From assembly GCF_030758935.1 (NCBI RefSeq), contig NZ_CP132333.1:1-64000 (forward strand): 64,000 nucleotides of DNA, in the 5' to 3' direction. Under the pieces are notes generated by a model that saw only the letters and a list, made by a program, of their open reading frames with translations, did no database searches and was not told where the DNA came from. The stretch comes from Geothrix sp. PMB-07. GTDB lineage: Bacteria > Acidobacteriota > Holophagae > Holophagales > Holophagaceae. Position 1 is the stretch's first letter. Each line of letters begins with the position of its first letter. Positions 1-64,000 of this stretch are shown here, in pieces. The translations under genes were made by a program, and so were the position numbers.

Positions 1-1
1 G

Positions 2-1018
2 GACCTGACCGCCTACCGCCGCCAGCGCCGCGGCGGCAAGGGCAAGGTGGGCATGAAGACCAAGGACGAGGATTTCGTCGAGCAGCTCTTCATGACGAAA
101 GCCCATGACACCCTTATGGCTTTTACTGACAAGGGCATCGTCTACGCCCTGAAGGTCTACGACCTGCCCGAAGCGGCCGCTTCCACCCGGGGCAAGCACA
201 TCAAGAACCTGATCTCACTGAAGGACGGCGAGAGCGTGGTGACCCTCATGGCCCTCAGGGACTTCCCGGAAGGGGAGAACCTCGTCTTCGCCACCGCGGA
301 CGGCACCGTCAAAAAATCCAGTCTCGCAGCCTACGCCAACATCCGGGCGAACGGCCTCATCGCCCTCAACATCGACGAAGGCAACAGCCTGGTGGCGGTG
401 CGCCGTTCCAATGGCAGCCAGCAGATCGTCCTGGCCACGGCCCAGGGCAAGGCCATCCGCTTCCCCGAAGAGGATGTCCGTGCCACCGGTCGCGCCACGA
501 CGGGGGTGCGTGGCATGAAGCTGGCGGCCAAGGACCACATCGTGGATATGGAAGTGGCCGATCCGCTGCCGGACCTGCCGGAAGGCGTGGAGCCCGACGA
601 GAGCACTGAGGATCACGGCATGCTGCTCACGGTCTGCGAAAAGGGCTATGGCAAGCGCAGCCTGGTGCAGGACTACCGCCTGCAGGGTCGGGGCGGCACC
701 GGTGTCATCAACATCCGCGCCGGGGTTCGCAACGGCCAGGTGGTGGGCTTCAAGCTGGTCAAGCCCGGGGAAGGGTGCCTTCTCATCAGCCAGGAGGGCA
801 TGGTCATCCGCTTCCTCATCGATGAAGTGCGGAAGACCGGCCGCAACGCTCAGGGTGTGGGCTTGCTCAAGTTGGCTAGCCCCGACGACCGGGTCGTCGG
901 CCTCGCCAAGATCGACGCCAGCGCCATGGCTCTGGATGAAGAAGAAGAATTGGGAGAGGCCGAAGTCGCCCACCCGGGCCCCGACGAGGGCGGCGAACAG
1001 CCGAAGCTCGACCTGTAG
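2..1018 (+). CDS. gyrA: DNA gyrase subunit A, C-terminal part (5' truncated)
   Basis: This is the carboxy-terminal DNA-wrapping half of the GyrA subunit of type II topoisomerase, which supercoils DNA in the cytoplasm. The gene starts outside the window; the frame is open from base 2. The GyrA box Q-R-R-G-G-K-G is read at bases 23-43, which separates GyrA from ParC, and it is followed by the repeating beta-pinwheel blades (for example VYALKVYDLPEA, GYGKRSLVQDYRLQGRGG, GMVIRFLIDEVRKTGRNAQG). The protein ends in an acidic tail rich in Glu and Asp (DEEEELGEAE), common in GyrA C-termini. The stop TAG is at 1016-1018, just ahead of a strong hairpin. Identification is secure; only the breakage and catalytic domains are missing from view. 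Confidence 0.97.
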   Translation, partial: DLTAYRRQRRGGKGKVGMKTKDEDFVEQLFMTKAHDTLMAFTDKGIVYALKVYDLPEAAASTRGKHIKNLISLKDGESVVTLMALRDFPEGENLVFATADGTVKKSSLAAYANIRANGLIALNIDEGNSLVAVRRSNGSQQIVLATAQGKAIRFPEEDVRATGRATTGVRGMKLAAKDHIVDMEVADPLPDLPEGVEPDESTEDHGMLLTVCEKGYGKRSLVQDYRLQGRGGTGVINIRAGVRNGQVVGFKLVKPGEGCLLISQEGMVIRFLIDEVRKTGRNAQGVGLLKLASPDDRVVGLAKIDASAMALDEEEELGEAEVAHPGPDEGGEQPKLDL

Positions 1019-1032
1019 GGGGTTCAGGAATG

Positions 1033-1066
1033 ATGAAGACGGCGCGGGTTCCCGCGCCGTCTTCAT
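1033..1066. terminator. Perfect 15-bp hairpin between convergent genes
   Basis: A perfect inverted repeat has arms ATGAAGACGGCGCGG (1033-1047) and CCGCGCCGTCTTCAT (1052-1066) around the loop GTTC. It begins 15 bases after the gyrA stop and overlaps the last codons of the convergent minus-strand gene. No long T-run follows on either strand, so its role as a bidirectional terminator or mRNA-end stabiliser is inferred from position and stem strength. Confidence 0.75.
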
Positions 1067-1491
1067 AGATAGGGAGCCCAATCTCCGTCTGGCAGTTCGA
1101 TGGCTTCCCTCAGCAGGCGGGGCAGCCGTTCCACATGGAACACATAGACCCAGGCCTTGTAGATCTGGCCACCGGTAAGAACGACGGGGAGAACTTCGCG
1201 AGTGAAGAGACCCTCTTCCACGCCCTCAAGGGGGTCGAGGTCTGCCAAAGCGGCCTGGAGTCCTGCCTCGTCATCGTAACCTACGAACTCCCCATGCACC
1301 CATCCAGGGCCCGGGGGCAGCCCGCCGGGAAGGGCCTGGGGCACCATCGCGGGGTAACCTGCGGGAAGGTGGAAGAGCCGACCAGGCACCCAGGCGCCGG
1401 TAAGGCCCTCTGGGTGGGTTCGCTGGAGCCAGGCATGGTTGATTCCGCCTTCCCGCAGGGTACCGTAGACGAACAAGCCATCAGCGTTCAT
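1063..1491 (-). CDS. Gamma-glutamylcyclotransferase-like (AIG2/GGCT fold) protein
   Basis: A 142-residue protein that opens with FVYGTLREGG, the YGTL signature of the GGCT/AIG2-like fold, and carries the later D-x-LEG-type element (LDPLEGVEEG, about residues 100-110) expected to hold the acidic catalytic residue. Family members cyclise gamma-glutamyl amines or gamma-glutamyl dipeptides to 5-oxoproline; the substrate here cannot be read from the sequence. Its ATG overlaps the stop of the upstream histidine kinase by four bases (ATGA, 1488-1491), so the two are probably translated together, though a functional link is not obvious. The last codons lie within the hairpin shared with the gyrA end. 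Confidence 0.8.
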   Translation of the reverse strand: MNADGLFVYGTLREGGINHAWLQRTHPEGLTGAWVPGRLFHLPAGYPAMVPQALPGGLPPGPGWVHGEFVGYDDEAGLQAALADLDPLEGVEEGLFTREVLPVVLTGGQIYKAWVYVFHVERLPRLLREAIELPDGDWAPYL

Positions 1492-3524
1492 TTGGGCCCT
1501 TGAGGGGGGTGAAGTCCGAGGGTCGTCATGGCTTCCTTCAGCTGTTGGAGCCGGAAGGGCTTGGACAGGAAGGCCCGATGTGGACCACTCAGCAGGTCGG
1601 CCCGGGCATCGGTGCTGTAGCCGCTGATCATCAGGGCCGGAAGGTCGGGACGCAGGGCCTCAATGCGCGCCAGAACCTCCGCCCCACCCAGGCGGGGCAT
1701 CACCAGGTCGAGGATGACGAGGTCCCAGGCCTTGGGGTCGGACAGAAACAATTCCAGTGCCAGGTGGCCATCACCCGCATCCACCACGGCGAACCCTTCG
1801 CTTTCCAGAAACTCCCGGGTCAACTCCCTGATGCCGACCTCGTCATCGGCCAACAGAATGCTGTGGGTGGGTCGGGACTGGGGGGTGGGAGAAGCGGGAA
1901 GGGGTGTGGACTGGCTCAGGGGAATCGAGAGGTCGGCCTGGGTGCCGAGTTCCGGTTGGCTGCTCAGGTTCAGGCTCCCCCCCATTTGTCTGATGAGGGA
2001 GAAGGCGATGGAAAGGCCGAGGCCGCGTCCGGGCGCCACGGGTTTGGTGGTGAAGAAGGGGTCGCAGGCTTTCAGCAGAACCTCGGGGGTCATGCCAGAG
2101 CCCGAATCCACCAGGCTGATCCGGGCCCAGCCGTCCTCCTGCCAGGTTTGGAGGGTAATCCTGCCTTGCTCAGGGATGGCCTCCACAGCGTTGTTGAGGA
2201 GGTGCTGAAGGGCTTGGTTCAGCAGGTCGGGGTCGACGTCAACGATGGGGTCTTCGGCGTGCGACCACTCGAATGCAATGCGTTGTGGAAGGGCCCGGGT
2301 GGCGGCCAGGAAGGGGCCGAGGGCCTCGCCAAGTCTCAGGGGGATGGCACCCATCGGCGCATGATGGGAAAGGAACTTCAACTGTTGGACGCGTCGGGTG
2401 ATGGAGAGCGCGGCCTCTTCGATGCGGCCCAGCAACCCGGTGGTCTGCGGCACAACCATGGGTGACGCCTTCAAGCGATCCAGGTTGCCGAGAACCACCG
2501 TGAGCTGGTTGTTGAACTCGTGAACCAGTCCTCCAGCCAAAGTGCCCACGGCCTCCATCCGCATGGTTTGCAAGTCACGGGTGTGGAGGGCCCACTGCGC
2601 TTGACGTGTTTCCTCGGCAGCGGCCGCCGTGACATGGGTGGCCAGGCCCAACACCAAGATGAGGCACTGTGAGAAGCGGAACACCTCGTCGGGTAGGCCG
2701 GGGCCCAGCAGCCAAAGTTGGCTGAGCAAGGCCACGGACAACAGGGCCAGGCCAACGCTGCTGGCTCGGGGGCCGTACCGAAGGGCCACCCAAAGGCCGG
2801 GCAGCACCAGAGCGAACTGAAGGGCCAGGCGGAAATCCTCGGATAGGCCTTCATGGATGCGGCCAGCCAGGAGGAGAACAAGGCAGAAGGCCCCCAGGAG
2901 CAATTTGGCCATCAGAGGGAAGGCTGGGGTGGGAACGGGATTGGAAAGGAGTGGGTGAGGATGGTTTCGGGGCAGGAAGTTGAGCAGGAAGGGGCCGAGA
3001 CACACGATGGCGGTGAAATCCCCAAGAAACCAGGAAAAGGCCGTGGTGATGGTATGGGTGAAGGACCCACCGGGATTGGCCAGGGCGATCACGAGGGAAC
3101 CAAGACCAGACGAGAAGAGGGCGCTGCAGAAGGCCGCAAGGCCCAACCAAAGCAGGAGGTCGCGCGTGTGGCCCAGATTTGGCCTCGGACAGTCCCACTT
3201 GCCCATGGCCCACCAGGCCAGCCAGGGCCCGGAGGTCTGCAGGAGGGTCATGAGCAAGGCGTAGGGCCAAGGCAGCCAGCCACCCAGGTTCAACAGCAGG
3301 CTTCCGAGGGCCAGACCCCAAAAGGCCCGTGGACCCCAAACAGGGGCAACGGTATAGGCCACGGCAGCGGCCGACCAGAAGAAGTAGGCTTGGAAGGCCA
3401 GGCCATGGGGGAGGTGGGCGGCGCCGAAATAGAGCAGGGACGTAATGGGTACAAGAAGAACCCCGGACCAGCCGCGCAGTGAACCAAAGGACGGGGCGAC
3501 CGATTTCCGGGGTGCTTCTTCCAC
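1488..3524 (-). CDS. MASE1-type membrane hybrid sensor histidine kinase
   Basis: A 678-residue sensor kinase. Residues 15-300 form about eight hydrophobic segments resembling the MASE1 sensor domain. A histidine phosphotransfer segment follows with the H-box LVHEFNNQLT (His335), then an HATPase_c domain (NNAVEAI near 445, DSGSGM near 475, GRGLGLS near 500). The protein ends in a receiver domain with acidic pair Asp560-Asp561, phospho-acceptor Asp606 in VILDLVMP and Lys655. Phosphate would pass from His335 to Asp606 inside the same chain; no separate output domain is present, so a partner regulator elsewhere is expected. It begins 5 bases after the glyA stop and overlaps the next gene by ATGA, suggesting a glyA-kinase-GGCT transcript. 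The signal sensed is unknown. Confidence 0.9.
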   Translation of the reverse strand: MEEAPRKSVAPSFGSLRGWSGVLLVPITSLLYFGAAHLPHGLAFQAYFFWSAAAVAYTVAPVWGPRAFWGLALGSLLLNLGGWLPWPYALLMTLLQTSGPWLAWWAMGKWDCPRPNLGHTRDLLLWLGLAAFCSALFSSGLGSLVIALANPGGSFTHTITTAFSWFLGDFTAIVCLGPFLLNFLPRNHPHPLLSNPVPTPAFPLMAKLLLGAFCLVLLLAGRIHEGLSEDFRLALQFALVLPGLWVALRYGPRASSVGLALLSVALLSQLWLLGPGLPDEVFRFSQCLILVLGLATHVTAAAAEETRQAQWALHTRDLQTMRMEAVGTLAGGLVHEFNNQLTVVLGNLDRLKASPMVVPQTTGLLGRIEEAALSITRRVQQLKFLSHHAPMGAIPLRLGEALGPFLAATRALPQRIAFEWSHAEDPIVDVDPDLLNQALQHLLNNAVEAIPEQGRITLQTWQEDGWARISLVDSGSGMTPEVLLKACDPFFTTKPVAPGRGLGLSIAFSLIRQMGGSLNLSSQPELGTQADLSIPLSQSTPLPASPTPQSRPTHSILLADDEVGIRELTREFLESEGFAVVDAGDGHLALELFLSDPKAWDLVILDLVMPRLGGAEVLARIEALRPDLPALMISGYSTDARADLLSGPHRAFLSKPFRLQQLKEAMTTLGLHPPQGPK

Positions 3525-3529
3525 GAAGG

Positions 3530-4768
3530 CTACTCTGGGATGGGGAACTGATCGGTCAGGTGGAAGACTTCCTGGCGGATGCGGGCGAAGGTGCTCTCAT
3601 CCGCGCGGTGACGGAGGGTCACATCGAAGAAGCGGGCGATCTGATCCATCTCCTCCTCCTTCATGCCGCGGGTGGTCAGGGCGGGGCTGCCCAGGCGGAT
3701 GCCGGAGGGCTTGAGGGGCGGGTTGGGATCGAAAGGGATGCCGTTCTTGTTGGTGGTCATGCCCGCGCGGTAGAGGCAGTCTTCGGCCTCGTGGCCCAGG
3801 AGCCCGTGATCGCGGAGATCCACCAGGAAGAGGTGGTTGTCGGTGCCGCCGCTGACAATGCGCCAGCCGCGCTCCTGGAGGCCCTTGGCCAGAGCATGGG
3901 CGTTGCGGATGGTCTGGCCGCTGTAGGCCTTGAACTCAGGCTGCAGAATCTCGTGGAAGGCCACGGCCTTGGCGGCGATCACGTGCATCAGGGGGCCGCC
4001 CTGCACGCCCGGGAAGACAGAGCGGTCGATGTCCTTGGCGTACTGGGATTTGCAGAGAATCAGGCCGCCACGAGGTCCACGGAGGGTTTTGTGGGTGGTG
4101 GTGGTGACGAAATCAGCGTGAGGCACGGGGCTGGGGTGATGCCCCGTAGCGACCAGGCCGGCGATGTGGGCCATGTCCACCATGAGCAGGGCGCCCACTT
4201 CGTCGCAGATCTGGCGGAACAGGGGGAAATCCCAGGTGCGGCTGTAGGCCGAAGCACCCACCACGATCATCTTGGGGCGATGCTGCAGGGCCAAGGCGCG
4301 AACCTCGTCCATGTCCACGCGCTCATCACTCTGCTTCACGTGGTAGGGAACGAACTTGTACAGAATGCCCGAGCTGTTCAAGGGATGACCGTGCGTGAGG
4401 TGGCCACCGTGGGCCAGATCGAGGCCCATGACCGTATCGCCGGGTTTCAGGGCGGCCAGGTAGACGGCCATGTTGGCCTGGGCACCGCTGTGGGGCTGCA
4501 CATTGACATGCTCAGCGCCGAAGATCTGCTTGGCCCGGTCACGGGCCAGAGTCTCGATGGTGTCCACATGGGCGCAGCCGCCGTAGTAGCGCTTGCCGGG
4601 ATAGCCTTCGGCGTACTTGTTGGTGAAGTGCGAGCCCATGGACTGCATGACGGCGCGGGAAGCGTAGTTCTCAGAGGCGATGAGCTCCAGGTGGTGCCGC
4701 TGGCGCTGCACCTCCAGCTCCAGAGCCTGGAACACAGCGGGATCGGAGGTTCGGATCACTTCATACAT
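3530..4768 (-). CDS. glyA: Serine hydroxymethyltransferase
   Basis: A 412-residue fold-type I PLP enzyme that converts serine and tetrahydrofolate to glycine and 5,10-methylene-tetrahydrofolate, the main cytosolic one-carbon source. Visible signatures are [10 protein letters not shown] near the N-terminus, [13 protein letters not shown] (residues 52-64), [11 protein letters not shown] (93-103) and the PLP-lysine block [14 protein letters not shown] with Lys227 as the Schiff-base residue. Full length for the family. A GGAG ribosome site precedes the ATG. It is the first gene of a minus-strand run that continues into the hybrid kinase 5 bases later. The one-carbon theme recurs in this window with thyX. 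Confidence 0.97.
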
Positions 4769-4886
4769 GGGGGGGCTCCAGAGGTGATGCCCTTATCGTA
4801 GCCGCGACCGCTTCTGCGACGGTCTCCCTCTTCGTGAGCGGAGTCACAGGTCGGAGCGTGTGAGACACTGGAGGGCCGGAGTTCTT

Positions 4887-6338
4887 ATGCCCTTTCTCCC
4901 GCCCCATGATGGTTCCGAATTGGAGCGTTTCGAGCACCCCTTGGCCAGCCGCTACGCGAGCAAGGCCATGGTGCGCCTGCTGTCTCCCCTGTACCGCCAG
5001 CGGGTGTGGCGGCGACTCTGGATCGCCCTGGCCGAATCGGAATCGGAGCTGGGCCTGCCGGTGACCGCCGCGCAGATCGCCGAGCTGAAAGCCAGCCAGG
5101 ATGCGGTGGACCTCGACGCCATCGCCCGTCATGAAGCTGCGCTGCGCCACGATGTGATGGCGGCGATCCATGCCTGGGGCGAACAGGCGCCCGGCGCGCG
5201 ACCCATCATCCACCTCGGCGCCACCAGCTGCTTCGTGACCGACAACGGCGACCTGCTCATCGTGCAGGAGGCGCTGGCTCTGTTGCGCCGCCGCTTGCAG
5301 GACGTGCTCGCTTCGCTTTCACATTTTGCCGATCAGTGGAAGGACCAGCCCACCTTGGGCTTCACGCACTTCCAACCAGCCCAGCCCACCACCGTGGGCA
5401 AGCGCGCCAGCCTGTGGATCCAGGATCTGCTGCTGGACCTGGAAGACCTCGACCACCTCATCGCCACCACGCCCGTGCGCGGCGTGAAGGGCACCACGGG
5501 CACCCAGGCCAGTTTCCTGGAGTTGTTCGAGGGCGATGGCGCCAAGGTGGAGGCCCTAGAACAACGTTTTTGCGACAAGGTGGGCTTCCCTGCGATTCCC
5601 GTCTCGGGCCAGACCGCCACGCGCAAGCTGGAGGATCGCATCGGTCAGGTGCTGTGCGGCATCGCGGCCTCGGCTTCGAAATTCGCCAGCGACCTGCGCC
5701 TCCTGCAGCACCTGAAGGAAGTGGAAGAGCCCTTCGAGAAGCAGCAGATCGGTTCCAGCGCCATGCCCTACAAGCGCAATCCCATGCGAAGCGAGCGCAT
5801 CAACAGCCTTGCCCGCTTCGTGCTGGGGCTTATGCCCTCCACCTACCAGACCAGCGCCAATCAGTGGATGGAGCGTACGCTGGATGACAGTGCCCACCGC
5901 CGGCTCACCATCAGCCAGGGCCTCTTGGCGGCCGACGCCATCCTGGTGCTCTTCCGGAACGTGGCCTCCGGTCTCGTGGTCTACCCGAAGATGATCGAGG
6001 CGCGTCTGGCCCAGGAGCTGCCCTTCATGGCCGCCGAAGTGCTGCTCATGGAGGCCGTGAAGCGGGGCGGCGACCGTCAGGATCTGCACGAGCGCTTCCG
6101 TGTGTCGGCTCTGGAGGCGGGTCGCCGCATCAAGGCTGAGGGCCGCCCCAACGAACTGCTGAAGCTGCTGGCGGAGGATCCCGCCTGGGCCATGAATGAA
6201 ACGGAGCTCGCCGCCCTGCTGGATGCCAGCCGCTTCACGGGCCGGGCTGGTGAGCAGGTGCGCCAGTTCCTGGCGGGCCCCGTGGCCCTGGCGTTGAAGG
6301 ATCATGTCCCGGCGGATGAAGCCGCCGTCCGAGTTTGA
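4887..6338 (+). CDS. purB: Adenylosuccinate lyase
   Basis: A fumarase/aspartase-superfamily lyase of 483 residues acting twice in purine synthesis (SAICAR to AICAR, adenylosuccinate to AMP), releasing fumarate. The THFQPAQPTT block (residues 160-169) carries a conserved His and the mobile-loop signature GSSAMPYKRNP lies at 289-299. A GTG at 4860 would also open the frame, but the ATG at 4887 is preferred because purine-rich GGAGGG/CGGAG sequences lie just upstream and the family normally starts close to PFLPPHDG. The divergent glyA start is 118 bases away; I see no clear promoter there. The next gene follows after 16 bases. Confidence 0.95.
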   Translation: MPFLPPHDGSELERFEHPLASRYASKAMVRLLSPLYRQRVWRRLWIALAESESELGLPVTAAQIAELKASQDAVDLDAIARHEAALRHDVMAAIHAWGEQAPGARPIIHLGATSCFVTDNGDLLIVQEALALLRRRLQDVLASLSHFADQWKDQPTLGFTHFQPAQPTTVGKRASLWIQDLLLDLEDLDHLIATTPVRGVKGTTGTQASFLELFEGDGAKVEALEQRFCDKVGFPAIPVSGQTATRKLEDRIGQVLCGIAASASKFASDLRLLQHLKEVEEPFEKQQIGSSAMPYKRNPMRSERINSLARFVLGLMPSTYQTSANQWMERTLDDSAHRRLTISQGLLAADAILVLFRNVASGLVVYPKMIEARLAQELPFMAAEVLLMEAVKRGGDRQDLHERFRVSALEAGRRIKAEGRPNELLKLLAEDPAWAMNETELAALLDASRFTGRAGEQVRQFLAGPVALALKDHVPADEAAVRV

Positions 6339-6354
6339 GATCGAAAGGTACCCC

Positions 6355-7182
6355 ATGCTGAAGCTTGCCGTCATCGGCGCCCAGACCCTTCTGGGCCGTG
6401 AGTTGGTGAATGCGCTGGAGGCCCGCGAGGCCTCCGTGGTGCCGCTGTCCACCGGCCCCCTGACTGTCGAGGAGGAAGTCGGCGACCTGGTGGTCTTCGC
6501 GCCCAGCCAACTCCTGCTGGAGGGCCTCGATGCCGTTCTGTTGGCCGACACGCCGGATCTCGCGCTGTTGGAGGGATTCCCTGGCCGCATTCTGGACCTT
6601 CGTGCCGAGCCCGAGGCCCGGATCGAGCCCATGCCCTTGGCAGGCCCCTGGCCCAAGGATGTGAAGTCCCTACGGGGCCGCCCGGCCATTGAGCAGGTGC
6701 TGGCCCTGGTGCCCTCCCTCCTGGATGGTGTCGGCGAGGTGGCGGGTACCCACCTGCGCTCCGTGGCCTGGATGGGGGATCGGGGCCTGGATGGCCTGGT
6801 GGAGCAGACCCTGGCCGTGCTCAACGGCGAGGATCCCGATCTCGCCAAGCTGGGCTACCGGCAGGCCTTCGAGGTGGTGCCCGTGACGCCCGCCGCGGGC
6901 AAGGGGCGGCTCATGGAGATCCGCGTGCCCTCCTTCCACGGCGACCTGCTGATCCTGCACGTGCGCGCCGCCGAGGGCAAGACGCTGACAAAGAAAGAGG
7001 CCCCCTCCGCCGTGAAATGGGTGGAGACCGCTCCCAGCTCCCGGGAGGTGGCCGTGAGCATCGACCTGCTGGTGCACGCCGATCTATCCGCCGACGGCAA
7101 AGCAGCCATGGTGACCCTCGGGTTCGATCCCGTGCTCTGGGGCGTGCTGCGGCCCGCCATGCGCGTGCTCGGGCTCATGTAG
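6355..7182 (+). CDS. Asd/Usg-1-like protein without catalytic cysteine
   Basis: A 275-residue protein whose N-terminus (LKLAVIGAQTLLGRELVNAL) looks like the dinucleotide-binding start of semialdehyde dehydrogenases and whose overall plan matches the Usg-1 branch of the aspartate-semialdehyde dehydrogenase family. It has no cysteine at all, so it lacks the nucleophile of true Asd, and the N-A-N-C-T motif is absent; a full catalytic Asd is encoded at 22333. It is therefore predicted to be a non-catalytic or differently acting paralogue. The ATG at 6355 with GAAAGG upstream is preferred to an in-frame ATG at 6304 lying inside purB. It sits between purB and a ferredoxin, six bases before the latter, suggesting one transcript. 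Function unknown. Confidence 0.75.
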   Translation: MLKLAVIGAQTLLGRELVNALEAREASVVPLSTGPLTVEEEVGDLVVFAPSQLLLEGLDAVLLADTPDLALLEGFPGRILDLRAEPEARIEPMPLAGPWPKDVKSLRGRPAIEQVLALVPSLLDGVGEVAGTHLRSVAWMGDRGLDGLVEQTLAVLNGEDPDLAKLGYRQAFEVVPVTPAAGKGRLMEIRVPSFHGDLLILHVRAAEGKTLTKKEAPSAVKWVETAPSSREVAVSIDLLVHADLSADGKAAMVTLGFDPVLWGVLRPAMRVLGLM

Positions 7183-7188
7183 GAAACC

Positions 7189-7836
7189 GTGGCCAAGAAA
7201 CTGGACGATCCACAGGAGCGCGGGGACTTCTTCAAGTCCCTGGGCACCCTGTTCGCCGGCTTTGTGGCCAACCGCATCGAAGATGCTGTGACCAGCCTGG
7301 GGCCGAAGCTGCTGCGCCCCCCTGGGGCTCTGGATGAGCTGGAGTTCCTCACCAAGTGCACACGCTGCGACAAGTGCATGCGGGCCTGTCCTGAAAATGC
7401 CATCAGCGTGGCGCCGGCCTCCGCGGGCCTGGCCTTGAAGACGCCCTTCATCGATCCGCGCAGCGTGCCCTGCTTCCTGTGCACATCCCTGCCCTGCATC
7501 ACGGCCTGCGAAGACGAGGCGCTCGTCTGGCCCAAGTTCAGACAGGCCGATGGCCAGGTGATCGAAGGGCCCAAGGCCACCCGCATGGGCACGGCCCGCA
7601 TCAAGCAGAGCCAGTGCCTGACCTGGGACACCATGGACCGGGAGGCCCGCGCCTGCCGCACCTGCGTGGACCGCTGTCCCTATCCCGAAGAGGCGCTGCG
7701 CATCACGGTGCCCGCCGAAGGCGAGGCCTTTGGCCACCCCGAAGTGATCGCTGAGGTCTGCACCGGCTGCGGCATCTGCGTCTTCGCATGTCCGGCTGAA
7801 CCCGCGGCCATCGTGGTGGACCCTCGTCGGGACTGA
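7189..7836 (+). CDS. Ferredoxin-type protein with four [4Fe-4S] motifs (NapG/MauM-like)
   Basis: A 215-residue electron-transfer protein with four cysteine clusters: CTRCDKCMRACP (Cys57-67), CFLCTSLPCITAC (Cys95-107), Cys143 plus CRTCVDRCP (Cys156-163) and CTGCGICVFACP (Cys191-201). The order and spacing, including the isolated Cys143 in QCLTW, match NapG/MauM/NapF-type ferredoxins that feed periplasmic oxidoreductases. No twin-arginine signal peptide is visible at the N-terminus, so it probably acts in the cytoplasm. It starts with GTG at 7189; an AGGAAA ribosome site overlaps the stop of the preceding gene. No Nap or methylamine dehydrogenase gene is nearby, so the partner is unknown. Confidence 0.85.
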   Translation: MAKKLDDPQERGDFFKSLGTLFAGFVANRIEDAVTSLGPKLLRPPGALDELEFLTKCTRCDKCMRACPENAISVAPASAGLALKTPFIDPRSVPCFLCTSLPCITACEDEALVWPKFRQADGQVIEGPKATRMGTARIKQSQCLTWDTMDREARACRTCVDRCPYPEEALRITVPAEGEAFGHPEVIAEVCTGCGICVFACPAEPAAIVVDPRRD

Positions 7837-7841
7837 GGGGC

Positions 7842-9311
7842 TTAGGCCTTCTTGAGCGAGGCTTTGGCCAGCCGGTGGATGCCTTCGGTCATGTCCTCCT
7901 GACGGAGGGCCGAAAATCCCAATACCCAGCCATCCTTCTTTGAATCTCCGAGGTACAGGTCAGAAAGCGTGGGCGTCACCACCCCAAGCCGCAAGGCCTC
8001 GCGGGTAAGCCTGGATTCCTGGCCCAGTGGGAGGTGGACGGTGAGCTGGAGCCCCCCGCTGGCATTCAAGGGTGTGAGGAGGTGAGAGAGACGATGCGCC
8101 AAGGCTTCGCGCAACTGATCTCGCCGACTCCGATACAGCTGACGCATGAGTCGAATGTGCGCCGCGAAGTGGCCCTGAGTGATGAAGTCGGCCGCGATGG
8201 CCTGGGGCAGTTGCGCACAATGCCCATCGTAAACGGAGCGAGCGGCGGTAAATTTCCCCGCCAATCCGCGCGGCAGCACCATGTAGGCCAACCGAAGCGA
8301 GGGGAAGAGCACCTTGGAAAAGGTGCCAATGTAGAGAACGCGTTCGTGCGAATCGAGGCCCTGCATGGCGGGAAGCGGGCGGTGGTCGTATTGAAATTCA
8401 CTGTCGTAATCATCCTCCACCACCCACGCGCGGTGTTGGTGGGCATAGGCCAACAGCGCCAGTCTTCGCGTCAAACTCAGCGGTACACCGGTGGGGTACT
8501 GCCGTGAAGGCGTGAGGTAGATCAATTTGGGTGGTGGACCCTTGGGGGCCTGGTCGGAATCCAACCCCTCTTCATCCACGGGAACGGGAATGAGCTTGGC
8601 GCCCATGGCTCGAAAGACCGTCTGAGCGCCGCGATATCCGGGCTCTTCCATCCAAACGGGATCTCCGTCGTCCAACAGCAGCATCGAAATCAACTGAAGC
8701 GCTTGCTGAGAACTGCTGAGAATCAACACCTGCTCTGGGCTGCATTGCACTCCCCTCGACTGGCGCAGATAGCCTGCGAGGGCCTGCCGCAAGGGTTCGT
8801 AGCCCTGCGGGTCGCCGTAACGGAAGAGGGCCTCCCCATCTTGGCGCAGCCGTTTCTGGGAGAGTTTTTGCCAGACCTCCATGGGAAAGGCCCGCAAATC
8901 TGGAGAACCCGCTGCGAACGCCAGGGGCTGAAGTGGGTCGGTGCAACCCCCGCCGCGCACCAAAGCCTCGCCCCGCACCGACAGAGGAGGAATGGCGCTC
9001 GCGGGGCGCGTGGTCATCGCTCGGGAGCGGGAGGTGATGGGCGCCTCAATCGCGACGAAGGTGCCCGATCCCACTTTCCGTCGCAGGTATCCTTCCGCCT
9101 CCAACTGCGCATAGGCCGCCTCCACCGTCACCCGTGAAAGCCCAAGGTCCACCGATAACACGCGGGTGGCCGGCAGCCGCTGACCTTTGGCCAATTGCCC
9201 GCTGCGAATGGCCTCGCGCAAGGCTGCACAGGTGCGGTCTTGAAGGGTTCGACCTGCCTCTTTCGGTTGCTGCAACAACGTGAGCCAGAGAGATGAGGGT
9301 CGACTGGGCAT
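7842..9311 (-). CDS. MocR/PdxR-family regulator (GntR wHTH fused to aminotransferase fold)
   Basis: A 489-residue transcription factor with an N-terminal GntR-type winged helix (about residues 20-88; LREAIRSGQLAKGQRLPATR, then VTVEAAYAQLEAEGYL) joined by a linker to a fold-type I aminotransferase domain. The PLP lysine is Lys333 in YIGTFSKVLFPSLR. Such MocR proteins use the aminotransferase domain to sense PLP or an amino compound rather than for catalysis. It diverges from the rhodanese gene across a 98-base gap holding a short palindrome, so it probably controls that gene and itself. Its effector is unknown; pdx genes are not nearby. Confidence 0.92.
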   Translation of the reverse strand: MPSRPSSLWLTLLQQPKEAGRTLQDRTCAALREAIRSGQLAKGQRLPATRVLSVDLGLSRVTVEAAYAQLEAEGYLRRKVGSGTFVAIEAPITSRSRAMTTRPASAIPPLSVRGEALVRGGGCTDPLQPLAFAAGSPDLRAFPMEVWQKLSQKRLRQDGEALFRYGDPQGYEPLRQALAGYLRQSRGVQCSPEQVLILSSSQQALQLISMLLLDDGDPVWMEEPGYRGAQTVFRAMGAKLIPVPVDEEGLDSDQAPKGPPPKLIYLTPSRQYPTGVPLSLTRRLALLAYAHQHRAWVVEDDYDSEFQYDHRPLPAMQGLDSHERVLYIGTFSKVLFPSLRLAYMVLPRGLAGKFTAARSVYDGHCAQLPQAIAADFITQGHFAAHIRLMRQLYRSRRDQLREALAHRLSHLLTPLNASGGLQLTVHLPLGQESRLTREALRLGVVTPTLSDLYLGDSKKDGWVLGFSALRQEDMTEGIHRLAKASLKKA

Positions 9312-9339
9312 AAAATTGGCCTTATTGCCTGTTCCAAAC

Positions 9340-9359
9340 TGGACTGATTAGACAGTCCA
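9340..9359. promoter_or_regulatory. Inverted repeat between MocR gene and rhodanese gene
   Basis: TGGACTG (9340-9346) and CAGTCCA (9353-9359) form a perfect 7-base inverted repeat separated by six bases in the divergent intergenic region. Its position makes it a candidate MocR operator. Many MocR sites are direct repeats, so this assignment is tentative. Confidence 0.4.
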
Positions 9360-9409
9360 TTGTGACGGTAAGTTCTCCAAGCAGCGCCACTCACTTTTGG
9401 AGACCTTAC

Positions 9410-9865
9410 ATGACCACTCCCGACTCAGCCGTTCTCGGCTTCCCAGCCCCTGAGGCCGCCGAAAGCCACGCCTACATGTTGGCCAAACTGAGGTTTCACG
9501 CCGATGCCTGGGATGTGGGTGAAGACCTTAAACGGGGGATCACCGACATCGTGGTGATTGATACGCGCAGTGAGGCCCACTATGCCGAAGGCCACGTCCC
9601 GGGGGCCATCAACTTCCCGCATCGGTTGATGACTGAAGAAAGCACCCGTGATTTGGATCGAACCAAGACCTACGTGACCTACTGTGATGGGATTGGTTGC
9701 AACGGCTCCACCAAGGGGGCCTACAAGCTGTCCGGGCACGGCTTCAAGGTCAAGGAGATGCTTGGGGGGCTCGATTTTTGGATTCGAGATGGCTGGCCAC
9801 TGGCCAAAGGGGCTGAGCCCGGCTCGATGCGAGGCGAGGCTTCTGCCATCGAATGCAGTTGCTGA
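9410..9865 (+). CDS. Rhodanese-domain protein
   Basis: A 151-residue single-domain rhodanese. The segments IVVIDTRSEAHYAEGHVPGA (residues 47-66) and MLGGLDFWIRDGWPL are typical. The active-site loop is YCDGIGCNGS, with Cys92 in the expected nucleophile position and a second Cys97 close by. Such proteins carry sulfur as a cysteine persulfide. The start at 9410 is chosen because GGAGA lies just upstream; the longer in-frame start at 9362 would run across the regulatory palindrome region. Placed divergently from a MocR regulator and overlapping an acetyltransferase by 13 bases, it is probably part of a small MocR-controlled unit. Confidence 0.88.
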   Translation: MTTPDSAVLGFPAPEAAESHAYMLAKLRFHADAWDVGEDLKRGITDIVVIDTRSEAHYAEGHVPGAINFPHRLMTEESTRDLDRTKTYVTYCDGIGCNGSTKGAYKLSGHGFKVKEMLGGLDFWIRDGWPLAKGAEPGSMRGEASAIECSC

Positions 9866-10323
9866 GCGGGGCCCCAGTGGTCATTCGCCGGGCCATCGCT
9901 GGGGACGCCGTGGCCCTGGCAGGCCTCTGCGCAGCCCATGCGGCCTATGAACGCCTGACCTATCACCCAGAGGGCCATGCCGAGCGATTGGCCGTGGCCC
10001 TGGAAGGCCCTGCGCCGCGCCTTTATGCATGGCTTGCCCTGCGGGAAGGGAGCGCCGTTGGCTACAGCAGCGCCACGGTGGATTTTGCCACCATGGCTGC
10101 CCACACCTTCCTTCACATGGATTGTCTGTTCGTGGAAGAGAAGGCCCGTAACGGCGGTGTTGGCGCCCTTCTCATGGCTGAAGTCCGGGCGTTGGGACGG
10201 GCCTTGGGTTGCGCCAACCTGCAATGGCAAACGCCCGATTGGAACCTCGACGCGATCCGCTTCTACCATCGGATGGGCGCCAGGGATCTTCCCAAGGCGC
10301 GGTTCACCTTGGACCGTCTTTGA
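9853..10323 (+). CDS. GNAT-family N-acetyltransferase
   Basis: A 156-residue GNAT fold enzyme. The acetyl-CoA binding turn is seen as EEKARNGGVGALLMAEV (R-x-G-G-x-G type) and the C-terminal NLDAIRFYHRMGARDLPK matches the family's last strand and helix. The substrate is unknown. The ATG overlaps the rhodanese reading frame by 13 bases, indicating co-transcription and probable translational coupling. It could acetylate an amine that also serves as the MocR effector, but that is inference from context only. Confidence 0.85.
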   Translation: MQLLSGAPVVIRRAIAGDAVALAGLCAAHAAYERLTYHPEGHAERLAVALEGPAPRLYAWLALREGSAVGYSSATVDFATMAAHTFLHMDCLFVEEKARNGGVGALLMAEVRALGRALGCANLQWQTPDWNLDAIRFYHRMGARDLPKARFTLDRL

Positions 10324-10344
10324 TGTCTCAATGGGCGAGTCGAT

Positions 10345-11271
10345 CTACGCGATGCTGATGCCTTCCATCTCCGCGACCTCATGCGCGTTGAAGCTGGAGC
10401 GCACCAGGGGACCGGCGTAGACCGTGGCGAAGCCGAAGACTTTGGCCTTGGCCCCCAGGGCCGCGAATTCGTCTGGATGCACATAGCGCTTCACGGGCAG
10501 CTGGTGGCGCGTGGGACGCAGGTACTGGCCCAGGGTAAGGATGTCGACGCCCACCTTGGCCAGGGCTTCAAAGGTGCTCATGAGTTCCGCCTCGGTTTCG
10601 CCCAGGCCCAGCATCATGCCGCTCTTGGTGCGGAAAGCAGAGCCGTAGAGTGAGGTGCCCAGCTCTTTCGCGTGGGCCAGCACTTTGAGGCTGCGGTCGA
10701 AGCGGCCCGCGGGGCGCACTTCCGGGTAGAGGCTGGGCACGGTTTCGGTGTTGTGGTTGAACACCGTGGGGCCCGAGGCCACCACGCGGGCCACAGCCTC
10801 CAGGTCGCCCAGGAAATCCGGCACCAGCACTTCCACGCCCACGCCGGGATTGCGGCGGCGGATGGCCAGCACGGTATCCGCGAAATGGGCGGCCCCGCCA
10901 TCGGGCAGGTCGTCGCGGTTGACGCTGGTGAGCACCGCGAAGCGCAGGTTGAGGGCGGCCACGCGCTCGGCGGTCTCGAGGGGTTCCTGCGCGTTGAGGG
11001 CCCGGGGCTTGCCGCTCTGGATGCTGCAGAAGCCGCAGGCGCGGGTGCAGACCTCACCCATGAGCAGGAAGGTGGCGGTGCCGTGCGTGAAGCAGTGGGA
11101 GCGGTTGGGACAGCGGGCCTCTTCACAGACTGTGTGCAGATCGGAATCCCGGAGATCCTTCTTCATGCCGTGCAGGTCACGGAGCTTCACCCGCTCTTTG
11201 GTGATCCACTCGGGCAGACGGGGGTGGCCTTCCAGCACTTCACGGCCGACGCGCTTTGAGAAACGGGGCAT
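10345..11271 (-). CDS. lipA: Lipoyl synthase
   Basis: A radical-SAM enzyme of 308 residues that inserts two sulfur atoms into protein-bound octanoyl groups. Both required iron-sulfur sites are visible: the auxiliary cluster C-x4-C-x5-C (Cys49, Cys54, Cys60 in CEEARCPNRSHC) and the radical-SAM triad C-x3-C-x2-C (Cys75, Cys79, Cys82 in CTRACGFC). Later family blocks such as NHNTETVPSLY and LGQYLRPTRHQLPV are present. The start at 11271 is chosen because GGAG lies seven bases upstream; the frame stays open further but without support. No lipB is in the window. Confidence 0.97.
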   Translation of the reverse strand: MPRFSKRVGREVLEGHPRLPEWITKERVKLRDLHGMKKDLRDSDLHTVCEEARCPNRSHCFTHGTATFLLMGEVCTRACGFCSIQSGKPRALNAQEPLETAERVAALNLRFAVLTSVNRDDLPDGGAAHFADTVLAIRRRNPGVGVEVLVPDFLGDLEAVARVVASGPTVFNHNTETVPSLYPEVRPAGRFDRSLKVLAHAKELGTSLYGSAFRTKSGMMLGLGETEAELMSTFEALAKVGVDILTLGQYLRPTRHQLPVKRYVHPDEFAALGAKAKVFGFATVYAGPLVRSSFNAHEVAEMEGISIA

Positions 11272-11310
11272 CAGGACTCCTGAACTTCCAGTTTCCCGTA
11301 GGATTTCAGA

Positions 11311-12216
11311 ATGTCCAAATCGCTTTCCAGGTTGCTGCGCCGGGAACAGTTCGCCTTCCTGGCCCGGGATCGCTCCGCCTGGGTAGAGCACTTGGACAAG
11401 GCGCGGGCCTTCCTGGGCGAAGGCTTACAGATCGCGGATCCCGCCAGACCGGTGCTGATTCTCGGCGCCGGGTCGGGGCTGGAGGTCCCCTGGGCCTTGG
11501 CGCCACCATGCACCACGGGGTGGGACGCGGACCCATGGAGCCGGGCCTGGACGGCACTCCGCCATCGGCGCTTTCCACCCTGGGTGTTCAAGGACCTGAC
11601 TGGCGGTTTGGCTGAACTGGAAGCCACGGCCCGCCGGGCCATTGCCGAGCCCTGGTCGGGTCACCGCCGGGATGCGGAGACCGCGGCCAAGCGTTTGGCA
11701 GGCCTGCTGCCCTTTTTGAACCCCAACCCCGACGCCCTGAGGGCCTGGATTGCCGAGCATCAGCCGGGCACCATCCTGGTGGCCAACGTCATGGGGCAGT
11801 TCGGTGTGGTGGCGGAGCGGGTGGTGGAAGCGGCTTTCGGTCTGGCGCCGTGGGAGTCCGACCCCGACCGTCGGGATCTCTTGGCGGAGGCCATGGAGGC
11901 CTGGACACGGCGGACCGTCCTGGTCTTCCTTGCAGCGCTTCAGGAAAGCGGCGCAGGTCTTTGGCTGGTGCATGACCGCGCCGTGGTGTTCGGCGGTGGC
12001 CCTCTGGGCCTGGGAGCCTGGGAGGACCGTTGGGAGCGGCACCTGAGGGGCGGGGAGGGGGCCATCGAGGCCAGCGATGCATTGGCAGGGGTGGATGTCC
12101 TGGCCACGCTTGCGTCCCCAGGCCGCCAGCTGGTCCGGAAGGAGCGCTGGCTGTGGCCCGTGGCCGAGGGCCAGCGCCACCTTATCGAAGCGTTGGCCAT
12201 CTGCCGAAAAGCCTGA
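11311..12216 (+). CDS. Hypothetical protein with possible SAM-methyltransferase motif
   Basis: A 301-residue cytoplasmic protein that I do not recognise. The segment VLILGAGSGLEVP (about residues 48-60) resembles motif I of class I SAM-dependent methyltransferases and is followed by WDADPW, which could provide the acidic residue of motif II. The later parts do not match a family I can name. It is transcribed divergently from lipA, 39 bases away. A methyltransferase role is a weak inference; the reading frame itself is well supported by length and by the absence of a better competitor. Confidence 0.65.
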   Translation: MSKSLSRLLRREQFAFLARDRSAWVEHLDKARAFLGEGLQIADPARPVLILGAGSGLEVPWALAPPCTTGWDADPWSRAWTALRHRRFPPWVFKDLTGGLAELEATARRAIAEPWSGHRRDAETAAKRLAGLLPFLNPNPDALRAWIAEHQPGTILVANVMGQFGVVAERVVEAAFGLAPWESDPDRRDLLAEAMEAWTRRTVLVFLAALQESGAGLWLVHDRAVVFGGGPLGLGAWEDRWERHLRGGEGAIEASDALAGVDVLATLASPGRQLVRKERWLWPVAEGQRHLIEALAICRKA

Positions 12217-12297
12217 AGAAGGGTGTGGCATCCATCAACCCTTGTCCCCACAAAGGACGGCAACGGACATAATGGTTCTCCTTGGAGTGATCTGGGT

Positions 12298-12708
12298 ATG
12301 GCGTGGTTTGGCTGGGCATTGGCGGCGTTGGGCTTCATGGGCCTGGCCAATTTGGGAATGAAGGCAGCCAGCATGCGTGGCCTGGGATCTGCCTCGGTGC
12401 TGTTCTGGGTGGTGCTGGGTGAGCTGCCGTTGGCCTTGCTGTATTGGGGTTGGCGCGGGCGTCCGTCCGGCCCGCCGGCAGGTGTGGCCTGGGGCTTCGG
12501 CGCGGGCCTGTGCACCGCCGTGGCGCTGATCCTGCTGAACGAAAGCTTCTCCCGCGGCGCCAAGGCGGCCGTGGCTGTTGGCATCATGAACGCCAATTTT
12601 GCACTGGTGGCGCTGCTGGCCTTTCTTTTGTTCCGCGAGCAGCTCCAGCCGTCAAAGCTGGTGGGGCTGGCGGCGACCCTTTCCGGCCTTTGGCTGATGG
12701 CCCGCTGA
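12298..12708 (+). CDS. Half-size EamA/DMT-type membrane transporter
   Basis: A 136-residue membrane protein with about four hydrophobic helices (WFGWALAALGFMGLANLGM, VLFWVVLGELPLALLYW, AWGFGAGLCTAVALILL, FALVALLAFLLF). The C-terminal pattern LFREQLQPSKLVGLAATLSG is the usual end of an EamA repeat. It is one repeat unit rather than the common ten-helix, two-repeat form, so it would have to work as a dimer, as SMR-type exporters do. The ATG at 12298 has GGAG upstream. The KimA-like gene follows 15 bases later. Substrate unknown. Confidence 0.75.
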   Translation: MAWFGWALAALGFMGLANLGMKAASMRGLGSASVLFWVVLGELPLALLYWGWRGRPSGPPAGVAWGFGAGLCTAVALILLNESFSRGAKAAVAVGIMNANFALVALLAFLLFREQLQPSKLVGLAATLSGLWLMAR

Positions 12709-12723
12709 ACCAGGAACCCTGAA

Positions 12724-14613
12724 ATGCCGAATTTCCGAAGAATCCTCCTGGGTCGCCGCCTCGCCAGCGAGGAGAGCCACGAAGCTCGGATCAGCAACCC
12801 CGTCGCCTTGGCGGTATTCAGCTCGGATGCGCTCTCTTCGGTGGCCTACGGAACGGGCGAAATCATGGCCGTGCTCGGGCCCTACATGGCCATGGCGGCT
12901 TTTGGCCCGGCAGTGCTGTCCTGGTCCTGGCCCGTGGCTGTGGGCATCGTGCTGCTGCTCACCATCCTCACGATCAGCTATCGGCAGACGATCTTCGCTT
13001 ATCCCAGCGGCGGCGGCGCCTACATCGTGGCCAAGGAAAACCTGGGCGAAGTGCCCGCTCAGGTGGCAGGCGCTTCGTTGCTGGTGGATTACGTCCTGAC
13101 GGTGGCGGTGAGCGTGTCCGCCGGCGTCACGGCGATCACCAGCGCCTTCCCCGCGGCCGATCCCTATCGCGTGATCATCGCCATCGGTGTGGTGGCCTTC
13201 ATCGGCACGGTCAACTTGCGGGGCGTGAAGGAAAGTGGCGCCGTGTTCGCGGTGCCCACCTACGGGTTCGTCATCTCCATGTTCGCCATCATCGGCCTGG
13301 GCTTCTGGCGCTACTTCCATGGCGGTGTGCCCGTGGGAGAGCACCACATGGCCGTGGCGCCACCGCTCCCGGGTTGGCTGGCCATCTGGGTGTTCATGAA
13401 GGCCTACGCGGCGGGCTGCACGGCGCTGACGGGGGTCGAGGCCATCTCCAACGGCGTCTCGGCCTTCCGGGAGCCCACCTCCCACAACGCCAGCCGCACG
13501 ATGATGTACATGGTGCTCATGCTGGGGGCCATGTTCCTGGGCATCACCTGGCTGGCGAACCACTTCGGCATCGTCTACCTGGGCGATGGTGAATCCCTTC
13601 TGTCCATGCTGGAACGCCGCATCCTGGGCGATGGCCCGGGCATCGCGCACTTCACGTACCTGGTCATGCAGGCGTTCACCATGCTGATCCTCTGTCTGGC
13701 CGCCAACACGGCCTACGCGGACTTCCCAAGGCTGGCGGCCATGATGGCCCGGGATGGTTTCCTGCCCCGCCAGTTCTCCAGCCAGGGCGACCGCCTGGTG
13801 TTCTCCAACGGCATCTTCATCCTGTCGCTGCTATCGGGCATCCTGCTCTGGATCTTCAACGCCCGCGAGCACCACTTGATGCCGCTCTATGCCGTGGGCG
13901 TGTTCCTGGGGTTCACGCTGTCGCAAACGGGCATGGTGCGCCACTGGTTGAAGCTCCGCGGCGAAAAATGGGTGGTCAAATCGGTCATCAACGGCGCGGG
14001 CGCCATCACCACGCTGGTGGTGATGACTGTGATCATCGTGACCAAGTTCACGCATGGCGCCTGGGTGGTGGTGCTGGTGCTGCCCATCATGGTGATGACC
14101 TTCTTCAACATCCACCGGCACTACATCCGTGTGAAGTCCATCCTGGCGGGCAGCCGCGCGGATTTCATCAGCCCCCGCAAGAATCGTGTGGTGGTGCTGG
14201 TCTCGGGCATTCACTCGGGTGTGGTACAGGCCCTCAACTACGCGAAGGTCATCGCCGACCGCGGTGAAGTGGAGGCCATCACGGTGGATTTCCCGGATGA
14301 GCATGGCCGGGACAGCGCCGCCCTGGAGCGCCTGCGCTCGGATTGGCCGCGCTACTGCGAAGGCATTCCGCTGCGCGCCCTGCGCAGCCCCTACCGCAAG
14401 ATCGTCGAGCCCATCGTGGAAGAGTTGGATCGCATGCGGCGGGTGGAGCCGGAGTACACCATCACCGTCATCCTGCCCGAATTTGTGACGGGCCACTGGT
14501 GGGCAAACCTGCTGCACAACCAGACCGCTTGGCGCATCAAGACCACCCTGCTCATGAAGCCCAAGACTGTGGTGATCTCCATTCCGTACCACCTGGAACC
14601 CCTGGTGGAGTAG
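12724..14613 (+). CDS. kimA: APC-superfamily potassium transporter, KimA-like
   Basis: A 629-residue inner-membrane transporter. The N-terminal block AVFSSDALSSVAYGTGEI (about residues 30-48) is the hallmark of the KimA/YdaO branch of the APC superfamily, and SYRQTIFAYPSGGGAYIVAK follows as expected. About twelve hydrophobic helices span residues 45-460. The remaining 150 residues form a soluble domain (NRVVVLVSGIHSGVVQALNY) like the cytosolic USP-type domain of KimA. KimA proteins import K+ with H+. In Firmicutes the gene is under a c-di-AMP riboswitch; I see no such structure here, as only 15 bases separate it from the preceding gene. An amino-acid permease is the alternative, less likely given the N-terminal block. 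Confidence 0.8.
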   Translation: MPNFRRILLGRRLASEESHEARISNPVALAVFSSDALSSVAYGTGEIMAVLGPYMAMAAFGPAVLSWSWPVAVGIVLLLTILTISYRQTIFAYPSGGGAYIVAKENLGEVPAQVAGASLLVDYVLTVAVSVSAGVTAITSAFPAADPYRVIIAIGVVAFIGTVNLRGVKESGAVFAVPTYGFVISMFAIIGLGFWRYFHGGVPVGEHHMAVAPPLPGWLAIWVFMKAYAAGCTALTGVEAISNGVSAFREPTSHNASRTMMYMVLMLGAMFLGITWLANHFGIVYLGDGESLLSMLERRILGDGPGIAHFTYLVMQAFTMLILCLAANTAYADFPRLAAMMARDGFLPRQFSSQGDRLVFSNGIFILSLLSGILLWIFNAREHHLMPLYAVGVFLGFTLSQTGMVRHWLKLRGEKWVVKSVINGAGAITTLVVMTVIIVTKFTHGAWVVVLVLPIMVMTFFNIHRHYIRVKSILAGSRADFISPRKNRVVVLVSGIHSGVVQALNYAKVIADRGEVEAITVDFPDEHGRDSAALERLRSDWPRYCEGIPLRALRSPYRKIVEPIVEELDRMRRVEPEYTITVILPEFVTGHWWANLLHNQTAWRIKTTLLMKPKTVVISIPYHLEPLVE

Positions 14614-14643
14614 CTTCCGGGAATTGGCCCATCCGACCCAAGA

Positions 14644-15363
14644 TCAGCGCATTCGCGCGGTGGGCCGAGCCAACAGCTCTTGGCCGCTGAGCAGTTCCGC
14701 CAGGGTCTGGTGGCGCGGGCTCAGCACCATGCAGAGGAAACTCAGCGGGAAGAAGAGCACCGACACCATGTGGACCAGGGAGAAGGCCATGCGCCGCTCG
14801 GGAGTGTTCTCGGGCAGCGTCACGCCGAAAAACCCCATCATGGGCGATTGTCCGGTGAGAACCAGAGGAGCCATGAAGAGCATCCAGGAGACGCCGAAGA
14901 GGTAGGGAACCACCATGGGCCAGGCGCCGTTGAACAGGCGGCCCGGGCCAACGCCTACGACCCAGGCGGGAAGGAGCAGGGCCAGGCCCTGCACCAGCAG
15001 CAGCAGCAGAGCCTCGGTGGCTTCCACTTTCACCAGGGGCCAGAAACTGGCGGCGGATTCCTGGCTTCCAAGGGAAGGCTGCAAGGGAGCAGGCGGAACC
15101 AAGGGGAGGCCTGCTTCCTCAGTGCGCTCCAGCTCTTCGGGACGCACCTCCACAGACACAGGTGCGACCCTGCCCAGGGCGGGTGCCGTCAGTGCACGGG
15201 GAGGCGCATCGAAACGGGCCTGGGCCAGGGCCGAGGCCTGAAAAAGGAGGGGCCGCCCTTGCCGGGCGGGGGCCAGTGCCAACCCGCACTCCGGGCACTC
15301 CGCCGCGAGGGGGGAAAGGCGGGTCTGGCAACTGGGGCAGGTGCGGCGAATCGGGTTGGCCAT
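14644..15363 (-). CDS. Zinc-ribbon plus RDD-domain membrane protein
   Basis: A 239-residue protein with an N-terminal zinc ribbon (CPSCQTRL and CPECGLAL, Cys pairs near residues 9-12 and 24-27), a proline-rich linker and a C-terminal membrane part of about three helices. The block GQSPMMGFFGVTL followed by SPRHQTLAELLSGQELL is the RDD-domain pattern. RDD proteins include ion antiporters, but most have no known function. It converges on the KimA-like gene with 30 bases between the stops. Confidence 0.78.
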   Translation of the reverse strand: MANPIRRTCPSCQTRLSPLAAECPECGLALAPARQGRPLLFQASALAQARFDAPPRALTAPALGRVAPVSVEVRPEELERTEEAGLPLVPPAPLQPSLGSQESAASFWPLVKVEATEALLLLLVQGLALLLPAWVVGVGPGRLFNGAWPMVVPYLFGVSWMLFMAPLVLTGQSPMMGFFGVTLPENTPERRMAFSLVHMVSVLFFPLSFLCMVLSPRHQTLAELLSGQELLARPTARMR

Positions 15364-15459
15364 TGGAAACCACTATCCGATAAAGCGGCCAGATGGAGAA
15401 CCTCCCCCATCAAAAGACCCTGTTGCGGCCCGCGGGGGCTGTGGGACCATCGGGGCTTC

Positions 15460-15479
15460 GGGCCGGTGCGGCCCGGCCC
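15460..15479 (+). other. GC-rich hairpin upstream of MFS gene
   Basis: GGGCCGG (15460-15466) pairs with CCGGCCC (15473-15479) around a six-base loop, with a further TTC/GAA pairing beyond a bulge. It lies in the 153-base divergent gap, 38 bases before the MFS start. It may simply be part of the leader; no riboswitch class is recognised. Confidence 0.3.
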
Positions 15480-15516
15480 CCCGAAAGCAGCGATACCCGG
15501 CCCCAAAGGACCCGCG

Positions 15517-16839
15517 ATGACCACCGACACCCTAGGCGTGTTCCATCCGAGCACCCGGTTCTACCGATTCACCATCCTGATCTTCATCAGCCTCCTGGTG
15601 CTGGGCAGCTATTTCGCCTACGACAGCATCGGCGCCCTGGAAAACACGCTGATGGCGGAGCTGCACCTGGACCGCAGCACCATCGGGTCGCTCTACACGG
15701 CCTACTCGGTGGCGGCCATCGCCATCGTGTTCTTCGGCGGCATGCTCTACGACAAGTTGGGGCCCCGCAAGGCCAGCCTCCTCTTCAGCGTGCTGGTGTT
15801 CATTGGTGCGGTCATCGTGGCCGTGGCCAAGGGCAAGTGGATGCTGATTTTCGGGCGCCTGGTTTTCGGGGCGGGCTCAGAGTCGCTGATCGTGGTGCAG
15901 AGCGCCATCATCAGTCGCTGGTTCAAGGGCAAGGAGATGGCCATGGCCTTTGGCATCGCCCTCACCCTCAGTCGCGTGGGCACCGTGTTTGCCTTCAACA
16001 CCGAAGAGCTCATCGCGGATCACTTCCACAGCTTCCGAGTGGCGCTCTGGGCCGCTGCGCTGCTCTGCCTGTTCTCCGTCCTCTGCAACCTGGTGTTCGT
16101 GGCCATGGACCGCCACGGGGAGAAGGTGCTCAACCTCCAGAAGGCCGAAGCGGGGGACAAAATCGTGTTCTCCGACCTCAAGAAGTTCACCTCGTCCTAC
16201 TGGTTCGTGGTGCTGCTCTGTGTGACCTTCTACAGCGCGATCTTCCCCTTCACGGCCCTGTCTTCGGACATGTTCCACGATAAATGGGGCATTCCCAACG
16301 TGACCGTCATGACCGGTGGCTTCCTGTCCAAGGTCTTCTACAACTTCACCCACATGTTCAGCACGGCGCCGGGCATCACGAGCATCACCATCGCGGCTTC
16401 GATGATTTTCGCGCCCTTCGCGGGCGGTCTCGTGGACCGCATCGGCCGCCGGGCCTCGTTGATGGTGGTGGGCGCGCTGATCATGATTCCCGCCCATCTG
16501 CTGCTGGGCATCACCCACTGGAACCCCATTCCCATGATGGCCCTGCTGGGTGTGGCCTTTGTGCTGGTGCCCGCTGCCATGTGGCCCTCGGTGCCGCTGG
16601 TGGTGGAAGAAAAGAGGGTGGGCACGGCCTTCGGCCTCATGACCGCCATCCAGAACGGCGGCCTGGCGCTCTTCCCCCTGCTCAATGGCTGGCTGCGAGA
16701 CAAGACGGGCACCTACACCTCGACCCAGGTCATGTTCGCGGGCCTGGGCGCCGTGGGGCTTCTCTTTGCCTTCCTGCTGCTGAGGGCGGACAAGCGCCAC
16801 GGGAGTGTGCTGGAAGCGGGATCTTCCGCCAAGGACTGA
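15517..16839 (+). CDS. MFS transporter, MFSD1-like
   Basis: A 440-residue major facilitator with about twelve membrane helices. The first helix region GSYFAYDSIGALENTL and the loop GGMLYDKLGPRKASLLF match the MFSD1-like branch, whose studied animal member exports dipeptides from lysosomes. The bacterial substrate is unknown. The MFS motif A-like D-x-x-G-P-R is seen after helix 2 and again as DRIGRRAS after helix 8. The ATG at 15517 has AAAGGA six bases upstream; the open frame extends about 840 bases further 5', but that part lies antisense to the RDD gene and is not coding. Confidence 0.82.
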   Translation: MTTDTLGVFHPSTRFYRFTILIFISLLVLGSYFAYDSIGALENTLMAELHLDRSTIGSLYTAYSVAAIAIVFFGGMLYDKLGPRKASLLFSVLVFIGAVIVAVAKGKWMLIFGRLVFGAGSESLIVVQSAIISRWFKGKEMAMAFGIALTLSRVGTVFAFNTEELIADHFHSFRVALWAAALLCLFSVLCNLVFVAMDRHGEKVLNLQKAEAGDKIVFSDLKKFTSSYWFVVLLCVTFYSAIFPFTALSSDMFHDKWGIPNVTVMTGGFLSKVFYNFTHMFSTAPGITSITIAASMIFAPFAGGLVDRIGRRASLMVVGALIMIPAHLLLGITHWNPIPMMALLGVAFVLVPAAMWPSVPLVVEEKRVGTAFGLMTAIQNGGLALFPLLNGWLRDKTGTYTSTQVMFAGLGAVGLLFAFLLLRADKRHGSVLEAGSSAKD

Positions 16840-16887
16840 TGCCATCGAGCCTGCGCGGGTAGACTGGGACCGAATTCCGGAGGAGGC

Positions 16888-17298
16888 ATGACCCGCTGGT
16901 GGAGGTTTCTGGCAAGCCTGGCCCTGGGCCCGGTCTGCCTGGCCGTCCTGCTGCCTTTGTTTGGCTGTGGGACGGGATCGGAGATGCCTCCTCCGGCGCA
17001 GGCCCAGGTTCAGTCCGCGCCCAAGGATGCGATTCCGGTTCATGCACGGGAAGCGCTGACCTACATTCGCCAGCATGGCTTCGCGCCGCCGGGGTACGTG
17101 GGAGGCCGGGTGTTCGGCAATTACGAGGGCCTGCTGCCCCGCTACAACACCAAGGGCAAGCGCATCGAGTACCGGGAATGGGATGTGCGCCCCAAGGCTG
17201 AGGGCAAGAACCGCGGCGCCGAGCGCCTGGTCACTGGAAGCGATGGACGGGCCTGGTATTCCGCGGACCACTACCGCAGCTTCCTCGAAGTGAAATGA
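16888..17298 (+). CDS. Barnase-family (N1/T1) ribonuclease with lipoprotein signal
   Basis: A 136-residue protein. Residues 1-27 are a lipoprotein signal with lipobox LFGC (Cys27). After a short linker, residues 50-136 align with the bacterial guanyl-specific RNase fold: [10 protein letters not shown] (cf. barnase IFSNREGKLP), EYREWDV with general base Glu97, AERLVTGSD with Arg113 and ADHYRSF with general acid His128, the equivalents of barnase Glu73, Arg87 and His102. All catalytic residues are present, so it should be active, held on the periplasmic or outer face of a membrane. A GGAGG site precedes the ATG. Its stop overlaps the start of a barstar-like gene by four bases, confirming the toxin/inhibitor reading. 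Confidence 0.88.
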
Positions 17299-17744
17299 CC
17301 GGGTTGCTCCTTTCCCCGAGCCCGGAGGGCGCACTTTTCAGGGCCTGGCAAGGCTCTGCCCAGGCCGCCGTCGCAGCGGCGACGGGGTGTCCGCGGGTGT
17401 GGTGTTTGCACGCTTCACGCATGCGCACCCGAAGAGGGCTCATGGAGGAGTGGTGTAAGGCTGCCTCCTTCCCACCCCACTTCGGCGGTACCTGGGACGC
17501 CCTGCGGGATGTGCTTTCCGATCTTCCTGAAGGCGGCACCTTCCTGGTGTTGGACGCGGACCAGCTGCTGCAGGACGCTCCGTCGGAAGAGGCGCACCTG
17601 TTGTGGATGGTCCTGAAGGCCGTCCAGGAGGACCTTCGCCCCAAGCCCTTCCAGTTGCTGTTGCAGGCCGAAGGCAGCGCCTACAGCACCCTCGTGGACG
17701 GGCTGCGGGCCCTGGGGTTGGATCAGCCGGATGTGGCGCGGTAG
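17295..17744 (+). CDS. Barstar-family ribonuclease inhibitor
   Basis: A 149-residue protein. The core [20 protein letters not shown] (residues 59-78) matches the barstar helix that plugs the barnase active site; Asp68 and Asp72 correspond to barstar Asp35 and Asp39. About 50 extra residues precede the core, longer than classic barstar. It overlaps the RNase gene by ATGA, so inhibitor and enzyme are made together, and the inhibitor (no signal peptide) would protect the cytoplasm before export. The 3' end overlaps the convergent SnoaL-like gene by 22 bases. Confidence 0.85.
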
Positions 17745-18190
17745 GCCTTCAAGGCTCGCAGAACCTCGGCCCGCACCTTGGCCTGGAACCAAGGGGTCCA
17801 GCCCAGCAAGAGCCCAGGGAGACCGAAGGCCTGACGGGACCAGGCCCAGAAGCTGAAGCGATCCCGATGGGCGCGGATGAGTCCATCCTCCAAGGTCAGC
17901 GTGGCGTCGATGCGGTTGACCACGGGCCGACCCGTGCGTGTGAAGGTGTAGCGCGCGACCCACTGGGCCACCACCACTTCGCCAGCATCCCTCAACACCT
18001 CGTGCGTGATCGCCAGATCGTTGGAACGGCTGAGCAGCATGGCCCACATGGCGCAGGCGTTGTCACGATCCAACGGGCCGAAGGCCGGATCCTCGAAGGT
18101 GGCCTCGGGGTGGTAGCAGGCGGCCATGGTTGCGGCATCCCGGTGGGCGAAGGCCTCGTAGAAGCGGTTGACCACCACCGCGCCAGCCAT
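17723..18190 (-). CDS. SnoaL-like/NTF2-fold protein
   Basis: A 155-residue protein beginning VNRFYEAFAHRDAATMAACY and continuing with ATFEDPAFG, the standard opening of the SnoaL-like branch of the NTF2 cone fold. These small proteins bind hydrophobic ligands or act as isomerases or hydrolases; the role here is unknown. The start codon shares one base with the stop of the upstream yceH gene, so the two are probably co-translated. The gene end overlaps barstar on the other strand. Confidence 0.8.
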   Translation of the reverse strand: MAGAVVVNRFYEAFAHRDAATMAACYHPEATFEDPAFGPLDRDNACAMWAMLLSRSNDLAITHEVLRDAGEVVVAQWVARYTFTRTGRPVVNRIDATLTLEDGLIRAHRDRFSFWAWSRQAFGLPGLLLGWTPWFQAKVRAEVLRALKAYRATSG

Positions 18191-18816
18191 CAGAACTGCG
18201 CCTTGAAAGCCTCGAAGGCCGCTTTCAGATCGGCGAGTTCTTCGCGGAGGGAGGCAACTTCCGTCTCCAGCTGTTCCATGCGGCCTGCTCGTGCGGGCGT
18301 CGTGCTTTCCGCGACCGCTCCAGCAAGGTCGGGCTCACCCGCGAGCAGGTGCGCCACGCGGGCCTCGCGTGCGCCGGGCGCCCGCGGCAGGCGTCGCACC
18401 AGGGGCGGTTCTGCCTCCATGAGGATGGTGAGGCAGCTTTCCACTTCGGCCAGATCCGGGAAGGCATACATGCGGCGTGTGTTGGTGCGCAGTTCGCCGG
18501 AAGTCTGGGGCCCGCGCAACAGCAACTCACCCAGGAGAGCCGCCTCCTGCACAGAGAGATTCCAGGTGGGCTTGGCGGTGTGGGCCACCTTGAGCACACG
18601 ACCCGGCCAGTGCTCCGCAAGGCCCTTCTCGATGAGCGCAGCAACGGTGTCTTGGACATCCGCTTCCGTCAGCGACAACACGGGGTCGCGGTTGCTGGAC
18701 TGGTTGCAGGCGTTGAGCAGCGCGTTCAGCGAAAGGGGGTACACGTCCGGTGTGCTGAGCTGCTTTTCCAGGAGACAGCCGAGCACGCGGCATTCAAGGG
18801 GTGTGAGTTCGAGCAT
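18190..18816 (-). CDS. yceH: YceH-family (DUF480) winged-helix protein
   Basis: A 208-residue protein of the UPF0502 family. The opening LTPLECRVLGCLLEKQLSTP, then YPLSLNALLNACNQSSNRDP and LLLRGPQTSGELR are family hallmarks, giving two tandem winged-helix domains. A C-terminal coiled coil (about residues 180-208, leucine heptads in QLETEVASLREELADLKAAF) suggests dimerisation. The molecular role is unknown, though DNA binding is plausible from the fold. The start lies beside an intergenic repeat element. Confidence 0.93.
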   Translation of the reverse strand: MLELTPLECRVLGCLLEKQLSTPDVYPLSLNALLNACNQSSNRDPVLSLTEADVQDTVAALIEKGLAEHWPGRVLKVAHTAKPTWNLSVQEAALLGELLLRGPQTSGELRTNTRRMYAFPDLAEVESCLTILMEAEPPLVRRLPRAPGAREARVAHLLAGEPDLAGAVAESTTPARAGRMEQLETEVASLREELADLKAAFEAFKAQF

Positions 18817-18828
18817 GGATGGGATTTA

Positions 18829-18860
18829 GCCACAGATGGACGCGGATGAACACGGATGAA
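18829..18860. repeat. Intergenic repeat, CACGGATGAA type (single arm)
   Basis: Three 10-base units follow one another: CACAGATGGA, CGCGGATGAA, CACGGATGAA. They lie in the 68-base gap between the thiG end and the yceH start. Related copies occur at 38745, 42758 and, in variant form, at 27289 and 56427. This copy has no inverted partner. Confidence 0.7.
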
Positions 18861-18884
18861 ATGAAACCGTCCGTCCCTTTGAGG

Positions 18885-19661
18885 CTACTTCCCGATGACG
18901 CCCGTCATCGGGCTGCTGGCGCTGGCGTAGAGGCGCTTGGGCATGCGACCGCTCTCGAAGGCCAACCGTCCGGCAAGGACGGCGTGATCCATGGCCTGGG
19001 CCATCTTGGTGGGTTCACCGGCTTCGGCCACAGCGGTGTTGAGAAGCACGCCATCGGCGCCCAGTTCCATGGCGAGAGCGGCATCGGAGGCGGTGCCCAC
19101 GCCCGCGTCCACGATCATGGGCAGCTTGAAGGACTCGACCACTTCCTTGATAAGCAGCAGGGTCATGGGGTTCTGCACGCCCAGGCCCGAACCGATGGCG
19201 CTGCCCAGGGGCATGACAGCGGCGCAGCCGATGTCACAGAGCTTCTTGGCCAGGATGGGATCGGCGTTCACGTAGGGCAGCACCACGAAGCCTTCCTTCA
19301 CGAGGGTTTTCGCGGCTTCCAGGGTTTCCTCGTTGTCGGGGTAGAGGCTCTTCTGATCGCCGATGACCTCGAGCTTCACCCAGTTGGTCTGCAGGGCCTC
19401 GCGGGCCAGGCGTGCCACACGCAGCGCATCCTCGCGGGTGTAGCAGCCGGCGGTGTTGGGCAGCAGGGCGATGTCCTTGGGAATCCAGTTCAGGATGTTG
19501 TCCTCACCCTTGGCGGCGAGGTCGAAGCGCCGTACGGCCAGGGTGACCATCTCCACCCGCGCGGCCCGGTAACAGGCCTGCATGGTGGCGAAATCCTTGT
19601 ATTTCCCGGTGCCGAGCACCAGGCGGTTGTTGAAGGTTTTACCGGCGATGACGAGGGACAT
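18885..19661 (-). CDS. thiG: Thiazole synthase
   Basis: A 258-residue TIM-barrel enzyme that builds the thiazole phosphate of thiamine from deoxyxylulose phosphate, dehydroglycine and ThiS thiocarboxylate. Signatures seen are [14 protein letters not shown] at the N-terminus, Lys96 in WVKLEVIGD (the imine-forming lysine), [16 protein letters not shown] and [20 protein letters not shown]. Full length. It stands alone, without thiS, thiF, thiH or thiO beside it, and the short upstream space shows no TPP riboswitch. Confidence 0.96.
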
Positions 19662-19710
19662 GGGCGCTCCAAGCCCTCAGTCTAGCCCTGGTTGACACGT
19701 GATGTGCCCC

Positions 19711-20355
19711 TCAGGGCGCCAGGAGTCGGCCATCCGAATCCAGTTGGATGCGCGTGCCTGCGGGCAGTGCTTTCCCTTGAATGGTCGTGTCCGCGGCCAG
19801 AGTGGCGCTGGCCAGTCGACCCGTGGGGTGGAAGGATGTCCCCCCCCAACCGCGCAGGCGCAGAAACTCCCGCCAGAAGCGGGTGCGCGCGCAGGGGATG
19901 CCGTCGATGCGTTCATCTTGGGCTAGCCAAGCCAATTGGAGCTGGCCATTGGGGTGGAAGCGGGGCATCCAGTCGTGTCCGTGCCCTTTGAGTGTATGAC
20001 CTTGGATGAGGCAGTCGCGGGAGAGGAACGCGATGGTCAAATGGTCGTGCGCGTCCCAGGCCAACTGGCTACCGGCGGGGAAGATCACCCCGTGGAAGCT
20101 GGCGTCGCGCCCCAGGATGCAACGATCCAAATGCCCGTCGGTGCGAAAGAAGAGTCGGCTTCCCATGGGGAACCGCAGGTCCGCGCGAACCCAATCAGCG
20201 GCCAGGGTGAGGTCTCGGGCGCCGTCAGATTGCACCTGAATGGCGCCTTGGATGGGGAGGTCGGAGGGCAACTGAGCCCTGAGGGCCAGGCCTTTGAAGC
20301 CAAGCACGAGGGCGATGCAGAAGAGGGCCGGACGGCCGGGGATATGGAACAACAT
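19711..20355 (-). CDS. Secreted protein with about 38-residue repeats
   Basis: A 214-residue protein with a signal peptide (ALFCIALVLGFKGLALRAQ). The mature part contains about four copies of a unit with the pattern F-x-x-(D/N/T)-G-x-L ... (A/I)-x-L-x-x-D-x-x-I-x-G ... P-A-G-(S/T), for example FHPNGQLQLAWLAQDERIDG and FHPTGRLASATLAADTTIQG. This resembles MORN-style beta-hairpin repeats, but I cannot name a family. The start at 20355 has a GGAG ribosome site; the frame opens at 20376 but lacks one and would overlap a palindrome. Divergent from a TetR regulator, and probably controlled by it. Confidence 0.65.
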   Translation of the reverse strand: MLFHIPGRPALFCIALVLGFKGLALRAQLPSDLPIQGAIQVQSDGARDLTLAADWVRADLRFPMGSRLFFRTDGHLDRCILGRDASFHGVIFPAGSQLAWDAHDHLTIAFLSRDCLIQGHTLKGHGHDWMPRFHPNGQLQLAWLAQDERIDGIPCARTRFWREFLRLRGWGGTSFHPTGRLASATLAADTTIQGKALPAGTRIQLDSDGRLLAP

Positions 20356-20372
20356 GGCAGCTCCATCAAAAA

Positions 20373-20390
20373 CCATACGGTTGCGTATGG
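20373..20390. promoter_or_regulatory. Palindrome 1 between secreted-protein gene and TetR gene
   Basis: CCATACG (20373-20379) and CGTATGG (20384-20390) are perfect inverted arms around four bases. Together with the second palindrome centred 22 bases (about two helical turns) away, this looks like a two-site TetR operator covering the divergent promoters. Confidence 0.6.
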
Positions 20391-20394
20391 GTAT

Positions 20395-20412
20395 CCATAC
20401 GGATAAGTATGG
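20395..20412. promoter_or_regulatory. Palindrome 2 between secreted-protein gene and TetR gene
   Basis: CCATAC (20395-20400) and GTATGG (20407-20412) repeat the half-site of palindrome 1 with a six-base centre. Both elements span 18 bases and lie in phase on the helix, consistent with two TetR dimers. Confidence 0.6.
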
Positions 20413-20454
20413 TCAATGACCCCATCGGGTCAAGAGCTGGAGGCTTTCCGCCGC

Positions 20455-21033
20455 ATGGGCCGTCCCCGAACCGTTCCTTTGTCGCGCGAAGCATGGGTGG
20501 AGGCCGCCTTCAGAGTCATTGCCCACCAAGGCGTGTCGGCTGTGGCGGTGGAGCCGCTGGCCCAGGCGCTGGGGGTGACCAAGGGCAGCTTCTATTGGCA
20601 TTTTCAAAGCCGGGACGAGCTCATCCATGCGGCACTCGAAGCCTGGGAGCAGGATCAAAGTACCGACGTGGTGTCCCGCTACAGCGGCATCGAGGATCCA
20701 CGGCGGCGCCTGCGGGTGCTGCTCTTCGCAGCTTTTGAAGACCTTGAGAATGGTCGCTTTTTCGCCGCCCTGGCGGTTTCCAGCGAAGATCCCCGGGTGC
20801 AGCCCTATCTGCGACGGGCCACGGAGCGACGTCTCGCTTTTGGGGTGAAAGCCTTCCAGGCCCTGGGGCTATCCGAGGGGGAGGCGCGGGAGCGCGCCCT
20901 GTTGGCCTATGCGGCCTACGCGGGCTATTTCCAGCTTCTGCGCACCACGCCCGAGGCGGTGGACGCCGTGACGGATCTCAGCGGCTATGTCCGTCGCCTG
21001 GCCGACGCGCTTGTGCCCGAGCAGTTGCATTAG
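20455..21033 (+). CDS. TetR/AcrR-family transcriptional regulator
   Basis: A 192-residue repressor-type regulator. The N-terminal helix-turn-helix is clear (EAAFRVIAHQGVSAVAVEPL then ALGVTKGSFYWHFQSRDELI, residues 15-55). The C-terminal ligand domain is helical and resembles the TetR_C_33-like group. The start at 20455 (MGRPRTVPL) is preferred since GGAGG lies 11 bases upstream and MGRPR is a frequent TetR start; an alternative ATG at 20416 would add 13 residues. Two palindromes just upstream suggest autoregulation and control of the divergent secreted protein. Ligand unknown. Confidence 0.9.
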   Translation: MGRPRTVPLSREAWVEAAFRVIAHQGVSAVAVEPLAQALGVTKGSFYWHFQSRDELIHAALEAWEQDQSTDVVSRYSGIEDPRRRLRVLLFAAFEDLENGRFFAALAVSSEDPRVQPYLRRATERRLAFGVKAFQALGLSEGEARERALLAYAAYAGYFQLLRTTPEAVDAVTDLSGYVRRLADALVPEQLH

Positions 21034-21054
21034 CCGTTCCGACACGGTTATGGT

Positions 21055-21230
21055 GGAGGTTCCGATGGAGGAGCGATTCCCATCAGTACCGACGGCGAGG
21101 GCGATGAACCCAGTGACCTGGCGGGAAAGGGGCGAATCGCCGAAGGGAGCGCGGATCATCGACGCGGCCCCTGGACGCCGAAGCGAAAGCCCGGCGGCTG
21201 TCATGCCGGTCACCCGGCATGGAGGGCCTG
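21055..21230 (+). promoter_or_regulatory. Lysine riboswitch (L-box) leading the lysine operon
   Basis: The conserved L-box core segments occur in order: GAGGAGCG (21068-21075), CAGTACC holding the AGTA turn (21085-21088), GGGAAAGGGGCG (21123 on), ATCGCCGAAGG (21136-21146), GGCTGTC (from 21196) and GGAGGGC (21221-21227). The last two are joined by the perfect hairpin ATGCCGG/CCGGCAT (21203-21220). These match the B. subtilis and E. coli lysC leaders in sequence and spacing. The closing P1 helix is not certain by eye; AGGTTC (21057-21062) could pair with GGGCCT (21224-21229). It lies immediately ahead of dapE and would switch off the operon when lysine is abundant. Confidence 0.92.
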
Positions 21231-21237
21231 AGGCGCA

Positions 21238-21259
21238 GCGGCGGGAGTCCTCCCTCCGC
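21238..21259 (+). promoter_or_regulatory. Hairpin between lysine aptamer and dapE
   Basis: GCGG-C-GGGA (21238-21246) pairs with TCCC-T-CCGC (21251-21259) with one mismatch and a four-base loop. It follows the aptamer and precedes the dapE start by 36 bases, so it is the candidate expression platform. No U-tract follows, which argues for translational or Rho-linked control rather than a classical intrinsic terminator. Confidence 0.45.
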
Positions 21260-21294
21260 GTTCCTGAGGGCACCGTCGGCACGCCGAGGTATCC

Positions 21295-22329
21295 ATGAAC
21301 GCATCCCCCGCAGATCTCCGAGGCTGGCTCAGCGCCAGGCTGCAGGCCCTGTGCGCACCGGAGACCACCTCGGGCCGCGAAGATGAGGGCCTGCCCGCCC
21401 TGCTCCAGCTGCTTGGCGAATTGGGCGCCACCGTGGTGGAGCAGCCCGTGGCTGCGGGCCGCACCAATGTGTTGGCCCTGTGGGGCAGGCCACGGGTGCT
21501 CTTCTCCACCCACCTGGATACGGTGCCGCCGTACCTGCCTCCCAGGTTGGAGGGTGAGGTGCTTTGGGGCCGTGGCACCTGCGATGCCAAGGGCCAGGCG
21601 ATAGCCCAACTGGCGGCCATCCGCAGCCTCTTGGGCCAAGGCCAGCACGGCTTCGCGTGGCTGGGTGTGGTGGGCGAGGAGACCGACAGCGCCGGTGCCG
21701 CGGCGGCGCTTGGTCTGGCGGATCGGCTGCAGGATGTGAAGGCCCTCATCAATGGCGAACCCACCGAGCTGAAGTTGGGCACAGGCCAGCGCGGCGTGCA
21801 GCATGTCTGTCTTCATTGCAGCGGGCGCGCCGCCCACAGCGGCAGTCCCCAGCTGGGCCACAACGCCACCTGGCCCATGCTGGATTGGCTGCAGCGCCTG
21901 CGGGAACAGGCACGGCCCGTGGATCCGCTGCTGGGCCCTGAACTTTGGAACATCGGCCTCCTGCAGGCAGGTGAGGCGCTCAATTCGGTGCCGGCCCGCG
22001 CCGAGGCCCATCTGCTGGCGCGGGTGGTGCCCGGCAGTACCCTGCTGGAGGAGGTTCGGCGCTTGGCGCCTCCTGAAGGCACCGTGGACCTTCGTTTGAA
22101 TGAACCGGCAGATGTGTACCCGCAGGTGCCGGGCTTCGAGCATGCGCCGATGCCCTTCGGCTCGGACGCACCCGCGCTGCGGGCCTTGGTGCCCGACCGC
22201 ACCGTGGTGCTGGCGGGGCCCGGCAGCATTGCCGTGGCACATACCCTCGATGAACACATCACACTGAGCGACCTCGAGGCCGGCGTGGATCTCAACTGCC
22301 GCCTGGCCCTGCATTTCCTGGGAGACTAA
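21295..22329 (+). CDS. dapE: M20-family deacylase, probable succinyl-diaminopimelate desuccinylase
   Basis: A 344-residue zinc hydrolase. The M20 metal ligands are visible: His73 and Asp75 in STHLDTVPP, Asp97 in GRGTCDAKG, Glu128-Glu129 in VVGEETDSAG and a C-terminal His in VAHTLDEHI. As DapE it would remove succinate from N-succinyl-LL-diaminopimelate. It is somewhat shorter than typical DapE (about 375 residues) and the family includes ArgE and LysK, so the function is taken mainly from its place as first gene of the riboswitch-led lysine operon that also encodes DapD. A GAGG site precedes the ATG; asd starts three bases after its stop. Confidence 0.8.
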   Translation: MNASPADLRGWLSARLQALCAPETTSGREDEGLPALLQLLGELGATVVEQPVAAGRTNVLALWGRPRVLFSTHLDTVPPYLPPRLEGEVLWGRGTCDAKGQAIAQLAAIRSLLGQGQHGFAWLGVVGEETDSAGAAAALGLADRLQDVKALINGEPTELKLGTGQRGVQHVCLHCSGRAAHSGSPQLGHNATWPMLDWLQRLREQARPVDPLLGPELWNIGLLQAGEALNSVPARAEAHLLARVVPGSTLLEEVRRLAPPEGTVDLRLNEPADVYPQVPGFEHAPMPFGSDAPALRALVPDRTVVLAGPGSIAVAHTLDEHITLSDLEAGVDLNCRLALHFLGD

Positions 22330-22332
22330 ACC

Positions 22333-23391
22333 ATGACCACCCCCAAGATTCCCGTCACTGTTCTGGGCGCCACTGGCGTCGTGGGCCAGCGCTTCGTGCG
22401 GCGCCTGGCGAACCATCCCCTCTTCCGCATCGAGCATCTCGCGGCCAGCGAACGCAGCGCGGGCAAGCGCTACCGCGACGCCTGCGCCTGGCGCTTGGAT
22501 GGCGAGCCCTATGGCGGCCTGGGCGATCAGGTGATGGCTGAGGGCACGCCAGAGTTTGCCTTGTCGCCGGTGGTGTTCAGCGCCTTGGATACCGCGCCGG
22601 CCCAGGAGTTGGAACCGGCCTTTGCCAAGGCGGGTGCGATGGTCTTCTCCAATGCCGCGGCCTTCCGCATGGCGCCGGACGTGCCCCTGCTGGTACCGGA
22701 AGTGAATGCCGCTCATCTGGGATTGCTGGACATCCAGCGTCACCACCACGGCTGGAAGGGGGGCATCGTCACCAACGCCAACTGCACCGCTACCGTGCTG
22801 GTCATGGCGCTGGCGCCGCTGCATGAAGCCTTCGGCGTGGAAGCCGTGATGATGTCATCGATGCAGGCCATCAGCGGCGCGGGCTATCCCGGTGTGGCCA
22901 GCCTCGACATCCTCGGCAACGTCATCCCCTTCATCCGCAACGAAGAGCCGAAGGTGGAAGAGGAAACGCCCAAGATGCTGGGCCGTTTCAATGGCACCAC
23001 CGTGGACCTGGCGCCCATGGCTGTGAGTGCCCTCTGCCATCGCGTTCCGGTCATCGAGGGACACACCGAGGCCGTGAGTGTGCGGCTGAAGGGCAACCCC
23101 TCTCTGGAGGCGGTGCGCGAGGCCTTCCAGAACTGGAAACCCGAGCCCCAGCGCCTGGGCCTGTTTTCGGCGCCCGCTGTGCCCATCCACGTGCACACCC
23201 TGGAGGACCGTCCCCAGGTGCGCCGCGATGTGGAGAAGGATGAGGGCATGAGCATCCATGTGGGCCGCATCCGCGCTTGTCCGATTCTCGGCCTGAAGTT
23301 CGCGCTGCTGGGCCACAACACAGAGCGTGGCGCCGCCGGCGGCAGCATCCTCAATGCCGAATTGGCCCACGCGAAGGGATACCTCCGATGA
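22333..23391 (+). CDS. asd: Aspartate-semialdehyde dehydrogenase
   Basis: A 352-residue NADP-dependent enzyme converting aspartyl phosphate to aspartate semialdehyde, the common precursor of lysine, threonine and methionine. The nucleotide loop GATGVVGQR (residues 12-20) and the catalytic block TNANCTATV with Cys151 are present, followed by SSMQAISGAGYPG. The overall sequence fits the archaeal/fungal-like Asd branch rather than the E. coli type. It overlaps lysC by ATGA (23388-23391). A cysteine-free relative lies at 6355. Confidence 0.95.
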   Translation: MTTPKIPVTVLGATGVVGQRFVRRLANHPLFRIEHLAASERSAGKRYRDACAWRLDGEPYGGLGDQVMAEGTPEFALSPVVFSALDTAPAQELEPAFAKAGAMVFSNAAAFRMAPDVPLLVPEVNAAHLGLLDIQRHHHGWKGGIVTNANCTATVLVMALAPLHEAFGVEAVMMSSMQAISGAGYPGVASLDILGNVIPFIRNEEPKVEEETPKMLGRFNGTTVDLAPMAVSALCHRVPVIEGHTEAVSVRLKGNPSLEAVREAFQNWKPEPQRLGLFSAPAVPIHVHTLEDRPQVRRDVEKDEGMSIHVGRIRACPILGLKFALLGHNTERGAAGGSILNAELAHAKGYLR

Positions 23392-24728
23392 TCGTCCTCA
23401 AGTTCGGCGGCAGCAGCGTCGCGGATGCCGCCTGCATGCGGCAGGTGGCCAAGCTCGCGGAAGCGGCTCTGCCCAAGGCGCCGCTGGTGGTGCTGTCGGC
23501 CATGGGCAAGACCACCAACGGGCTCTTCGATGCGGCCAAGGCGGCCGAAGCGGGCGATCTGGCCGAGGCCATGTCCCGGCAGCGGGCCCTGATGGCGGCG
23601 CACCGGAAAGCCGCGGAGGAGCTGTTTGACGGCGTCGTGCCGGAGTCCTTGGACGTGGCGCTGACGGATCTCTTCGGCGAGTTGGAACTCCTGCTTCGCG
23701 GTGTGGCCATGCTGCGGGAGTTGAGTGCGCGCAGCATGGATGCCATCGCCTCCCTTGGTGAACGGCTGTCCACGCGGATCTTCGCGGCCTTCGTGGGCGG
23801 AGCCTGGGTGGATGCCCGCACGGTGCTGCGCACCAACGAAGTGTTTGGCGAGGCGGTGCCCCAGCAGGCGGCGATCCGCCCGCTGGCTGAGATGCACCTG
23901 AAGTCTCAGGTGGGCCCGGGTCGTGTAGTGGTCACCCAGGGCTACATCGGCGCCACGGAAGATGGCCTCACCACCACGTTGGGACGGGGCGGCAGCGACT
24001 ACTCTGCCGCCCTTTTCGGCGCCGCTCTGGATGCGGAGGAGGTGCAGATCTGGACCGACGTCGAGGGCGTGCTCACCTGCGATCCGCGCATCGTGCCCGA
24101 CGCGCTGCCCATCCCCGACCTGAGTTTTGCTGAAGCCGCCGAGCTGGCCGCGTTCGGCGCCAAAGTACTGCACCCCGCCACCATCCAGCCCGCGGTGGAG
24201 GCGCGCATCCCCGTCACCGTGCGTCACACGCAGAAACCCGAGGGACGCTTCACCACCATCTCCGCGGAAGTGCGCAGCGGGGGCCCCATCACGGCGCTGG
24301 CCAGCCGCGGTCCCGTGACGGTGCTGACCGTAAGCAGCACGCGGATGCTCGCGCAGAGCGGTTTCCTGGCCCGGCTCTTCGAGGTGTTCGGCCGCCGCGG
24401 CGTGAGCGTCGACCTGGTGGCTACGGCAGAAGTCAGCGTGTCCCTCACCGTGGAAGCGGACGTGCCCTTGAAGCCGCTTCTCCAGGATTTGTCGGCCTTC
24501 GCCACTGTGGAAATCCACGAAGGCCGGGCCATCATCGCGGCCGTGGGTGAGCGCCTGAAATCCACGCCGGGCCTGGGCGCGAAGCTGTTGACGGCCCTGG
24601 GTGACATCAACGTCGAAATGATCAGCATGGGTGCCAACGAAATCAACCTGAGCCTGGTGGTGCAGGAGGAACGCACGGCGGAGGCCCTGCGGCGCCTGCA
24701 TCAGGTGCTGGTGGGAACGCCGTCATGA
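23388..24728 (+). CDS. lysC: Aspartate kinase
   Basis: A 446-residue monofunctional aspartokinase that phosphorylates aspartate, the committing step of the pathway. It begins [14 protein letters not shown] (kinase signature KFGGSSV, residues 5-11) and contains [16 protein letters not shown] and [15 protein letters not shown]. Two ACT-type regulatory domains follow from about residue 300 ([12 protein letters not shown], then [19 protein letters not shown]), so end-product inhibition is expected in addition to the riboswitch. The longer open frame starting at 23277 overlaps asd and is rejected; ATG 23388 overlaps the asd stop. The stop overlaps the dapB start by ATGA. Confidence 0.96.
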
Positions 24729-25546
24729 GCGGCCTGCGCATCGGCCTTTTCGGACGGGGCCGCCTGGGCTCGGCCATCCTCGCCGAGGCGGGCGGCGGCT
24801 TGACGTGGGTGGTCGATCAGGGTGAAACGCCCTCCGCAGCGGTGGATGTGGCCATCGACGCGAGCGTAGCCGGGGCTGTGGCCTCCCACCTGGACTGGGC
24901 CCTGGAGACCGGCACGGACTTGGTCATCGGCGCCACGGGCTGGTCCATTCCAGATCTCGAAGCCCGCGTGGCAGGCCGCATCGGCCTGCTGACGGCCACC
25001 AATTTTTCGCTGACCGTCGCCCTCATGGCCCGCCTGGCCACGGTGATGGGGCGCTTTGCGGCGCTGGATCCGTCCCGTGATCCCTACCTGGTGGAGCATC
25101 ATCACCGTCTCAAGGCCGACGCCCCTTCGGGCACGGCGAAGACCTTGGCGGCGGCCGTGATGGCGGGCTGCCCCCGCAAGACGGAATGGACCCTGGACAC
25201 GCCAGAACCGCACCAGCTCAGTGTGGGGGTGGTGCGGGCCGGGGCCGAATTCGGCACCCACAGCGTGGGCCTCGATGCCCCCGCTGAGGTTTTGGAGCTC
25301 ACGCACACGGCCCGTTCCCGCGCACCCTTCGCCCAGGGCGCCCTGGCTGCAGCGCAGTGGCTGCATGGGCGGAAGGGCCTCTTCACCATGGATGACGTGG
25401 CGGCGGACCTGCTCGATCCCTTGTTCGACAACCTCAACGCGGGGAGACCACCTGCTCGCGGTGCGCGCTCTACGTCCCCCCTCGTGCTCCCCCACGCGGC
25501 ATCCGGGCAAAACCCGGAGGTCGCGTCTCCTGGAGGCAAGCCATGA
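24725..25546 (+). CDS. dapB: 4-hydroxy-tetrahydrodipicolinate reductase
   Basis: A 273-residue NAD(P)H reductase. The Rossmann loop GLFGRGRLGSAI lies at residues 7-18 and the DapB signature is EHHHRLKADAPSGTAKT, with His125-His127, Lys130 and the PSGTA loop (134-138). The conserved fold ends near LDPLFDNLNAG (about residue 245); the last 30 residues are proline- and serine-rich and unlike other DapB proteins, perhaps former leader DNA of dapA now read through. A 6-bp hairpin TCCGGG/CCCGGA lies in that tail. The gene overlaps both neighbours by ATGA. Confidence 0.94.
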   Translation: MSGLRIGLFGRGRLGSAILAEAGGGLTWVVDQGETPSAAVDVAIDASVAGAVASHLDWALETGTDLVIGATGWSIPDLEARVAGRIGLLTATNFSLTVALMARLATVMGRFAALDPSRDPYLVEHHHRLKADAPSGTAKTLAAAVMAGCPRKTEWTLDTPEPHQLSVGVVRAGAEFGTHSVGLDAPAEVLELTHTARSRAPFAQGALAAAQWLHGRKGLFTMDDVAADLLDPLFDNLNAGRPPARGARSTSPLVLPHAASGQNPEVASPGGKP

Positions 25547-26445
25547 CCCTGGAACTCTCCGGTCTCGCCGTGGCCCTGGCCACGCCCTTCTCGGCTTCGG
25601 GCGAGGTGGACCTCGCCGCCTTCCGAAAACTGGTGCGGCATGTGGTGGGCGGTGGCGTGGACACCCTGGTGCCCCTGGGCACGACGGGGGAGGCTTCCAC
25701 CCTGGATGACGCGGAGCGCGATGCGGTGATCGCTGCCTGCCTGGAGGAGAGCGGCGGCCGCCCGGTGGTGGTGGGCACGGGTTCCAACGCCACGCGCCAT
25801 GCCGCGGCCATGACGAAGCGGGCCCAGGCTCTGGGGGCCGCGGGTGCTCTGGTGGTGACGCCCTACTACAACAAGCCCAATGCCGATGGCTTGGTGGCCC
25901 ACTATGAGGCCATCGCGGAGGCCGCGCCGGGTCTGCCTCTGGTGGCCTACAACGTGCCGAGCCGCACCGGTCTGAATGTGACACCTGCCGTGTTGATGCG
26001 GCTCTGGGAGAACCCCCAGGTGGTGGCTGTGAAGGAAAGCAGCGGCAGCCTGGCGCAGATTGCCGAAGTGGGCCGCACCCTGCCCAAGGGCAAGACGCTG
26101 CTCTCGGGCGATGACAACCTGGCCCTGGCGGCGATGGCCGTGGGCGCCACGGGTCTGGTGTCCGTGCTGGGCAATGTGCTGCCCCGCGAAACGGCCGCGC
26201 TGGTCGCTGCGGCCCGCCATGGCCACGGCGCGGAAGCCCTGCGCATGCACCAGCGCCTGCTGCCCCTGATGGACGCGTTGTTTGTGGAGGTCAATCCTGT
26301 GCCCCTGAAGGTGGCCTTGAAGCTGCTGGGGCTGGGCTCGGACGCCGTGCGCCTGCCCCTGGCCTGTGCTTCCGCCGCCACCCACACCCTTGTGGCCGAG
26401 GCGCTGTGCCTCTCGGCCGATGGCACCTTTCCAGGAGTGAAGTGA
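25543..26445 (+). CDS. dapA: 4-hydroxy-tetrahydrodipicolinate synthase
   Basis: A 300-residue TIM-barrel aldolase that condenses aspartate semialdehyde with pyruvate. Visible active-site elements are the GTTGE motif (Thr47, Thr48), Tyr136 in [10 protein letters not shown] and Schiff-base Lys164 in [14 protein letters not shown] lies ten bases before the ATG, which overlaps the dapB stop by four bases. It ends sharing one base with the dapD start. Full length and conventional. Confidence 0.97.
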
Positions 26446-27266
26446 TGGTCGTCGACGTGGATTCCATCCGTTCGTTTTTCAGCCAGGGGCAGGACTGCCT
26501 GCTGACGGATCCCCAGGCTCCGGCCATGCACCAGCTGCTGGTGGCGGCCCTGGAGAAGGGGATGATCCGCGCGGCTGAACGCCAGGAGGATGGCACCTGG
26601 CACACCAATGCCTGGGTGAAGCAGGCCATCCTTTGTGGCTTCCGCCGCACCAGCCTCGTCGAGATGCCAGGTGCGGGCTTTCCCATGTTCGACAAGACCG
26701 CCTATCCTCCCCGGCACTTCGGCCTCGAGGATGCAGTGCGCCTGGTGCCAGGCGGCACGGCGGTGCGTCGGGGCGCCCATATCGCCCGGGGCGTGGTGCT
26801 CATGCCCCCGGCCTACGTGAACGTGGGCGCCTTCGTAGACGAGGGCACCATGGTGGACAGTCACGCGCTGGTGGGCAGCTGTGCGCAGATCGGCAAGCGT
26901 GTGCATCTTTCCGCCGCAGCCCAGATCGGTGGCGTGCTCGAGCCTGCCGGTGCCCAGCCTGTCATCGTGGAGGATGAGGCCTTCATAGGAGGTCTGGTGG
27001 GGCTCTTCGAGGGCATCGTGGTGCGCAAGCGCGCGGTACTGGCCTCGGGTGTGATCATCACCGGCAGCACCGTGATCTACGATCTGGTGAATGGCTGCGA
27101 GCTGCGCCAGGAGGTGCCCGAAGGCGCCGTGGTGGTGCCGGGTTCCCGTCCTGCCTCGGGCGACTACGCCAAGGCCCACGGCCTCCAGCTGGCAGCGCCC
27201 TGCATCGTGAAGTACCGCGACGACAAGACCGACGCCGCCACGGCGCTGGAACAAGCGCTTCGGTAA
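26445..27266 (+). CDS. dapD: Tetrahydrodipicolinate N-succinyltransferase
   Basis: A 273-residue left-handed beta-helix acyltransferase. Hexapeptide turns are plain ([50 protein letters not shown]). The block [20 protein letters not shown] is typical of DapD. It transfers succinate from succinyl-CoA, committing the cell to the succinylase branch. ATG 26445 shares a base with the dapA stop (TGATG); an earlier in-frame start at 26406 lies inside dapA and is rejected. A large inverted repeat follows before the next gene. Confidence 0.96.
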
Positions 27267-27288
27267 CGGGGCGGCGGACACAATGCAA

Positions 27289-27360
27289 ACCACCAAGGCT
27301 CCAAGACACCAAGAACTGAAAGGCCATTGGACTTTCTTGGTGCCTTGGCGTCTTAGTGGT
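27289..27360. repeat. Intergenic inverted repeat, CACCAAGA type, inside the lysine operon
   Basis: The left arm (27289-27315) is built from 9-base units CCACCAAGG, CTCCAAGAC, ACCAAGAA. The right arm (27334-27360) is its reverse complement with four mismatches over 27 bases. The loop is 18 bases. It fills most of the 117-base gap between dapD and dapC and in RNA would make a long hairpin in mid-operon. It is related in design to the other dispersed elements of this window. Confidence 0.85.
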
Positions 27361-27383
27361 GATCTGTTGCTCTTGAGGTACGA

Positions 27384-28499
27384 ATGAATCCCGCCAGCCG
27401 CCTATCTCTGCTGAAACCTTCCCCCATCCGCGCCATCACCGATGGCACGCCGCCGGGGGCCATTCCTCTGGGCCTGGGTGAACCCACTTGGGACTTGCCG
27501 GAAGTGGGCCGCAAGGCCCTGCTGCGGGCCTCTGGCCCCTGTCCCTACGTGCCCCACGCGGGGCTCACGGAACTGCGTCGGGCCGTCGGCGCCTTCCATG
27601 GGGCCCACCTGGATGAAGTGCTCATCACCACCGGCTCGCAGGGCGCGCTGTTCGCGCTTTTCCAGGCCTGGGTGAACCCGGGCACCAAGGTGCTCGTGCC
27701 TGATCCGGGCTTCGTGGCCTATCCGGCCCTGGCCTTCATGGCCGGGGCCGAGCCGGTCCCCTACCGGTTGTCGGCGGAGCGTTTCCGCCTGGATGCGGAT
27801 GAGCTGATCCGGGTACTGGAGGCGACGCCAGAAACATCAGCCGTGGTGCTCAACCTGCCCTCCAATCCCACAGGCGGCGGTGGCGATCTGGATGCCCTGC
27901 GCCGCGTGGCCGAGGCCTGCACCGCACGGGGTGTGCTTCTCATCTCGGATGAGGTGTACCGGGACCTGCACTTCGGGGTGCGGGCGCCGAGCCTGCGGGA
28001 TGTCACGGATCGCGGCGTGGTCACCAGTTCCGTGAGCAAGGGCTGGGGGGCGCCGGGCCTGCGCGTGGGCTGGGCCGTGGGGGATCCCGCCTGGCTGGCG
28101 CCCGCGCGGGTGGTGCATGGCTATGCGGTGACCGGCACGGCCACACCCGCCCAATGGGCCGCGCTGGCGCTGCTGGAACACTCTGACGCGGTGCTGGCCG
28201 AAGCCCGGGCCGCCGTGCAGCTGCGTTGGGAAGCTCTGGCTTCGGCCTTGCGCGAGGAACTGGGCCAGGTGGTCACACCGCCTGATGGCACCTTCTACCA
28301 CTTCATGGCCCTCCCCCCTGCGGCCCACGCCGATCCCCTGGCCTTCGCGCTGAAACTGCGCGATGAGGCCAAGGTGGTGCTCATCCCGGGCCTGGCTTTT
28401 GGCGAGGGCGGTCGCGGCCACGCGCGCCTCAGCTTCGCGGCCACGCCGGAGCAGCTGCGCGAAGGTGTGCGGCGACTGGCGCCCTACTGGAAGGCGTGA
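27384..28499 (+). CDS. dapC: Aminotransferase class I/II, probable N-succinyldiaminopimelate aminotransferase
   Basis: A 371-residue fold-type I aminotransferase. Seen are LGEPTWDLP near the N-terminus, TTGSQGALF (residues 82-90), LNLPSNPTGG (157-166), ISDEVYRDLHF and PLP-lysine Lys219 in SSVSKGWGAPGLRVGW. Placed between dapD and lysA it most likely supplies the DapC step, transferring an amino group to N-succinyl-2-amino-6-ketopimelate. An LL-DAP aminotransferase (DapL) is less likely given dapD and dapE in the operon. It has its own good ribosome site (GAGG) after the inverted repeat and overlaps lysA by four bases. Confidence 0.85.
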   Translation: MNPASRLSLLKPSPIRAITDGTPPGAIPLGLGEPTWDLPEVGRKALLRASGPCPYVPHAGLTELRRAVGAFHGAHLDEVLITTGSQGALFALFQAWVNPGTKVLVPDPGFVAYPALAFMAGAEPVPYRLSAERFRLDADELIRVLEATPETSAVVLNLPSNPTGGGGDLDALRRVAEACTARGVLLISDEVYRDLHFGVRAPSLRDVTDRGVVTSSVSKGWGAPGLRVGWAVGDPAWLAPARVVHGYAVTGTATPAQWAALALLEHSDAVLAEARAAVQLRWEALASALREELGQVVTPPDGTFYHFMALPPAAHADPLAFALKLRDEAKVVLIPGLAFGEGGRGHARLSFAATPEQLREGVRRLAPYWKA

Positions 28500-29653
28500 T
28501 GACCAGCCTCTTTGCCTTCGATGATGCTGCCTGCCTGGCCCTCACCGAAACCCATGGCACACCCTGCTTTACCTACTCGGGTGCGGCGGCGGAGGCGCAG
28601 TTTCGTGCGTTACGCACGGCACTGCCGGATCGCGTCCGGGTGGCCTACGCGGTGAAGGCCAATGCCCATGGCCGCCTCTTGGCCCGTTTCGCATCGCTGG
28701 GTGCCAGCTTCGACTGCGCTTCCATCGGCGAGCTGGAGCGGGTGGAGGCACTGAGCCTGCCGCCCGGGCGCACCTTTTTCGCGGGGCCGGGCAAGCGCGA
28801 AGCAGAACTGCGCAAGGCCCTGGCCATGGGCGTTCGCATCCAGGCAGAGGGCTTCGAGGATCTCGCCCGCATCGATGCCCTGGTGGATCGCGAAACCGCC
28901 GTGAACCTGCGGGTGCACCCGGCTTTCGACATCGATGAGGGCAACCGCATCATCGGTGGCAGCGGTCCTTCTGCGTTTGGCGTGGATGAAGAGGCGGTGC
29001 CGGACTTGCTGGCACGGGCCGCCAACCTGCGTCATGTCCGCATCCGCGGCCTGCATGTCTTTGCAGCCAGCAATCAGCGGGATGCGTCCAAACTGCTGGC
29101 CATCCACGGTGCGGTGTTGGCGCTGGCCCAGCGATTGAGCGATGCGCACGGCCTGGTGTTCGAGCAGATCGATCTGGGCGGTGGACTGGGCATCCCCTAT
29201 GAACCCGATCAAAGCCCTCTCGACGTGCAGGCTCTTGGAATCGGATTGTCGGCCCTGCTGGCCGCCCACCCCTGGTTCACAGGCGAGCTCATTCTGGAGC
29301 CGGGTCGCTTCCTGGCTGGGCCCTGCGGGGTGTACCTGGCCAAGGTGGTGCGGATCAAGGAAAGCCGGGGCACCCGCTTCGCCATTCTGGAAGGCGGCAT
29401 CAACCACCTGCTGCGCCCGCTGCTCACGGGCGAACCCTTTCCGGTGAGGGCCGTGGGCAAAGGCAGGGGCGACCATCCGTATACCTTGGCGGGGCCCCTT
29501 TGTACCAGCCTGGATCGCCTCGGCGAGGTGCTGCTGCCAGAGCTGAGCGCCGGGGATCTGCTGGCCTTCGGCACCACGGGGGCTTACGGCCTCAGCGAAG
29601 GCATGACCCACTTCCTAAGCCACCCCGTGCCACCCGAAGTCTGGGTGGACTGA
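28496..29653 (+). CDS. lysA: Fold-type III PLP decarboxylase, probable diaminopimelate decarboxylase (divergent)
   Basis: A 385-residue alanine-racemase-fold decarboxylase. PLP Lys54 (VAYAVKANAHG), the DLGGGLGIPY glycine loop and EPGRFLAGPC (268-277) are conserved. The substrate-side motifs differ from standard LysA: HVGSQ is replaced by HVFAASNQ (187-194) and CESGD by CTSLD (336-340), and it is shorter than the usual 415-420 residues. These features are closer to the PEP-CTERM/exosortase-associated decarboxylases. Its position as last gene of the riboswitch-controlled lysine operon argues that it is the working LysA. The start ATG overlaps the dapC stop; a second ATG follows directly. Confidence 0.78.
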   Translation: MMTSLFAFDDAACLALTETHGTPCFTYSGAAAEAQFRALRTALPDRVRVAYAVKANAHGRLLARFASLGASFDCASIGELERVEALSLPPGRTFFAGPGKREAELRKALAMGVRIQAEGFEDLARIDALVDRETAVNLRVHPAFDIDEGNRIIGGSGPSAFGVDEEAVPDLLARAANLRHVRIRGLHVFAASNQRDASKLLAIHGAVLALAQRLSDAHGLVFEQIDLGGGLGIPYEPDQSPLDVQALGIGLSALLAAHPWFTGELILEPGRFLAGPCGVYLAKVVRIKESRGTRFAILEGGINHLLRPLLTGEPFPVRAVGKGRGDHPYTLAGPLCTSLDRLGEVLLPELSAGDLLAFGTTGAYGLSEGMTHFLSHPVPPEVWVD

Positions 29654-29659
29654 GTGGGG

Positions 29660-31528
29660 CTACCCGAGCAGGGAAATCCAGGCGGGGCGCTGCTCTTTGG
29701 GCATGGCTTTGATGCGCTCCAGCAGCTTGAGGCGGAGCGACCAGCCCTTGTCGTTGGGGAAGAGGGCCCGCCCTCGCAGCAGGTCGTCCTGGGCTTCATC
29801 CCACTTGCCCTGGTTTGCGTGCACCGAACATAGCGCCAGGTGCAATCGCCCCCCCCGGGCCCTCAAATCGGTGTCTTCCGGGTGGGCCCGCAGCAGGGCA
29901 TCCAGAACCTTGTAGGCGGCTTCCAGATCGCCGTTCTGCAGGTGCTTCTGAAACTCCGGCAGACTGGCGCCGGTGACGCCGCCGGCCAGGCCCTCGCGGG
30001 CCTTTTCCAGGAGCTGCGCCCCGGAGGTGTCTCCGGAATTTCGGCTGACGAAGGTCTCCGCGCGGAGGTAGGCGCGCAGGGGGTCGACGACCAGGGCGGC
30101 TTCGGCCTCTTGCCGGATGGAGGCGGGGGATTCGGCGAGATCGGGGGCCTGGGCCTGCTGGGCCACGGGGGCCACAGCGGCGGCTCGGGCGGCACGCACC
30201 TCTTCCTTCAGGGCCTGGTCCTTCCGGTAGTTGTGGACGAGGCTCAGGGTCAGGATCAGCACCACGGCGCTGCCACCGGCGATGGCCAGAATCTTGGTGT
30301 CTTTGAGCCAGGGCATCTGTTCGGTGAGGCCGCTCAGGCGATCCGGGAGGGACAGGCCCTTGCGGGGGGGCGGAGTGGCCTGGAGCAGGGCCGCGGGAGG
30401 CTCCACACCCTGGGGCTCGTAGAGGTGCAGGGTCTCCTCGTCGGCCATGGCAATGCGGCCCTGCGCGTCGAAGCTCATCACGGGGGCCGGGGCCTGGCGG
30501 GGCTCCGGGGCCGCGGCACTGGGCCGGGCGGGTTTGCGGCAGCGTTCCAGGCCCTGGAGGGCGCGGGCGTTGCCGGGATCCAAACCCAGGGCCTGCTGGA
30601 AGGTGAAGGCCGCCTCCTCGTGGCGTTGAAGGGTGAGCAGGTGCTCCGCCTGTCGCAGCTTGAGATCCAGGGCCTCGGAAGCGGGGGCAGGGGTGGGCGC
30701 CTGTGGGATGACGGTGGGGCTGGAGGCGCTGAGGCTGGCTTCCTTGCGGGCTTCGCGGAGGTAGCCTTCGATCTCCTGGCGGTGGGGTTCCAGCACGAGG
30801 ACGCGCTCCCACTTGGTGATGGCTTCTTCGGTCAGTCCCATGTCGTAGAGCTGGACCGCTTCCCGCAGCAATTTGTCGATGTCCTCTTCACCTTCGGGGA
30901 GGGCTCCGGTCGCGGGGACTGGCACGGCGGCGGCCTGAAGGGGGGGCAGGCCCAGTTCCCGCCGCGCGCCGTTGGCATAGCCGCGGGCCAAGGCATGAGC
31001 GGGATCCAACGTCAGGGCGCCCTCCCATTTCTTGAGGGCATCCTCCAGCTGACCCATGTCGTAGAGGGTGCAGCCTTCGGCCACGAGGCGTTCGGGATCC
31101 AGCCCGCCGGTCACGACGCGGCCCTGGTCCAGCTGGAGAGGCGCCTCCGGGGCCGTGAGACGGGCCTCAAAAACGTTGGATGGTTCTGGTTCGGGAGGCG
31201 CCACCTCGATGGGCGCCGAGTCGGGTTCCGGCGGAGGAGCCACAGCGGCTGGGGCTGGGACCGGTGCGATGGGCTGCGGTGATGGGACCGGGCTCGGTGG
31301 CCATGGGGGCGCGGTTGGAGCGGGAGCGGGGGCCGCAGCGGCGGCTTCTTCTGCGGCGCGGAGCGCGAGCAGACGCTGCTTCAAGGCCAACAGGCGTTCG
31401 CGGGCTTCGGTGTGGTTGGGCTGCTGCTTGAGTACGGCCTGCCAGATCTGGCCGGCCTTGACGAGATCCCCCTGGGCGAAGAGGTCATCCGCCTGGCGGA
31501 GGTAGGGCGCGTAGGGATCAGACGTCAT
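29660..31528 (-). CDS. TPR-repeat protein with one membrane helix
   Basis: A 622-residue protein. The N-terminal TPR (YLRQADDLFAQGDLVKAGQI) is followed by a long Ala/Pro-rich linker (about residues 65-125), more TPR units (GCTLYDMGQLEDALKKWEGA, AVQLYDMGLTEEAITKWERV, LTLQRHEEAAFTFQQALGLD), one transmembrane helix near residue 430 (ILAIAGGSAVVLILTLSLV) and a C-terminal periplasmic or cytoplasmic TPR domain. It is a scaffold of unknown partners. The ATG at 31528 follows the FHA gene stop by seven bases; the open frame reads further 5' only by running antisense through that gene's coding strand frame. The operon with an FHA protein hints at phospho-dependent assembly. Confidence 0.82.
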   Translation of the reverse strand: MTSDPYAPYLRQADDLFAQGDLVKAGQIWQAVLKQQPNHTEARERLLALKQRLLALRAAEEAAAAAPAPAPTAPPWPPSPVPSPQPIAPVPAPAAVAPPPEPDSAPIEVAPPEPEPSNVFEARLTAPEAPLQLDQGRVVTGGLDPERLVAEGCTLYDMGQLEDALKKWEGALTLDPAHALARGYANGARRELGLPPLQAAAVPVPATGALPEGEEDIDKLLREAVQLYDMGLTEEAITKWERVLVLEPHRQEIEGYLREARKEASLSASSPTVIPQAPTPAPASEALDLKLRQAEHLLTLQRHEEAAFTFQQALGLDPGNARALQGLERCRKPARPSAAAPEPRQAPAPVMSFDAQGRIAMADEETLHLYEPQGVEPPAALLQATPPPRKGLSLPDRLSGLTEQMPWLKDTKILAIAGGSAVVLILTLSLVHNYRKDQALKEEVRAARAAAVAPVAQQAQAPDLAESPASIRQEAEAALVVDPLRAYLRAETFVSRNSGDTSGAQLLEKAREGLAGGVTGASLPEFQKHLQNGDLEAAYKVLDALLRAHPEDTDLRARGGRLHLALCSVHANQGKWDEAQDDLLRGRALFPNDKGWSLRLKLLERIKAMPKEQRPAWISLLG

Positions 31529-31535
31529 GAGGATC

Positions 31536-32150
31536 TCAGTGGAGTTGGAATTCTTCCGTGTTGCGGATGAGCAGCATGAAGGTGCTGTTCCCGCACGTGA
31601 ACTCCTGCTGGCTGGAGAGTTGCACCGGCGCAGTGATGCGTTCGCCATTGACCAGCGTGCCGTTGGTGGATTCCTGATCGCTGATCCACACCGTGCCATC
31701 CCGGTGGATTTCCAGCAGGGCATGGCGGCGCGAGGTTTCCGGATCCCGCGTCACCACATCCCCTTCCTCGCGGCCGATGATGGTGCGGGGGCCTTCCAGC
31801 ACCTGCACCGTGGAGGCCTGGGGCCCGCTCAGGAAAGCCAGGGTGAATTTCAATCCCGGGGGCATGCCCGGCACTTGCAGACCGGCCGCGACCAGCATGG
31901 CCTCGCGGTCGCGCTTGGCGGTGGTGCGGGCGGAGGGTACAGGTGCGGGTGGCGTGGGGCCATCTTGGGGCAGGAAGGGCGCCATGACGACCTCTTCGGG
32001 TTCAGGGGGCATGACGGGCGACAAACCCGGGTTCAGCACCTCGAACACATGGCTGCATTTGGGGCACTTGAATCGCTTGGCGCGGGCGGCGCCGAAGCGG
32101 TTGTCATCGTATTGGAAGCGGGCCTGGCAGGCCGGGCACACCACGATCAT
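31536..32150 (-). CDS. Zinc-ribbon and FHA-domain protein
   Basis: A 204-residue cytoplasmic protein. Residues 1-40 form a zinc ribbon (CPACQARF and CPKCSHVFEVL, MJ0042-type). After a Pro-rich linker, residues 105-200 are an FHA domain with the key pattern GPRTIIGREEGD, SRRHALLEI and ESTNGTLVNGERI: the Arg, Ser-Arg-x-His and Asn-Gly phosphothreonine-binding residues are all there. It should bind a phosphothreonine protein, perhaps via a Ser/Thr kinase elsewhere. ATG 32150 has GAGGGG upstream. It precedes the TPR membrane protein and follows lolA. Confidence 0.88.
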   Translation of the reverse strand: MIVVCPACQARFQYDDNRFGAARAKRFKCPKCSHVFEVLNPGLSPVMPPEPEEVVMAPFLPQDGPTPPAPVPSARTTAKRDREAMLVAAGLQVPGMPPGLKFTLAFLSGPQASTVQVLEGPRTIIGREEGDVVTRDPETSRRHALLEIHRDGTVWISDQESTNGTLVNGERITAPVQLSSQQEFTCGNSTFMLLIRNTEEFQLH

Positions 32151-32182
32151 CGGGCCCCTCGAGAAGCAGTTGCAGTGTATCC

Positions 32183-32860
32183 CTACTTCTTGCGCGTGGC
32201 GAAGAAGCTGAATTCGCTGCGGAGGGGGATGCCTTCCGGCAGCTTGAACCCGGTCACGCTGGAAGGCAGGGGTTGGTTGATTTTCAGCGCGCCCAGCTCC
32301 AGGAACCAGGAGTCGCCGGAGCGCTCGATCCACTGGACCTGACGGGGCAGCCAGGTCTCCTTGTCCACCCAGAGGTTCAGCACCTGAAGGCGCTTTTTCA
32401 GGGACAGGGTGCGGGGTGATAGGGCCAGATACCAGGCATTGGAAACATCTTTGGCATCGCTGAGGGTGATCTGGAAGTAGTCGGACAGGTAGCTTAGTTT
32501 CTGGCCCAGGCCCAGGAATTTCCGGTCGGAGTTCTTGATGAAGCCGATCTTCATGAGCTCGCCTTCGCGGGCCTCTGGGCTGTAGGAAATGAGGGCCTTG
32601 GGCGTGAGGTGGAGGATCAGATCCTCCGGGGGCTGGAAGGCGAAGTGGGCGAAATCGGAGCCCTGGAGATACATGGTGCCCTTGGTGACCGAAGGTGTCT
32701 TGAGCAGGGCCCGGTGGAGCGTGAGGGTGAAGGGGCACTGCAGGGTTTGGGCCTGGGCCTGGGCATTGTCGAAGCGCTCGACCACTTCCCTCAGGGGTGG
32801 CGGCGCCTGGGCGGCCAGGGGCAGCGACAGCATGAGCAGGGCGAGGAATGGTCGGATCAT
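32183..32860 (-). CDS. lolA: LolA-like outer-membrane lipoprotein carrier protein
   Basis: A 225-residue secreted protein with a signal peptide (FLALLMLSLPLAAQA). The mature part shows the LolA/LolB-like half-barrel pattern: LREVVERFDNAQAQAQTLQC, GTMYLQGSDFAHFAFQPPED, SDYFQITLSDAKDVSNAWYL and LWVDKETWLPRQVQWIERSG. LolA carries lipoproteins across the periplasm to the outer membrane, which supports a diderm cell. It lies 8 bases from the end of the hydrolase gene upstream on the same strand. Confidence 0.88.
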   Translation of the reverse strand: MIRPFLALLMLSLPLAAQAPPPLREVVERFDNAQAQAQTLQCPFTLTLHRALLKTPSVTKGTMYLQGSDFAHFAFQPPEDLILHLTPKALISYSPEAREGELMKIGFIKNSDRKFLGLGQKLSYLSDYFQITLSDAKDVSNAWYLALSPRTLSLKKRLQVLNLWVDKETWLPRQVQWIERSGDSWFLELGALKINQPLPSSVTGFKLPEGIPLRSEFSFFATRKK

Positions 32861-32868
32861 GGGGGCTC

Positions 32869-33648
32869 TTAGGCTGGTGCGGTGATGAGGGCCAGGGGTT
32901 CCCGCTGGTGGGCCAGGTGCAGGGCGGTGGCGGTGCCGCGAAGGACCTCCTCCGCGGCGAAGCGGGCCAGGTCGGGATGGTTGTTGGATTCGCTGAGGTG
33001 GGCCAGTACCACTTGGCGCAGGCGCGGGGAACAGACCTTGGCCAGCAGCTCGGCCATGGAGGCGTTGCTGAGGTGGCCCACGCGGCTCAGGATGCGGGCT
33101 TTGAGGTGCGGGGGGTAGTCCCCTTCGCGCAGCATGTCCACATCGTGGTTGGCCTCCAGCACCAGCAGATCGAGTTCCTGGAGATGGTCTGCCACCAGGG
33201 CGGTGGGGTGGCCCAGATCCGTCACCACGGCGCAGGCGCAGTCAACGGTTTCCACCCGATAGGCCACAGGGTCTGCCGCATCGTGGGGCAGGGCGAAGGG
33301 GAGCACGCGCCAGCCGTGCCAGTCCGCGGCCTTGCCTGCTTCCAGTTCGATCCAGCGATGACTCGGAATCTGGACACCCTGGGCCTTCTCGGCGGCTTTC
33401 CGGGTCTCCGAGGTGGCAAGGATCGCCCAGTCGGTGCGGCGCAGGATGACCGCCAGGGCGCCGATATGATCGGAATGTTCATGGGTCAGAGCCAGCGCCT
33501 GAACCGCGTCGGCATTGCGTCCCAGCCCTTCCAGCCGCTGTCGGATCTGGCGCAGGGAAATGCCTGCATCGATGAGGAGCGTACGCTCGCCATCGGACAG
33601 GGCATGGCAGTTCCCCTTGGAACCCGAGGCAAGCGCTGCATAGTGCAT
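32869..33648 (-). CDS. MBL-fold metallohydrolase, WalJ/YycJ-like
   Basis: A 259-residue metallo-beta-lactamase-fold enzyme. It opens ALASGSKGNCH, typical of the YycJ/WalJ group, and has the metal motif THEHSDHIG (His56, His58, Asp60, His61) plus later ligands in VTDLGHPT, ANHD and LAHLSESNNHPD. WalJ-type proteins are putative exonucleases linked to DNA replication or repair. It is transcribed divergently from a GNAT gene 29 bases away and leads a minus-strand run through lolA, FHA and TPR genes. Confidence 0.9.
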   Translation of the reverse strand: MHYAALASGSKGNCHALSDGERTLLIDAGISLRQIRQRLEGLGRNADAVQALALTHEHSDHIGALAVILRRTDWAILATSETRKAAEKAQGVQIPSHRWIELEAGKAADWHGWRVLPFALPHDAADPVAYRVETVDCACAVVTDLGHPTALVADHLQELDLLVLEANHDVDMLREGDYPPHLKARILSRVGHLSNASMAELLAKVCSPRLRQVVLAHLSESNNHPDLARFAAEEVLRGTATALHLAHQREPLALITAPA

Positions 33649-33677
33649 GGTTCAGGATAACGCCTAGACTGTCGGTC

Positions 33678-34178
33678 ATGAGCCCGACACTGCGCCCCTC
33701 AACCCCAGCGGATCTGGAAACCCACGTGGCCCACCGCGTAGCCATGTTCCGGGATATGGACATGGGTGCCGAGGAAGGTTTGAAACGCATGGCGGAAGCC
33801 TTCCGGCATCAGTTGCGAGGCTGGCTGGTGACCGGTCAGTGCCGGGGCCTGGTGCTGGAAGACGCCGGTCGCGTGGTGGCCAGTGTGCTCTTGCTGCTGA
33901 AGGAGTCTGTGCCGACGCCGGTGACGCCGCTGTCCGTGAGGGGTTATCTGTTCAACGTCTACACAGAGCCCTCGCACCGGCGCCAGGGCTTGGCGGCGCG
34001 GCTCACGGACGCGGCGCTGGATCTGGCCCGGGAGCTGGGTATCGAGATCATGGAATTGCACGCCAGCCTGGAGGCGGAAGGCCTTTACCAGCGCATGGGC
34101 TTCGTGCCCACCAGCGAGATGCGGCTGGTGATGGGCTCCGGCATCAAGACGCCGAAGCAGTGGAAGCATCGGCGCTGA
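33678..34178 (+). CDS. GNAT-family N-acetyltransferase
   Basis: A 166-residue GNAT protein. Motif A is visible as GYLFNVYTEPSHRRQGLAAR, with the R-R-Q-G-L-A acetyl-CoA turn near residues 102-107, and the terminal block GLYQRMGFVPTSEMRL is typical. Substrate unknown. The 3' end overlaps the convergent CPBP protease gene by 35 bases. Confidence 0.9.
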   Translation: MSPTLRPSTPADLETHVAHRVAMFRDMDMGAEEGLKRMAEAFRHQLRGWLVTGQCRGLVLEDAGRVVASVLLLLKESVPTPVTPLSVRGYLFNVYTEPSHRRQGLAARLTDAALDLARELGIEIMELHASLEAEGLYQRMGFVPTSEMRLVMGSGIKTPKQWKHRR

Positions 34179-35040
34179 CGGGTTCCTCGGCTGTCGAGCC
34201 CTTCCATCGCCACAGGCCCAGGATGGCCAGGCCGCAAACCAGAGTGCAGATGGCGCTGGCCTCCAGGCCGAAGGCGCCGCCCGTAAGCCATTCGGGCTTG
34301 CCGTGGAAGACCGGCGTCCAGATGCCCTTGATGTCCGTGGTGCCGCTGACGCCGAAGCCGAGCAGGCTGCCCTGGGCCCAGTTCCAGCCCAGGTGTACTC
34401 CAATGGGCAGGGCCAGGCTGCGGGTGCGCAGGTAGCAGAAGCCCAGCAGGATGGCCGCGAGGCCGATGTTCACCGTGGCCCAGATCTTGGTGGCACCGTG
34501 CATGCCCGGGTTGCCCCAGTGCATGAGGGCGAAGAGGGCCGCGAAGACCAGCTGGCCCACCCAGGGGCCCGCGCCCTCCACCAGGCGCTGAAAGGGGTAG
34601 CCCCGGGACATGAGTTCCTCGTTGAAGCCCACGCCCAAGAACATCAGCGCGGCCATGAGCACCTGCCTGGGACCCACGGCCACGGCGCGTTCCCAGTGGA
34701 AGCCGTCCAGGCCCTTCACCAGCAGCGCCGTGAGCAGGATCAGCAGGATACCCGTGGCGGTGCCCGCGGCCAGTTCACCCAGCCACCGCGAACCCAGGTG
34801 AAAACCCAGATCGCGGAAGGAGCGCCGTTCCAGCTTCACGCAGACGAGGCTTGCCAGCGCCCCGATGCCCGCGCTGACCCACACACCCAGGCCGGCCCAG
34901 CGCGGAACGTGAAGGAGTCCGGCGATCAGACTGGCGAGGATGCCGATGGCCATGGTGAGCGTGATGAACCCGACCACCTTCCAGCCACTGCGGACGCGGC
35001 CCTGCTCGTCGAGGAAACAGGCGGTGAGCCAATGGGGCAT
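34144..35040 (-). CDS. CPBP-family intramembrane metalloprotease
   Basis: A 298-residue inner-membrane protein with about eight helices. The three CPBP (Abi/Rce1-like) motifs are intact: GFNEELMSRGYPF (E-E-x3-R), FALMHWGNPG (F-x3-H) and HLGWNWAQG (H-x3-N). Members cleave prenylated or other membrane proteins or serve in bacteriocin immunity; the substrate here is unknown. Overlap with the GNAT gene on the opposite strand is 35 bases. Confidence 0.9.
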   Translation of the reverse strand: MPHWLTACFLDEQGRVRSGWKVVGFITLTMAIGILASLIAGLLHVPRWAGLGVWVSAGIGALASLVCVKLERRSFRDLGFHLGSRWLGELAAGTATGILLILLTALLVKGLDGFHWERAVAVGPRQVLMAALMFLGVGFNEELMSRGYPFQRLVEGAGPWVGQLVFAALFALMHWGNPGMHGATKIWATVNIGLAAILLGFCYLRTRSLALPIGVHLGWNWAQGSLLGFGVSGTTDIKGIWTPVFHGKPEWLTGGAFGLEASAICTLVCGLAILGLWRWKGSTAEEPVSADASTASAS

Positions 35041-35090
35041 GGGTGCTCCTGGAAGTCCGGGCTACGGCGGGGCGCGCCCGAGGTTGAGCG

Positions 35091-35717
35091 CTACATCACG
35101 CTTTGGGTTTCCGCGAAGGCGCGGGAGATTTCCAAGAAGAGTTTTTCCTCGTTGGGTTTCAGGGTCGCGGCCCGGGCGAACCAGACGGCGGCTTTTTTGC
35201 GCTGTCCGGCCACCAGCAGGGCCCGGCCAAAGGCCAGGAAACGCTCCCAGCCATCCTTGTCCAGCGCGGCGACGGCACCCATGTAGCGTTCGGATTCGTT
35301 GACCAGGCCCACTTCCGCCAAGTCCACCGCGGCTTGAGTAAGGGCTTCTTTGTTCTTGGGATCCCGGGCAGCGATCTTCTCGTAGCCTTCGAGCGCCTCG
35401 CTCTTGTAGCCGTGCTTCAACCAGGCCTGGGCGATGAGGCGCAGCACCTGCCCGTCCTTGGCTTCGCGGGATTCCGCCTCCTTGAAGGCCTCCGTGGCCC
35501 GGGGCCGGTCCATGGCGGCGAGGTAGGCCCGCCCGCATTCGGCGAGGTACCTGGCGTCCTTCGGCTTGATGGAACAGGCCTTGTCGGCGCAGCCCTCGAG
35601 AATGGTCCGGCGATCGCCGGCGAAGAAGGCCTCGTTGAACACCACGGCGGCAGGTTTCGGTGCCTGGGCACAGAGGACAAGGGCGGTGAAAGCGAAGGGG
35701 AGATGGGTGGCGCGCAT
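35091..35717 (-). CDS. Secreted TPR protein, paralogue 3 of 3
   Basis: A 208-residue protein with an N-terminal signal peptide ([12 protein letters not shown]) and about four TPR-like units. It shares the layout of the two upstream genes: [20 protein letters not shown], then [20 protein letters not shown] and [25 protein letters not shown] site lies just before the ATG at 35717, eight bases after the stop of paralogue 2. Likely periplasmic. Function unknown; tandem duplication is evident from the shared blocks. Confidence 0.8.
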
Positions 35718-35725
35718 GGCGACTC

Positions 35726-36328
35726 CTAGCTCGGCTCGGCGCCGTGATCGGCGTAGGCGAGGGCGATGGCGTTCCACATGCGCTCCTCCTGGGGCTTGGC
35801 CTGGCTGGCGCGGGCGAACCACCTGGCGGCACTGTCGCGGTGGCCTTTGCGCAGGCAGCTCCGGCCATAGGCCACACAGTTCTGCCAATCCGAGGGATCG
35901 AGGATCCAGGCCCGTTCCATGAGGCCGTCGGCTTCCTTGGTCAGGCCCGCATCCTGCAGGTTGACGGCGGCGCGGGTGAAGGCGTTCTTGTCCTTGGGAT
36001 CGGCGGCCTGCATGTCGGCGATGGCCTTCAGCCCCTCGCTGCGAAGGTTGGCCCGCAGGTAGGCCACGGCGATGAGGCGGTGGACGTCGGCATCCTTGGG
36101 TTTGTCGATGCGGGCCAGCTGGAAGCAGTCCTCCGCTTTGGCCTTCTCTCCCGCCGCCAGGAAGGCCCGGCCATACTCCGCGAGCATCTTCGCGTCCTTG
36201 GGCCGCAGCAACCGCGCCCGGTCCGCGCAGCTGCCCGCCAGTTTGCGGGCATCGCCCTTGAAGGCGGCTTCGTCCAGTGCCTGAGAACACAAAGGCAGGG
36301 CCAGCAGGCACAGGGCGAGGCGGCGCAT
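35726..36328 (-). CDS. Secreted TPR protein, paralogue 2 of 3
   Basis: A 200-residue protein with a signal peptide ([17 protein letters not shown]). It repeats the family blocks [60 protein letters not shown] and [24 protein letters not shown] precedes the ATG at 36328; the longer open frame from 36361 has no such site and would be without a signal peptide at its start. Closest in sequence to paralogue 1. Periplasmic location inferred. Confidence 0.8.
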
Positions 36329-36382
36329 GGGAACTCCGGGGTGTGCGCCATGATAGGACACATCCGCCGCGGGTGGGCTCCC

Positions 36383-37096
36383 TCAGGGATGGGCGCCCCA
36401 GGAGGGGTTCTGCATTTCCGCGAATAGAAGCATGATTTCGCTCCAGGCGCGGGCCTCCTTGGGGCGGGCTTTCACCGTGCGCTCCAGGTAGAGGCAGGCG
36501 AGATCCTGCTGGCCCAGGCGCAAGGCTGCCCGTGCGAAATCGAGGTGATCGTGCCAGTCCTTGGGATCCAGGGTATGGGCCCGCTCCATCCACTTGGCCG
36601 CGAGGTCCCAATGGCGGTTCCGCAGGGCCGCATGGGCGAAATCCAACCCATTGTGATAGTCGGTGACATCCAGCGCCCAGGCGCGATCCATGAGGGTGAT
36701 CGCCTCTTCCGTGAAGCCCGCATCCAGCAGATTGACGGCGGCGTGCTTGAACACGTTCCGGGCCTTGGGATCGGCGGTCTGCATGGTCTTCAGGGCGGCG
36801 AAGCCCTCCTCGCGCAGGCCTGCGGAAAGCCATGCCACGGCGATGAGCCGATGGGTTTCCCCGTCCTTGGGGTCGGATTGGATCGCGGCCTTGAAGCTGG
36901 CCTCGGCCTTCTCCCGCTGTCCGGCCAGGAGGTAGCCCCGGCCCAACTCCGCCAGGCTGCGGGAATCATTCAGGTTCATGGCCCGGGCCCGGTCCGCGCA
37001 CTGGGCCATGATGGCTTTGGGATCACCCTTGAAGTAGGCGGCAGTACCATCCTGCCCAAACAGGGGCAGGGCGAGGCAGAGGAGAATCGGTCGCAT
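36383..37096 (-). CDS. Secreted TPR protein, paralogue 1 of 3
   Basis: A 237-residue protein with a short signal peptide (MRPILLCLALPLFGQ) and about five TPR-like units: FKGDPKAIMAQCADRARAMN, LAELGRGYLLAGQREKAEAS, HRLIAVAWLSAGLREEGFAA, AAVNLLDAGFTEEAITLMDR and ARAALRLGQQDLACLYLERT. It begins 17 bases after the stop of the acyl-CoA carboxylase gene and heads the three-gene array. It has one more repeat than its siblings. Function unknown; may scaffold a periplasmic complex. Confidence 0.8.
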   Translation of the reverse strand: MRPILLCLALPLFGQDGTAAYFKGDPKAIMAQCADRARAMNLNDSRSLAELGRGYLLAGQREKAEASFKAAIQSDPKDGETHRLIAVAWLSAGLREEGFAALKTMQTADPKARNVFKHAAVNLLDAGFTEEAITLMDRAWALDVTDYHNGLDFAHAALRNRHWDLAAKWMERAHTLDPKDWHDHLDFARAALRLGQQDLACLYLERTVKARPKEARAWSEIMLLFAEMQNPSWGAHP

Positions 37097-37113
37097 GGGG
37101 CCCCCTGGGAATC

Positions 37114-38652
<1,539 letters not shown>

Positions 38653-38744
38653 GGGTACTCCGGGGCACAAAAAACGGTCGGCGGATCTGGGGATCTGCCG
38701 ACAGTCTAACGCACCCCATTACGAAGCCCGATGCGGGGTGTATA

Positions 38745-38819
38745 GCCACGGATGAACACTGATCAACACGGATGGGATACGGCGCATTTCATCCGTGTTC
38801 ATGCGTGTCCATTTGTGGC
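38745..38819. repeat. Intergenic inverted repeat, CACGGATGAA type
   Basis: The left arm (38745-38774) reads as units CACGGATGAA, CACTGATCAA, CACGGATGGG. The right arm (38790-38819) is its imperfect reverse complement ending in GTGGC. This is the fullest copy of the repeat family in the window. It occupies most of the 178-base gap upstream of the carboxylase gene and after a DUF4410-like gene. Confidence 0.85.
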
Positions 38820-38830
38820 AGAAATCGTTT

Positions 38831-39541
38831 TTACTTCACGGCCCGGGTGGCCACAAAGGTGGCGAACTTGTCAGCCCACTTCACGAGTTTGTCCTGGATG
38901 TTGCTCATGGCAGTGCCGCTGATGGACCGGTGGTGGACCGCCAGCAACAGCTCGCCGGTCTTGGTGTCGACGACCTTGAGGTCCCAGGTGGCGGTCTCGC
39001 TGCCGGCGCCCAGCCCGTTGAGCCACTTGGCCGCCTTGCTTCCGGCATTGGCATCCACAAAGCGGCCCACCAAGATTAGATCACCGTCTGTCCGGCTCAC
39101 CTTGACTCGGCCATTGAACGCTCCGGTCAAGGCGCCACGGAGCATGCCCGGAAAGCTGTCCGTGAGTTCGGTGGCCTTGGCGTTGTCCTTGCCATCCCTG
39201 CCTTTCCGCAGCATGGCGGGGTCTTCCCAGGGCTTCATGAACAGCACGCGACCGGTAAGATCCAGGCCGGGTTTGACCCACGCGTAGTCCACATCATCAC
39301 CCTTGGTGAAGGTGATGCCTTCTCCGAACCAGGATGGATCCAACAGGCCGTCATCAAGGAGGGCGGCTTTCGGCGCGAGCGCTTTGGGCGCTGGATTGGG
39401 GGCTGGTTCCGCTGCAACGGCAGGCGTCACAGGCGCCACGGGTGTGGACACCGCTGGGGCCGGGGCCGTTTCTGGCTTGACCGGCTCCTGCGCGGCGAGG
39501 CAAAGGGCAGAGCCCAGGATGAGGGTCAGAACGCGTGACAT
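38831..39541 (-). CDS. Secreted protein, DUF4410-like
   Basis: A 236-residue protein with a signal peptide (LTLILGSALCLAAQ) and an Ala/Pro-rich stretch to about residue 60. The C-terminal half contains GDLILVGRFVDANAGSKAAK, LNGLGAGSETATWDLKVVD and TGELLLAVHHRSISG, the pattern of DUF4410-type envelope proteins, with the G-x-G-A-G turn. No function is known for the family. Alone between a repeat and the aspartase fusion. Confidence 0.65.
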   Translation of the reverse strand: MSRVLTLILGSALCLAAQEPVKPETAPAPAVSTPVAPVTPAVAAEPAPNPAPKALAPKAALLDDGLLDPSWFGEGITFTKGDDVDYAWVKPGLDLTGRVLFMKPWEDPAMLRKGRDGKDNAKATELTDSFPGMLRGALTGAFNGRVKVSRTDGDLILVGRFVDANAGSKAAKWLNGLGAGSETATWDLKVVDTKTGELLLAVHHRSISGTAMSNIQDKLVKWADKFATFVATRAVK

Positions 39542-39586
39542 GAGGGCTCCAGCAAGGGGGGAGCCCTCAGGTTAACCGGAACGGAT

Positions 39587-41446
<1,860 letters not shown>

Positions 41447-41520
41447 GGGACACCTCAAAGCCAAGAATTCAGCAAGGGGCCATGCTAACGGGGATCAATT
41501 TACGATTCGGTCACGAATGC

Positions 41521-41551
41521 GACATTCTGGCCAGCGAATTGACGGAATGTC
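41521..41551. promoter_or_regulatory. Inverted repeat upstream of the aspartase fusion gene
   Basis: GACATTC (41521-41527) and GAATGTC (41545-41551) form perfect 7-base arms 17 bases apart in the 117-base gap between the HIT gene end and the aspartase start. It may be a regulator site for the aspartase promoter or a terminator for the HIT transcript; neither is proven. Confidence 0.35.
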
Positions 41552-41563
41552 ATCGGTGGCCGG

Positions 41564-42013
41564 TCAGGGCTTGGGTTCGGGGTCCCTGGTGATGGCGTCC
41601 TCCCGCAGCTGTTCGCCGCCCACCACATGGAAGTGGAGGTGGAACACGCTCTGGTTGGCATCCTTGCCTGCGTTGGTGATCACCCGGAAGCCCTTGTCGA
41701 GAATGCCCTGGTCCTTGGCCACTTTGACGCAGGTGCTCAGCAGGGCCGCGCGGGCCTCCACCGGCAGGTCATCCAGTTCCTTCAGGCTGGCCACATGCTG
41801 CTTGGGGATGACCAGCAGATGAACTTTCGCCCGGGGCTGGATGTCCCAGAAGGCCAGGACGTAGGGATCTTCGTAGACTTTCTTGGACGGGGCCTGGCCC
41901 GCCACGATCTTGCAGAAAATGCAGGCGCTCGGGGGCTTGGAGGCTGGCGCCTGGGCAAGGAGGCCCTGGAAACCCAGTGCCAGGGTCAGCACGGCAAGAC
42001 AGGAACGGCGCAT
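41564..42013 (-). CDS. HIT-family hydrolase with signal peptide
   Basis: A 149-residue histidine-triad protein. The motif FHLHFHVVGG (H-x-H-x-H) and the N-terminal ACIFCKIVAGQAPSKKVYED are typical of the HINT branch, which hydrolyses AMP-lysine and nucleoside phosphoramidates. Unlike normal cytosolic HINT it starts with a signal peptide (LAVLTLALGFQGLLAQA), placing it in the periplasm. The transaldolase gene lies upstream on the same strand, 15 bases away. The export feature is the notable oddity. Confidence 0.88.
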   Translation of the reverse strand: MRRSCLAVLTLALGFQGLLAQAPASKPPSACIFCKIVAGQAPSKKVYEDPYVLAFWDIQPRAKVHLLVIPKQHVASLKELDDLPVEARAALLSTCVKVAKDQGILDKGFRVITNAGKDANQSVFHLHFHVVGGEQLREDAITRDPEPKP

Positions 42014-42028
42014 GGTTGGCCTCGCGGG

Positions 42029-42676
42029 CTACCGGCCGCTCTTCTTCCAGTCGGCCAGGAAGCCCTCGATGCCCTTGTCGGTCAGGGGGTGCTTGATCAT
42101 CTGATCGAAGACCTTGGTGGGGATGGTGGCCACATGGGCGCCGGCCAGGGCCGAGTCGGTGACGTGGCGGGGGCTGCGGATGCTGGCCGAGAGCACCTGG
42201 GTGTCGAAGGCATAGTTCTCGTAGATGGCGCAGATCTCACGGATGAGGTCCATGCCTTCCAGGTTGATGTCGTCCAGGCGGCCCACGAAGGGGCTCACGT
42301 AGGTGGCGCCGGCCTTGGCGGCCATGAGGGCCTGGGTGGAGCTGAAGCAGAGGGTGACGTTGGTCCTGATGCCCTCGGCCGTGAGCGCCTTGCAGGCCTT
42401 CAGGCCCTCGGCGATGAGGGGCAGCTTCACGACCACATTCTTGTGGATCTTGGCCAGGCGCTTGCCCTCCTCGATCATGCCCGGGGCTTCCAGGCCGATG
42501 ACCTCGGCGCTGATGGGGCCATCCACGATCTGACAGATCTCCTCGATGATGGTCTCGAAGGGCTTGCCAGTCTCCTTGGCGATGAGGCTGGGGTTCGTGG
42601 TGACGCCGTCCAGCACGCCCAGGGCGTTGATGCGCTTGATCTCGTCGATGTTGGCGGTGTCGATAAAGAACTTCAT
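42029..42676 (-). CDS. tal: Transaldolase (small, Fsa/TalC-like)
   Basis: A 215-residue class I aldolase of the short transaldolase type. [28 protein letters not shown], Lys84 in VVVKLPLI (Schiff base) and [10 protein letters not shown] are characteristic. It moves dihydroxyacetone units between sugar phosphates in the non-oxidative pentose phosphate pathway, though the closely similar fructose-6-phosphate aldolase cannot be ruled out. The ATG at 42676 fits the family start exactly; the longer frame reaching 43435 is antisense to thyX. Confidence 0.94.
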
Positions 42677-42757
42677 GGAAGTCTCCGGGAATCCCCCAGG
42701 ATACCAGGGGGCCCCGGCGGGCCGCCGCGCTGGAATCAGGGCCCTCCTAACTGGCTT

Positions 42758-42790
42758 TGATCCGTGTGAATCCATGTCCATCCGTGGCCA
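42758..42790. repeat. Intergenic repeat, CACGGATGAA type (single arm, reverse orientation)
   Basis: Read on the minus strand it is CACGGATGGA, CATGGATTCA, CACGGATCAA, three 10-base units. It lies in the 174-base gap between divergent tal and thyX. No inverted partner is seen. Confidence 0.7.
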
Positions 42791-42850
42791 AACAGGCTTT
42801 TCCCTCGGGGCATTTCCAGCGCGATACGCTAGAAGCCAGGAGTCTTCGCC

Positions 42851-43531
42851 ATGGCGCACCCCGAGATCAAGGTTCTGGACAAAGGCTTCGTGCGCCTCAT
42901 CGACCATATGGGCTCGGATTTGTCGGTGGTGAACGCGGCGCGGGTGTCCTTCGGCAAGAAGAAGGAGGCTTTCGAAGAGGGCGACGCCAAGCTGGTGGAA
43001 TACCTGGCCGAGCATGAGCACACCTCGCCCTTCCGCCACACGGCCCTGACCCTGCACGTGAAGGCGCCGATCTTCGTGTTCCGGCAGTGGATGAAGCACC
43101 GCATCGGTTCCGAGTTCAACGAGATCTCGGGCCGCTACGTGGAATTCCCCGAGGATGAGTTCTTCGTGCCCGCCGCCTTCCGCCAGCAGGCCAAGGTGAA
43201 CAAGCAGGGCAGCGAGGGCGAGATCGCCGAGGCGAACCGCGGCCGGGCCCTGGAGAGCTACCTGGAGAGTTGCCGCAGTTCCGTGGCCCACTACAAGGAA
43301 CTGATCTCGCTGGGCGTATGCCGCGAACAGGCCCGCTGCGTGCTGCCAGTGGCGCTGTACTCCGAGGTCTACTGGACGGTCAGCCTCCAGGCCGTGGCGC
43401 ACTTCATCCGCCTGCGGGCCGATGGCCACGCCCAATGGGAGATCCAGCAGTACGCCGCCGCCGTGCGCGAGGTGGTGGAACCCCTCTACCCCGTGGGCCT
43501 CAAAGCCCTGCTGGCCTCCGGCAAGGGATGA
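42851..43531 (+). CDS. thyX: Flavin-dependent thymidylate synthase
   Basis: A 226-residue ThyX. It makes dTMP from dUMP with methylene-tetrahydrofolate, FAD and NADPH. The ThyX motif R/K-H-R-x2-S-x-N-E-x-S-x-R is present as [18 protein letters not shown], preceded by [18 protein letters not shown] and followed by [20 protein letters not shown]. Full length. AGGAG lies nine bases before the ATG. It overlaps the next gene by ATGA. Confidence 0.97.
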
Positions 43532-44751
43532 AGACTCCGCCCCTCAACCCTGCCCTTTTCCATCTGGATGAGGCCCATCTCTGGCTGATGCACTGCGCGG
43601 AGGGACCGGTGCCCCGAGCAGGGGTGCGGGCCGTGCGGGCCTTCCTGCAGAAGGAACTGCAGCCTTGGACCATGCGCTGGGAGGAGGATTTCCTGGGCAT
43701 CCCCGCTGCGGCCCGGGCTGAGGCGGCGGCGGTGGTGGGAGCGCGCCCCGGAGATATCAGTCTCACGTCCACCACCTCCTCGGGTTTGGTGACCGTGGCC
43801 CAGGGCTATCCTTGGCACCCCGGGGACGAAGTGCTGGCCCCCCTGGGGGAATTTCCTTCAAACGCTTGGCCCTGGCTGGCGCTGCAATCGCGCGGCGTCT
43901 CCTTCCGGGAGGCGTCTCTTTGGGAGGGTCAGCAGGCGGGAGCCTCGGCCTGGGCAAGTCGGCCTCCCACCATTGAAGATGACCTGGAAGGCCGCCTCAT
44001 TGCGGCCTTGGGGCCTCGCACGCGTGTGTTAACCCTGTCCTGGGTGCGTTTCCAGGATGGGCTCAAGTTGGACCTGCCGCGGCTTTCCGTGGCTTGCCGA
44101 GAGCGAGGCGTTCATCTGGTGGTGGATGGCATCCAGGGGGCGGGAACGGCGCCGGTGCAGCTGGAAGGCGTCTCGGCCTTCGCCACGGGTGGTTACAAAG
44201 GCTTATTGGCCCCCGAGGGCCTCGGCTTCCTGTGGACCGACGAAGCCTTTCGACAATCTCTGTCGCCTTCGGGCAGCTGGCTTTCGGTGGAAGAGGCCAC
44301 GGATTTCTCACGACCTTCGACTGATTTCAATCGCGCCTGGCTGGCAGACGGCCGGGTCCTCGAGCCGGGCGGGCCGAACCTGCTCCAGGCTTCCGCCTTG
44401 GTGGAATCCCTGCGACTTCTCAACGAGGCGGGAGTGACGGCCATTGCGGATCACATCGCCTTGCTGCAGGAGAGGCTGCTGGAAGATCTGCGCGGCTCGC
44501 GCTGGAGCGCCGAGGTAAACCGGCTGCTGGCCCTGCTGCGGGCGGGAAGACTGGGTTCAATCTTGGCCTTCCATCACGGAAACCTTGGCATGGAAGGCCT
44601 CAACCAGATCATGAAGTCCGGCTATCGCCAAGGCCTCTTCACGTCGGTGCGCGAGGGCTACTTGCGGGTGGCCTTCCACGGCTATCACACGGAGGCTGAT
44701 GTGGATCGGGTAGCCGCGTGGCTGGACCGCGTCAGCGGAACAACCAGCTGA
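43528..44751 (+). CDS. Class V aminotransferase-fold PLP enzyme
   Basis: A 407-residue fold-type I enzyme of the cysteine-desulfurase/isopenicillin-epimerase-like class V group. Seen are [14 protein letters not shown] (residues 80-93), [14 protein letters not shown] (197-210) and PLP-lysine Lys224 in [14 protein letters not shown]. No desulfurase catalytic-cysteine loop is evident, so an epimerase, lyase or kynureninase-like role is more likely than sulfur mobilisation. Its start overlaps the thyX stop by four bases. The end overlaps the convergent barrel gene by 20 bases. Confidence 0.85.
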
Positions 44752-47170
44752 TCTTGGCCTGGATCACATCGTCGGAGGGGAGTTTCCGCAGGATGGCCAG
44801 ATCGGGACGCGGTGAGAGGCTGGCCCGCTCATTGATCACTGCATCGGTGCTGGCACCGTGGGTGTAGACCAGGAAGAGGGTAGAGCCGGGCTGGAATTCC
44901 CAGCGCGTGATGAGGTTCATGTTCCAGGTGCGGTAGCTGAACGCGGTCTGTGGGGTGGTGCCGGCGGGCAGATCGGCGGGCAAGCCCGGATCCAGGGTCT
45001 GGTCGCTGCGGTAGTGTTTTAGATCCCTGTAGTTCCAGTTGGCGGCCAGCCATTGGCTGAAGAACTGCACCGTGAGGGCGGGGCTGAAGGCGTAAGCCAC
45101 TCTCAACGTCTGGTTGAACTGGCTGAGCTGCCGCAGGCCCACGATGGGAGTGGCGACCGGGGTGTCCAACCATTTCAATTCGCCTTCATCGCAGGTGACT
45201 GAGGTGGAGAGTTGGATTTCGGTGGCTTGCGTGGGATGGATGATCTGGAAAAGGGAGGTGTCCGTGGAAGGCCCCCCCTCCTGCTGGGCGCGGTTGATGT
45301 TGAACCGCAGATACCAGGGCCGATTGCCCGCGGTATCAAAGCCGAGGTTCATGTAGGGTGTAGAACGCCGGATCAAGTACTTCTTGATCGGATCATCGTA
45401 GGTGCGGAGTTCGCGGTCATCTTCGGTGGGCAGGTCCACACCGGCTCCGCCCCAGAGGCCCCAGAAGTTGGTGAAGCTGGTCTGGCCTCGGGCGTTGAGG
45501 TTCCGCATGAAGGTGTGTCCGTCTTGATCCCGGGCCACCGTATGGCTCAGGCCCCAACCCCAGTTCCGCAGCAAGCCCCAGGTGCTGTCCCAGTTCCGGT
45601 CGACTTCTCCGTACAGGCGCTGCTCGTCGGCGCGTTCGAGATAGCCCATGTCGTTGGGGTTGTAGGTCCGCCCGGCATTGATGGCCTGAGCCTCGAAACT
45701 CCAGCCCTCGGGGCCATCCTGGTGGGCCCGCAACCGTCCGCGCCAGCCCTGTTCCTGGGAATCCTTAGGCCCGGATTGGCTGCGGCTGAGGGTGGTCTCG
45801 AGAAAACGGCTCCGGTCCTCGCTGTTGTAGACCGCATCCATGGCCTGGATCTGGGCGATGCGTCCGGTCAACCCCGATTGGCGCATGCCTGAGGCAAAGC
45901 CGCCGATGTAGCTGCCGCGATCATCCATCAGCTGTTGCACCCGGAGGACGCCGAAATGGGTGAGAGGAGCCAGCTCGCGGTGGACCTGGCGGCCGTTGGC
46001 ATCCAGAACCGTGGCGCGGGCGGGCTCCACGCTGGCTCCCAACAGGCCCACGTTGGTGCCGCTGGCGTACTTGGCGGTGTATTTGGCGGCACCGGTGATG
46101 TCGGTGGCGTTGGGGCGGTCCAGGAGTGTCTCACCAGCGGCGAGGTCAGGATCGGACAGGCCTTGTCCAATACGACGGCTGTAGAAGAGATCCGGCCCCG
46201 CCACTCGGAAGATGTCCATGCCCTCGAGGAAGAAGGGCCGCTTTTCGGGGAAGAAGGTCTCCACGGTGCTGAGGTTCAGGACCGCCTGGTCCACCTCGAC
46301 CTGGCCGAAGTCGGGACGGATGGACAGGTCGACTTGGGCATGCGAGTTGATGCCCCAGCGGGCGTCCAGGCCTGCGCGGTTGTCCCAGCGGCGGTCATCG
46401 TAGGAGCGGGCTGTTTCGAACTTCCGGGCCGTGGCCAGGTAGGGCAGATACTCCTCCCGTGGCCGGGGTTTCAGGCCCTCCAGGCCCCGAAGCTCCGGAA
46501 ACCGGCTGACGAAACCGCTCTCGCCCCGGGGCACCACCATCCAGCGGCTGGATTCGCGAAGGACGCCCTGGTCGGTGCGGCTGAAGTTGATGCCCCAGGT
46601 CTGTGGGCCTTCACCAGGCTTGCAGCGCAGCAGGGAGAGGGGGATTTTCAGTTCGGCGGTCCAGCCCTCATCATCGACACTGGTGGCGCTTTCCCAGACG
46701 CCGTCCCAGCTGGAGTCGAAGCTGTTGTCGTTGTAGATCACCTGGTCCTTCTGCACGCCCGCGGCGTTCACTTCGAACACCAGCGCCGTGCGGCGGTCGT
46801 GATTGGAATCGATGGCTACGCCAAACCAGTCGCTGGAGCTGTCCTGGTCGCGGCGATGCAGGCGGCGCACAACCTTGGCGGGGCCGCCGTCCAGGGCGGG
46901 GTCGTGGTGCATGCGGGCCCCGACGTAGAGGAAGTGCTCGTCATAGAGCACCTTCACCTCGGTACGCTGGCGGGCGGGCTGGCCGCGCATGGGCCATTCC
47001 TGGGTGAAACCGGTGGCCACGAAGGCCCGGCTCCAGGCCTCCTCATCCAGGCGGCCATCCACCTGGATCCCGCCGGAAATGCGCAGGGCCTGGAGCCCCT
47101 GATCCTGACTGGGCCTGGCCTGGGCCAGGGTCGCAAGCAGGGGGATCACAAGCAGGAATGAGATGCGCAC
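44732..47170 (-). CDS. CBM9-like/DUF5916 outer-membrane protein
   Basis: An 812-residue exported protein. A signal peptide (SFLLVIPLLATLAQA) is followed by a CBM9-like domain (GIQVDGRLDEEAWSRA, FVATGFTQEWP, LYVGARMHHDP, WTAELKIPLSLLR). The long C-terminal region is the DUF5916 beta-barrel type (PDFGQVEVDQAVLNLSTVET, FFPEKRPFFLEGMDIF) rich in alternating strands and ending near an aromatic residue (WLFR). Likely outer-membrane channel or binding protein; substrate unknown. The GTG at 47170 with GGAG five bases ahead is preferred to an upstream in-frame start at 47215, which would put 15 charged residues before the signal. Confidence 0.85.
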   Translation of the reverse strand: MRISFLLVIPLLATLAQARPSQDQGLQALRISGGIQVDGRLDEEAWSRAFVATGFTQEWPMRGQPARQRTEVKVLYDEHFLYVGARMHHDPALDGGPAKVVRRLHRRDQDSSSDWFGVAIDSNHDRRTALVFEVNAAGVQKDQVIYNDNSFDSSWDGVWESATSVDDEGWTAELKIPLSLLRCKPGEGPQTWGINFSRTDQGVLRESSRWMVVPRGESGFVSRFPELRGLEGLKPRPREEYLPYLATARKFETARSYDDRRWDNRAGLDARWGINSHAQVDLSIRPDFGQVEVDQAVLNLSTVETFFPEKRPFFLEGMDIFRVAGPDLFYSRRIGQGLSDPDLAAGETLLDRPNATDITGAAKYTAKYASGTNVGLLGASVEPARATVLDANGRQVHRELAPLTHFGVLRVQQLMDDRGSYIGGFASGMRQSGLTGRIAQIQAMDAVYNSEDRSRFLETTLSRSQSGPKDSQEQGWRGRLRAHQDGPEGWSFEAQAINAGRTYNPNDMGYLERADEQRLYGEVDRNWDSTWGLLRNWGWGLSHTVARDQDGHTFMRNLNARGQTSFTNFWGLWGGAGVDLPTEDDRELRTYDDPIKKYLIRRSTPYMNLGFDTAGNRPWYLRFNINRAQQEGGPSTDTSLFQIIHPTQATEIQLSTSVTCDEGELKWLDTPVATPIVGLRQLSQFNQTLRVAYAFSPALTVQFFSQWLAANWNYRDLKHYRSDQTLDPGLPADLPAGTTPQTAFSYRTWNMNLITRWEFQPGSTLFLVYTHGASTDAVINERASLSPRPDLAILRKLPSDDVIQAKISWLFR

Positions 47171-47336
47171 AGGACTCCCAGCGGCGCCTTGGCCACTTTG
47201 TTTATGGTGCCACATCTAGCGAGGTATGCTGCCTTGGAAGCTCCCCCCTGGGTCGCTTTTAAGGCCAAGGTGAAGTTCAGGGTCCCCTTCAGGGGGGAAG
47301 GCCATCCGCCGGTTATCCTGGTCACGGAGCCCCCCC

Positions 47337-48164
47337 ATGCGCCCTCAAGCCCCCTTCCGTTTCGCTGCGGCCCTCTTGGGTTTGGCCGCTTCACTGGCCA
47401 CCGCGGGCCAGCCTTCCGCCACCAAGAAGGCCACCCCAACGCCGGTGAACTCTTATCGGGTGATCCAGGCCTTTGAGCACAACCCTGAGGACTACACCCA
47501 GGGGCTGGTGTTCCAGGACGGCGTCTTCTACGAGGGAACTGGCCGGAACGGGCACTCCCGGCTGCAGAAATACCAATACATCAAGGACAAGAAGAAGGTC
47601 CTGCAGTCCGTGGACCTGCCTTACCAGTACTTTGGCGAAGGCATTGCCGTGCTGAAGGGGAAGGTCGTCCAGCTGACTTGGCAGTCCGAACGGGGGTTCC
47701 TCTACCAGGCCAGCGACCTGAAAAAGGTCGGAGAATTCAGCTATCCGGGCGAGGGCTGGGGGCTGACCTGCGACGACAGGGACTTCTACCTGAGTGATGG
47801 CTCCGCCAGCATCCGCGTGGTGGACGGCGACAAGCTGTTGAATGCCCATCAGTACGCGGTTAAGCGCACCATCGAAGTGAAGGATCAGGGAAAACCCGTG
47901 ACCATGCTGAACGAGTTGGAGCTGGTGCGGGGCGAACTCTTCGCCAACGTCTGGCAGACCGATCGCATTGCTGTGATTTCGCCGAAGACCGGCGAGGTGT
48001 TGCGCTGGATCGATCTCAGCAACCTCATCAGCCCCATGCTCCGCACCGGGCAGGATTCGGTGCTGAATGGCATCGCCTACGATGCGGCCGGGAACCGCCT
48101 CTTCCTGACCGGTAAGCTCTGGCCGACCCTCTTCCAGATTCGGGAAGAATCCAAGAAGAAGTGA
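47337..48164 (+). CDS. Glutaminyl-peptide cyclotransferase (plant/bacterial type)
   Basis: A 275-residue secreted protein with a signal peptide (FAAALLGLAASLATAG). The mature part is the five-bladed propeller family of glutamine cyclotransferases: AFEHNPEDYTQGLVFQDGVF, YEGTGRNGHSRLQKY, SYPGEGWGLTCDDRDFYLSD, NELELVRGELFANVWQTD and LNGIAYDAAGNRLFLTGKLW. It turns N-terminal glutamine into pyroglutamate, probably in the periplasm. It is divergent from the CBM9/DUF5916 gene across 166 bases, where I see no clear motif. Confidence 0.92.
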   Translation: MRPQAPFRFAAALLGLAASLATAGQPSATKKATPTPVNSYRVIQAFEHNPEDYTQGLVFQDGVFYEGTGRNGHSRLQKYQYIKDKKKVLQSVDLPYQYFGEGIAVLKGKVVQLTWQSERGFLYQASDLKKVGEFSYPGEGWGLTCDDRDFYLSDGSASIRVVDGDKLLNAHQYAVKRTIEVKDQGKPVTMLNELELVRGELFANVWQTDRIAVISPKTGEVLRWIDLSNLISPMLRTGQDSVLNGIAYDAAGNRLFLTGKLWPTLFQIREESKKK

Positions 48165-48219
48165 TCCCGGCCCCGGAGAAGAAGGCTCCAGGAAGGGTTA
48201 TCCTGGCCCCGAGGCCCCC

Positions 48220-48705
48220 ATGCGTCGAATCCTGCTTGCCTGTTTCGGGTACATCCTTGTGTACGCCGCCGGTGGCGGCAGCGTGGTGATCAAGGCCAAA
48301 GTATTCATGGCCGAGGTGGCGGTCACGGACCGTGAGGTTTCCCGCGGACTCATGTACCGGCAGACCCTGGCCAAGGACCGATGCATGGTGCTGCTCGGCG
48401 GGGAGGAGGCCCTCCGTCCCCTGCGAACCTGGCATCACCTGATCGCCCTGGACGTGGCCTGGGTGGATCAGGATGGCCAGGTGGTCGAGGTGTCCGCCCA
48501 CACACCCCCCTGCCGGACCGCGAAGGCCGAGGACTGTCCCGCCCATGGCGGCTCGGTGTCCGCCAGGCATGTCGTGGAATTTCCCGCGGGAACCTTCCAT
48601 CGGCTGGGCCTGAAGAAGGGAGATCGCCTGGGCTGGGAGCTCACGCTGGATGATGGCCGCATCGTACGGGGCGGCCAGGCCCTGCCCAAATCCAAGCGGA
48701 AGTAG
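48220..48705 (+). CDS. DUF192-family secreted protein
   Basis: A 161-residue protein with a hydrophobic N-terminus (LLACFGYILVYAAGG) and the DUF192 core: VFMAEVAVTDREVSRGLMYR, TLAKDRCMVLLGG, then WHHLIALDVAWVDQDGQVVE and HVVEFPAGTFHRLGLKKGDR. The GLMYR motif is the family hallmark. Function unknown; often found near secreted or cell-wall proteins. It follows the cyclotransferase by 55 bases, a gap containing a short CCAGGA/TCCTGG inverted repeat. Confidence 0.88.
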   Translation: MRRILLACFGYILVYAAGGGSVVIKAKVFMAEVAVTDREVSRGLMYRQTLAKDRCMVLLGGEEALRPLRTWHHLIALDVAWVDQDGQVVEVSAHTPPCRTAKAEDCPAHGGSVSARHVVEFPAGTFHRLGLKKGDRLGWELTLDDGRIVRGGQALPKSKRK

Positions 48706-48717
48706 GAAGGGCGGCGG

Positions 48718-49506
48718 CTACTCGTCGCTCTTGGCGGCTTCTTTCCCTTTGCGCGGGGGCCGGGTGAGGGTGCGCAGGTGTTCGGGCGTGGGAGGGAGGC
48801 TGCCCAAGTCCAGGGGGCTGAGGCGGTCCGCCAGCAGCTTCCAGGCCTTGGCTTGGCGGGGCAGGCGCTCGGGCTGGATGACTTCAAAGCCCTGGGCGTA
48901 GCTGACAAAGGGCGGCATCACCAGGGCAAAGCCTGTGTAGAGGAAGGCCGGAAGCCTCAGCCAGTCTGGTTCCGATTTGGTGCCGGGGGCCGGGGTGGCG
49001 AACAGGGGGTGCACGCCGCCGTTGATCCAGAAACCATGGGAGGGCTCGTGCCGGGGATAGACGAAGATCCGGCGGCGATGCATGAGGGTGAAAGGGCCCA
49101 CCCGGTGTTGTTCCACGGGGGTGATGCCCGTGCCGTCCAGGGCTGGGCCGATGCTGCGCTCAGCGTGGCCGACCACCTGCACCACGCGGCGGCCCCCGGC
49201 CTTGAGTTTGCGGAAGATGGTCCGCAGTTCCTCGGCCTCATCCCCTTCCACGGTGCCCTGACTTGGCTTGAGATCGCCCAGCAGCGCCACCTGCTCGGGG
49301 GCGTAGTCGTCCATGAGGCTGAAGACCCGCTCCCAGATTTCCATTTGGGGCGTGGCTGGCATGGGGTCGGGGCGGCGGCGCCGGGCGGCCCCCAGGCCGA
49401 AGAAGAGGTCCGACAGCACCAGCGTTTTGTGCCGGGGCAGCCACAGGGCCCTCCGGCTGTCGAGCACCACATCCTCGCTGAGCTGCACCTGCACCGGGAC
49501 CTCCAA
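48718..49506 (-). CDS. Metallophosphoesterase-fold protein, PdeM-like with degenerate metal site
   Basis: A 262-residue protein whose layout resembles PdeM, the ligase-associated phosphoesterase: ALWLPRHKTLVLSDLFFGLG, MDDYAPEQVALLGDL and VVGHAERSIG. In active members these read D-x-H, G-D-x-x and G-N-H-D/E. Here the first His is Phe (SDLFFG) and the Asn-His pair is lost (VGHAER), while Asp of LLGDL stays. It is probably inactive or uses another metal arrangement. A basic C-terminal tail (RPPRKGKEAAK) could bind nucleic acid. No ligase or exonuclease partner is nearby. Confidence 0.65.
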   Translation of the reverse strand: MEVPVQVQLSEDVVLDSRRALWLPRHKTLVLSDLFFGLGAARRRRPDPMPATPQMEIWERVFSLMDDYAPEQVALLGDLKPSQGTVEGDEAEELRTIFRKLKAGGRRVVQVVGHAERSIGPALDGTGITPVEQHRVGPFTLMHRRRIFVYPRHEPSHGFWINGGVHPLFATPAPGTKSEPDWLRLPAFLYTGFALVMPPFVSYAQGFEVIQPERLPRQAKAWKLLADRLSPLDLGSLPPTPEHLRTLTRPPRKGKEAAKSDE

Positions 49507-49553
49507 CCTTCCATTGGAACACAGCCGACCCCAGAATCCGGGAGGGGGGTGTC

Positions 49554-50399
49554 GTGCCGCACGGCCAAGGCCACTATCTGAAGCTGACTTGGCAGGGGGA
49601 GGCCCGCCGGGTGCTGGTTCATGACCCGCCCGGGCATGAAGGACGGAGTCTGCCCCTGGTGTTGGCCCTGCACGGCACCGGTGGCACGGGGCGCATCATG
49701 GCGCACCTGTCTGGTCTCAGCCGGCTGGCCGACGAACGGGGCTTTCGGGTGGCCTATCCGCAAGCCCTGGGCGAAGCGGGCCTGGCGGATCCCGCCCGGG
49801 GCGCCGCCTGGAACGCGGGGCCCGGCCTGGGGTGCCCTCCGTATCCCGAGGCGAACGATGTGGGCTTCCTGCAGGCGGTGGTGGATCGGGTGGATCAGCA
49901 CGGTCCCGTGGATCCCCGGCGCATCTATGTGGCGGGGTTTTCCAATGGCGCCCGCATGGCCTACCGGCTGGCCCTGTCGGCCCCCTGGGTGGCGGCCATG
50001 GCGGCGGTGGCCGGGGCCCCTGTCTGGGGGGAAGCCCCTGTGAGGCCGGTGCCCACCCTGGTGTTTCATGGCACGGAGGATCAGCACATTCCTTTTAGCG
50101 GTGGGCTGGGGCAACAGGGCCGCCGACTTCCGGCGCTTCCCGCCCGGGAGGCGGCCGAGCGTTGGGCGGCGCTCATGGGTTGCGGTCCCGCATCCGTATC
50201 TGATGAGCTGAATGCGCACCGACTAGAGATGTGGTCCTCCGACGCCTGCCAGGTGGGATTCTGGACCGTGGCGGACATGGGCCACGCCTGGCCCGGGGGA
50301 AGGCCCTATGCACCAGGCGCCGATCTACCGGTTCCCGACCTTTCCGCCGCGCACCTGATCTGGGCATTCTTCGAGGCCCATCCCCTGGAGGCACCATGA
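49554..50399 (+). CDS. LpqC-like/PHB-depolymerase-type esterase
   Basis: A 281-residue alpha/beta hydrolase. LPLVLALHGTGGTG carries the oxyanion region. The nucleophile elbow is AGFSNGARMAY, the Asp lies in HGTEDQHIPF and the His in MGHAWPGG. The pattern fits the polyhydroxybutyrate depolymerase/feruloyl esterase (LpqC) family; no signal peptide is visible, so it may act inside the cell. It starts with GTG at 49554, directly after GGAGGGGGG. It overlaps the TauE gene by ATGA. Confidence 0.85.
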   Translation: MPHGQGHYLKLTWQGEARRVLVHDPPGHEGRSLPLVLALHGTGGTGRIMAHLSGLSRLADERGFRVAYPQALGEAGLADPARGAAWNAGPGLGCPPYPEANDVGFLQAVVDRVDQHGPVDPRRIYVAGFSNGARMAYRLALSAPWVAAMAAVAGAPVWGEAPVRPVPTLVFHGTEDQHIPFSGGLGQQGRRLPALPAREAAERWAALMGCGPASVSDELNAHRLEMWSSDACQVGFWTVADMGHAWPGGRPYAPGADLPVPDLSAAHLIWAFFEAHPLEAP

Positions 50400-51178
50400 A
50401 CCCATTCACGAATCCCCTGTGGGCGGGCCTGGGCACGGGGCTGTCCGGAGGCCTGCTCGCGGGCCTCTTCGGCATTGGTGGCGGCATCGTCATGGTGCCC
50501 CTGTTGGGGCTTTTCCTGGGACTGGACCAGCACCGGGCCCAGGGGGCCACGCTCGCGGCCATGTTGCTGCCTACTGGCCTGCCCGCGGTGCTGCAGTACC
50601 GCCGACGTGGCGTCCAGACCAGCCTGCCCCTGGTGGGGGTGCTCATCCTGGCCTTCCTGTTCGGCATCACCGGCGGCGCCCTGGTGGCGAACCACATCCC
50701 TTCGGGGGTCCTGCGCTGGGGCTTCGCGAGCTTCCTGGTGTACCTGTCGCTGCGGACCTTCCTGAGGAAGGAAGTGAGCCCGGTGGATCGGGGCGAAGCG
50801 CCCTTCGACCTGCAGGGACAGTGGACTTGGGGCCTGCCCAGCGGTCTGCTGGCGGGGGTGGTGTCGGGGTTGACGGGTCTGGGCGGAGCCATGGTGGTGA
50901 TTCCGCTGCTGGCTTCCAAGCTGCGCATGACGCAGCACGAAGCCCAGCTCACCAGCCTGATGATGCTGCTGCCTCCCATCGGCCTTCCGGGTGTCTACGT
51001 CTACGCCAAGGCCCAGGGCGGGCTGCCCTGGCTGGTCATCGGGGCGGTGGCGGTGGGCTTCGCCGTGGGCGGCTTCATCGGGGCGCACTGGGCCACGCGT
51101 ACCCAGGGGGCGCGGCTGAAGCAGGTCTATGCGGGTTTCGTGCTGCTCATGGCGCTGATCGTGATCCTGCGCCGTTAG
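50396..51178 (+). CDS. TauE/SafE-family permease
   Basis: A 260-residue inner-membrane protein with about seven to eight helices in two repeats. The glycine-rich turns GLFGIGGGIVMVPLLGL (about residues 23-39) and SGLTGLGGAMVVIPLL (second half) are the TauE/SafE signature. Family members export sulfite, sulfoacetate or other organic anions. ATG 50396 overlaps the esterase stop; an earlier frame opening lies within the esterase gene and is ignored. The partner substrate cannot be inferred from the esterase. Confidence 0.92.
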   Translation: MNPFTNPLWAGLGTGLSGGLLAGLFGIGGGIVMVPLLGLFLGLDQHRAQGATLAAMLLPTGLPAVLQYRRRGVQTSLPLVGVLILAFLFGITGGALVANHIPSGVLRWGFASFLVYLSLRTFLRKEVSPVDRGEAPFDLQGQWTWGLPSGLLAGVVSGLTGLGGAMVVIPLLASKLRMTQHEAQLTSLMMLLPPIGLPGVYVYAKAQGGLPWLVIGAVAVGFAVGGFIGAHWATRTQGARLKQVYAGFVLLMALIVILRR

Positions 51179-51195
51179 CGGGCCCTAGGCGCGCC

Positions 51196-52542
51196 TCACA
51201 GGAAGTCCAGGCGCTGATAGGCCGAGCCCAGCAGCGTGTTGGTGGCGGTGGCGGCCTGGCCCAGCCAGCGCTCAAGCACCGTGGCATAGAGGCTGCGGAA
51301 ATCGGTGGTGAACTTCATGTTGCCGTTGGTGTCCAGGTTGGTGAGATCCGGATAGCCGCCGTAGAGGCCGCCCTTCACGGACTTGCCCACACAGAAGGAA
51401 AGGCCCGCGGTGCCGTGATCGGTGCCGCCATTGTTCTCCTGCACGCGGCGGCCGAATTCGCTGTAGCCCAAAATCATCACGCGGTCCTGGGCCGTGCCCG
51501 AGCCGGAGGGGATGGTGGCAAGATCATCCCAGAAAGCTTTGATCGAGCCACCCAGGGCCCGTTGAAGGTTGGGGTGATCTTCGGCCTGGTTGCTGTGGGT
51601 GTCCCAGCCGCCAAGCCGGGAGAAGAACACCTGGGTGGGGAGGCCCGCGGCGATCATCTGGGCGATGAGCTTGAACTGGTTGCTGAGGCTGCCGGTGAGG
51701 TTGGAGCCGTTGATTCGCTTGACCGGGTAGGCGGCATCGCCCGGATAGGCCACGGTGGAGGTGCGGGCCGTCAGGGCACCGCCCGCGCCGAAGGCAGGGT
51801 TGTTCTGGGCATCGAAGAACATCTTTCCGGCCTGGGCGGCGGCCAGGTAGGAAGGATCGGTGCTGGCGGCATTCAGCGCTGTGCCCCAGCCGGTTTCCAG
51901 GGTGGCGGCGTCGGCCACCGCGTTGCCGCTCAGAAGGTAGGAGGGGAATACATAGCCGCCCGCGCTGGGGATGGAAATGAAGCTGCGGTTGCCGCCCTTG
52001 AGCATGATGGGCAGGTCGGCGGTGACGGTGAGGCCGCGCAGCACGTCGCCCGTGGGGCTGAAGGCCGTATCGGCGAAGCGGCCCAGCCAGCCTGTTCCCG
52101 CGGGCACCGCAGCGCCCTGGCCCCAGAGATCGATGGAGGTGAAGTGGGACAGGTTGGGGTTGGGCATGCCGATGCCAGGAATCCAGGCCACGCGGCCCTT
52201 GGCATGCAGTTCATCCATGCCGGTCAGATCTTTGTTGAGGGCGATGCCGCTGCCCAGGTCCACGAGAAGGGCGGGATCCGTGATGCCCAGGGTGGCGCGC
52301 TTGGCCTGGTAGGCCGTGAGGTTGGCGCCCGTGTTGGGCGGCATGACGTTCAGCCAGTCATAGCCACCATCGATGTTCACGATGACGAGGATGGGTGAGG
52401 TGGGCACCGGTGTGGGAGGGACCGGCGGCGGTGTGTTCACGGTCTGGGGCGTGCTGGAGTTGCGGCCGCTGCAGGCGGTCAGGCCGGCGAGGGCGGCGCC
52501 GGTGGTGCCGAGGGTCTGGATGAATTCGCGTCGCGTGGTCAT
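51196..52542 (-). CDS. DUF1501 protein with Tat signal
   Basis: A 448-residue exported protein. It begins with a twin-arginine signal (TTRREFIQTLGTTGAALAGL) ending in a lipobox-like LTAC at Cys24, so it may be a Tat lipoprotein. The rest is the alkaline-phosphatase-like DUF1501 fold: PILVIVNIDGGYDWLNV, then GWDTHSNQAEDHPNLQ and YSEFGRRVQENNGGTDHGTA. The family always travels with DUF1800, here just upstream (12 bases). Substrate unknown. Confidence 0.93.
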   Translation of the reverse strand: MTTRREFIQTLGTTGAALAGLTACSGRNSSTPQTVNTPPPVPPTPVPTSPILVIVNIDGGYDWLNVMPPNTGANLTAYQAKRATLGITDPALLVDLGSGIALNKDLTGMDELHAKGRVAWIPGIGMPNPNLSHFTSIDLWGQGAAVPAGTGWLGRFADTAFSPTGDVLRGLTVTADLPIMLKGGNRSFISIPSAGGYVFPSYLLSGNAVADAATLETGWGTALNAASTDPSYLAAAQAGKMFFDAQNNPAFGAGGALTARTSTVAYPGDAAYPVKRINGSNLTGSLSNQFKLIAQMIAAGLPTQVFFSRLGGWDTHSNQAEDHPNLQRALGGSIKAFWDDLATIPSGSGTAQDRVMILGYSEFGRRVQENNGGTDHGTAGLSFCVGKSVKGGLYGGYPDLTNLDTNGNMKFTTDFRSLYATVLERWLGQAATATNTLLGSAYQRLDFL

Positions 52543-52554
52543 GGTCGCCTCCGG

Positions 52555-54213
52555 TCAGTAGAGCTGGCCCGAGGGCGAGCAGAGGATGAGGAAGGCCAGT
52601 TCCCGGGCCTTGGTCTGCGAGGCCGCATCCCAGGTGAAGGTGGATGGCCAGAGGGCGGTGAGCCAGGCGCTGGAGACCGAGGAAGGAATGGGGGCGGGCT
52701 GCAACAGCGCCACCAGCCGGTCGAGGACGGCCTGAGCCGTGGCGGGCGCGGTGGGGAACCAATCGGTGGCCGGGAAGGTGGGGAACAGGGTGTAGGTGGT
52801 GGAATTGGACGAGCGGGTTTCGTTCAGCGCCAGGGCGGCGGCGGCCTTGGTGCGGTAGCGCAGGGTGTTGCTGTTCAGCCAGGCGGTGTGTTCCTTCCAG
52901 CCGTTGGGCCCGTTGGGATCCAGCAGCCGCATGCCCATCTGATCGAAGGTGTTGGCATTGTTCGTGACCAGGCGCCAGGCGGGGTAGCCCTTGGGGGTCT
53001 GGGCGCTGGCGGCGGCGAGGCTGGGGCAGAGCATCTTCGCGGCGCGCACCAGCCAGGACACAGGGCCCTCCGCCAGGGCGAAACGATTGGCGGGGTCGAA
53101 GAAGTACTGCGACTTCAGCAGCGTCTTCATCACTGCGCGCAGGTCGAAATTGGCCGCCTGGATCATGCCGGCCACGTCGTTCAGATCCTGGGTGGTGAAG
53201 CCGGTGGTGACGAAGTGGGTGAGCAGGCGCTTGGCCAGGAACTGCGCGCAGTTGGGACCGCGGTAGGTCAGGATGCCGCGCAGGGCGTTCTCGCCCTTGG
53301 CCCAGCCATTGGCCGTGGTGGTGATATCGAAGCTCTGGCCGAAGAGGCTGATGGAACCCGTGCCATGCAGGTTGTACGTGGTGCCGCGGGTGCCTCCGTA
53401 ATACACGCGGGTGTCCGGGGCCAATGTGCTGCCGTCATAGACCCTGAAGTGGCCCGCCGAGGGCGTCTGCTGGCTGGGGCTGGTGGGGTTCGTGATGTAG
53501 TCGGCCTCGGCGATGGTGAAGCTCCAGCCGCTGAGGGCCCGGGCCAACTGGGTGATGTCCGCCTGGTTGTAGCCGTTATCGGCCCCCAGGCTGTACAGTT
53601 CCATCACCTCCCGGGCGTAGTTCTCGTTGGGGATGTTGTTGCCCGAGGCATTGTTCAGCACGGAGTCCAGCCAGATGGCCATGGCCGGATCCTTGCTCAC
53701 AGCCACCAGGAGATCGTCGAACTTCGCCAGGCCCTGGTTGCGGAACAACTGGATCTGATTGAGTGACAGGGAGGCGTTGTTGACTTTGTGATGTCCCGTG
53801 GCGAAGAGGTTGTGCCAGAAGAGGGCCATTCTTTCCTGGAAGGCGTAGGGGTTGAGCTGCATGCGCCAGGCCCAGTAGGCCTGGGCCGTGTTCAGGTTGT
53901 TGCGCCAGGCGTTGGCGCCGCCCACGAGGAAGGCATGCGGACCGGGCACCGCGGCCACGTCCGTGCTGCCGGCATCATTGGTGTTGGCGGTGACCAGAGG
54001 TTCGGTCACCACGTCCGCCGTGGCCAGGGCGGTGTTGAAGGCCGTGAGATCGTAGCTGGCGCCGGTACCATCGATCCAGGCATCGATGGCGGTTCCCGGG
54101 GGCTGCGCCTGCAGGGCGGCGGCATCCGCAGGGCTGAGGCCGAAGCCAGCCCGCCGGGCGAAATGCTGGACATCTGCGACAGTCCAGGTGGTGATGGCAG
54201 TCAGAGTGGCCAT
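52555..54213 (-). CDS. DUF1800 protein
   Basis: A 552-residue protein, mostly helical. The family blocks are VQHFARRAGFGLSPADAAAL, MALFWHNLFATGHHKVNN, NENYAREVMELYSLGADNGY and ITQLARALSGWSF. No signal peptide is obvious at the annotated start (MATLTAITTWTVADV), unusual because the partner DUF1501 is exported. The pair is common in acidobacteria, planctomycetes and myxobacteria; function unknown. Nine bases separate it from the lipoprotein gene upstream. Confidence 0.93.
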   Translation of the reverse strand: MATLTAITTWTVADVQHFARRAGFGLSPADAAALQAQPPGTAIDAWIDGTGASYDLTAFNTALATADVVTEPLVTANTNDAGSTDVAAVPGPHAFLVGGANAWRNNLNTAQAYWAWRMQLNPYAFQERMALFWHNLFATGHHKVNNASLSLNQIQLFRNQGLAKFDDLLVAVSKDPAMAIWLDSVLNNASGNNIPNENYAREVMELYSLGADNGYNQADITQLARALSGWSFTIAEADYITNPTSPSQQTPSAGHFRVYDGSTLAPDTRVYYGGTRGTTYNLHGTGSISLFGQSFDITTTANGWAKGENALRGILTYRGPNCAQFLAKRLLTHFVTTGFTTQDLNDVAGMIQAANFDLRAVMKTLLKSQYFFDPANRFALAEGPVSWLVRAAKMLCPSLAAASAQTPKGYPAWRLVTNNANTFDQMGMRLLDPNGPNGWKEHTAWLNSNTLRYRTKAAAALALNETRSSNSTTYTLFPTFPATDWFPTAPATAQAVLDRLVALLQPAPIPSSVSSAWLTALWPSTFTWDAASQTKARELAFLILCSPSGQLY

Positions 54214-54222
54214 GGCGGGCTC

Positions 54223-54702
54223 CTAGTTGTTGGGGGCCCCGGCGCTGATCCAAGCCGAGAGCGTGTCGATGGTGGGTTGGCAAAGATTGGGGGCAGCGTA
54301 GGGCATGCGTGCGCCATAGCCCAAGCCGCCAGGTTGATCCTTGGTGACTTTTTCGATGATCCAGGAATGGGCAGGATCTCCGGGCTTCACGAGGACCCAG
54401 CCTGCGGGTGCGTTCGCAGGCGTGACGTTCACCAGGGCAGCGTGCAGTTGCGCGGCCGTGCCCGAATAGCTCACGTGGCCAGTGGGCGAGGCGCCTCCAT
54501 GGCAGGTGGTGGTGGCGGATCCGCAACTGCTCTGGATCGCCGGTACGATGTCCGCCGCGAAGGAAGGGCTGGCCTTGGCCACCGTGATGGGACAGGTGGT
54601 GGCTGGTGGGGTGGGCTGGGATGGGGCGACACTGCCGCTTCCGCTGCCGCCACAGGCGACAGCCAGGGCGACGACGCACAGGGCGGGGAGCATGAGGCGC
54701 AT
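54223..54702 (-). CDS. Lipoprotein with CX6CH motif, DUF1800/DUF1501 partner
   Basis: A 159-residue lipoprotein: signal MRLMLPALCVVALAVACGG with Cys17 or so as lipid anchor, then a Ser/Pro-rich spacer. The domain contains SSCGSATTTCHGGAS, a cytochrome-c-like heme site in which the two cysteines are six residues apart instead of two, and a later GARMPYAAPNLC that could give the Met ligand. It resembles the cytochrome-c-like subunit commonly seen with DUF1800/DUF1501 operons. Whether heme is attached is doubtful. GGAG precedes ATG 54702. Confidence 0.75.
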   Translation of the reverse strand: MRLMLPALCVVALAVACGGSGSGSVAPSQPTPPATTCPITVAKASPSFAADIVPAIQSSCGSATTTCHGGASPTGHVSYSGTAAQLHAALVNVTPANAPAGWVLVKPGDPAHSWIIEKVTKDQPGGLGYGARMPYAAPNLCQPTIDTLSAWISAGAPNN

Positions 54703-54781
54703 GGGACTCCAATGGGTGGCATTCAGCATGGGTGATTGCATCAATGGGTCAAGCCCAAGACTGCTAGATCTTTAGTTGTAG

Positions 54782-54807
54782 CCGTGAGGCACAAACAGGC
54801 TTCACGG
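54782..54807. promoter_or_regulatory. Inverted repeat in divergent promoter region
   Basis: CCGTGAGGC (54782-54790) and GCTTCACGG (54799-54807) are 9-base arms with one mismatch around an eight-base loop. It lies in the 146-base gap between the divergent lipoprotein gene and a small membrane-protein gene. It could be an operator or leader hairpin; no class is recognised. Confidence 0.35.
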
Positions 54808-54848
54808 GGTTTATCGCAGCTTGGGTTATTCTCAATCTGGAGGTTGCC

Positions 54849-55196
54849 GTGCCCCTGGATGCCCCGACCCCCCTTTACGTGGGGGAGCGTTTGCGAGATC
54901 TGGTCCTGTGCTATGCAGGCCCCTGGGCCTTTGTGCCCTACATGCGCAACCGCGAGGATTCCGAGCTCCTCTGGCATGCGCGCCAGGGTGTGATTCTCGC
55001 CTTCGTGGAATGCGTCTTCACGCTGGCCATGGTGATCATTGGGCTCTTCCCCATCTTCGGCACCATCTCGACCCGCTTCATCCTGCCGCTGTGGCTGCTG
55101 TGGTGCCTGGGCATGTCCGTGACAAGCATCCTGCAGGCCACCAAAGGCAAGAAACACCGCATCCCGGTCATCCACCAGTTCGTGGATTACCTATAG
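54849..55196 (+). CDS. Small membrane protein, DUF4870/Tic20-like
   Basis: A 115-residue protein with two or three membrane helices (GVILAFVECVFTLAMVIIGL, then FILPLWLLWCLGMSVTSIL). The arrangement YAGPWAFVPYM, WHARQGVILAF and HRIPVIHQFVDYL matches the DUF4870 type of small inner-membrane protein. It starts with GTG at 54849 after a strong GGAGG. No role is known. A very stable hairpin follows its stop. Confidence 0.72.
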   Translation: MPLDAPTPLYVGERLRDLVLCYAGPWAFVPYMRNREDSELLWHARQGVILAFVECVFTLAMVIIGLFPIFGTISTRFILPLWLLWCLGMSVTSILQATKGKKHRIPVIHQFVDYL

Positions 55197-55202
55197 CTAT
55201 CC

Positions 55203-55244
55203 GGGAGTTCCCCACGCAACGCAGGCGTTGCGTGGGGAACTCCC
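55203..55244. terminator. Perfect 19-bp hairpin downstream of the DUF4870-like gene
   Basis: A perfect inverted repeat has arms GGGAGTTCCCCACGCAACG (55203-55221) and CGTTGCGTGGGGAACTCCC (55226-55244) around CAGG. It starts seven bases after a stop codon and lies between convergent genes (queA ends at 55320). There is no T-run, so it may be a bidirectional or Rho-assisted terminator, or a mobile repeat. Confidence 0.7.
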
Positions 55245-55319
55245 GCGCCCACTCGCGCCAGAGCCGCTCGTGGGCTGGCATGGGCGTACTGTGCACTCCC
55301 CGCAGGGCCCTTCCTGGGC

Positions 55320-56396
55320 TCAGTCGGGATGACGGGCGTTGAGAATCAGCATGGCGTCGCCATAGCTGAAGAACCGGTACCGCTCCCGGATGGCCTCGGC
55401 GTAGGTGGCTTGGGCCTGTTCTAGCCCGAGCAGGGAAGAGATCAGCACGAAGAGGGTGCTTTCCGGTAGGTGGAAATTGGTTAGCAGGTGGTCCGCCGTG
55501 CGCAGGCGGTAGCCGGGCGTGATGAAGAGGCGGGTGGCGCCCTCTCTTGACAGGCGTTCGCCATCCCAGGCGCCCTCCAGGGTGCGCAGGGCGGTGGTGC
55601 CGATGCAGAGCAGGGGACGGTCGCGCCTTCGGAAGAGGGTCTCAAGCTGCGTGGCGGTGGCCTCAGGGATCTCGAACCGCTCCTCGTGCATGGCGTGGTC
55701 TTCGAGGCGTTCGGCCGTCATGGGCCGGAAGGTGCCGAGGCCCACGTGGAGGCGCACGGGATGCCAGCCACATCCCTTGGCTTGCAGGGCGGCGATGAGG
55801 CCGGGCGTGAAGTGCAGGCCAGCGGTGGGCGCCGCCACAGCCTCGCCTTCTTGGGCCGCGAAGACCGTTTGGTAGCGGGTCTCGTCTTCTTCGGCCGCCA
55901 GGTGATCGATGTAGGGGGGCAGGGGCAGGCGGCCGATGCGGTCGATCTCATCCCAATCCAGGGTGTGTTCGCCGCCTTCATGGCCGTGAACCCGTACGAC
56001 GCGCAGGCCCTCGGGCAGTGTGTCGAGGATATCGATGCGGGCCAGTTCCCGGCCTGAAGTCGGATTCACCACAGCGGCCGTGGCGCCAGGTTTCAGGCGG
56101 GCGCCGGGCTTCACCATGGCCTCGAAGCGGCCTTCTCCCAGGCTGCGCAGCAGCAGCGCCTCACCGGCGCCGCCGCCGCTGCGGCGCAGGAAGAGGCGGG
56201 CGTGGCGCACCCGCACATCGTTCGGCACGCAAAGGCTTCCCGCGGGTACCAGCTCGGGCAGATCGCGGATGCTTCGATGGGCCCACTCCCCGGTACGGGC
56301 ATCCACCACCAGCAGTCGCGCGCCATCTCGGTCGGCAGCGGGATGCTGCGCGATGAGCTCGGACGGCAGGTCGAAATGGAAGTCGGTGCGCTGCAT
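55320..56396 (-). CDS. queA: S-adenosylmethionine:tRNA ribosyltransferase-isomerase
   Basis: A 358-residue QueA, which adds the epoxycyclopentane ring of queuosine to tRNA. The N-terminus MQRTDFHFDLPSELIAQHPA, GSLCVPNDVRVRHARLF, AAPTAGLHFTPGLIAALQAK and HLPESTLFVLISSLLG are canonical. ATG 56396 is preferred with GGAA upstream; the frame opens five codons earlier at a TTG. It is the last gene of the long minus-strand run and follows the ABC exporter across a 103-base gap containing a repeat. Confidence 0.96.
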   Translation of the reverse strand: MQRTDFHFDLPSELIAQHPAADRDGARLLVVDARTGEWAHRSIRDLPELVPAGSLCVPNDVRVRHARLFLRRSGGGAGEALLLRSLGEGRFEAMVKPGARLKPGATAAVVNPTSGRELARIDILDTLPEGLRVVRVHGHEGGEHTLDWDEIDRIGRLPLPPYIDHLAAEEDETRYQTVFAAQEGEAVAAPTAGLHFTPGLIAALQAKGCGWHPVRLHVGLGTFRPMTAERLEDHAMHEERFEIPEATATQLETLFRRRDRPLLCIGTTALRTLEGAWDGERLSREGATRLFITPGYRLRTADHLLTNFHLPESTLFVLISSLLGLEQAQATYAEAIRERYRFFSYGDAMLILNARHPD

Positions 56397-56426
56397 CGTA
56401 ATCGGTTCCAATCAAAAGCAGAGGTT

Positions 56427-56471
56427 CACCACGGAGGCCTCCGTGTGCCCATGCTCCGTGTCTCCGTGGTG
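56427..56471. repeat. Intergenic inverted repeat, CACGGAGA type
   Basis: CACCACGGAG (56427-56436) and CTCCGTGGTG (56462-56471) are perfect 10-base arms. The interior carries two further CTCCGTG copies, giving three units on the minus strand (CACGGAGA, CACGGAGC, CACGGAGG). It sits between the ABC exporter gene and queA. Same design as the elements at 27289 and 38745. Confidence 0.8.
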
Positions 56472-56499
56472 GATTCTTTTTGAAGGGTGCGAGTGGATA

Positions 56500-58311
56500 T
56501 CAGGCCTCGGCGAACTGCAGCTTGTGCAGGCGGGCGTACTCGCCATCCCGGGCCAGCAGCTCCTCGTGCCTGCCCTGCTCGACGATGCGGCCCTGTTTCA
56601 AAGCGCAGATGCGGGTGGCGCGCTGGATGGTGCTGAGGCGATGCGCGATCACCAGGGTAGTACGGTTCTCGATGAGGGTTTCCAGGGCCGCCTGCACGGC
56701 CCGCTCGCTTTCGGTGTCGAGGGCGCTGGTGGCTTCGTCCAGGATGAGAATGGGGGGGTCCTGCAGCAGGGCCCGGGCGATGGCCAGGCGCTGTCGTTGG
56801 CCGCCGCTGACGCTGGAACCCGTTTCGGCCAGCGGTGTGTCATAGCCCTTGGGCAAGGCCATGATGAAGTCATGGGCGTGGGCCTTCTTGGCGGCGGTGA
56901 TCACGGCTTCACGGCTGGCCTCCATGCCGTAGGCGATGTTGTCGTGGATCGTGTCCATGAAGAGCAGGGTTTCCTGGGTGACGATGCCGATGATCTTGCG
57001 CAGTTCGCGGGGGTCGAAGTCGCGCAGATCCGTGCCATCCAGGGTGATGCGGCCCTCGGTGGGATCGAAGAAGCGGGGCACCAGATTCACCAGGGTGGTC
57101 TTGCCGCCGCCGCTACCGCCCACGAGGGCGACCGTTTCGCCGGAGCGGATCTCCAGGTTGATGCCTCGCAGCACAGGGTGCTTGCCGTCATAGGTGAAGG
57201 CCACCTCCTCGAAGCGCAGCTGACGGGGCTGGGCGGGCACGGCGACAGGCGTTTCGGGAACAGCCAGTTCGCTTTGGCGCTCCAGCATGCTGTAGACGCG
57301 ATCGAGGCTGGCGGTGGCCACCTGCACCTCGTTGTTGAGCTTGGTGAGGCGCCGCAGGGGGTCGTAGAGCTGGTAGACCGCCAGAAGGTAGGTGAAGAAA
57401 TCCGCGCCGGACATGTGGCCCGAGCGAATCTCGGAAGACGCGTAGGCCACCAGGGCCGCGAGGAGGCAGCCACCCACCAGCTCCATGATGGGTGTGGACA
57501 GGGCCGAGGCCCGGGCGCTCTTCATGCCCAGGCGGTAGAGCTCGTGGTTCTGCTTCTGGAAGCGCTTGACCTCGAAGCGCTCCCGGGCGAAGCCAAAGAC
57601 CACCCGGATGTTGCTGAAGACTTCCTTGAGGCGCTGGAGGAGGAGGCTGGAGGCTTCCTGGTTGCGGTGGTTCACGGCGCGAATGCGGCGGCTGAGCTTG
57701 CGCACAGGCACCACGACCAGGGGGCCCGCGATGAAGAGGGTGAGCGACAGCTTCCAGTTCATCCACATCAGCCAGCCCACCATGGAGGTGGCCACGCAGA
57801 TTTCGCGCACGGCTTCGGCCAGCTGGTTGCTGGCGATGCCCTGCACGGCGCCCACGTCGGAAATGCAGCGGGTGATGAGTTCGCCCACCGGGTGCTTCTG
57901 GAAGAAGCCGGGCTCCTGGGTGAGCAGGTGGGCGAAGAGCCGCTCCCGCAGAGCCTGGGTGGCCCGGATGCCGGAGCGGACCATGAGCAGGGTGCCGCTG
58001 TAGGTGAGCAGGCCCTTCAGCAGGAAGAGGCTCACCATCAGCAGGGGAACGAAGCGCGTGCTCTGCTGGAGCGACTCACGCTGCGGCAGATGGGCCATGA
58101 GCCAGAGCTTCATGTGCTCGAGCGCGGCGAAGGCGCCCACGGCCTTGGCGCCCGGAGGCGCCATCTGAAGGTTGTCCTTGAAAACGAAGTTGAGGCTGCC
58201 GATGAGCAGGCCCTGGCAGAGCCCGGCGGCCAGCAGGAGCAGGGTCCCCCCCAGGATGGCGGGAATGAACCGGAGCAGGTGCTCCTGGTAGAAACGGCGG
58301 ATGCTGGACAT
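56500..58311 (-). CDS. msbA: ABC exporter, MsbA-like (fused membrane and ATPase domains)
   Basis: A 603-residue half-transporter that works as a homodimer in the inner membrane. Six helices span about residues 12-310. The ATPase domain has Walker A GGSGGGKT (398-405), the signature VSGGQRQRLAIAR (from 501), Walker B ILILDE (521-526) and a switch His in IAHRLSTI. The similarity to MsbA suggests export of lipid A core or another lipid; multidrug exporters of the same type are the alternative. It starts 33 bases after the TPR/HEAT gene stop. Confidence 0.85.
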   Translation of the reverse strand: MSSIRRFYQEHLLRFIPAILGGTLLLLAAGLCQGLLIGSLNFVFKDNLQMAPPGAKAVGAFAALEHMKLWLMAHLPQRESLQQSTRFVPLLMVSLFLLKGLLTYSGTLLMVRSGIRATQALRERLFAHLLTQEPGFFQKHPVGELITRCISDVGAVQGIASNQLAEAVREICVATSMVGWLMWMNWKLSLTLFIAGPLVVVPVRKLSRRIRAVNHRNQEASSLLLQRLKEVFSNIRVVFGFARERFEVKRFQKQNHELYRLGMKSARASALSTPIMELVGGCLLAALVAYASSEIRSGHMSGADFFTYLLAVYQLYDPLRRLTKLNNEVQVATASLDRVYSMLERQSELAVPETPVAVPAQPRQLRFEEVAFTYDGKHPVLRGINLEIRSGETVALVGGSGGGKTTLVNLVPRFFDPTEGRITLDGTDLRDFDPRELRKIIGIVTQETLLFMDTIHDNIAYGMEASREAVITAAKKAHAHDFIMALPKGYDTPLAETGSSVSGGQRQRLAIARALLQDPPILILDEATSALDTESERAVQAALETLIENRTTLVIAHRLSTIQRATRICALKQGRIVEQGRHEELLARDGEYARLHKLQFAEA

Positions 58312-58344
58312 GGACCCTCGGCCTTCCAGCTTAACGGAACAAGG

Positions 58345-59157
58345 CTATTCGACCGTCACCGTGACCGTGCTCTTGCCGTCATCGAGGCTGAAGAGTTCGG
58401 TGCCCTTGGGGGCGTTGAGGGCCTGATCCATGAGCCGTTCCAGGTCGATGCCCTTCTTCTTGGCCTGTTGCAGCTGCTCGTCCGAAAGGTAGCCGCCCAC
58501 GGCCCGGGCCAGCCCGAGGGCCAACCGGATGGTGAGGGTTTCGGATTTGCCGCGCTCCTTCACCCGTAGCGAGAGGAACCGCCCCTGGGCAGGCCCAGCG
58601 GCCTTGGGTTCGACGCCCATGCTTTGGAGCGCCAGGCGGCAGGCTTCGGAGGAGCTGTCCAGGCGCAGGCCGATCTGAAGCACGGGCACCGCCCGCTTGT
58701 CCTTGCGCTTGGCCAGTTGCAGGGCGGCCGCCACTCGGACTTCTTCGCGATCATCGGACAGGGCGCTGGCCAGGCCAGCGGTAGCGGTGGGGCTGTCCCA
58801 TTGGCGGATGCCCCAGCAGCGCACGCGGTTGAGGCGCGCTTCCTTGCCCAGCAGGCGCTGGTCAGGATGCTTGGTGAGGAAGTCGGTGTAGGCCTCGATG
58901 GCGTCATCCCAGCGCTGATCCTGTTCCAGGCTGGAGGCCAGCCAGTAGCGGGCGTCGGCGGCGCGCGGCGAGGAGGGGAAGTCCCGCAGGAGAGTCCGGT
59001 AGGCCTGGGCCGCGTCGAACCAGCGCTGGGCGTAGCGGAAATCCCGGCCCTGCCGGAACAGGGTTTCGGAAGGGGATTCCAGCGCCACGAGGGGGGCGGG
59101 TTCCAGAGCCCCGGGCAGGGTGGGTGTGGAGATCGCCATCAGGAGGGCCAGCATCAT
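58345..59157 (-). CDS. Exported TPR/HEAT-type protein of the ECF operon
   Basis: A 270-residue protein with a weak hydrophobic N-terminus (MLALLMAISTPTLPGAL). Residues 30-100 are YbgF/BamD-like TPR units (LFRQGRDFRYAQRWFDAAQA, YWLASSLEQDQRWDDAIEAY), followed by a short HEAT-like part (SDDREEVRVAAALQLAKRKD) and an acidic tail. It overlaps the anti-sigma-like gene by ATGA, closing a four-gene coupled set. Function unknown, probably periplasmic. Confidence 0.75.
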   Translation of the reverse strand: MMLALLMAISTPTLPGALEPAPLVALESPSETLFRQGRDFRYAQRWFDAAQAYRTLLRDFPSSPRAADARYWLASSLEQDQRWDDAIEAYTDFLTKHPDQRLLGKEARLNRVRCWGIRQWDSPTATAGLASALSDDREEVRVAAALQLAKRKDKRAVPVLQIGLRLDSSSEACRLALQSMGVEPKAAGPAQGRFLSLRVKERGKSETLTIRLALGLARAVGGYLSDEQLQQAKKKGIDLERLMDQALNAPKGTELFSLDDGKSTVTVTVE

Positions 59158-59846
59158 GCGCCCTCTCCGCGGAGGCGGCGTTCCATGCGCTCGGACTGGG
59201 TTTCCAGGTTGTGGGCCGCGGCCATCTGCCGCAGTTCCTGGGCCCGTTCCACGCTGAGGCAGCTGTCTTCAGAGGCGACTTCAAAGAGCCAGGCATGGAG
59301 GCTGGCGCGGATGACCTCGGCCTCCTTGATGGGCGCTCCCTGGGCCGCCAGCTGGTGGCTGGACTCGAGCAGGGCCATGGCCATGTCCCGTTCCTGGCGT
59401 CGATCCTCTTCGCCCTTCTTGCAGAGGGCGGGATTCTGCTCGAAGTCCTGAAGCAGGGTGGCGCTCTGTTGGAAGAAGGCGATCCAGGCGCGATCCTGGC
59501 TGCGCTTCTGGGCCAGCATCTCGAGGCGAGCCGTGTCCTGGGCCTGGGCCTGAAGGCTCCGGGTGCGCTGCAGGGTGGTGAAGGCGGGCACGAGGGCCAC
59601 CAGGAGCACCGCAGCGGCGGCCAGGGCCCAGGAGGCCTTCCAACGGGGCGCCGGCGCGGGCGCGAGGCCCTCCGCCAGGTCGCTGGCATGGCTTCCGAGG
59701 GCCAAATGCAGTTCGAGCAGGTCCGCCAGTTCGGCCTGGACGGCAGGATCCTCAGGCCAGGCTTCGGGCTGTTCGAGCAGCTCGAAGAAGCGGGCTTCGT
59801 CCAGGGAGCTGGAATCGAGGCGCTGGGGGTCGTGGGAGGCGGTCAT
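59154..59846 (-). CDS. Putative anti-sigma factor (single-helix membrane protein)
   Basis: A 230-residue protein with a cytosolic N-terminal part (to about residue 70), one membrane helix (WALAAAAVLLVALVPAFTTL) and a helical C-terminal domain of about 135 residues. No zinc-binding H-x3-C-x2-C motif is present. Its place directly after the ECF sigma gene, with an ATGA overlap, is the classical site of an anti-sigma factor, and the function rests on this context. The periplasmic part may sense envelope stress. Confidence 0.65.
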   Translation of the reverse strand: MTASHDPQRLDSSSLDEARFFELLEQPEAWPEDPAVQAELADLLELHLALGSHASDLAEGLAPAPAPRWKASWALAAAAVLLVALVPAFTTLQRTRSLQAQAQDTARLEMLAQKRSQDRAWIAFFQQSATLLQDFEQNPALCKKGEEDRRQERDMAMALLESSHQLAAQGAPIKEAEVIRASLHAWLFEVASEDSCLSVERAQELRQMAAAHNLETQSERMERRLRGEGA

Positions 59847-60433
59847 GGCTGGGGTCCAAGGGTTTTACGGAGTTTCTGGAGGCTTTGGAAGAGGGTGGCT
59901 TTGACGGTTCCTTCGGCGCAGTTGAGATCCTGGGCGATGCGTTTCACGGGATGTTCCTGCACGTAGTAGGCCAGGACCATGGCCCGTTGCCGGGGGGTCA
60001 GGCCTTCCAGAGCCCCTCTTAGGGCCTGGATCCGCCTGCCTTGGTCCACGGACTCCCAGGGTGAAGGTTGGTGGGGGTCCGGTGCGTCAAAGGTCTCGGG
60101 AGGGGGTACCTCTCGCCCTCTTCTACGCAGGTGGTCGGTCGCCGCATTAGCCGCCAATGTAAAAAGCCAGGCGGCCACCGGTCTGCCCTCTTCAAACCGC
60201 TGGCAATGCTGGAGGCATTTGAGAAAAACCTCCTGCGCCAGTTCCTGGACCACCCCGGCCTCGCCCTGGAGGCGGCGGTGGAGGAAGGCAAAGAGGGGCC
60301 GCTCGAAGCGGGCCATGAGGTGGGCCAGGGCCTCCTCTTTTCCCGCCTTGAGTTGAGCCATCCAGTATTCGGGCGACAGCTCCTCCGGCGCCGGGAAGGC
60401 GCCATCGGCCGTCGTGGGAAGGGCCGGGCTCAT
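59843..60433 (-). CDS. ECF-type RNA polymerase sigma factor
   Basis: A 196-residue sigma-70-family protein of the extracytoplasmic-function class. Region 2 is visible as LFAFLHRRLQGEAGVVQELA, EVFLKCLQHCQRFEEGRPVA and AWLFTLAANAATDHLRRRGR (about residues 45-105). Region 4 includes LTPRQRAMVLAYYVQEHPVK, RIAQDLNCAEGTVKATLFQS. It overlaps both the lipoprotein gene upstream and the anti-sigma-like gene downstream by ATGA. Confidence 0.93.
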   Translation of the reverse strand: MSPALPTTADGAFPAPEELSPEYWMAQLKAGKEEALAHLMARFERPLFAFLHRRLQGEAGVVQELAQEVFLKCLQHCQRFEEGRPVAAWLFTLAANAATDHLRRRGREVPPPETFDAPDPHQPSPWESVDQGRRIQALRGALEGLTPRQRAMVLAYYVQEHPVKRIAQDLNCAEGTVKATLFQSLQKLRKTLGPQP

Positions 60434-61440
60434 GCCTTGCGGCCTCCAAGGGCGCGGCTATAGGAGATGCCCGGCTGTCCGAGCTTCTCCATCACCAGTT
60501 TGAGCTGTTCCGACGTGAGGGTGCAGCGCAGGCCCACGCGGCGCTTCTCCTGCATCAATTCCGGGGTAGCGCCCGGGGCGGATTGGACGGCATTGGCGGC
60601 GGCGACCAGGCGCTGAAGCCATGGCGAGACTTGGTTGATGCCTTCAGGGCTGCCCGCCAGGGCGAGCTCGAAGCGCACAGGCTGATCCTTGTCCTCGCCG
60701 GGGGTGATGCTCCAGAACAGGGCCGTGACCCCCTTGGGAAGGTCCTTGATGAAGTCATTTTCAAAATTCCGCTTCAACCCCCCAAGAAGGGCCTCGGGCT
60801 GGAGGAAGCCCTGGAAAGGGGCCCGGGGGCTGATCCACTCGGCGGCCAAGGCCGCATCGGGCTGGGTGCTGAGGCTGTTGTGGGCGGCCATGCGGTTGAG
60901 GGCTTCGAGGGAGCCGATCCAGACCTGGCCCTTTTCATCACTGGCGGCACGGATATGGGCCTTGGTGCCCTTGGCTTCCATATCGAGGATCACGTAGAGA
61001 GGCCAGTCGTGCCCCTGAAGGTGAAGGCTGCCCTCCTGGGGGAAGGATTCCGACAGGGCCCCCACCAGGGCGGCGGGATCCTTGAACTGGTTGAGCTGGA
61101 TGAGGGCGTGTTCGATGCCCTGCTGGATGCCCTCTTCCCCGCTCTGGGGGAGGCCGACCAGGTGGAAGGTGACCCGGCCTGTTTCGGTGCGGGGGTTGAT
61201 GTGGGCCTTTTGAAGGAAGAGGTCGAGGGCCCGTTCCACCATGGGATCCCGCGAGATCAGGGACTGGACATCCTTATGGGTGAGCATCCAGCCCGCCTCA
61301 CCCGAAAAAGCGGCCAGGCTGTCGCCGGGGGCGGCCTGCACCCAGGTGGACACGCGGGCCTTGGGGCGGCAGGACAGGGCCGTGCCGAGGCAGATCAAGG
61401 CCACCGCGGCGGGAATCAGGATGGCTGCGGGGCGTCGCAT
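60430..61440 (-). CDS. Lipoprotein of unknown function, first gene of the ECF module
   Basis: A 336-residue lipoprotein: signal MRRPAAILIPAAVALICLG with lipobox ALSC (Cys24). The mature part (VQAAPGDSLAAFSGEAGWML onward) is a mixed fold with the blocks DKGQ-like ASDEKGQVWIGSLEALNRMA and LTSEQLKLVMEKLGQPG; it looks like the DUF3352-like or related secreted proteins but I cannot assign a family. AGGAGATCCC precedes ATG 61440. It overlaps the sigma gene by ATGA, so it may be the envelope partner sensed by the sigma system. Confidence 0.7.
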   Translation of the reverse strand: MRRPAAILIPAAVALICLGTALSCRPKARVSTWVQAAPGDSLAAFSGEAGWMLTHKDVQSLISRDPMVERALDLFLQKAHINPRTETGRVTFHLVGLPQSGEEGIQQGIEHALIQLNQFKDPAALVGALSESFPQEGSLHLQGHDWPLYVILDMEAKGTKAHIRAASDEKGQVWIGSLEALNRMAAHNSLSTQPDAALAAEWISPRAPFQGFLQPEALLGGLKRNFENDFIKDLPKGVTALFWSITPGEDKDQPVRFELALAGSPEGINQVSPWLQRLVAAANAVQSAPGATPELMQEKRRVGLRCTLTSEQLKLVMEKLGQPGISYSRALGGRKA

Positions 61441-61502
61441 GGGATCTCCTGAAAGGGCTACGGGGTCTTGCCATCCGCGTTTACCGGAGGGCCAGGGTGG
61501 CC

Positions 61503-63287
61503 TCAACCCAGGGCCCGAAGGGCGGCGGGAAGATGGGGGCTGCGGAGCAGTTGTTGCTGCTCCGCCTCAGAAAGCAGGCCCCAGATGCGCATGGAGGCAT
61601 CCCGGGGGGTTTTGGGGTTAAGCAACAGCTCCGACATGATGGCCGCATGGGCCATGAGCACGGGATGGCCCGCGATCTGTTCCAGCACCGCCCTGGGGGT
61701 GAGCTTGTTCCGGGCCAGGCGGAGGAGGATGCCCGGATCCAGCTGCCGGTCCGCCACAAGGCTGCGCAGGGTTTCTTCATCCTGTAGCACTTCCTGGGGC
61801 AGATGGCGCAGCAATTCCCCGCCGGAGGAACGAATGGCTGAGATGCGCTCAGACACATCCATGTCCTGGTAGAGGTTGCGAAGGGTCACGAGGGCCTGGC
61901 GTTTGACTTCCAGGTGGAGGAGCCGCGGATCGCGAAGCACCTCGATGGCGGGCTTCACCCCCTTCAGCCGCCCCAGGAGCCGGAGGGCTGAGGCTTCGGA
62001 GATGAGGGGATGGTGCACCAGGGCCTCGGCCACCAGGGGATCTTCGGACCAGCCCATGTGGGAGGCGATGGTTTCCACGCGATCCCGGTCGAGACCCAGA
62101 GCCGTGGCGGCCAGCAGGCGCGGGCTCAGGGCAGGGTTCTCCAGGGCCAATTGGAAGACCTGGGGATTGGGGTCTTTGAGCACAAGGCTGATCTGCTCTT
62201 CCTGGGTGGCCTGGGTGGCGAGGAAGACCCGTTCTTCCATGGTGGCCCAGCGGCCCTCTTCGCCCCGCTCGGGCAGCGCCGTGGCGATGCCTGAGCGCTC
62301 GCGCTGCAGGCGGTCATAGAAGTACTTCACCACACGCAGCAGGTGCGGCGACTGCCGCTTGGCCCAGTAGGTGATGAACTGGTACTCGCTCTCATCCAGC
62401 TGGGTGAAAAAACTCACAATGCGGCGCAGGGCAGCGCGATCAGAGGCACCCTGCTCCAGGGCGGAGACCAGGTGCCCTGAGAGGGCCACCCGACGAGACA
62501 GATCCGCCGGACTGCCGGGCGCTTCCTGAAGGCCGGTCCGGATGGGTTCACGGAAGTACCAGCGGGCCTCGGCGTAGACCTCTTCGAAGAAGGCCGACTC
62601 GACGCTTTCGGCCAGGGCGCGGCAGATCAGATCCTCGGAGACCAGGGGGTTCTGGAGGGCTGTTTGACGCAGCTCCGCATCCGCGTTCACGAGGAAGGCG
62701 AGGAGTTCTTCCGGCTGAGCTGTCTGCCGGGCTCGTTCCAGGCTCCGGGCCCGGTCCAGGCCATCGGTGGGTGGTTGCTGGGGCAGGGCGGCAGGTAAGC
62801 TGGCAAGGGCCTCCCAGTCGGGATGCTCCTCGGGCAGCGGCGGCAACTCCAGCGTGCTGCCGGTGGCGGAGACCGTCTTCGCCAGTTGCTTGGCCAGCAG
62901 CTTCGCCACGGGCTTCAGGCTCGAGTTCAGCTGTGAGTAAAGGGCCTTCACCGATTCAGAGCGGTCCGCTTTTTCGGCGGCGGGGGCCTGATCCATCTCC
63001 CGCATCTGATCGAACAGCGAGACCACCATTTCGAGGTCGCGGCGGATGGCTTCAGGCGTGGATTCGTTTTCCGCCAGGCCCAGCAGGATGGGCCAGTGGG
63101 CCAGCCAGTGCGGCGTGCGGGCCATGAGGGTGAGCAGCCTCGGAGAGGCCAGGGACCGGGCCAGCCCCTCGAGCATGTGCACTTGACCTTCGGAGGGCAA
63201 CTGGGGGCGCACCAAGGCCAGGTGATGAAAATGAATCCGTTCGGATTCCGCGAGGGTCTCCAGGAACGCGGACTCCTCTTCCCTCAC
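61503..63287 (-). CDS. Alpha-solenoid (LRV/HEAT-like repeat) protein
   Basis: A 594-residue helical protein without signal peptide. Many units share the pattern N/D-P-x5-L-x(3-5)-L (LRQTALQNPLVSEDLICRAL, PQVFQLALENPALSPRLLAA, PLVAEALVHHPLISEASALR, ARNKLTPRAVLEQIAGHPVL), like leucine-rich variant or HEAT repeats. It probably serves as a protein scaffold. GTG 63287 has GGGAGGAG upstream and begins 13 bases after the HisA-like stop; the longer frame from 63374 runs into that gene. Confidence 0.72.
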   Translation of the reverse strand: MREEESAFLETLAESERIHFHHLALVRPQLPSEGQVHMLEGLARSLASPRLLTLMARTPHWLAHWPILLGLAENESTPEAIRRDLEMVVSLFDQMREMDQAPAAEKADRSESVKALYSQLNSSLKPVAKLLAKQLAKTVSATGSTLELPPLPEEHPDWEALASLPAALPQQPPTDGLDRARSLERARQTAQPEELLAFLVNADAELRQTALQNPLVSEDLICRALAESVESAFFEEVYAEARWYFREPIRTGLQEAPGSPADLSRRVALSGHLVSALEQGASDRAALRRIVSFFTQLDESEYQFITYWAKRQSPHLLRVVKYFYDRLQRERSGIATALPERGEEGRWATMEERVFLATQATQEEQISLVLKDPNPQVFQLALENPALSPRLLAATALGLDRDRVETIASHMGWSEDPLVAEALVHHPLISEASALRLLGRLKGVKPAIEVLRDPRLLHLEVKRQALVTLRNLYQDMDVSERISAIRSSGGELLRHLPQEVLQDEETLRSLVADRQLDPGILLRLARNKLTPRAVLEQIAGHPVLMAHAAIMSELLLNPKTPRDASMRIWGLLSEAEQQQLLRSPHLPAALRALG

Positions 63288-63300
63288 GGCTCCTCCCAAA

Positions 63301-64000
63301 TCAGGCGCAGGCGCCCTGGAGGAAGGCGAGAAGCCTGGGTTCCTGCTGGAACAGGAGGGCGTCCACCAGGGCACCCTTGAGGGCAGGGTGGTTCTGGACC
63401 GCTTCCAGGTGTTCTGGCGTGGTGATGCTGCCGCCCATGACCATGGGCAGGCCCGTGGCCGCCCCCAATTCCCGGGCAGTCTGGAAATCGGGTTCGGTGG
63501 AGCCCTGATCGGGAATGTCGATGAAGAGGAGGCGTTTGAAACCGTAGGCTTTCGCGCGCAGGGCCAGGTCGAGGGCCGTCAGGCCATCGGCATCCACCCA
63601 GCCGGAACGGTGCACCTTGCCCGCACGGGCATCAATGGCCGCTGTGAGGAAAGGCTGGAACCGCGCCATGAGCTGCTCGGCCACCATGGGCGACTTGTGG
63701 AGAATGGTGCCCGCCACCAGCCAGGTGGCGCCGAGATCGATGAAGTACTGGGCCTGGTCGGAGCTGCGGATGCCGCCGGCGATCTGGACGCAAACCTTGC
63801 GTTCCCGGGCATGGCAACGCTGGAGAATCTGGCCGATCAGCTCGCGGTTGTTGCCACGGCCCATGGCCGCATCCACATCCACCAAGGCCAGTCGGGTAGC
63901 CCCTTCCTCGATCAGTCGGCCGGCCAACTCCCAGGGTGTCAGCAGGCAGGACTCTCCCATGCCCGCGGTTGAAACCACACGGCCATTCTGGAGATTCAAG
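63301..64000 (-). CDS. hisA: HisA/HisF-like TIM-barrel protein (N-terminus outside window)
   Basis: At least 233 residues of a phosphoribosyl-isomerase-type barrel. Its start lies beyond base 64000; the visible beginning LNLQNGRVV corresponds to the I-D-L-x-x-G-R-V strand of HisA. Other blocks are RLIEEGATRLALVDVDAAMG, CVQIAGGIRSSDQAQYFIDL, VAGTILHKSP and AAIDARAGKVHRSGW, with the second phosphate-site glycines in MVMGGSI. Some catalytic residues (the N-terminal Asp) are out of view, so HisA is preferred over a HisF- or TrpF-like role without proof. It heads the 63-kb minus run into the solenoid gene. Confidence 0.75.
   Translation of the reverse strand, partial: LNLQNGRVVSTAGMGESCLLTPWELAGRLIEEGATRLALVDVDAAMGRGNNRELIGQILQRCHARERKVCVQIAGGIRSSDQAQYFIDLGATWLVAGTILHKSPMVAEQLMARFQPFLTAAIDARAGKVHRSGWVDADGLTALDLALRAKAYGFKRLLFIDIPDQGSTEPDFQTARELGAATGLPMVMGGSITTPEHLEAVQNHPALKGALVDALLFQQEPRLLAFLQGACA

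Follow-up and report, generated by a model that had tools for sequence, protein, structure and literature searches.

A fold-type III decarboxylase of BtrK/exosortase-type descent in the dap operon as a likely lysine-forming enzyme in Geothrix and its relatives

Background

Which enzyme performs the last step of lysine synthesis in a bacterium whose lysine operon closes with a decarboxylase that departs from LysA at a residue by which the latter recognizes its substrate? The question is raised by a locus of Geothrix sp. PMB-07 (Acidobacteriota, Holophagaceae) in the window analyzed here, i.e. the first 64,000 nucleotides of contig NZ_CP132333.1. Profile searches serve to find LysA, which is taken to be the final step shared by the diaminopimelate (DAP) routes to lysine; the enzyme in question scores under the cut-off of the LysA profile and is devoid of the residue shown to determine LysA specificity. 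A first-pass annotation had suggested that it might be either a new LysA subclass or a displaced enzyme. We term the clade of this decarboxylase the CTSLD type, a name coined in the present analysis. A search of open PMC text, which is no proof of absence, returned no paper on this clade, and passages of the GapMind (PMC7311316) and Price 2018 (PMC5764234) articles make no mention of a CTSLD-like LysA.

The decarboxylase gene and its operon

The gene begins with a GTG codon that overlaps the stop of the upstream aminotransferase gene, and it stands last in a complete DAP/lysine operon of the following order:

21295-22329, + strand: M20 deacylase, probable dapE; matches DapE/ArgE-type profiles, none over cut-off among the 25 matches listed
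22333-23391, + strand: asd, aspartate-semialdehyde dehydrogenase; NF006416 over cut-off
23382-24728, + strand: lysC, aspartokinase; NF006570 over cut-off
24725-25546, + strand: dapB; TIGR00036 at 100 bits against a cut-off of 122
25543-26445, + strand: dapA; TIGR00674 over cut-off
26406-27266, + strand: dapD, tetrahydrodipicolinate N-succinyltransferase; NF008808 at 294.5 bits, over cut-off
27384-28499, + strand: PLP aminotransferase, probable dapC; none of the best 25 of 71 matching NCBIfam families over cut-off
28496-29653, + strand: CTSLD-type decarboxylase gene, putative LysA substitute; 385 aa

The product matches both fold-type III decarboxylase domains of Pfam (PF02784 at 135 bits and PF00278 at 64 bits); thus the reading frame, the domains and the surrounding dap genes bear out the first-pass description of a fold-type III decarboxylase encoded by the last gene of a lysine operon. 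A gap of about 120 bp precedes the aminotransferase gene, and the 3' neighbor of the decarboxylase gene lies on the opposite strand with its end 7 bp downstream. The window locus has no gene-sized gap beside the decarboxylase gene for a carrier protein.

Of the 47 clade loci examined, a few of which represent one genome twice, 39 extend 3 kb or more upstream; in every one of these, loci from Acidobacteriota outside the family included, dapB, dapA and dapD precede the gene in the same orientation. The gene directly follows dapD, 12-90 bp downstream, in six genomes outside the family, and at five loci (L007, L008, L014, L019 and L035) 0.6-1.9 kb lie between the aminotransferase gene and the CTSLD-type gene.

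Within the family the enzyme is found at 67% identity or more in 58 of 77 genomes (40 of the 48 of good quality). Of the 19 genomes that lack it, four with a dapD locus were inspected (G029, G059, G072 and G069), and all four contigs break off within the aminotransferase gene or a short way past it. dapD was not found in most of the others, with partial matches in G058 and with G036 lying outside the dapD search. Neither dapD nor the CTSLD-type gene is present in three streamlined genomes of 0.9-1.2 Mb (G001-G003); these resemble a streamlined Holophagaceae genus for which amino-acid auxotrophy has been reported (PMC11561045), to which, judging by their size, they may belong. Beyond the family, a phylum sample of 297 genomes, 27 of them of the family, yielded six Acidobacteriota in which the type was confirmed by motif or tree (G338, G237, G251, G128, G167 and G091), and four MAGs labelled Planctomycetota also carry the enzyme. 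The CTSLD clade is old and always dap-linked, which gives no support to a displaced enzyme in the sense of a recently introduced foreign protein.

Candidates for lysA elsewhere in the genome and in related genomes

The genome of the strain is a single contig of 4.24 Mb, 98% complete. Searches of it with the PF02784 and TIGR01048 profiles matched two places, namely the CTSLD-type gene and a gene for the biosynthetic arginine decarboxylase SpeA (NF003763, 834 bits). The search for a standard lysA proposed in the first-pass annotation, which would have argued against a LysA role had it found one, thus turned up none, the sole second match being SpeA. dapF is present and scores over its cut-off. 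A lysine route through aminoadipate was rejected, since LysX gave only weak matches below cut-off in this genome, and an exosortase locus was likewise rejected, as PF09721 had no match in it at E <= 0.01.

A match over the LysA cut-off is found in 19 of the 77 family genomes, 17 of them at about 440-453 bits and two (G069 and G071) at about 400-412 bits, the latter being E. coli-type proteins. We inspected 12 of the 17 high-scoring versions: all 12 start with a signal-peptide-like stretch, as judged by eye and not by a predictor, and their genes adjoin several of those for an Amidase_2 protein, an M15 D-Ala-D-Ala dipeptidase, alanine racemase, an NlpC/P60 protein, a C26 peptidase and members of the enolase superfamily and the beta-lactamase family. 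This gene neighborhood looks like a cluster for periplasmic degradation of murein peptides. Being apparently exported and encoded in such a cluster, the high-scoring LysAs are unlikely to be biosynthetic, and this role would leave biosynthesis to the CTSLD-type enzyme. The high-scoring "lysA" of many relatives should hence be read with caution, as it is probably a murein-scavenging enzyme. We found no paper on such exported LysAs in open PMC text either. Two genomes that had seemed to be cases of displacement by a canonical LysA, G059 and G063, were rejected as such: the dap contig of the former stops inside the aminotransferase gene, the latter is devoid of any dapD, and the LysA of both is of the apparently exported kind.

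Catalytic and substrate-binding residues

The positions that matter for catalysis and recognition were located by alignment as follows:

28655-28657, + strand: codon of K54 (KAN), the PLP Schiff-base lysine, equivalent to K54 of E. coli LysA
28937-28981, + strand: lid segment EGNRIIGGSGPSAFG, residues 148-162, with the clade-only E148
29048-29077, + strand: GLHVFAASNQ, residues 185-194; F189 is at the site of the PLP-stacking His (E. coli H191, T. maritima H179)
29297-29308, + strand: EPGR, residues 268-271; R271 is the first distal-carboxylate arginine (T. maritima R249)
29402-29428, + strand: NHLLRPLLT, residues 303-311; R307 is the second distal-carboxylate arginine (T. maritima R285)
29501-29515, + strand: CTSLD, residues 336-340; the catalytic C336 is kept, and T337 takes the place of the Glu that binds substrate in LysA (E343 in E. 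coli, E315 in T. maritima)
29579-29626, + strand: GAYGLSEGMTHFLSHP, residues 362-377; the PLP-phosphate Tyr is kept, with the clade-only E368 and M370, and FLSHP stands against SNYNxRP in LysA

The first-pass reading of CESGD as CTSLD holds. Its reading of HVGSQ as HVFAASNQ was right as to the motif but not as to the register: alignment to HIGSQ of LysA places F189 at the His site, retains S192 as the PLP-phosphate Ser and puts N193 in place of Gln, while H187 corresponds to an upstream, less conserved His. The chain was also said to be about 30 residues short, which is true against the 420 aa of E. coli LysA, the shortfall being mostly an absent C-terminal tail (coverage of TIGR01048 extends over positions 13-395 of 417). 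However, T. maritima LysA (2yxx) has 386 aa, so that length alone is not diagnostic, and we rejected shortness as a mark of the group.

Conservation was assessed in 59 distinct clade sequences, including that of the window, at 39-100% identity to the latter (60 rows with the query row), and compared with 24 LysA and 5 PEP1/BtrK rows. K54, C336 and D340 (the PLP lysine, catalytic Cys and Asp of CxxxD) and the arginines R271 and R307 are present in 60/60 clade rows. The position of the substrate Glu in CExxD is Glu in 24/24 LysA rows and Thr in 60/60 clade rows, as it also is in the PEP1/BtrK rows; the PLP-stacking position is His in all 24 LysA rows, Phe in all 60 clade rows and Phe or Tyr in the PEP1/BtrK rows. 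Wherever aligned in the 59 distinct sequences, T337, F189, A191, N193, E148, G154, E368, M370, F373, L374 and H376 are likewise invariant. Since T337, F189, A191, N193, E148 and E368 remain unchanged across this range of identity, the altered motifs are not due to chance.

The remaining differences fall in the lid and tail. Where LysA has a sTG..KFG motif and BtrK and PEP1 have MGG-P..FG, T157 of the LysA lid (24/24 rows) is replaced by G in both the CTSLD clade and PEP1/BtrK; SNYN of LysA becomes FLSHP, as in PEP1; and the Tyr after LLRP in LysA is lost. The clade has lost the lid motif and the Tyr and Asn of SNYN that all, or almost all, of the 24 LysA rows contain, and the lid and tail motifs that it has instead are common to BtrK, PEP1-like and SbnH proteins, SbnH having the lid AGRP.QFG, the tail FLSHP and the catalytic loop CTPKD. 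The R307 site sets the clade apart from PEP1/BtrK, being Arg as in LysA and Ala in 5/5 rows of the former, and E148 and E368 are typical of the CTSLD clade alone among the compared rows.

The roles of the equivalent residues have been described in T. maritima LysA (PMC8277567): R249 and R285 hold the carboxylate at the distal end of DAP, the amino group at that end is bound by E315, which comes from the partner subunit, H179 stacks against PLP, and a lid, also contributed by the partner, acts at the reactive D-carboxylate. According to the same source, the activity of the E315T mutant on meso-DAP is 26 mU/mg, compared with 675 before the change, and on 2-aminopimelate it is 482, up from 15. 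As the CTSLD clade has Thr at this site with both arginines intact, either the amine is bound by some other group, for which E368 and E148 are candidates, or the enzyme acts on a different substrate. Docking and mutation of a cyanobacterial LysA indicate that a Tyr located eight residues beyond the one that binds the phosphate extends into the active site of the partner subunit (PMC12599289). E368 lies four residues past the corresponding phosphate-binding Tyr (Y364), a placement that by analogy hints, suggestively only, at a similar reach.

An AlphaFold2 model built from 47 sequences has a mean pLDDT of 91. Its confidence is lowest in the lid (69 in the block 141-150 and 59 in 151-160, with residues 151-155 under 50) and is reduced in the blocks 301-310 (76), 361-370 (74) and 371-380 (67). 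The model superposes on LysA 1twi with a Z score of 44.5 (rmsd 2.2, 378 aligned residues) and on BtrK 7ru7 with 44.4 (rmsd 2.5, 374 aligned), which is a tie, and Foldseek ranks SbnH and BtrK at the top. In such comparisons with a predicted model LysA and BtrK are not separated, and the fold does not decide the substrate.

Descent of the CTSLD clade

Profile scores place the enzyme closer to another family than to LysA. Its best NCBIfam match is TIGR03099 at 267.9 bits, followed by TIGR01048 (lysA) at 240.2 bits, and it lies below the cut-offs of both (478.45 and 297.9 bits respectively); its best sequence match in PDB is BtrK at 172 bits, the best LysA being 3n2b at 156 bits. In a tree of 65 rows (IQ-TREE, LG+C20) the CTSLD clade forms one group with support of 99/95, which joins the PEP1-like proteins and BtrK with support of 100/96, apart from LysA, the exported LysA, the E. 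coli-type LysA and the CENND type. Constraining the clade to group with LysA was rejected (AU p 0.0003), as was the same constraint with CENND rows allowed on the LysA side (AU p 0.030). The exact sister of the clade is less sure than its exclusion from LysA, because BtrK and one CDxxD row form long branches. The likeness to exosortase-associated PLP decarboxylases noted in the first-pass annotation is thereby upheld by profile, by AU tests and by the tree it had called for, built with LysA and exosortase-linked proteins.

Proposed function and alternatives

The enzyme is LysA-like by context, and it is not LysA by score, tree or substrate residues. Its position, its status as sole candidate, its conservation and the retained arginines indicate that it likely forms lysine, and the last step of lysine synthesis in the family of Geothrix is probably performed by an as yet undescribed enzyme version. 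More specifically, we favor, with a probability of roughly 0.6, that it constitutes a distinct LysA subclass, which does the job of LysA in converting meso-DAP to lysine and is descended from the BtrK/exosortase-type side of the family. Of the two options in the first-pass annotation, that of a new LysA subclass is the one supported by genomic position, conserved at all 39 loci that extend far enough upstream, and by there being a single LysA candidate in a genome that also has dapF. In such an enzyme, presumably a homodimer, PLP would be bound through K54, R271 and R307 would hold the distal carboxylate of meso-DAP, the presumed substrate, as they do in LysA, the product would be protonated by C336 of the partner subunit, and the task of the substituted Glu might be taken on by E368, from a loop that would extend into the active site of the partner, or by E148 of the lid. 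Against meso-DAP as the substrate stand the Thr at the site of that Glu in every clade member, the BtrK-like lid and SNYN-equivalent motifs, and the position of E148 in the low-confidence lid and of E368 in the block of mean pLDDT 74. We found no record in open PMC text of growth without lysine for Geothrix or its relatives; passages of PMC13362970 describe how Holophagaceae were isolated and give no growth of Geothrix in defined medium.

The most probable alternative, which we nonetheless regard as unlikely, retains lysine as the end product but has the enzyme decarboxylate an L-center, acting either on LL-DAP or on N-succinyl-LL-DAP to give N-succinyl-lysine, from which the DapE-like deacylase of the operon would free lysine. 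Lysine synthesis would then diverge ahead of the epimerase DapF, with meso-DAP serving the cell wall alone. In the literature BtrK, SbnH and FigC are grouped in one clade with DAP decarboxylases and are said to use acylated amino acids, the substrate being an L-glutamyl carrier protein for BtrK and N-citryl-L-2,3-diaminopropionate for SbnH (PMC7857480). The grouping of the CTSLD clade with BtrK favors such a substrate, as do three features that it has in common with BtrK, PEP1-like proteins and SbnH, namely the GG/AG-P-FG lid, a Thr following the catalytic Cys and the FLSHP/FLGHP tail; yet these features may reflect ancestry and not substrate choice. The DAP-type R307, absent from PEP1/BtrK, would suit this alternative too, and the lid, replaced here, is in LysA the element to which a role at the reactive D-carboxylate has been ascribed (PMC8277567). 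The gene follows dapD at every locus with room, but adjacency to dapD is also usual in an ordinary dap operon. Finally, the genome of the strain contains another DapE-like gene, which overlaps dapF by 4 nt, as would fit a split between DAP and lysine branches. Of the 11 family genomes searched, however, just two (G000 and G051) have a second close DapE homolog, so that we rejected the presence of a second, dedicated desuccinylase as demonstrating a succinyl-lysine route; in five non-family genomes (G237, G251, G128, G167 and G338) a close M20 match was not found.

That an ordinary LysA has simply drifted, with descent and recognition unchanged, appears improbable. The lysA-like place in the operon, the intact catalytic residues and the two arginines would all be expected of it, but the grouping with PEP1-like proteins and BtrK and the rejection of both LysA constraints contradict it, and the invariance of the changed positions is unlike drift. 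We consider it very improbable that the enzyme is a carrier-protein or exosortase-type (PEP1/BtrK) decarboxylase that sits in the lysine operon by chance and makes no lysine. TIGR03099 as best profile and the tree position would agree with this. On the other hand, the genome has no exosortase match, the locus has no room for an adjoining carrier-protein gene, at the PEP1-like loci L173 and L174, by contrast, genes for an AMP ligase and an acyl carrier protein lie alongside, as judged by eye, and the clade keeps R307 without the insertion seen in PEP1-like proteins; moreover, the genome would then have no last step of lysine synthesis. A polyamine-type activity (carboxynorspermidine, ornithine or lysine decarboxylase) agrees with the fold and is otherwise hardly credible, given an NspC score (TIGR01047) of 18.4 bits against a cut-off of 409, the retention of the EPGR and LLRP distal-carboxylate arginines, and a Thr, not an acid, after the catalytic Cys.

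If the CTSLD-type enzyme uses meso-DAP, as we favor, it would represent a second solution to recognition of the distal amino group; if it uses another substrate, it would mark a new branch point in lysine synthesis. In either case predictions of auxotrophy for Holophagaceae are affected.

Comparison with known systems

The CTSLD type has in common with LysA (TIGR01048) the fold, the PLP lysine, the catalytic Cys, both distal-carboxylate arginines and the place in the dap operon. It differs in having Thr for the substrate Glu and Phe for the PLP-stacking His, in its replaced lid and SNYN motifs, in the absence of the C-terminal tail and in forming a separate clade. With TIGR03099 (dCO2ase_PEP1), its best profile, it has in common CT.LD, Phe/Tyr at the stacking position, the GG of the lid and FLSHP. 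In contrast to PEP1-like proteins, it lacks the AASGN insertion at the site of the LLRP arginine, a feature taken from 4 PEP1-like rows and not from any published definition, and keeps R307; TIGR03099 proteins are encoded in an exopolysaccharide-type locus, whereas the CTSLD type belongs to a dap operon in a genome without an exosortase match. BtrK (7ru7, 2j66), the L-glutamyl-[BtrI carrier protein] decarboxylase, is the best sequence match in PDB, tied for the best structural match and on the sister side of the tree, but the CTSLD type has no adjoining carrier-protein gene, possesses R307 and lies in a lysine operon. The E315T mutant of T. maritima LysA (PMC8277567) has the identical Glu-to-Thr change with both arginines intact, as in the CTSLD type; in the mutant, however, it is an engineered single change that brings about a preference for 2-aminopimelate, while in the CTSLD type it is clade-wide, fixed and one among several changes.

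Genomic contexts of the dap operon and its decarboxylase

The aminotransferase gene is separated from the gene for the CTSLD-type decarboxylase by 0.6-1.9 kb in five members of the Holophagaceae (loci L007, L008, L014, L019 and L035). The dap operon with a CTSLD-type enzyme (67-72% identity) is also present in metagenome-assembled genomes of 5-10 Mb labelled Planctomycetota (loci L026, L027, L029 and L031), whose ribosomal protein S3 is just 46-53% identical to that of the window genome, as against 88-92% within the family. This distribution would reflect transfer of the operon between phyla or a binning error.

The window genome further encodes a second dapE-like M20 protein, 54% identical to the probable DapE of the window operon (21295..22329, +), and its gene overlaps dapF by 4 nt (locus L110:428-2343; G000:C1 ~478.8-480.7 kb). 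A close second copy was found only in this genome and G051, i.e. 2 of the 11 family genomes searched.

Other LysA homologs and related decarboxylases

Ten near-complete Acidobacteriota genomes of 4.2-4.6 Mb (G159, G176, G184, G193, G201, G230, G244, G272, G279 and G322; f47, g77) show only very weak matches to the lysA profile (E ~1e-11 to 1e-14). Within the Holophagaceae, a LysA with an apparent signal peptide lies inside a conserved gene cluster in 12/12 loci examined (L090-L101; e.g. L090:7127-16284), together with several of the genes for:
murein amidase
D-Ala-D-Ala dipeptidase
alanine racemase
NlpC/P60 protein
enolase-superfamily protein
beta-lactamase-family protein
C26 peptidase
This LysA possibly converts DAP to lysine in the periplasm during murein scavenging.

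Judging by eye, PEP1-like decarboxylases of other Acidobacteriota (L173:5991-9179 and L174:5750-8885) have acyl carrier protein and AMP ligase genes as neighbors, an arrangement that would be expected if the substrate were carrier-bound, as with the L-glutamyl carrier-protein decarboxylase BtrK. A separate LysA-like clade (L039-L053), including proteins from Selenomonas, Methanohalophilus, Methanolobus, Clostridia and others, is typified by CENND, GAHG and ASN/ISN motifs; compared to standard LysA its HIGSQ motif is likewise altered, while the Glu, RPxxY and NYN are retained.
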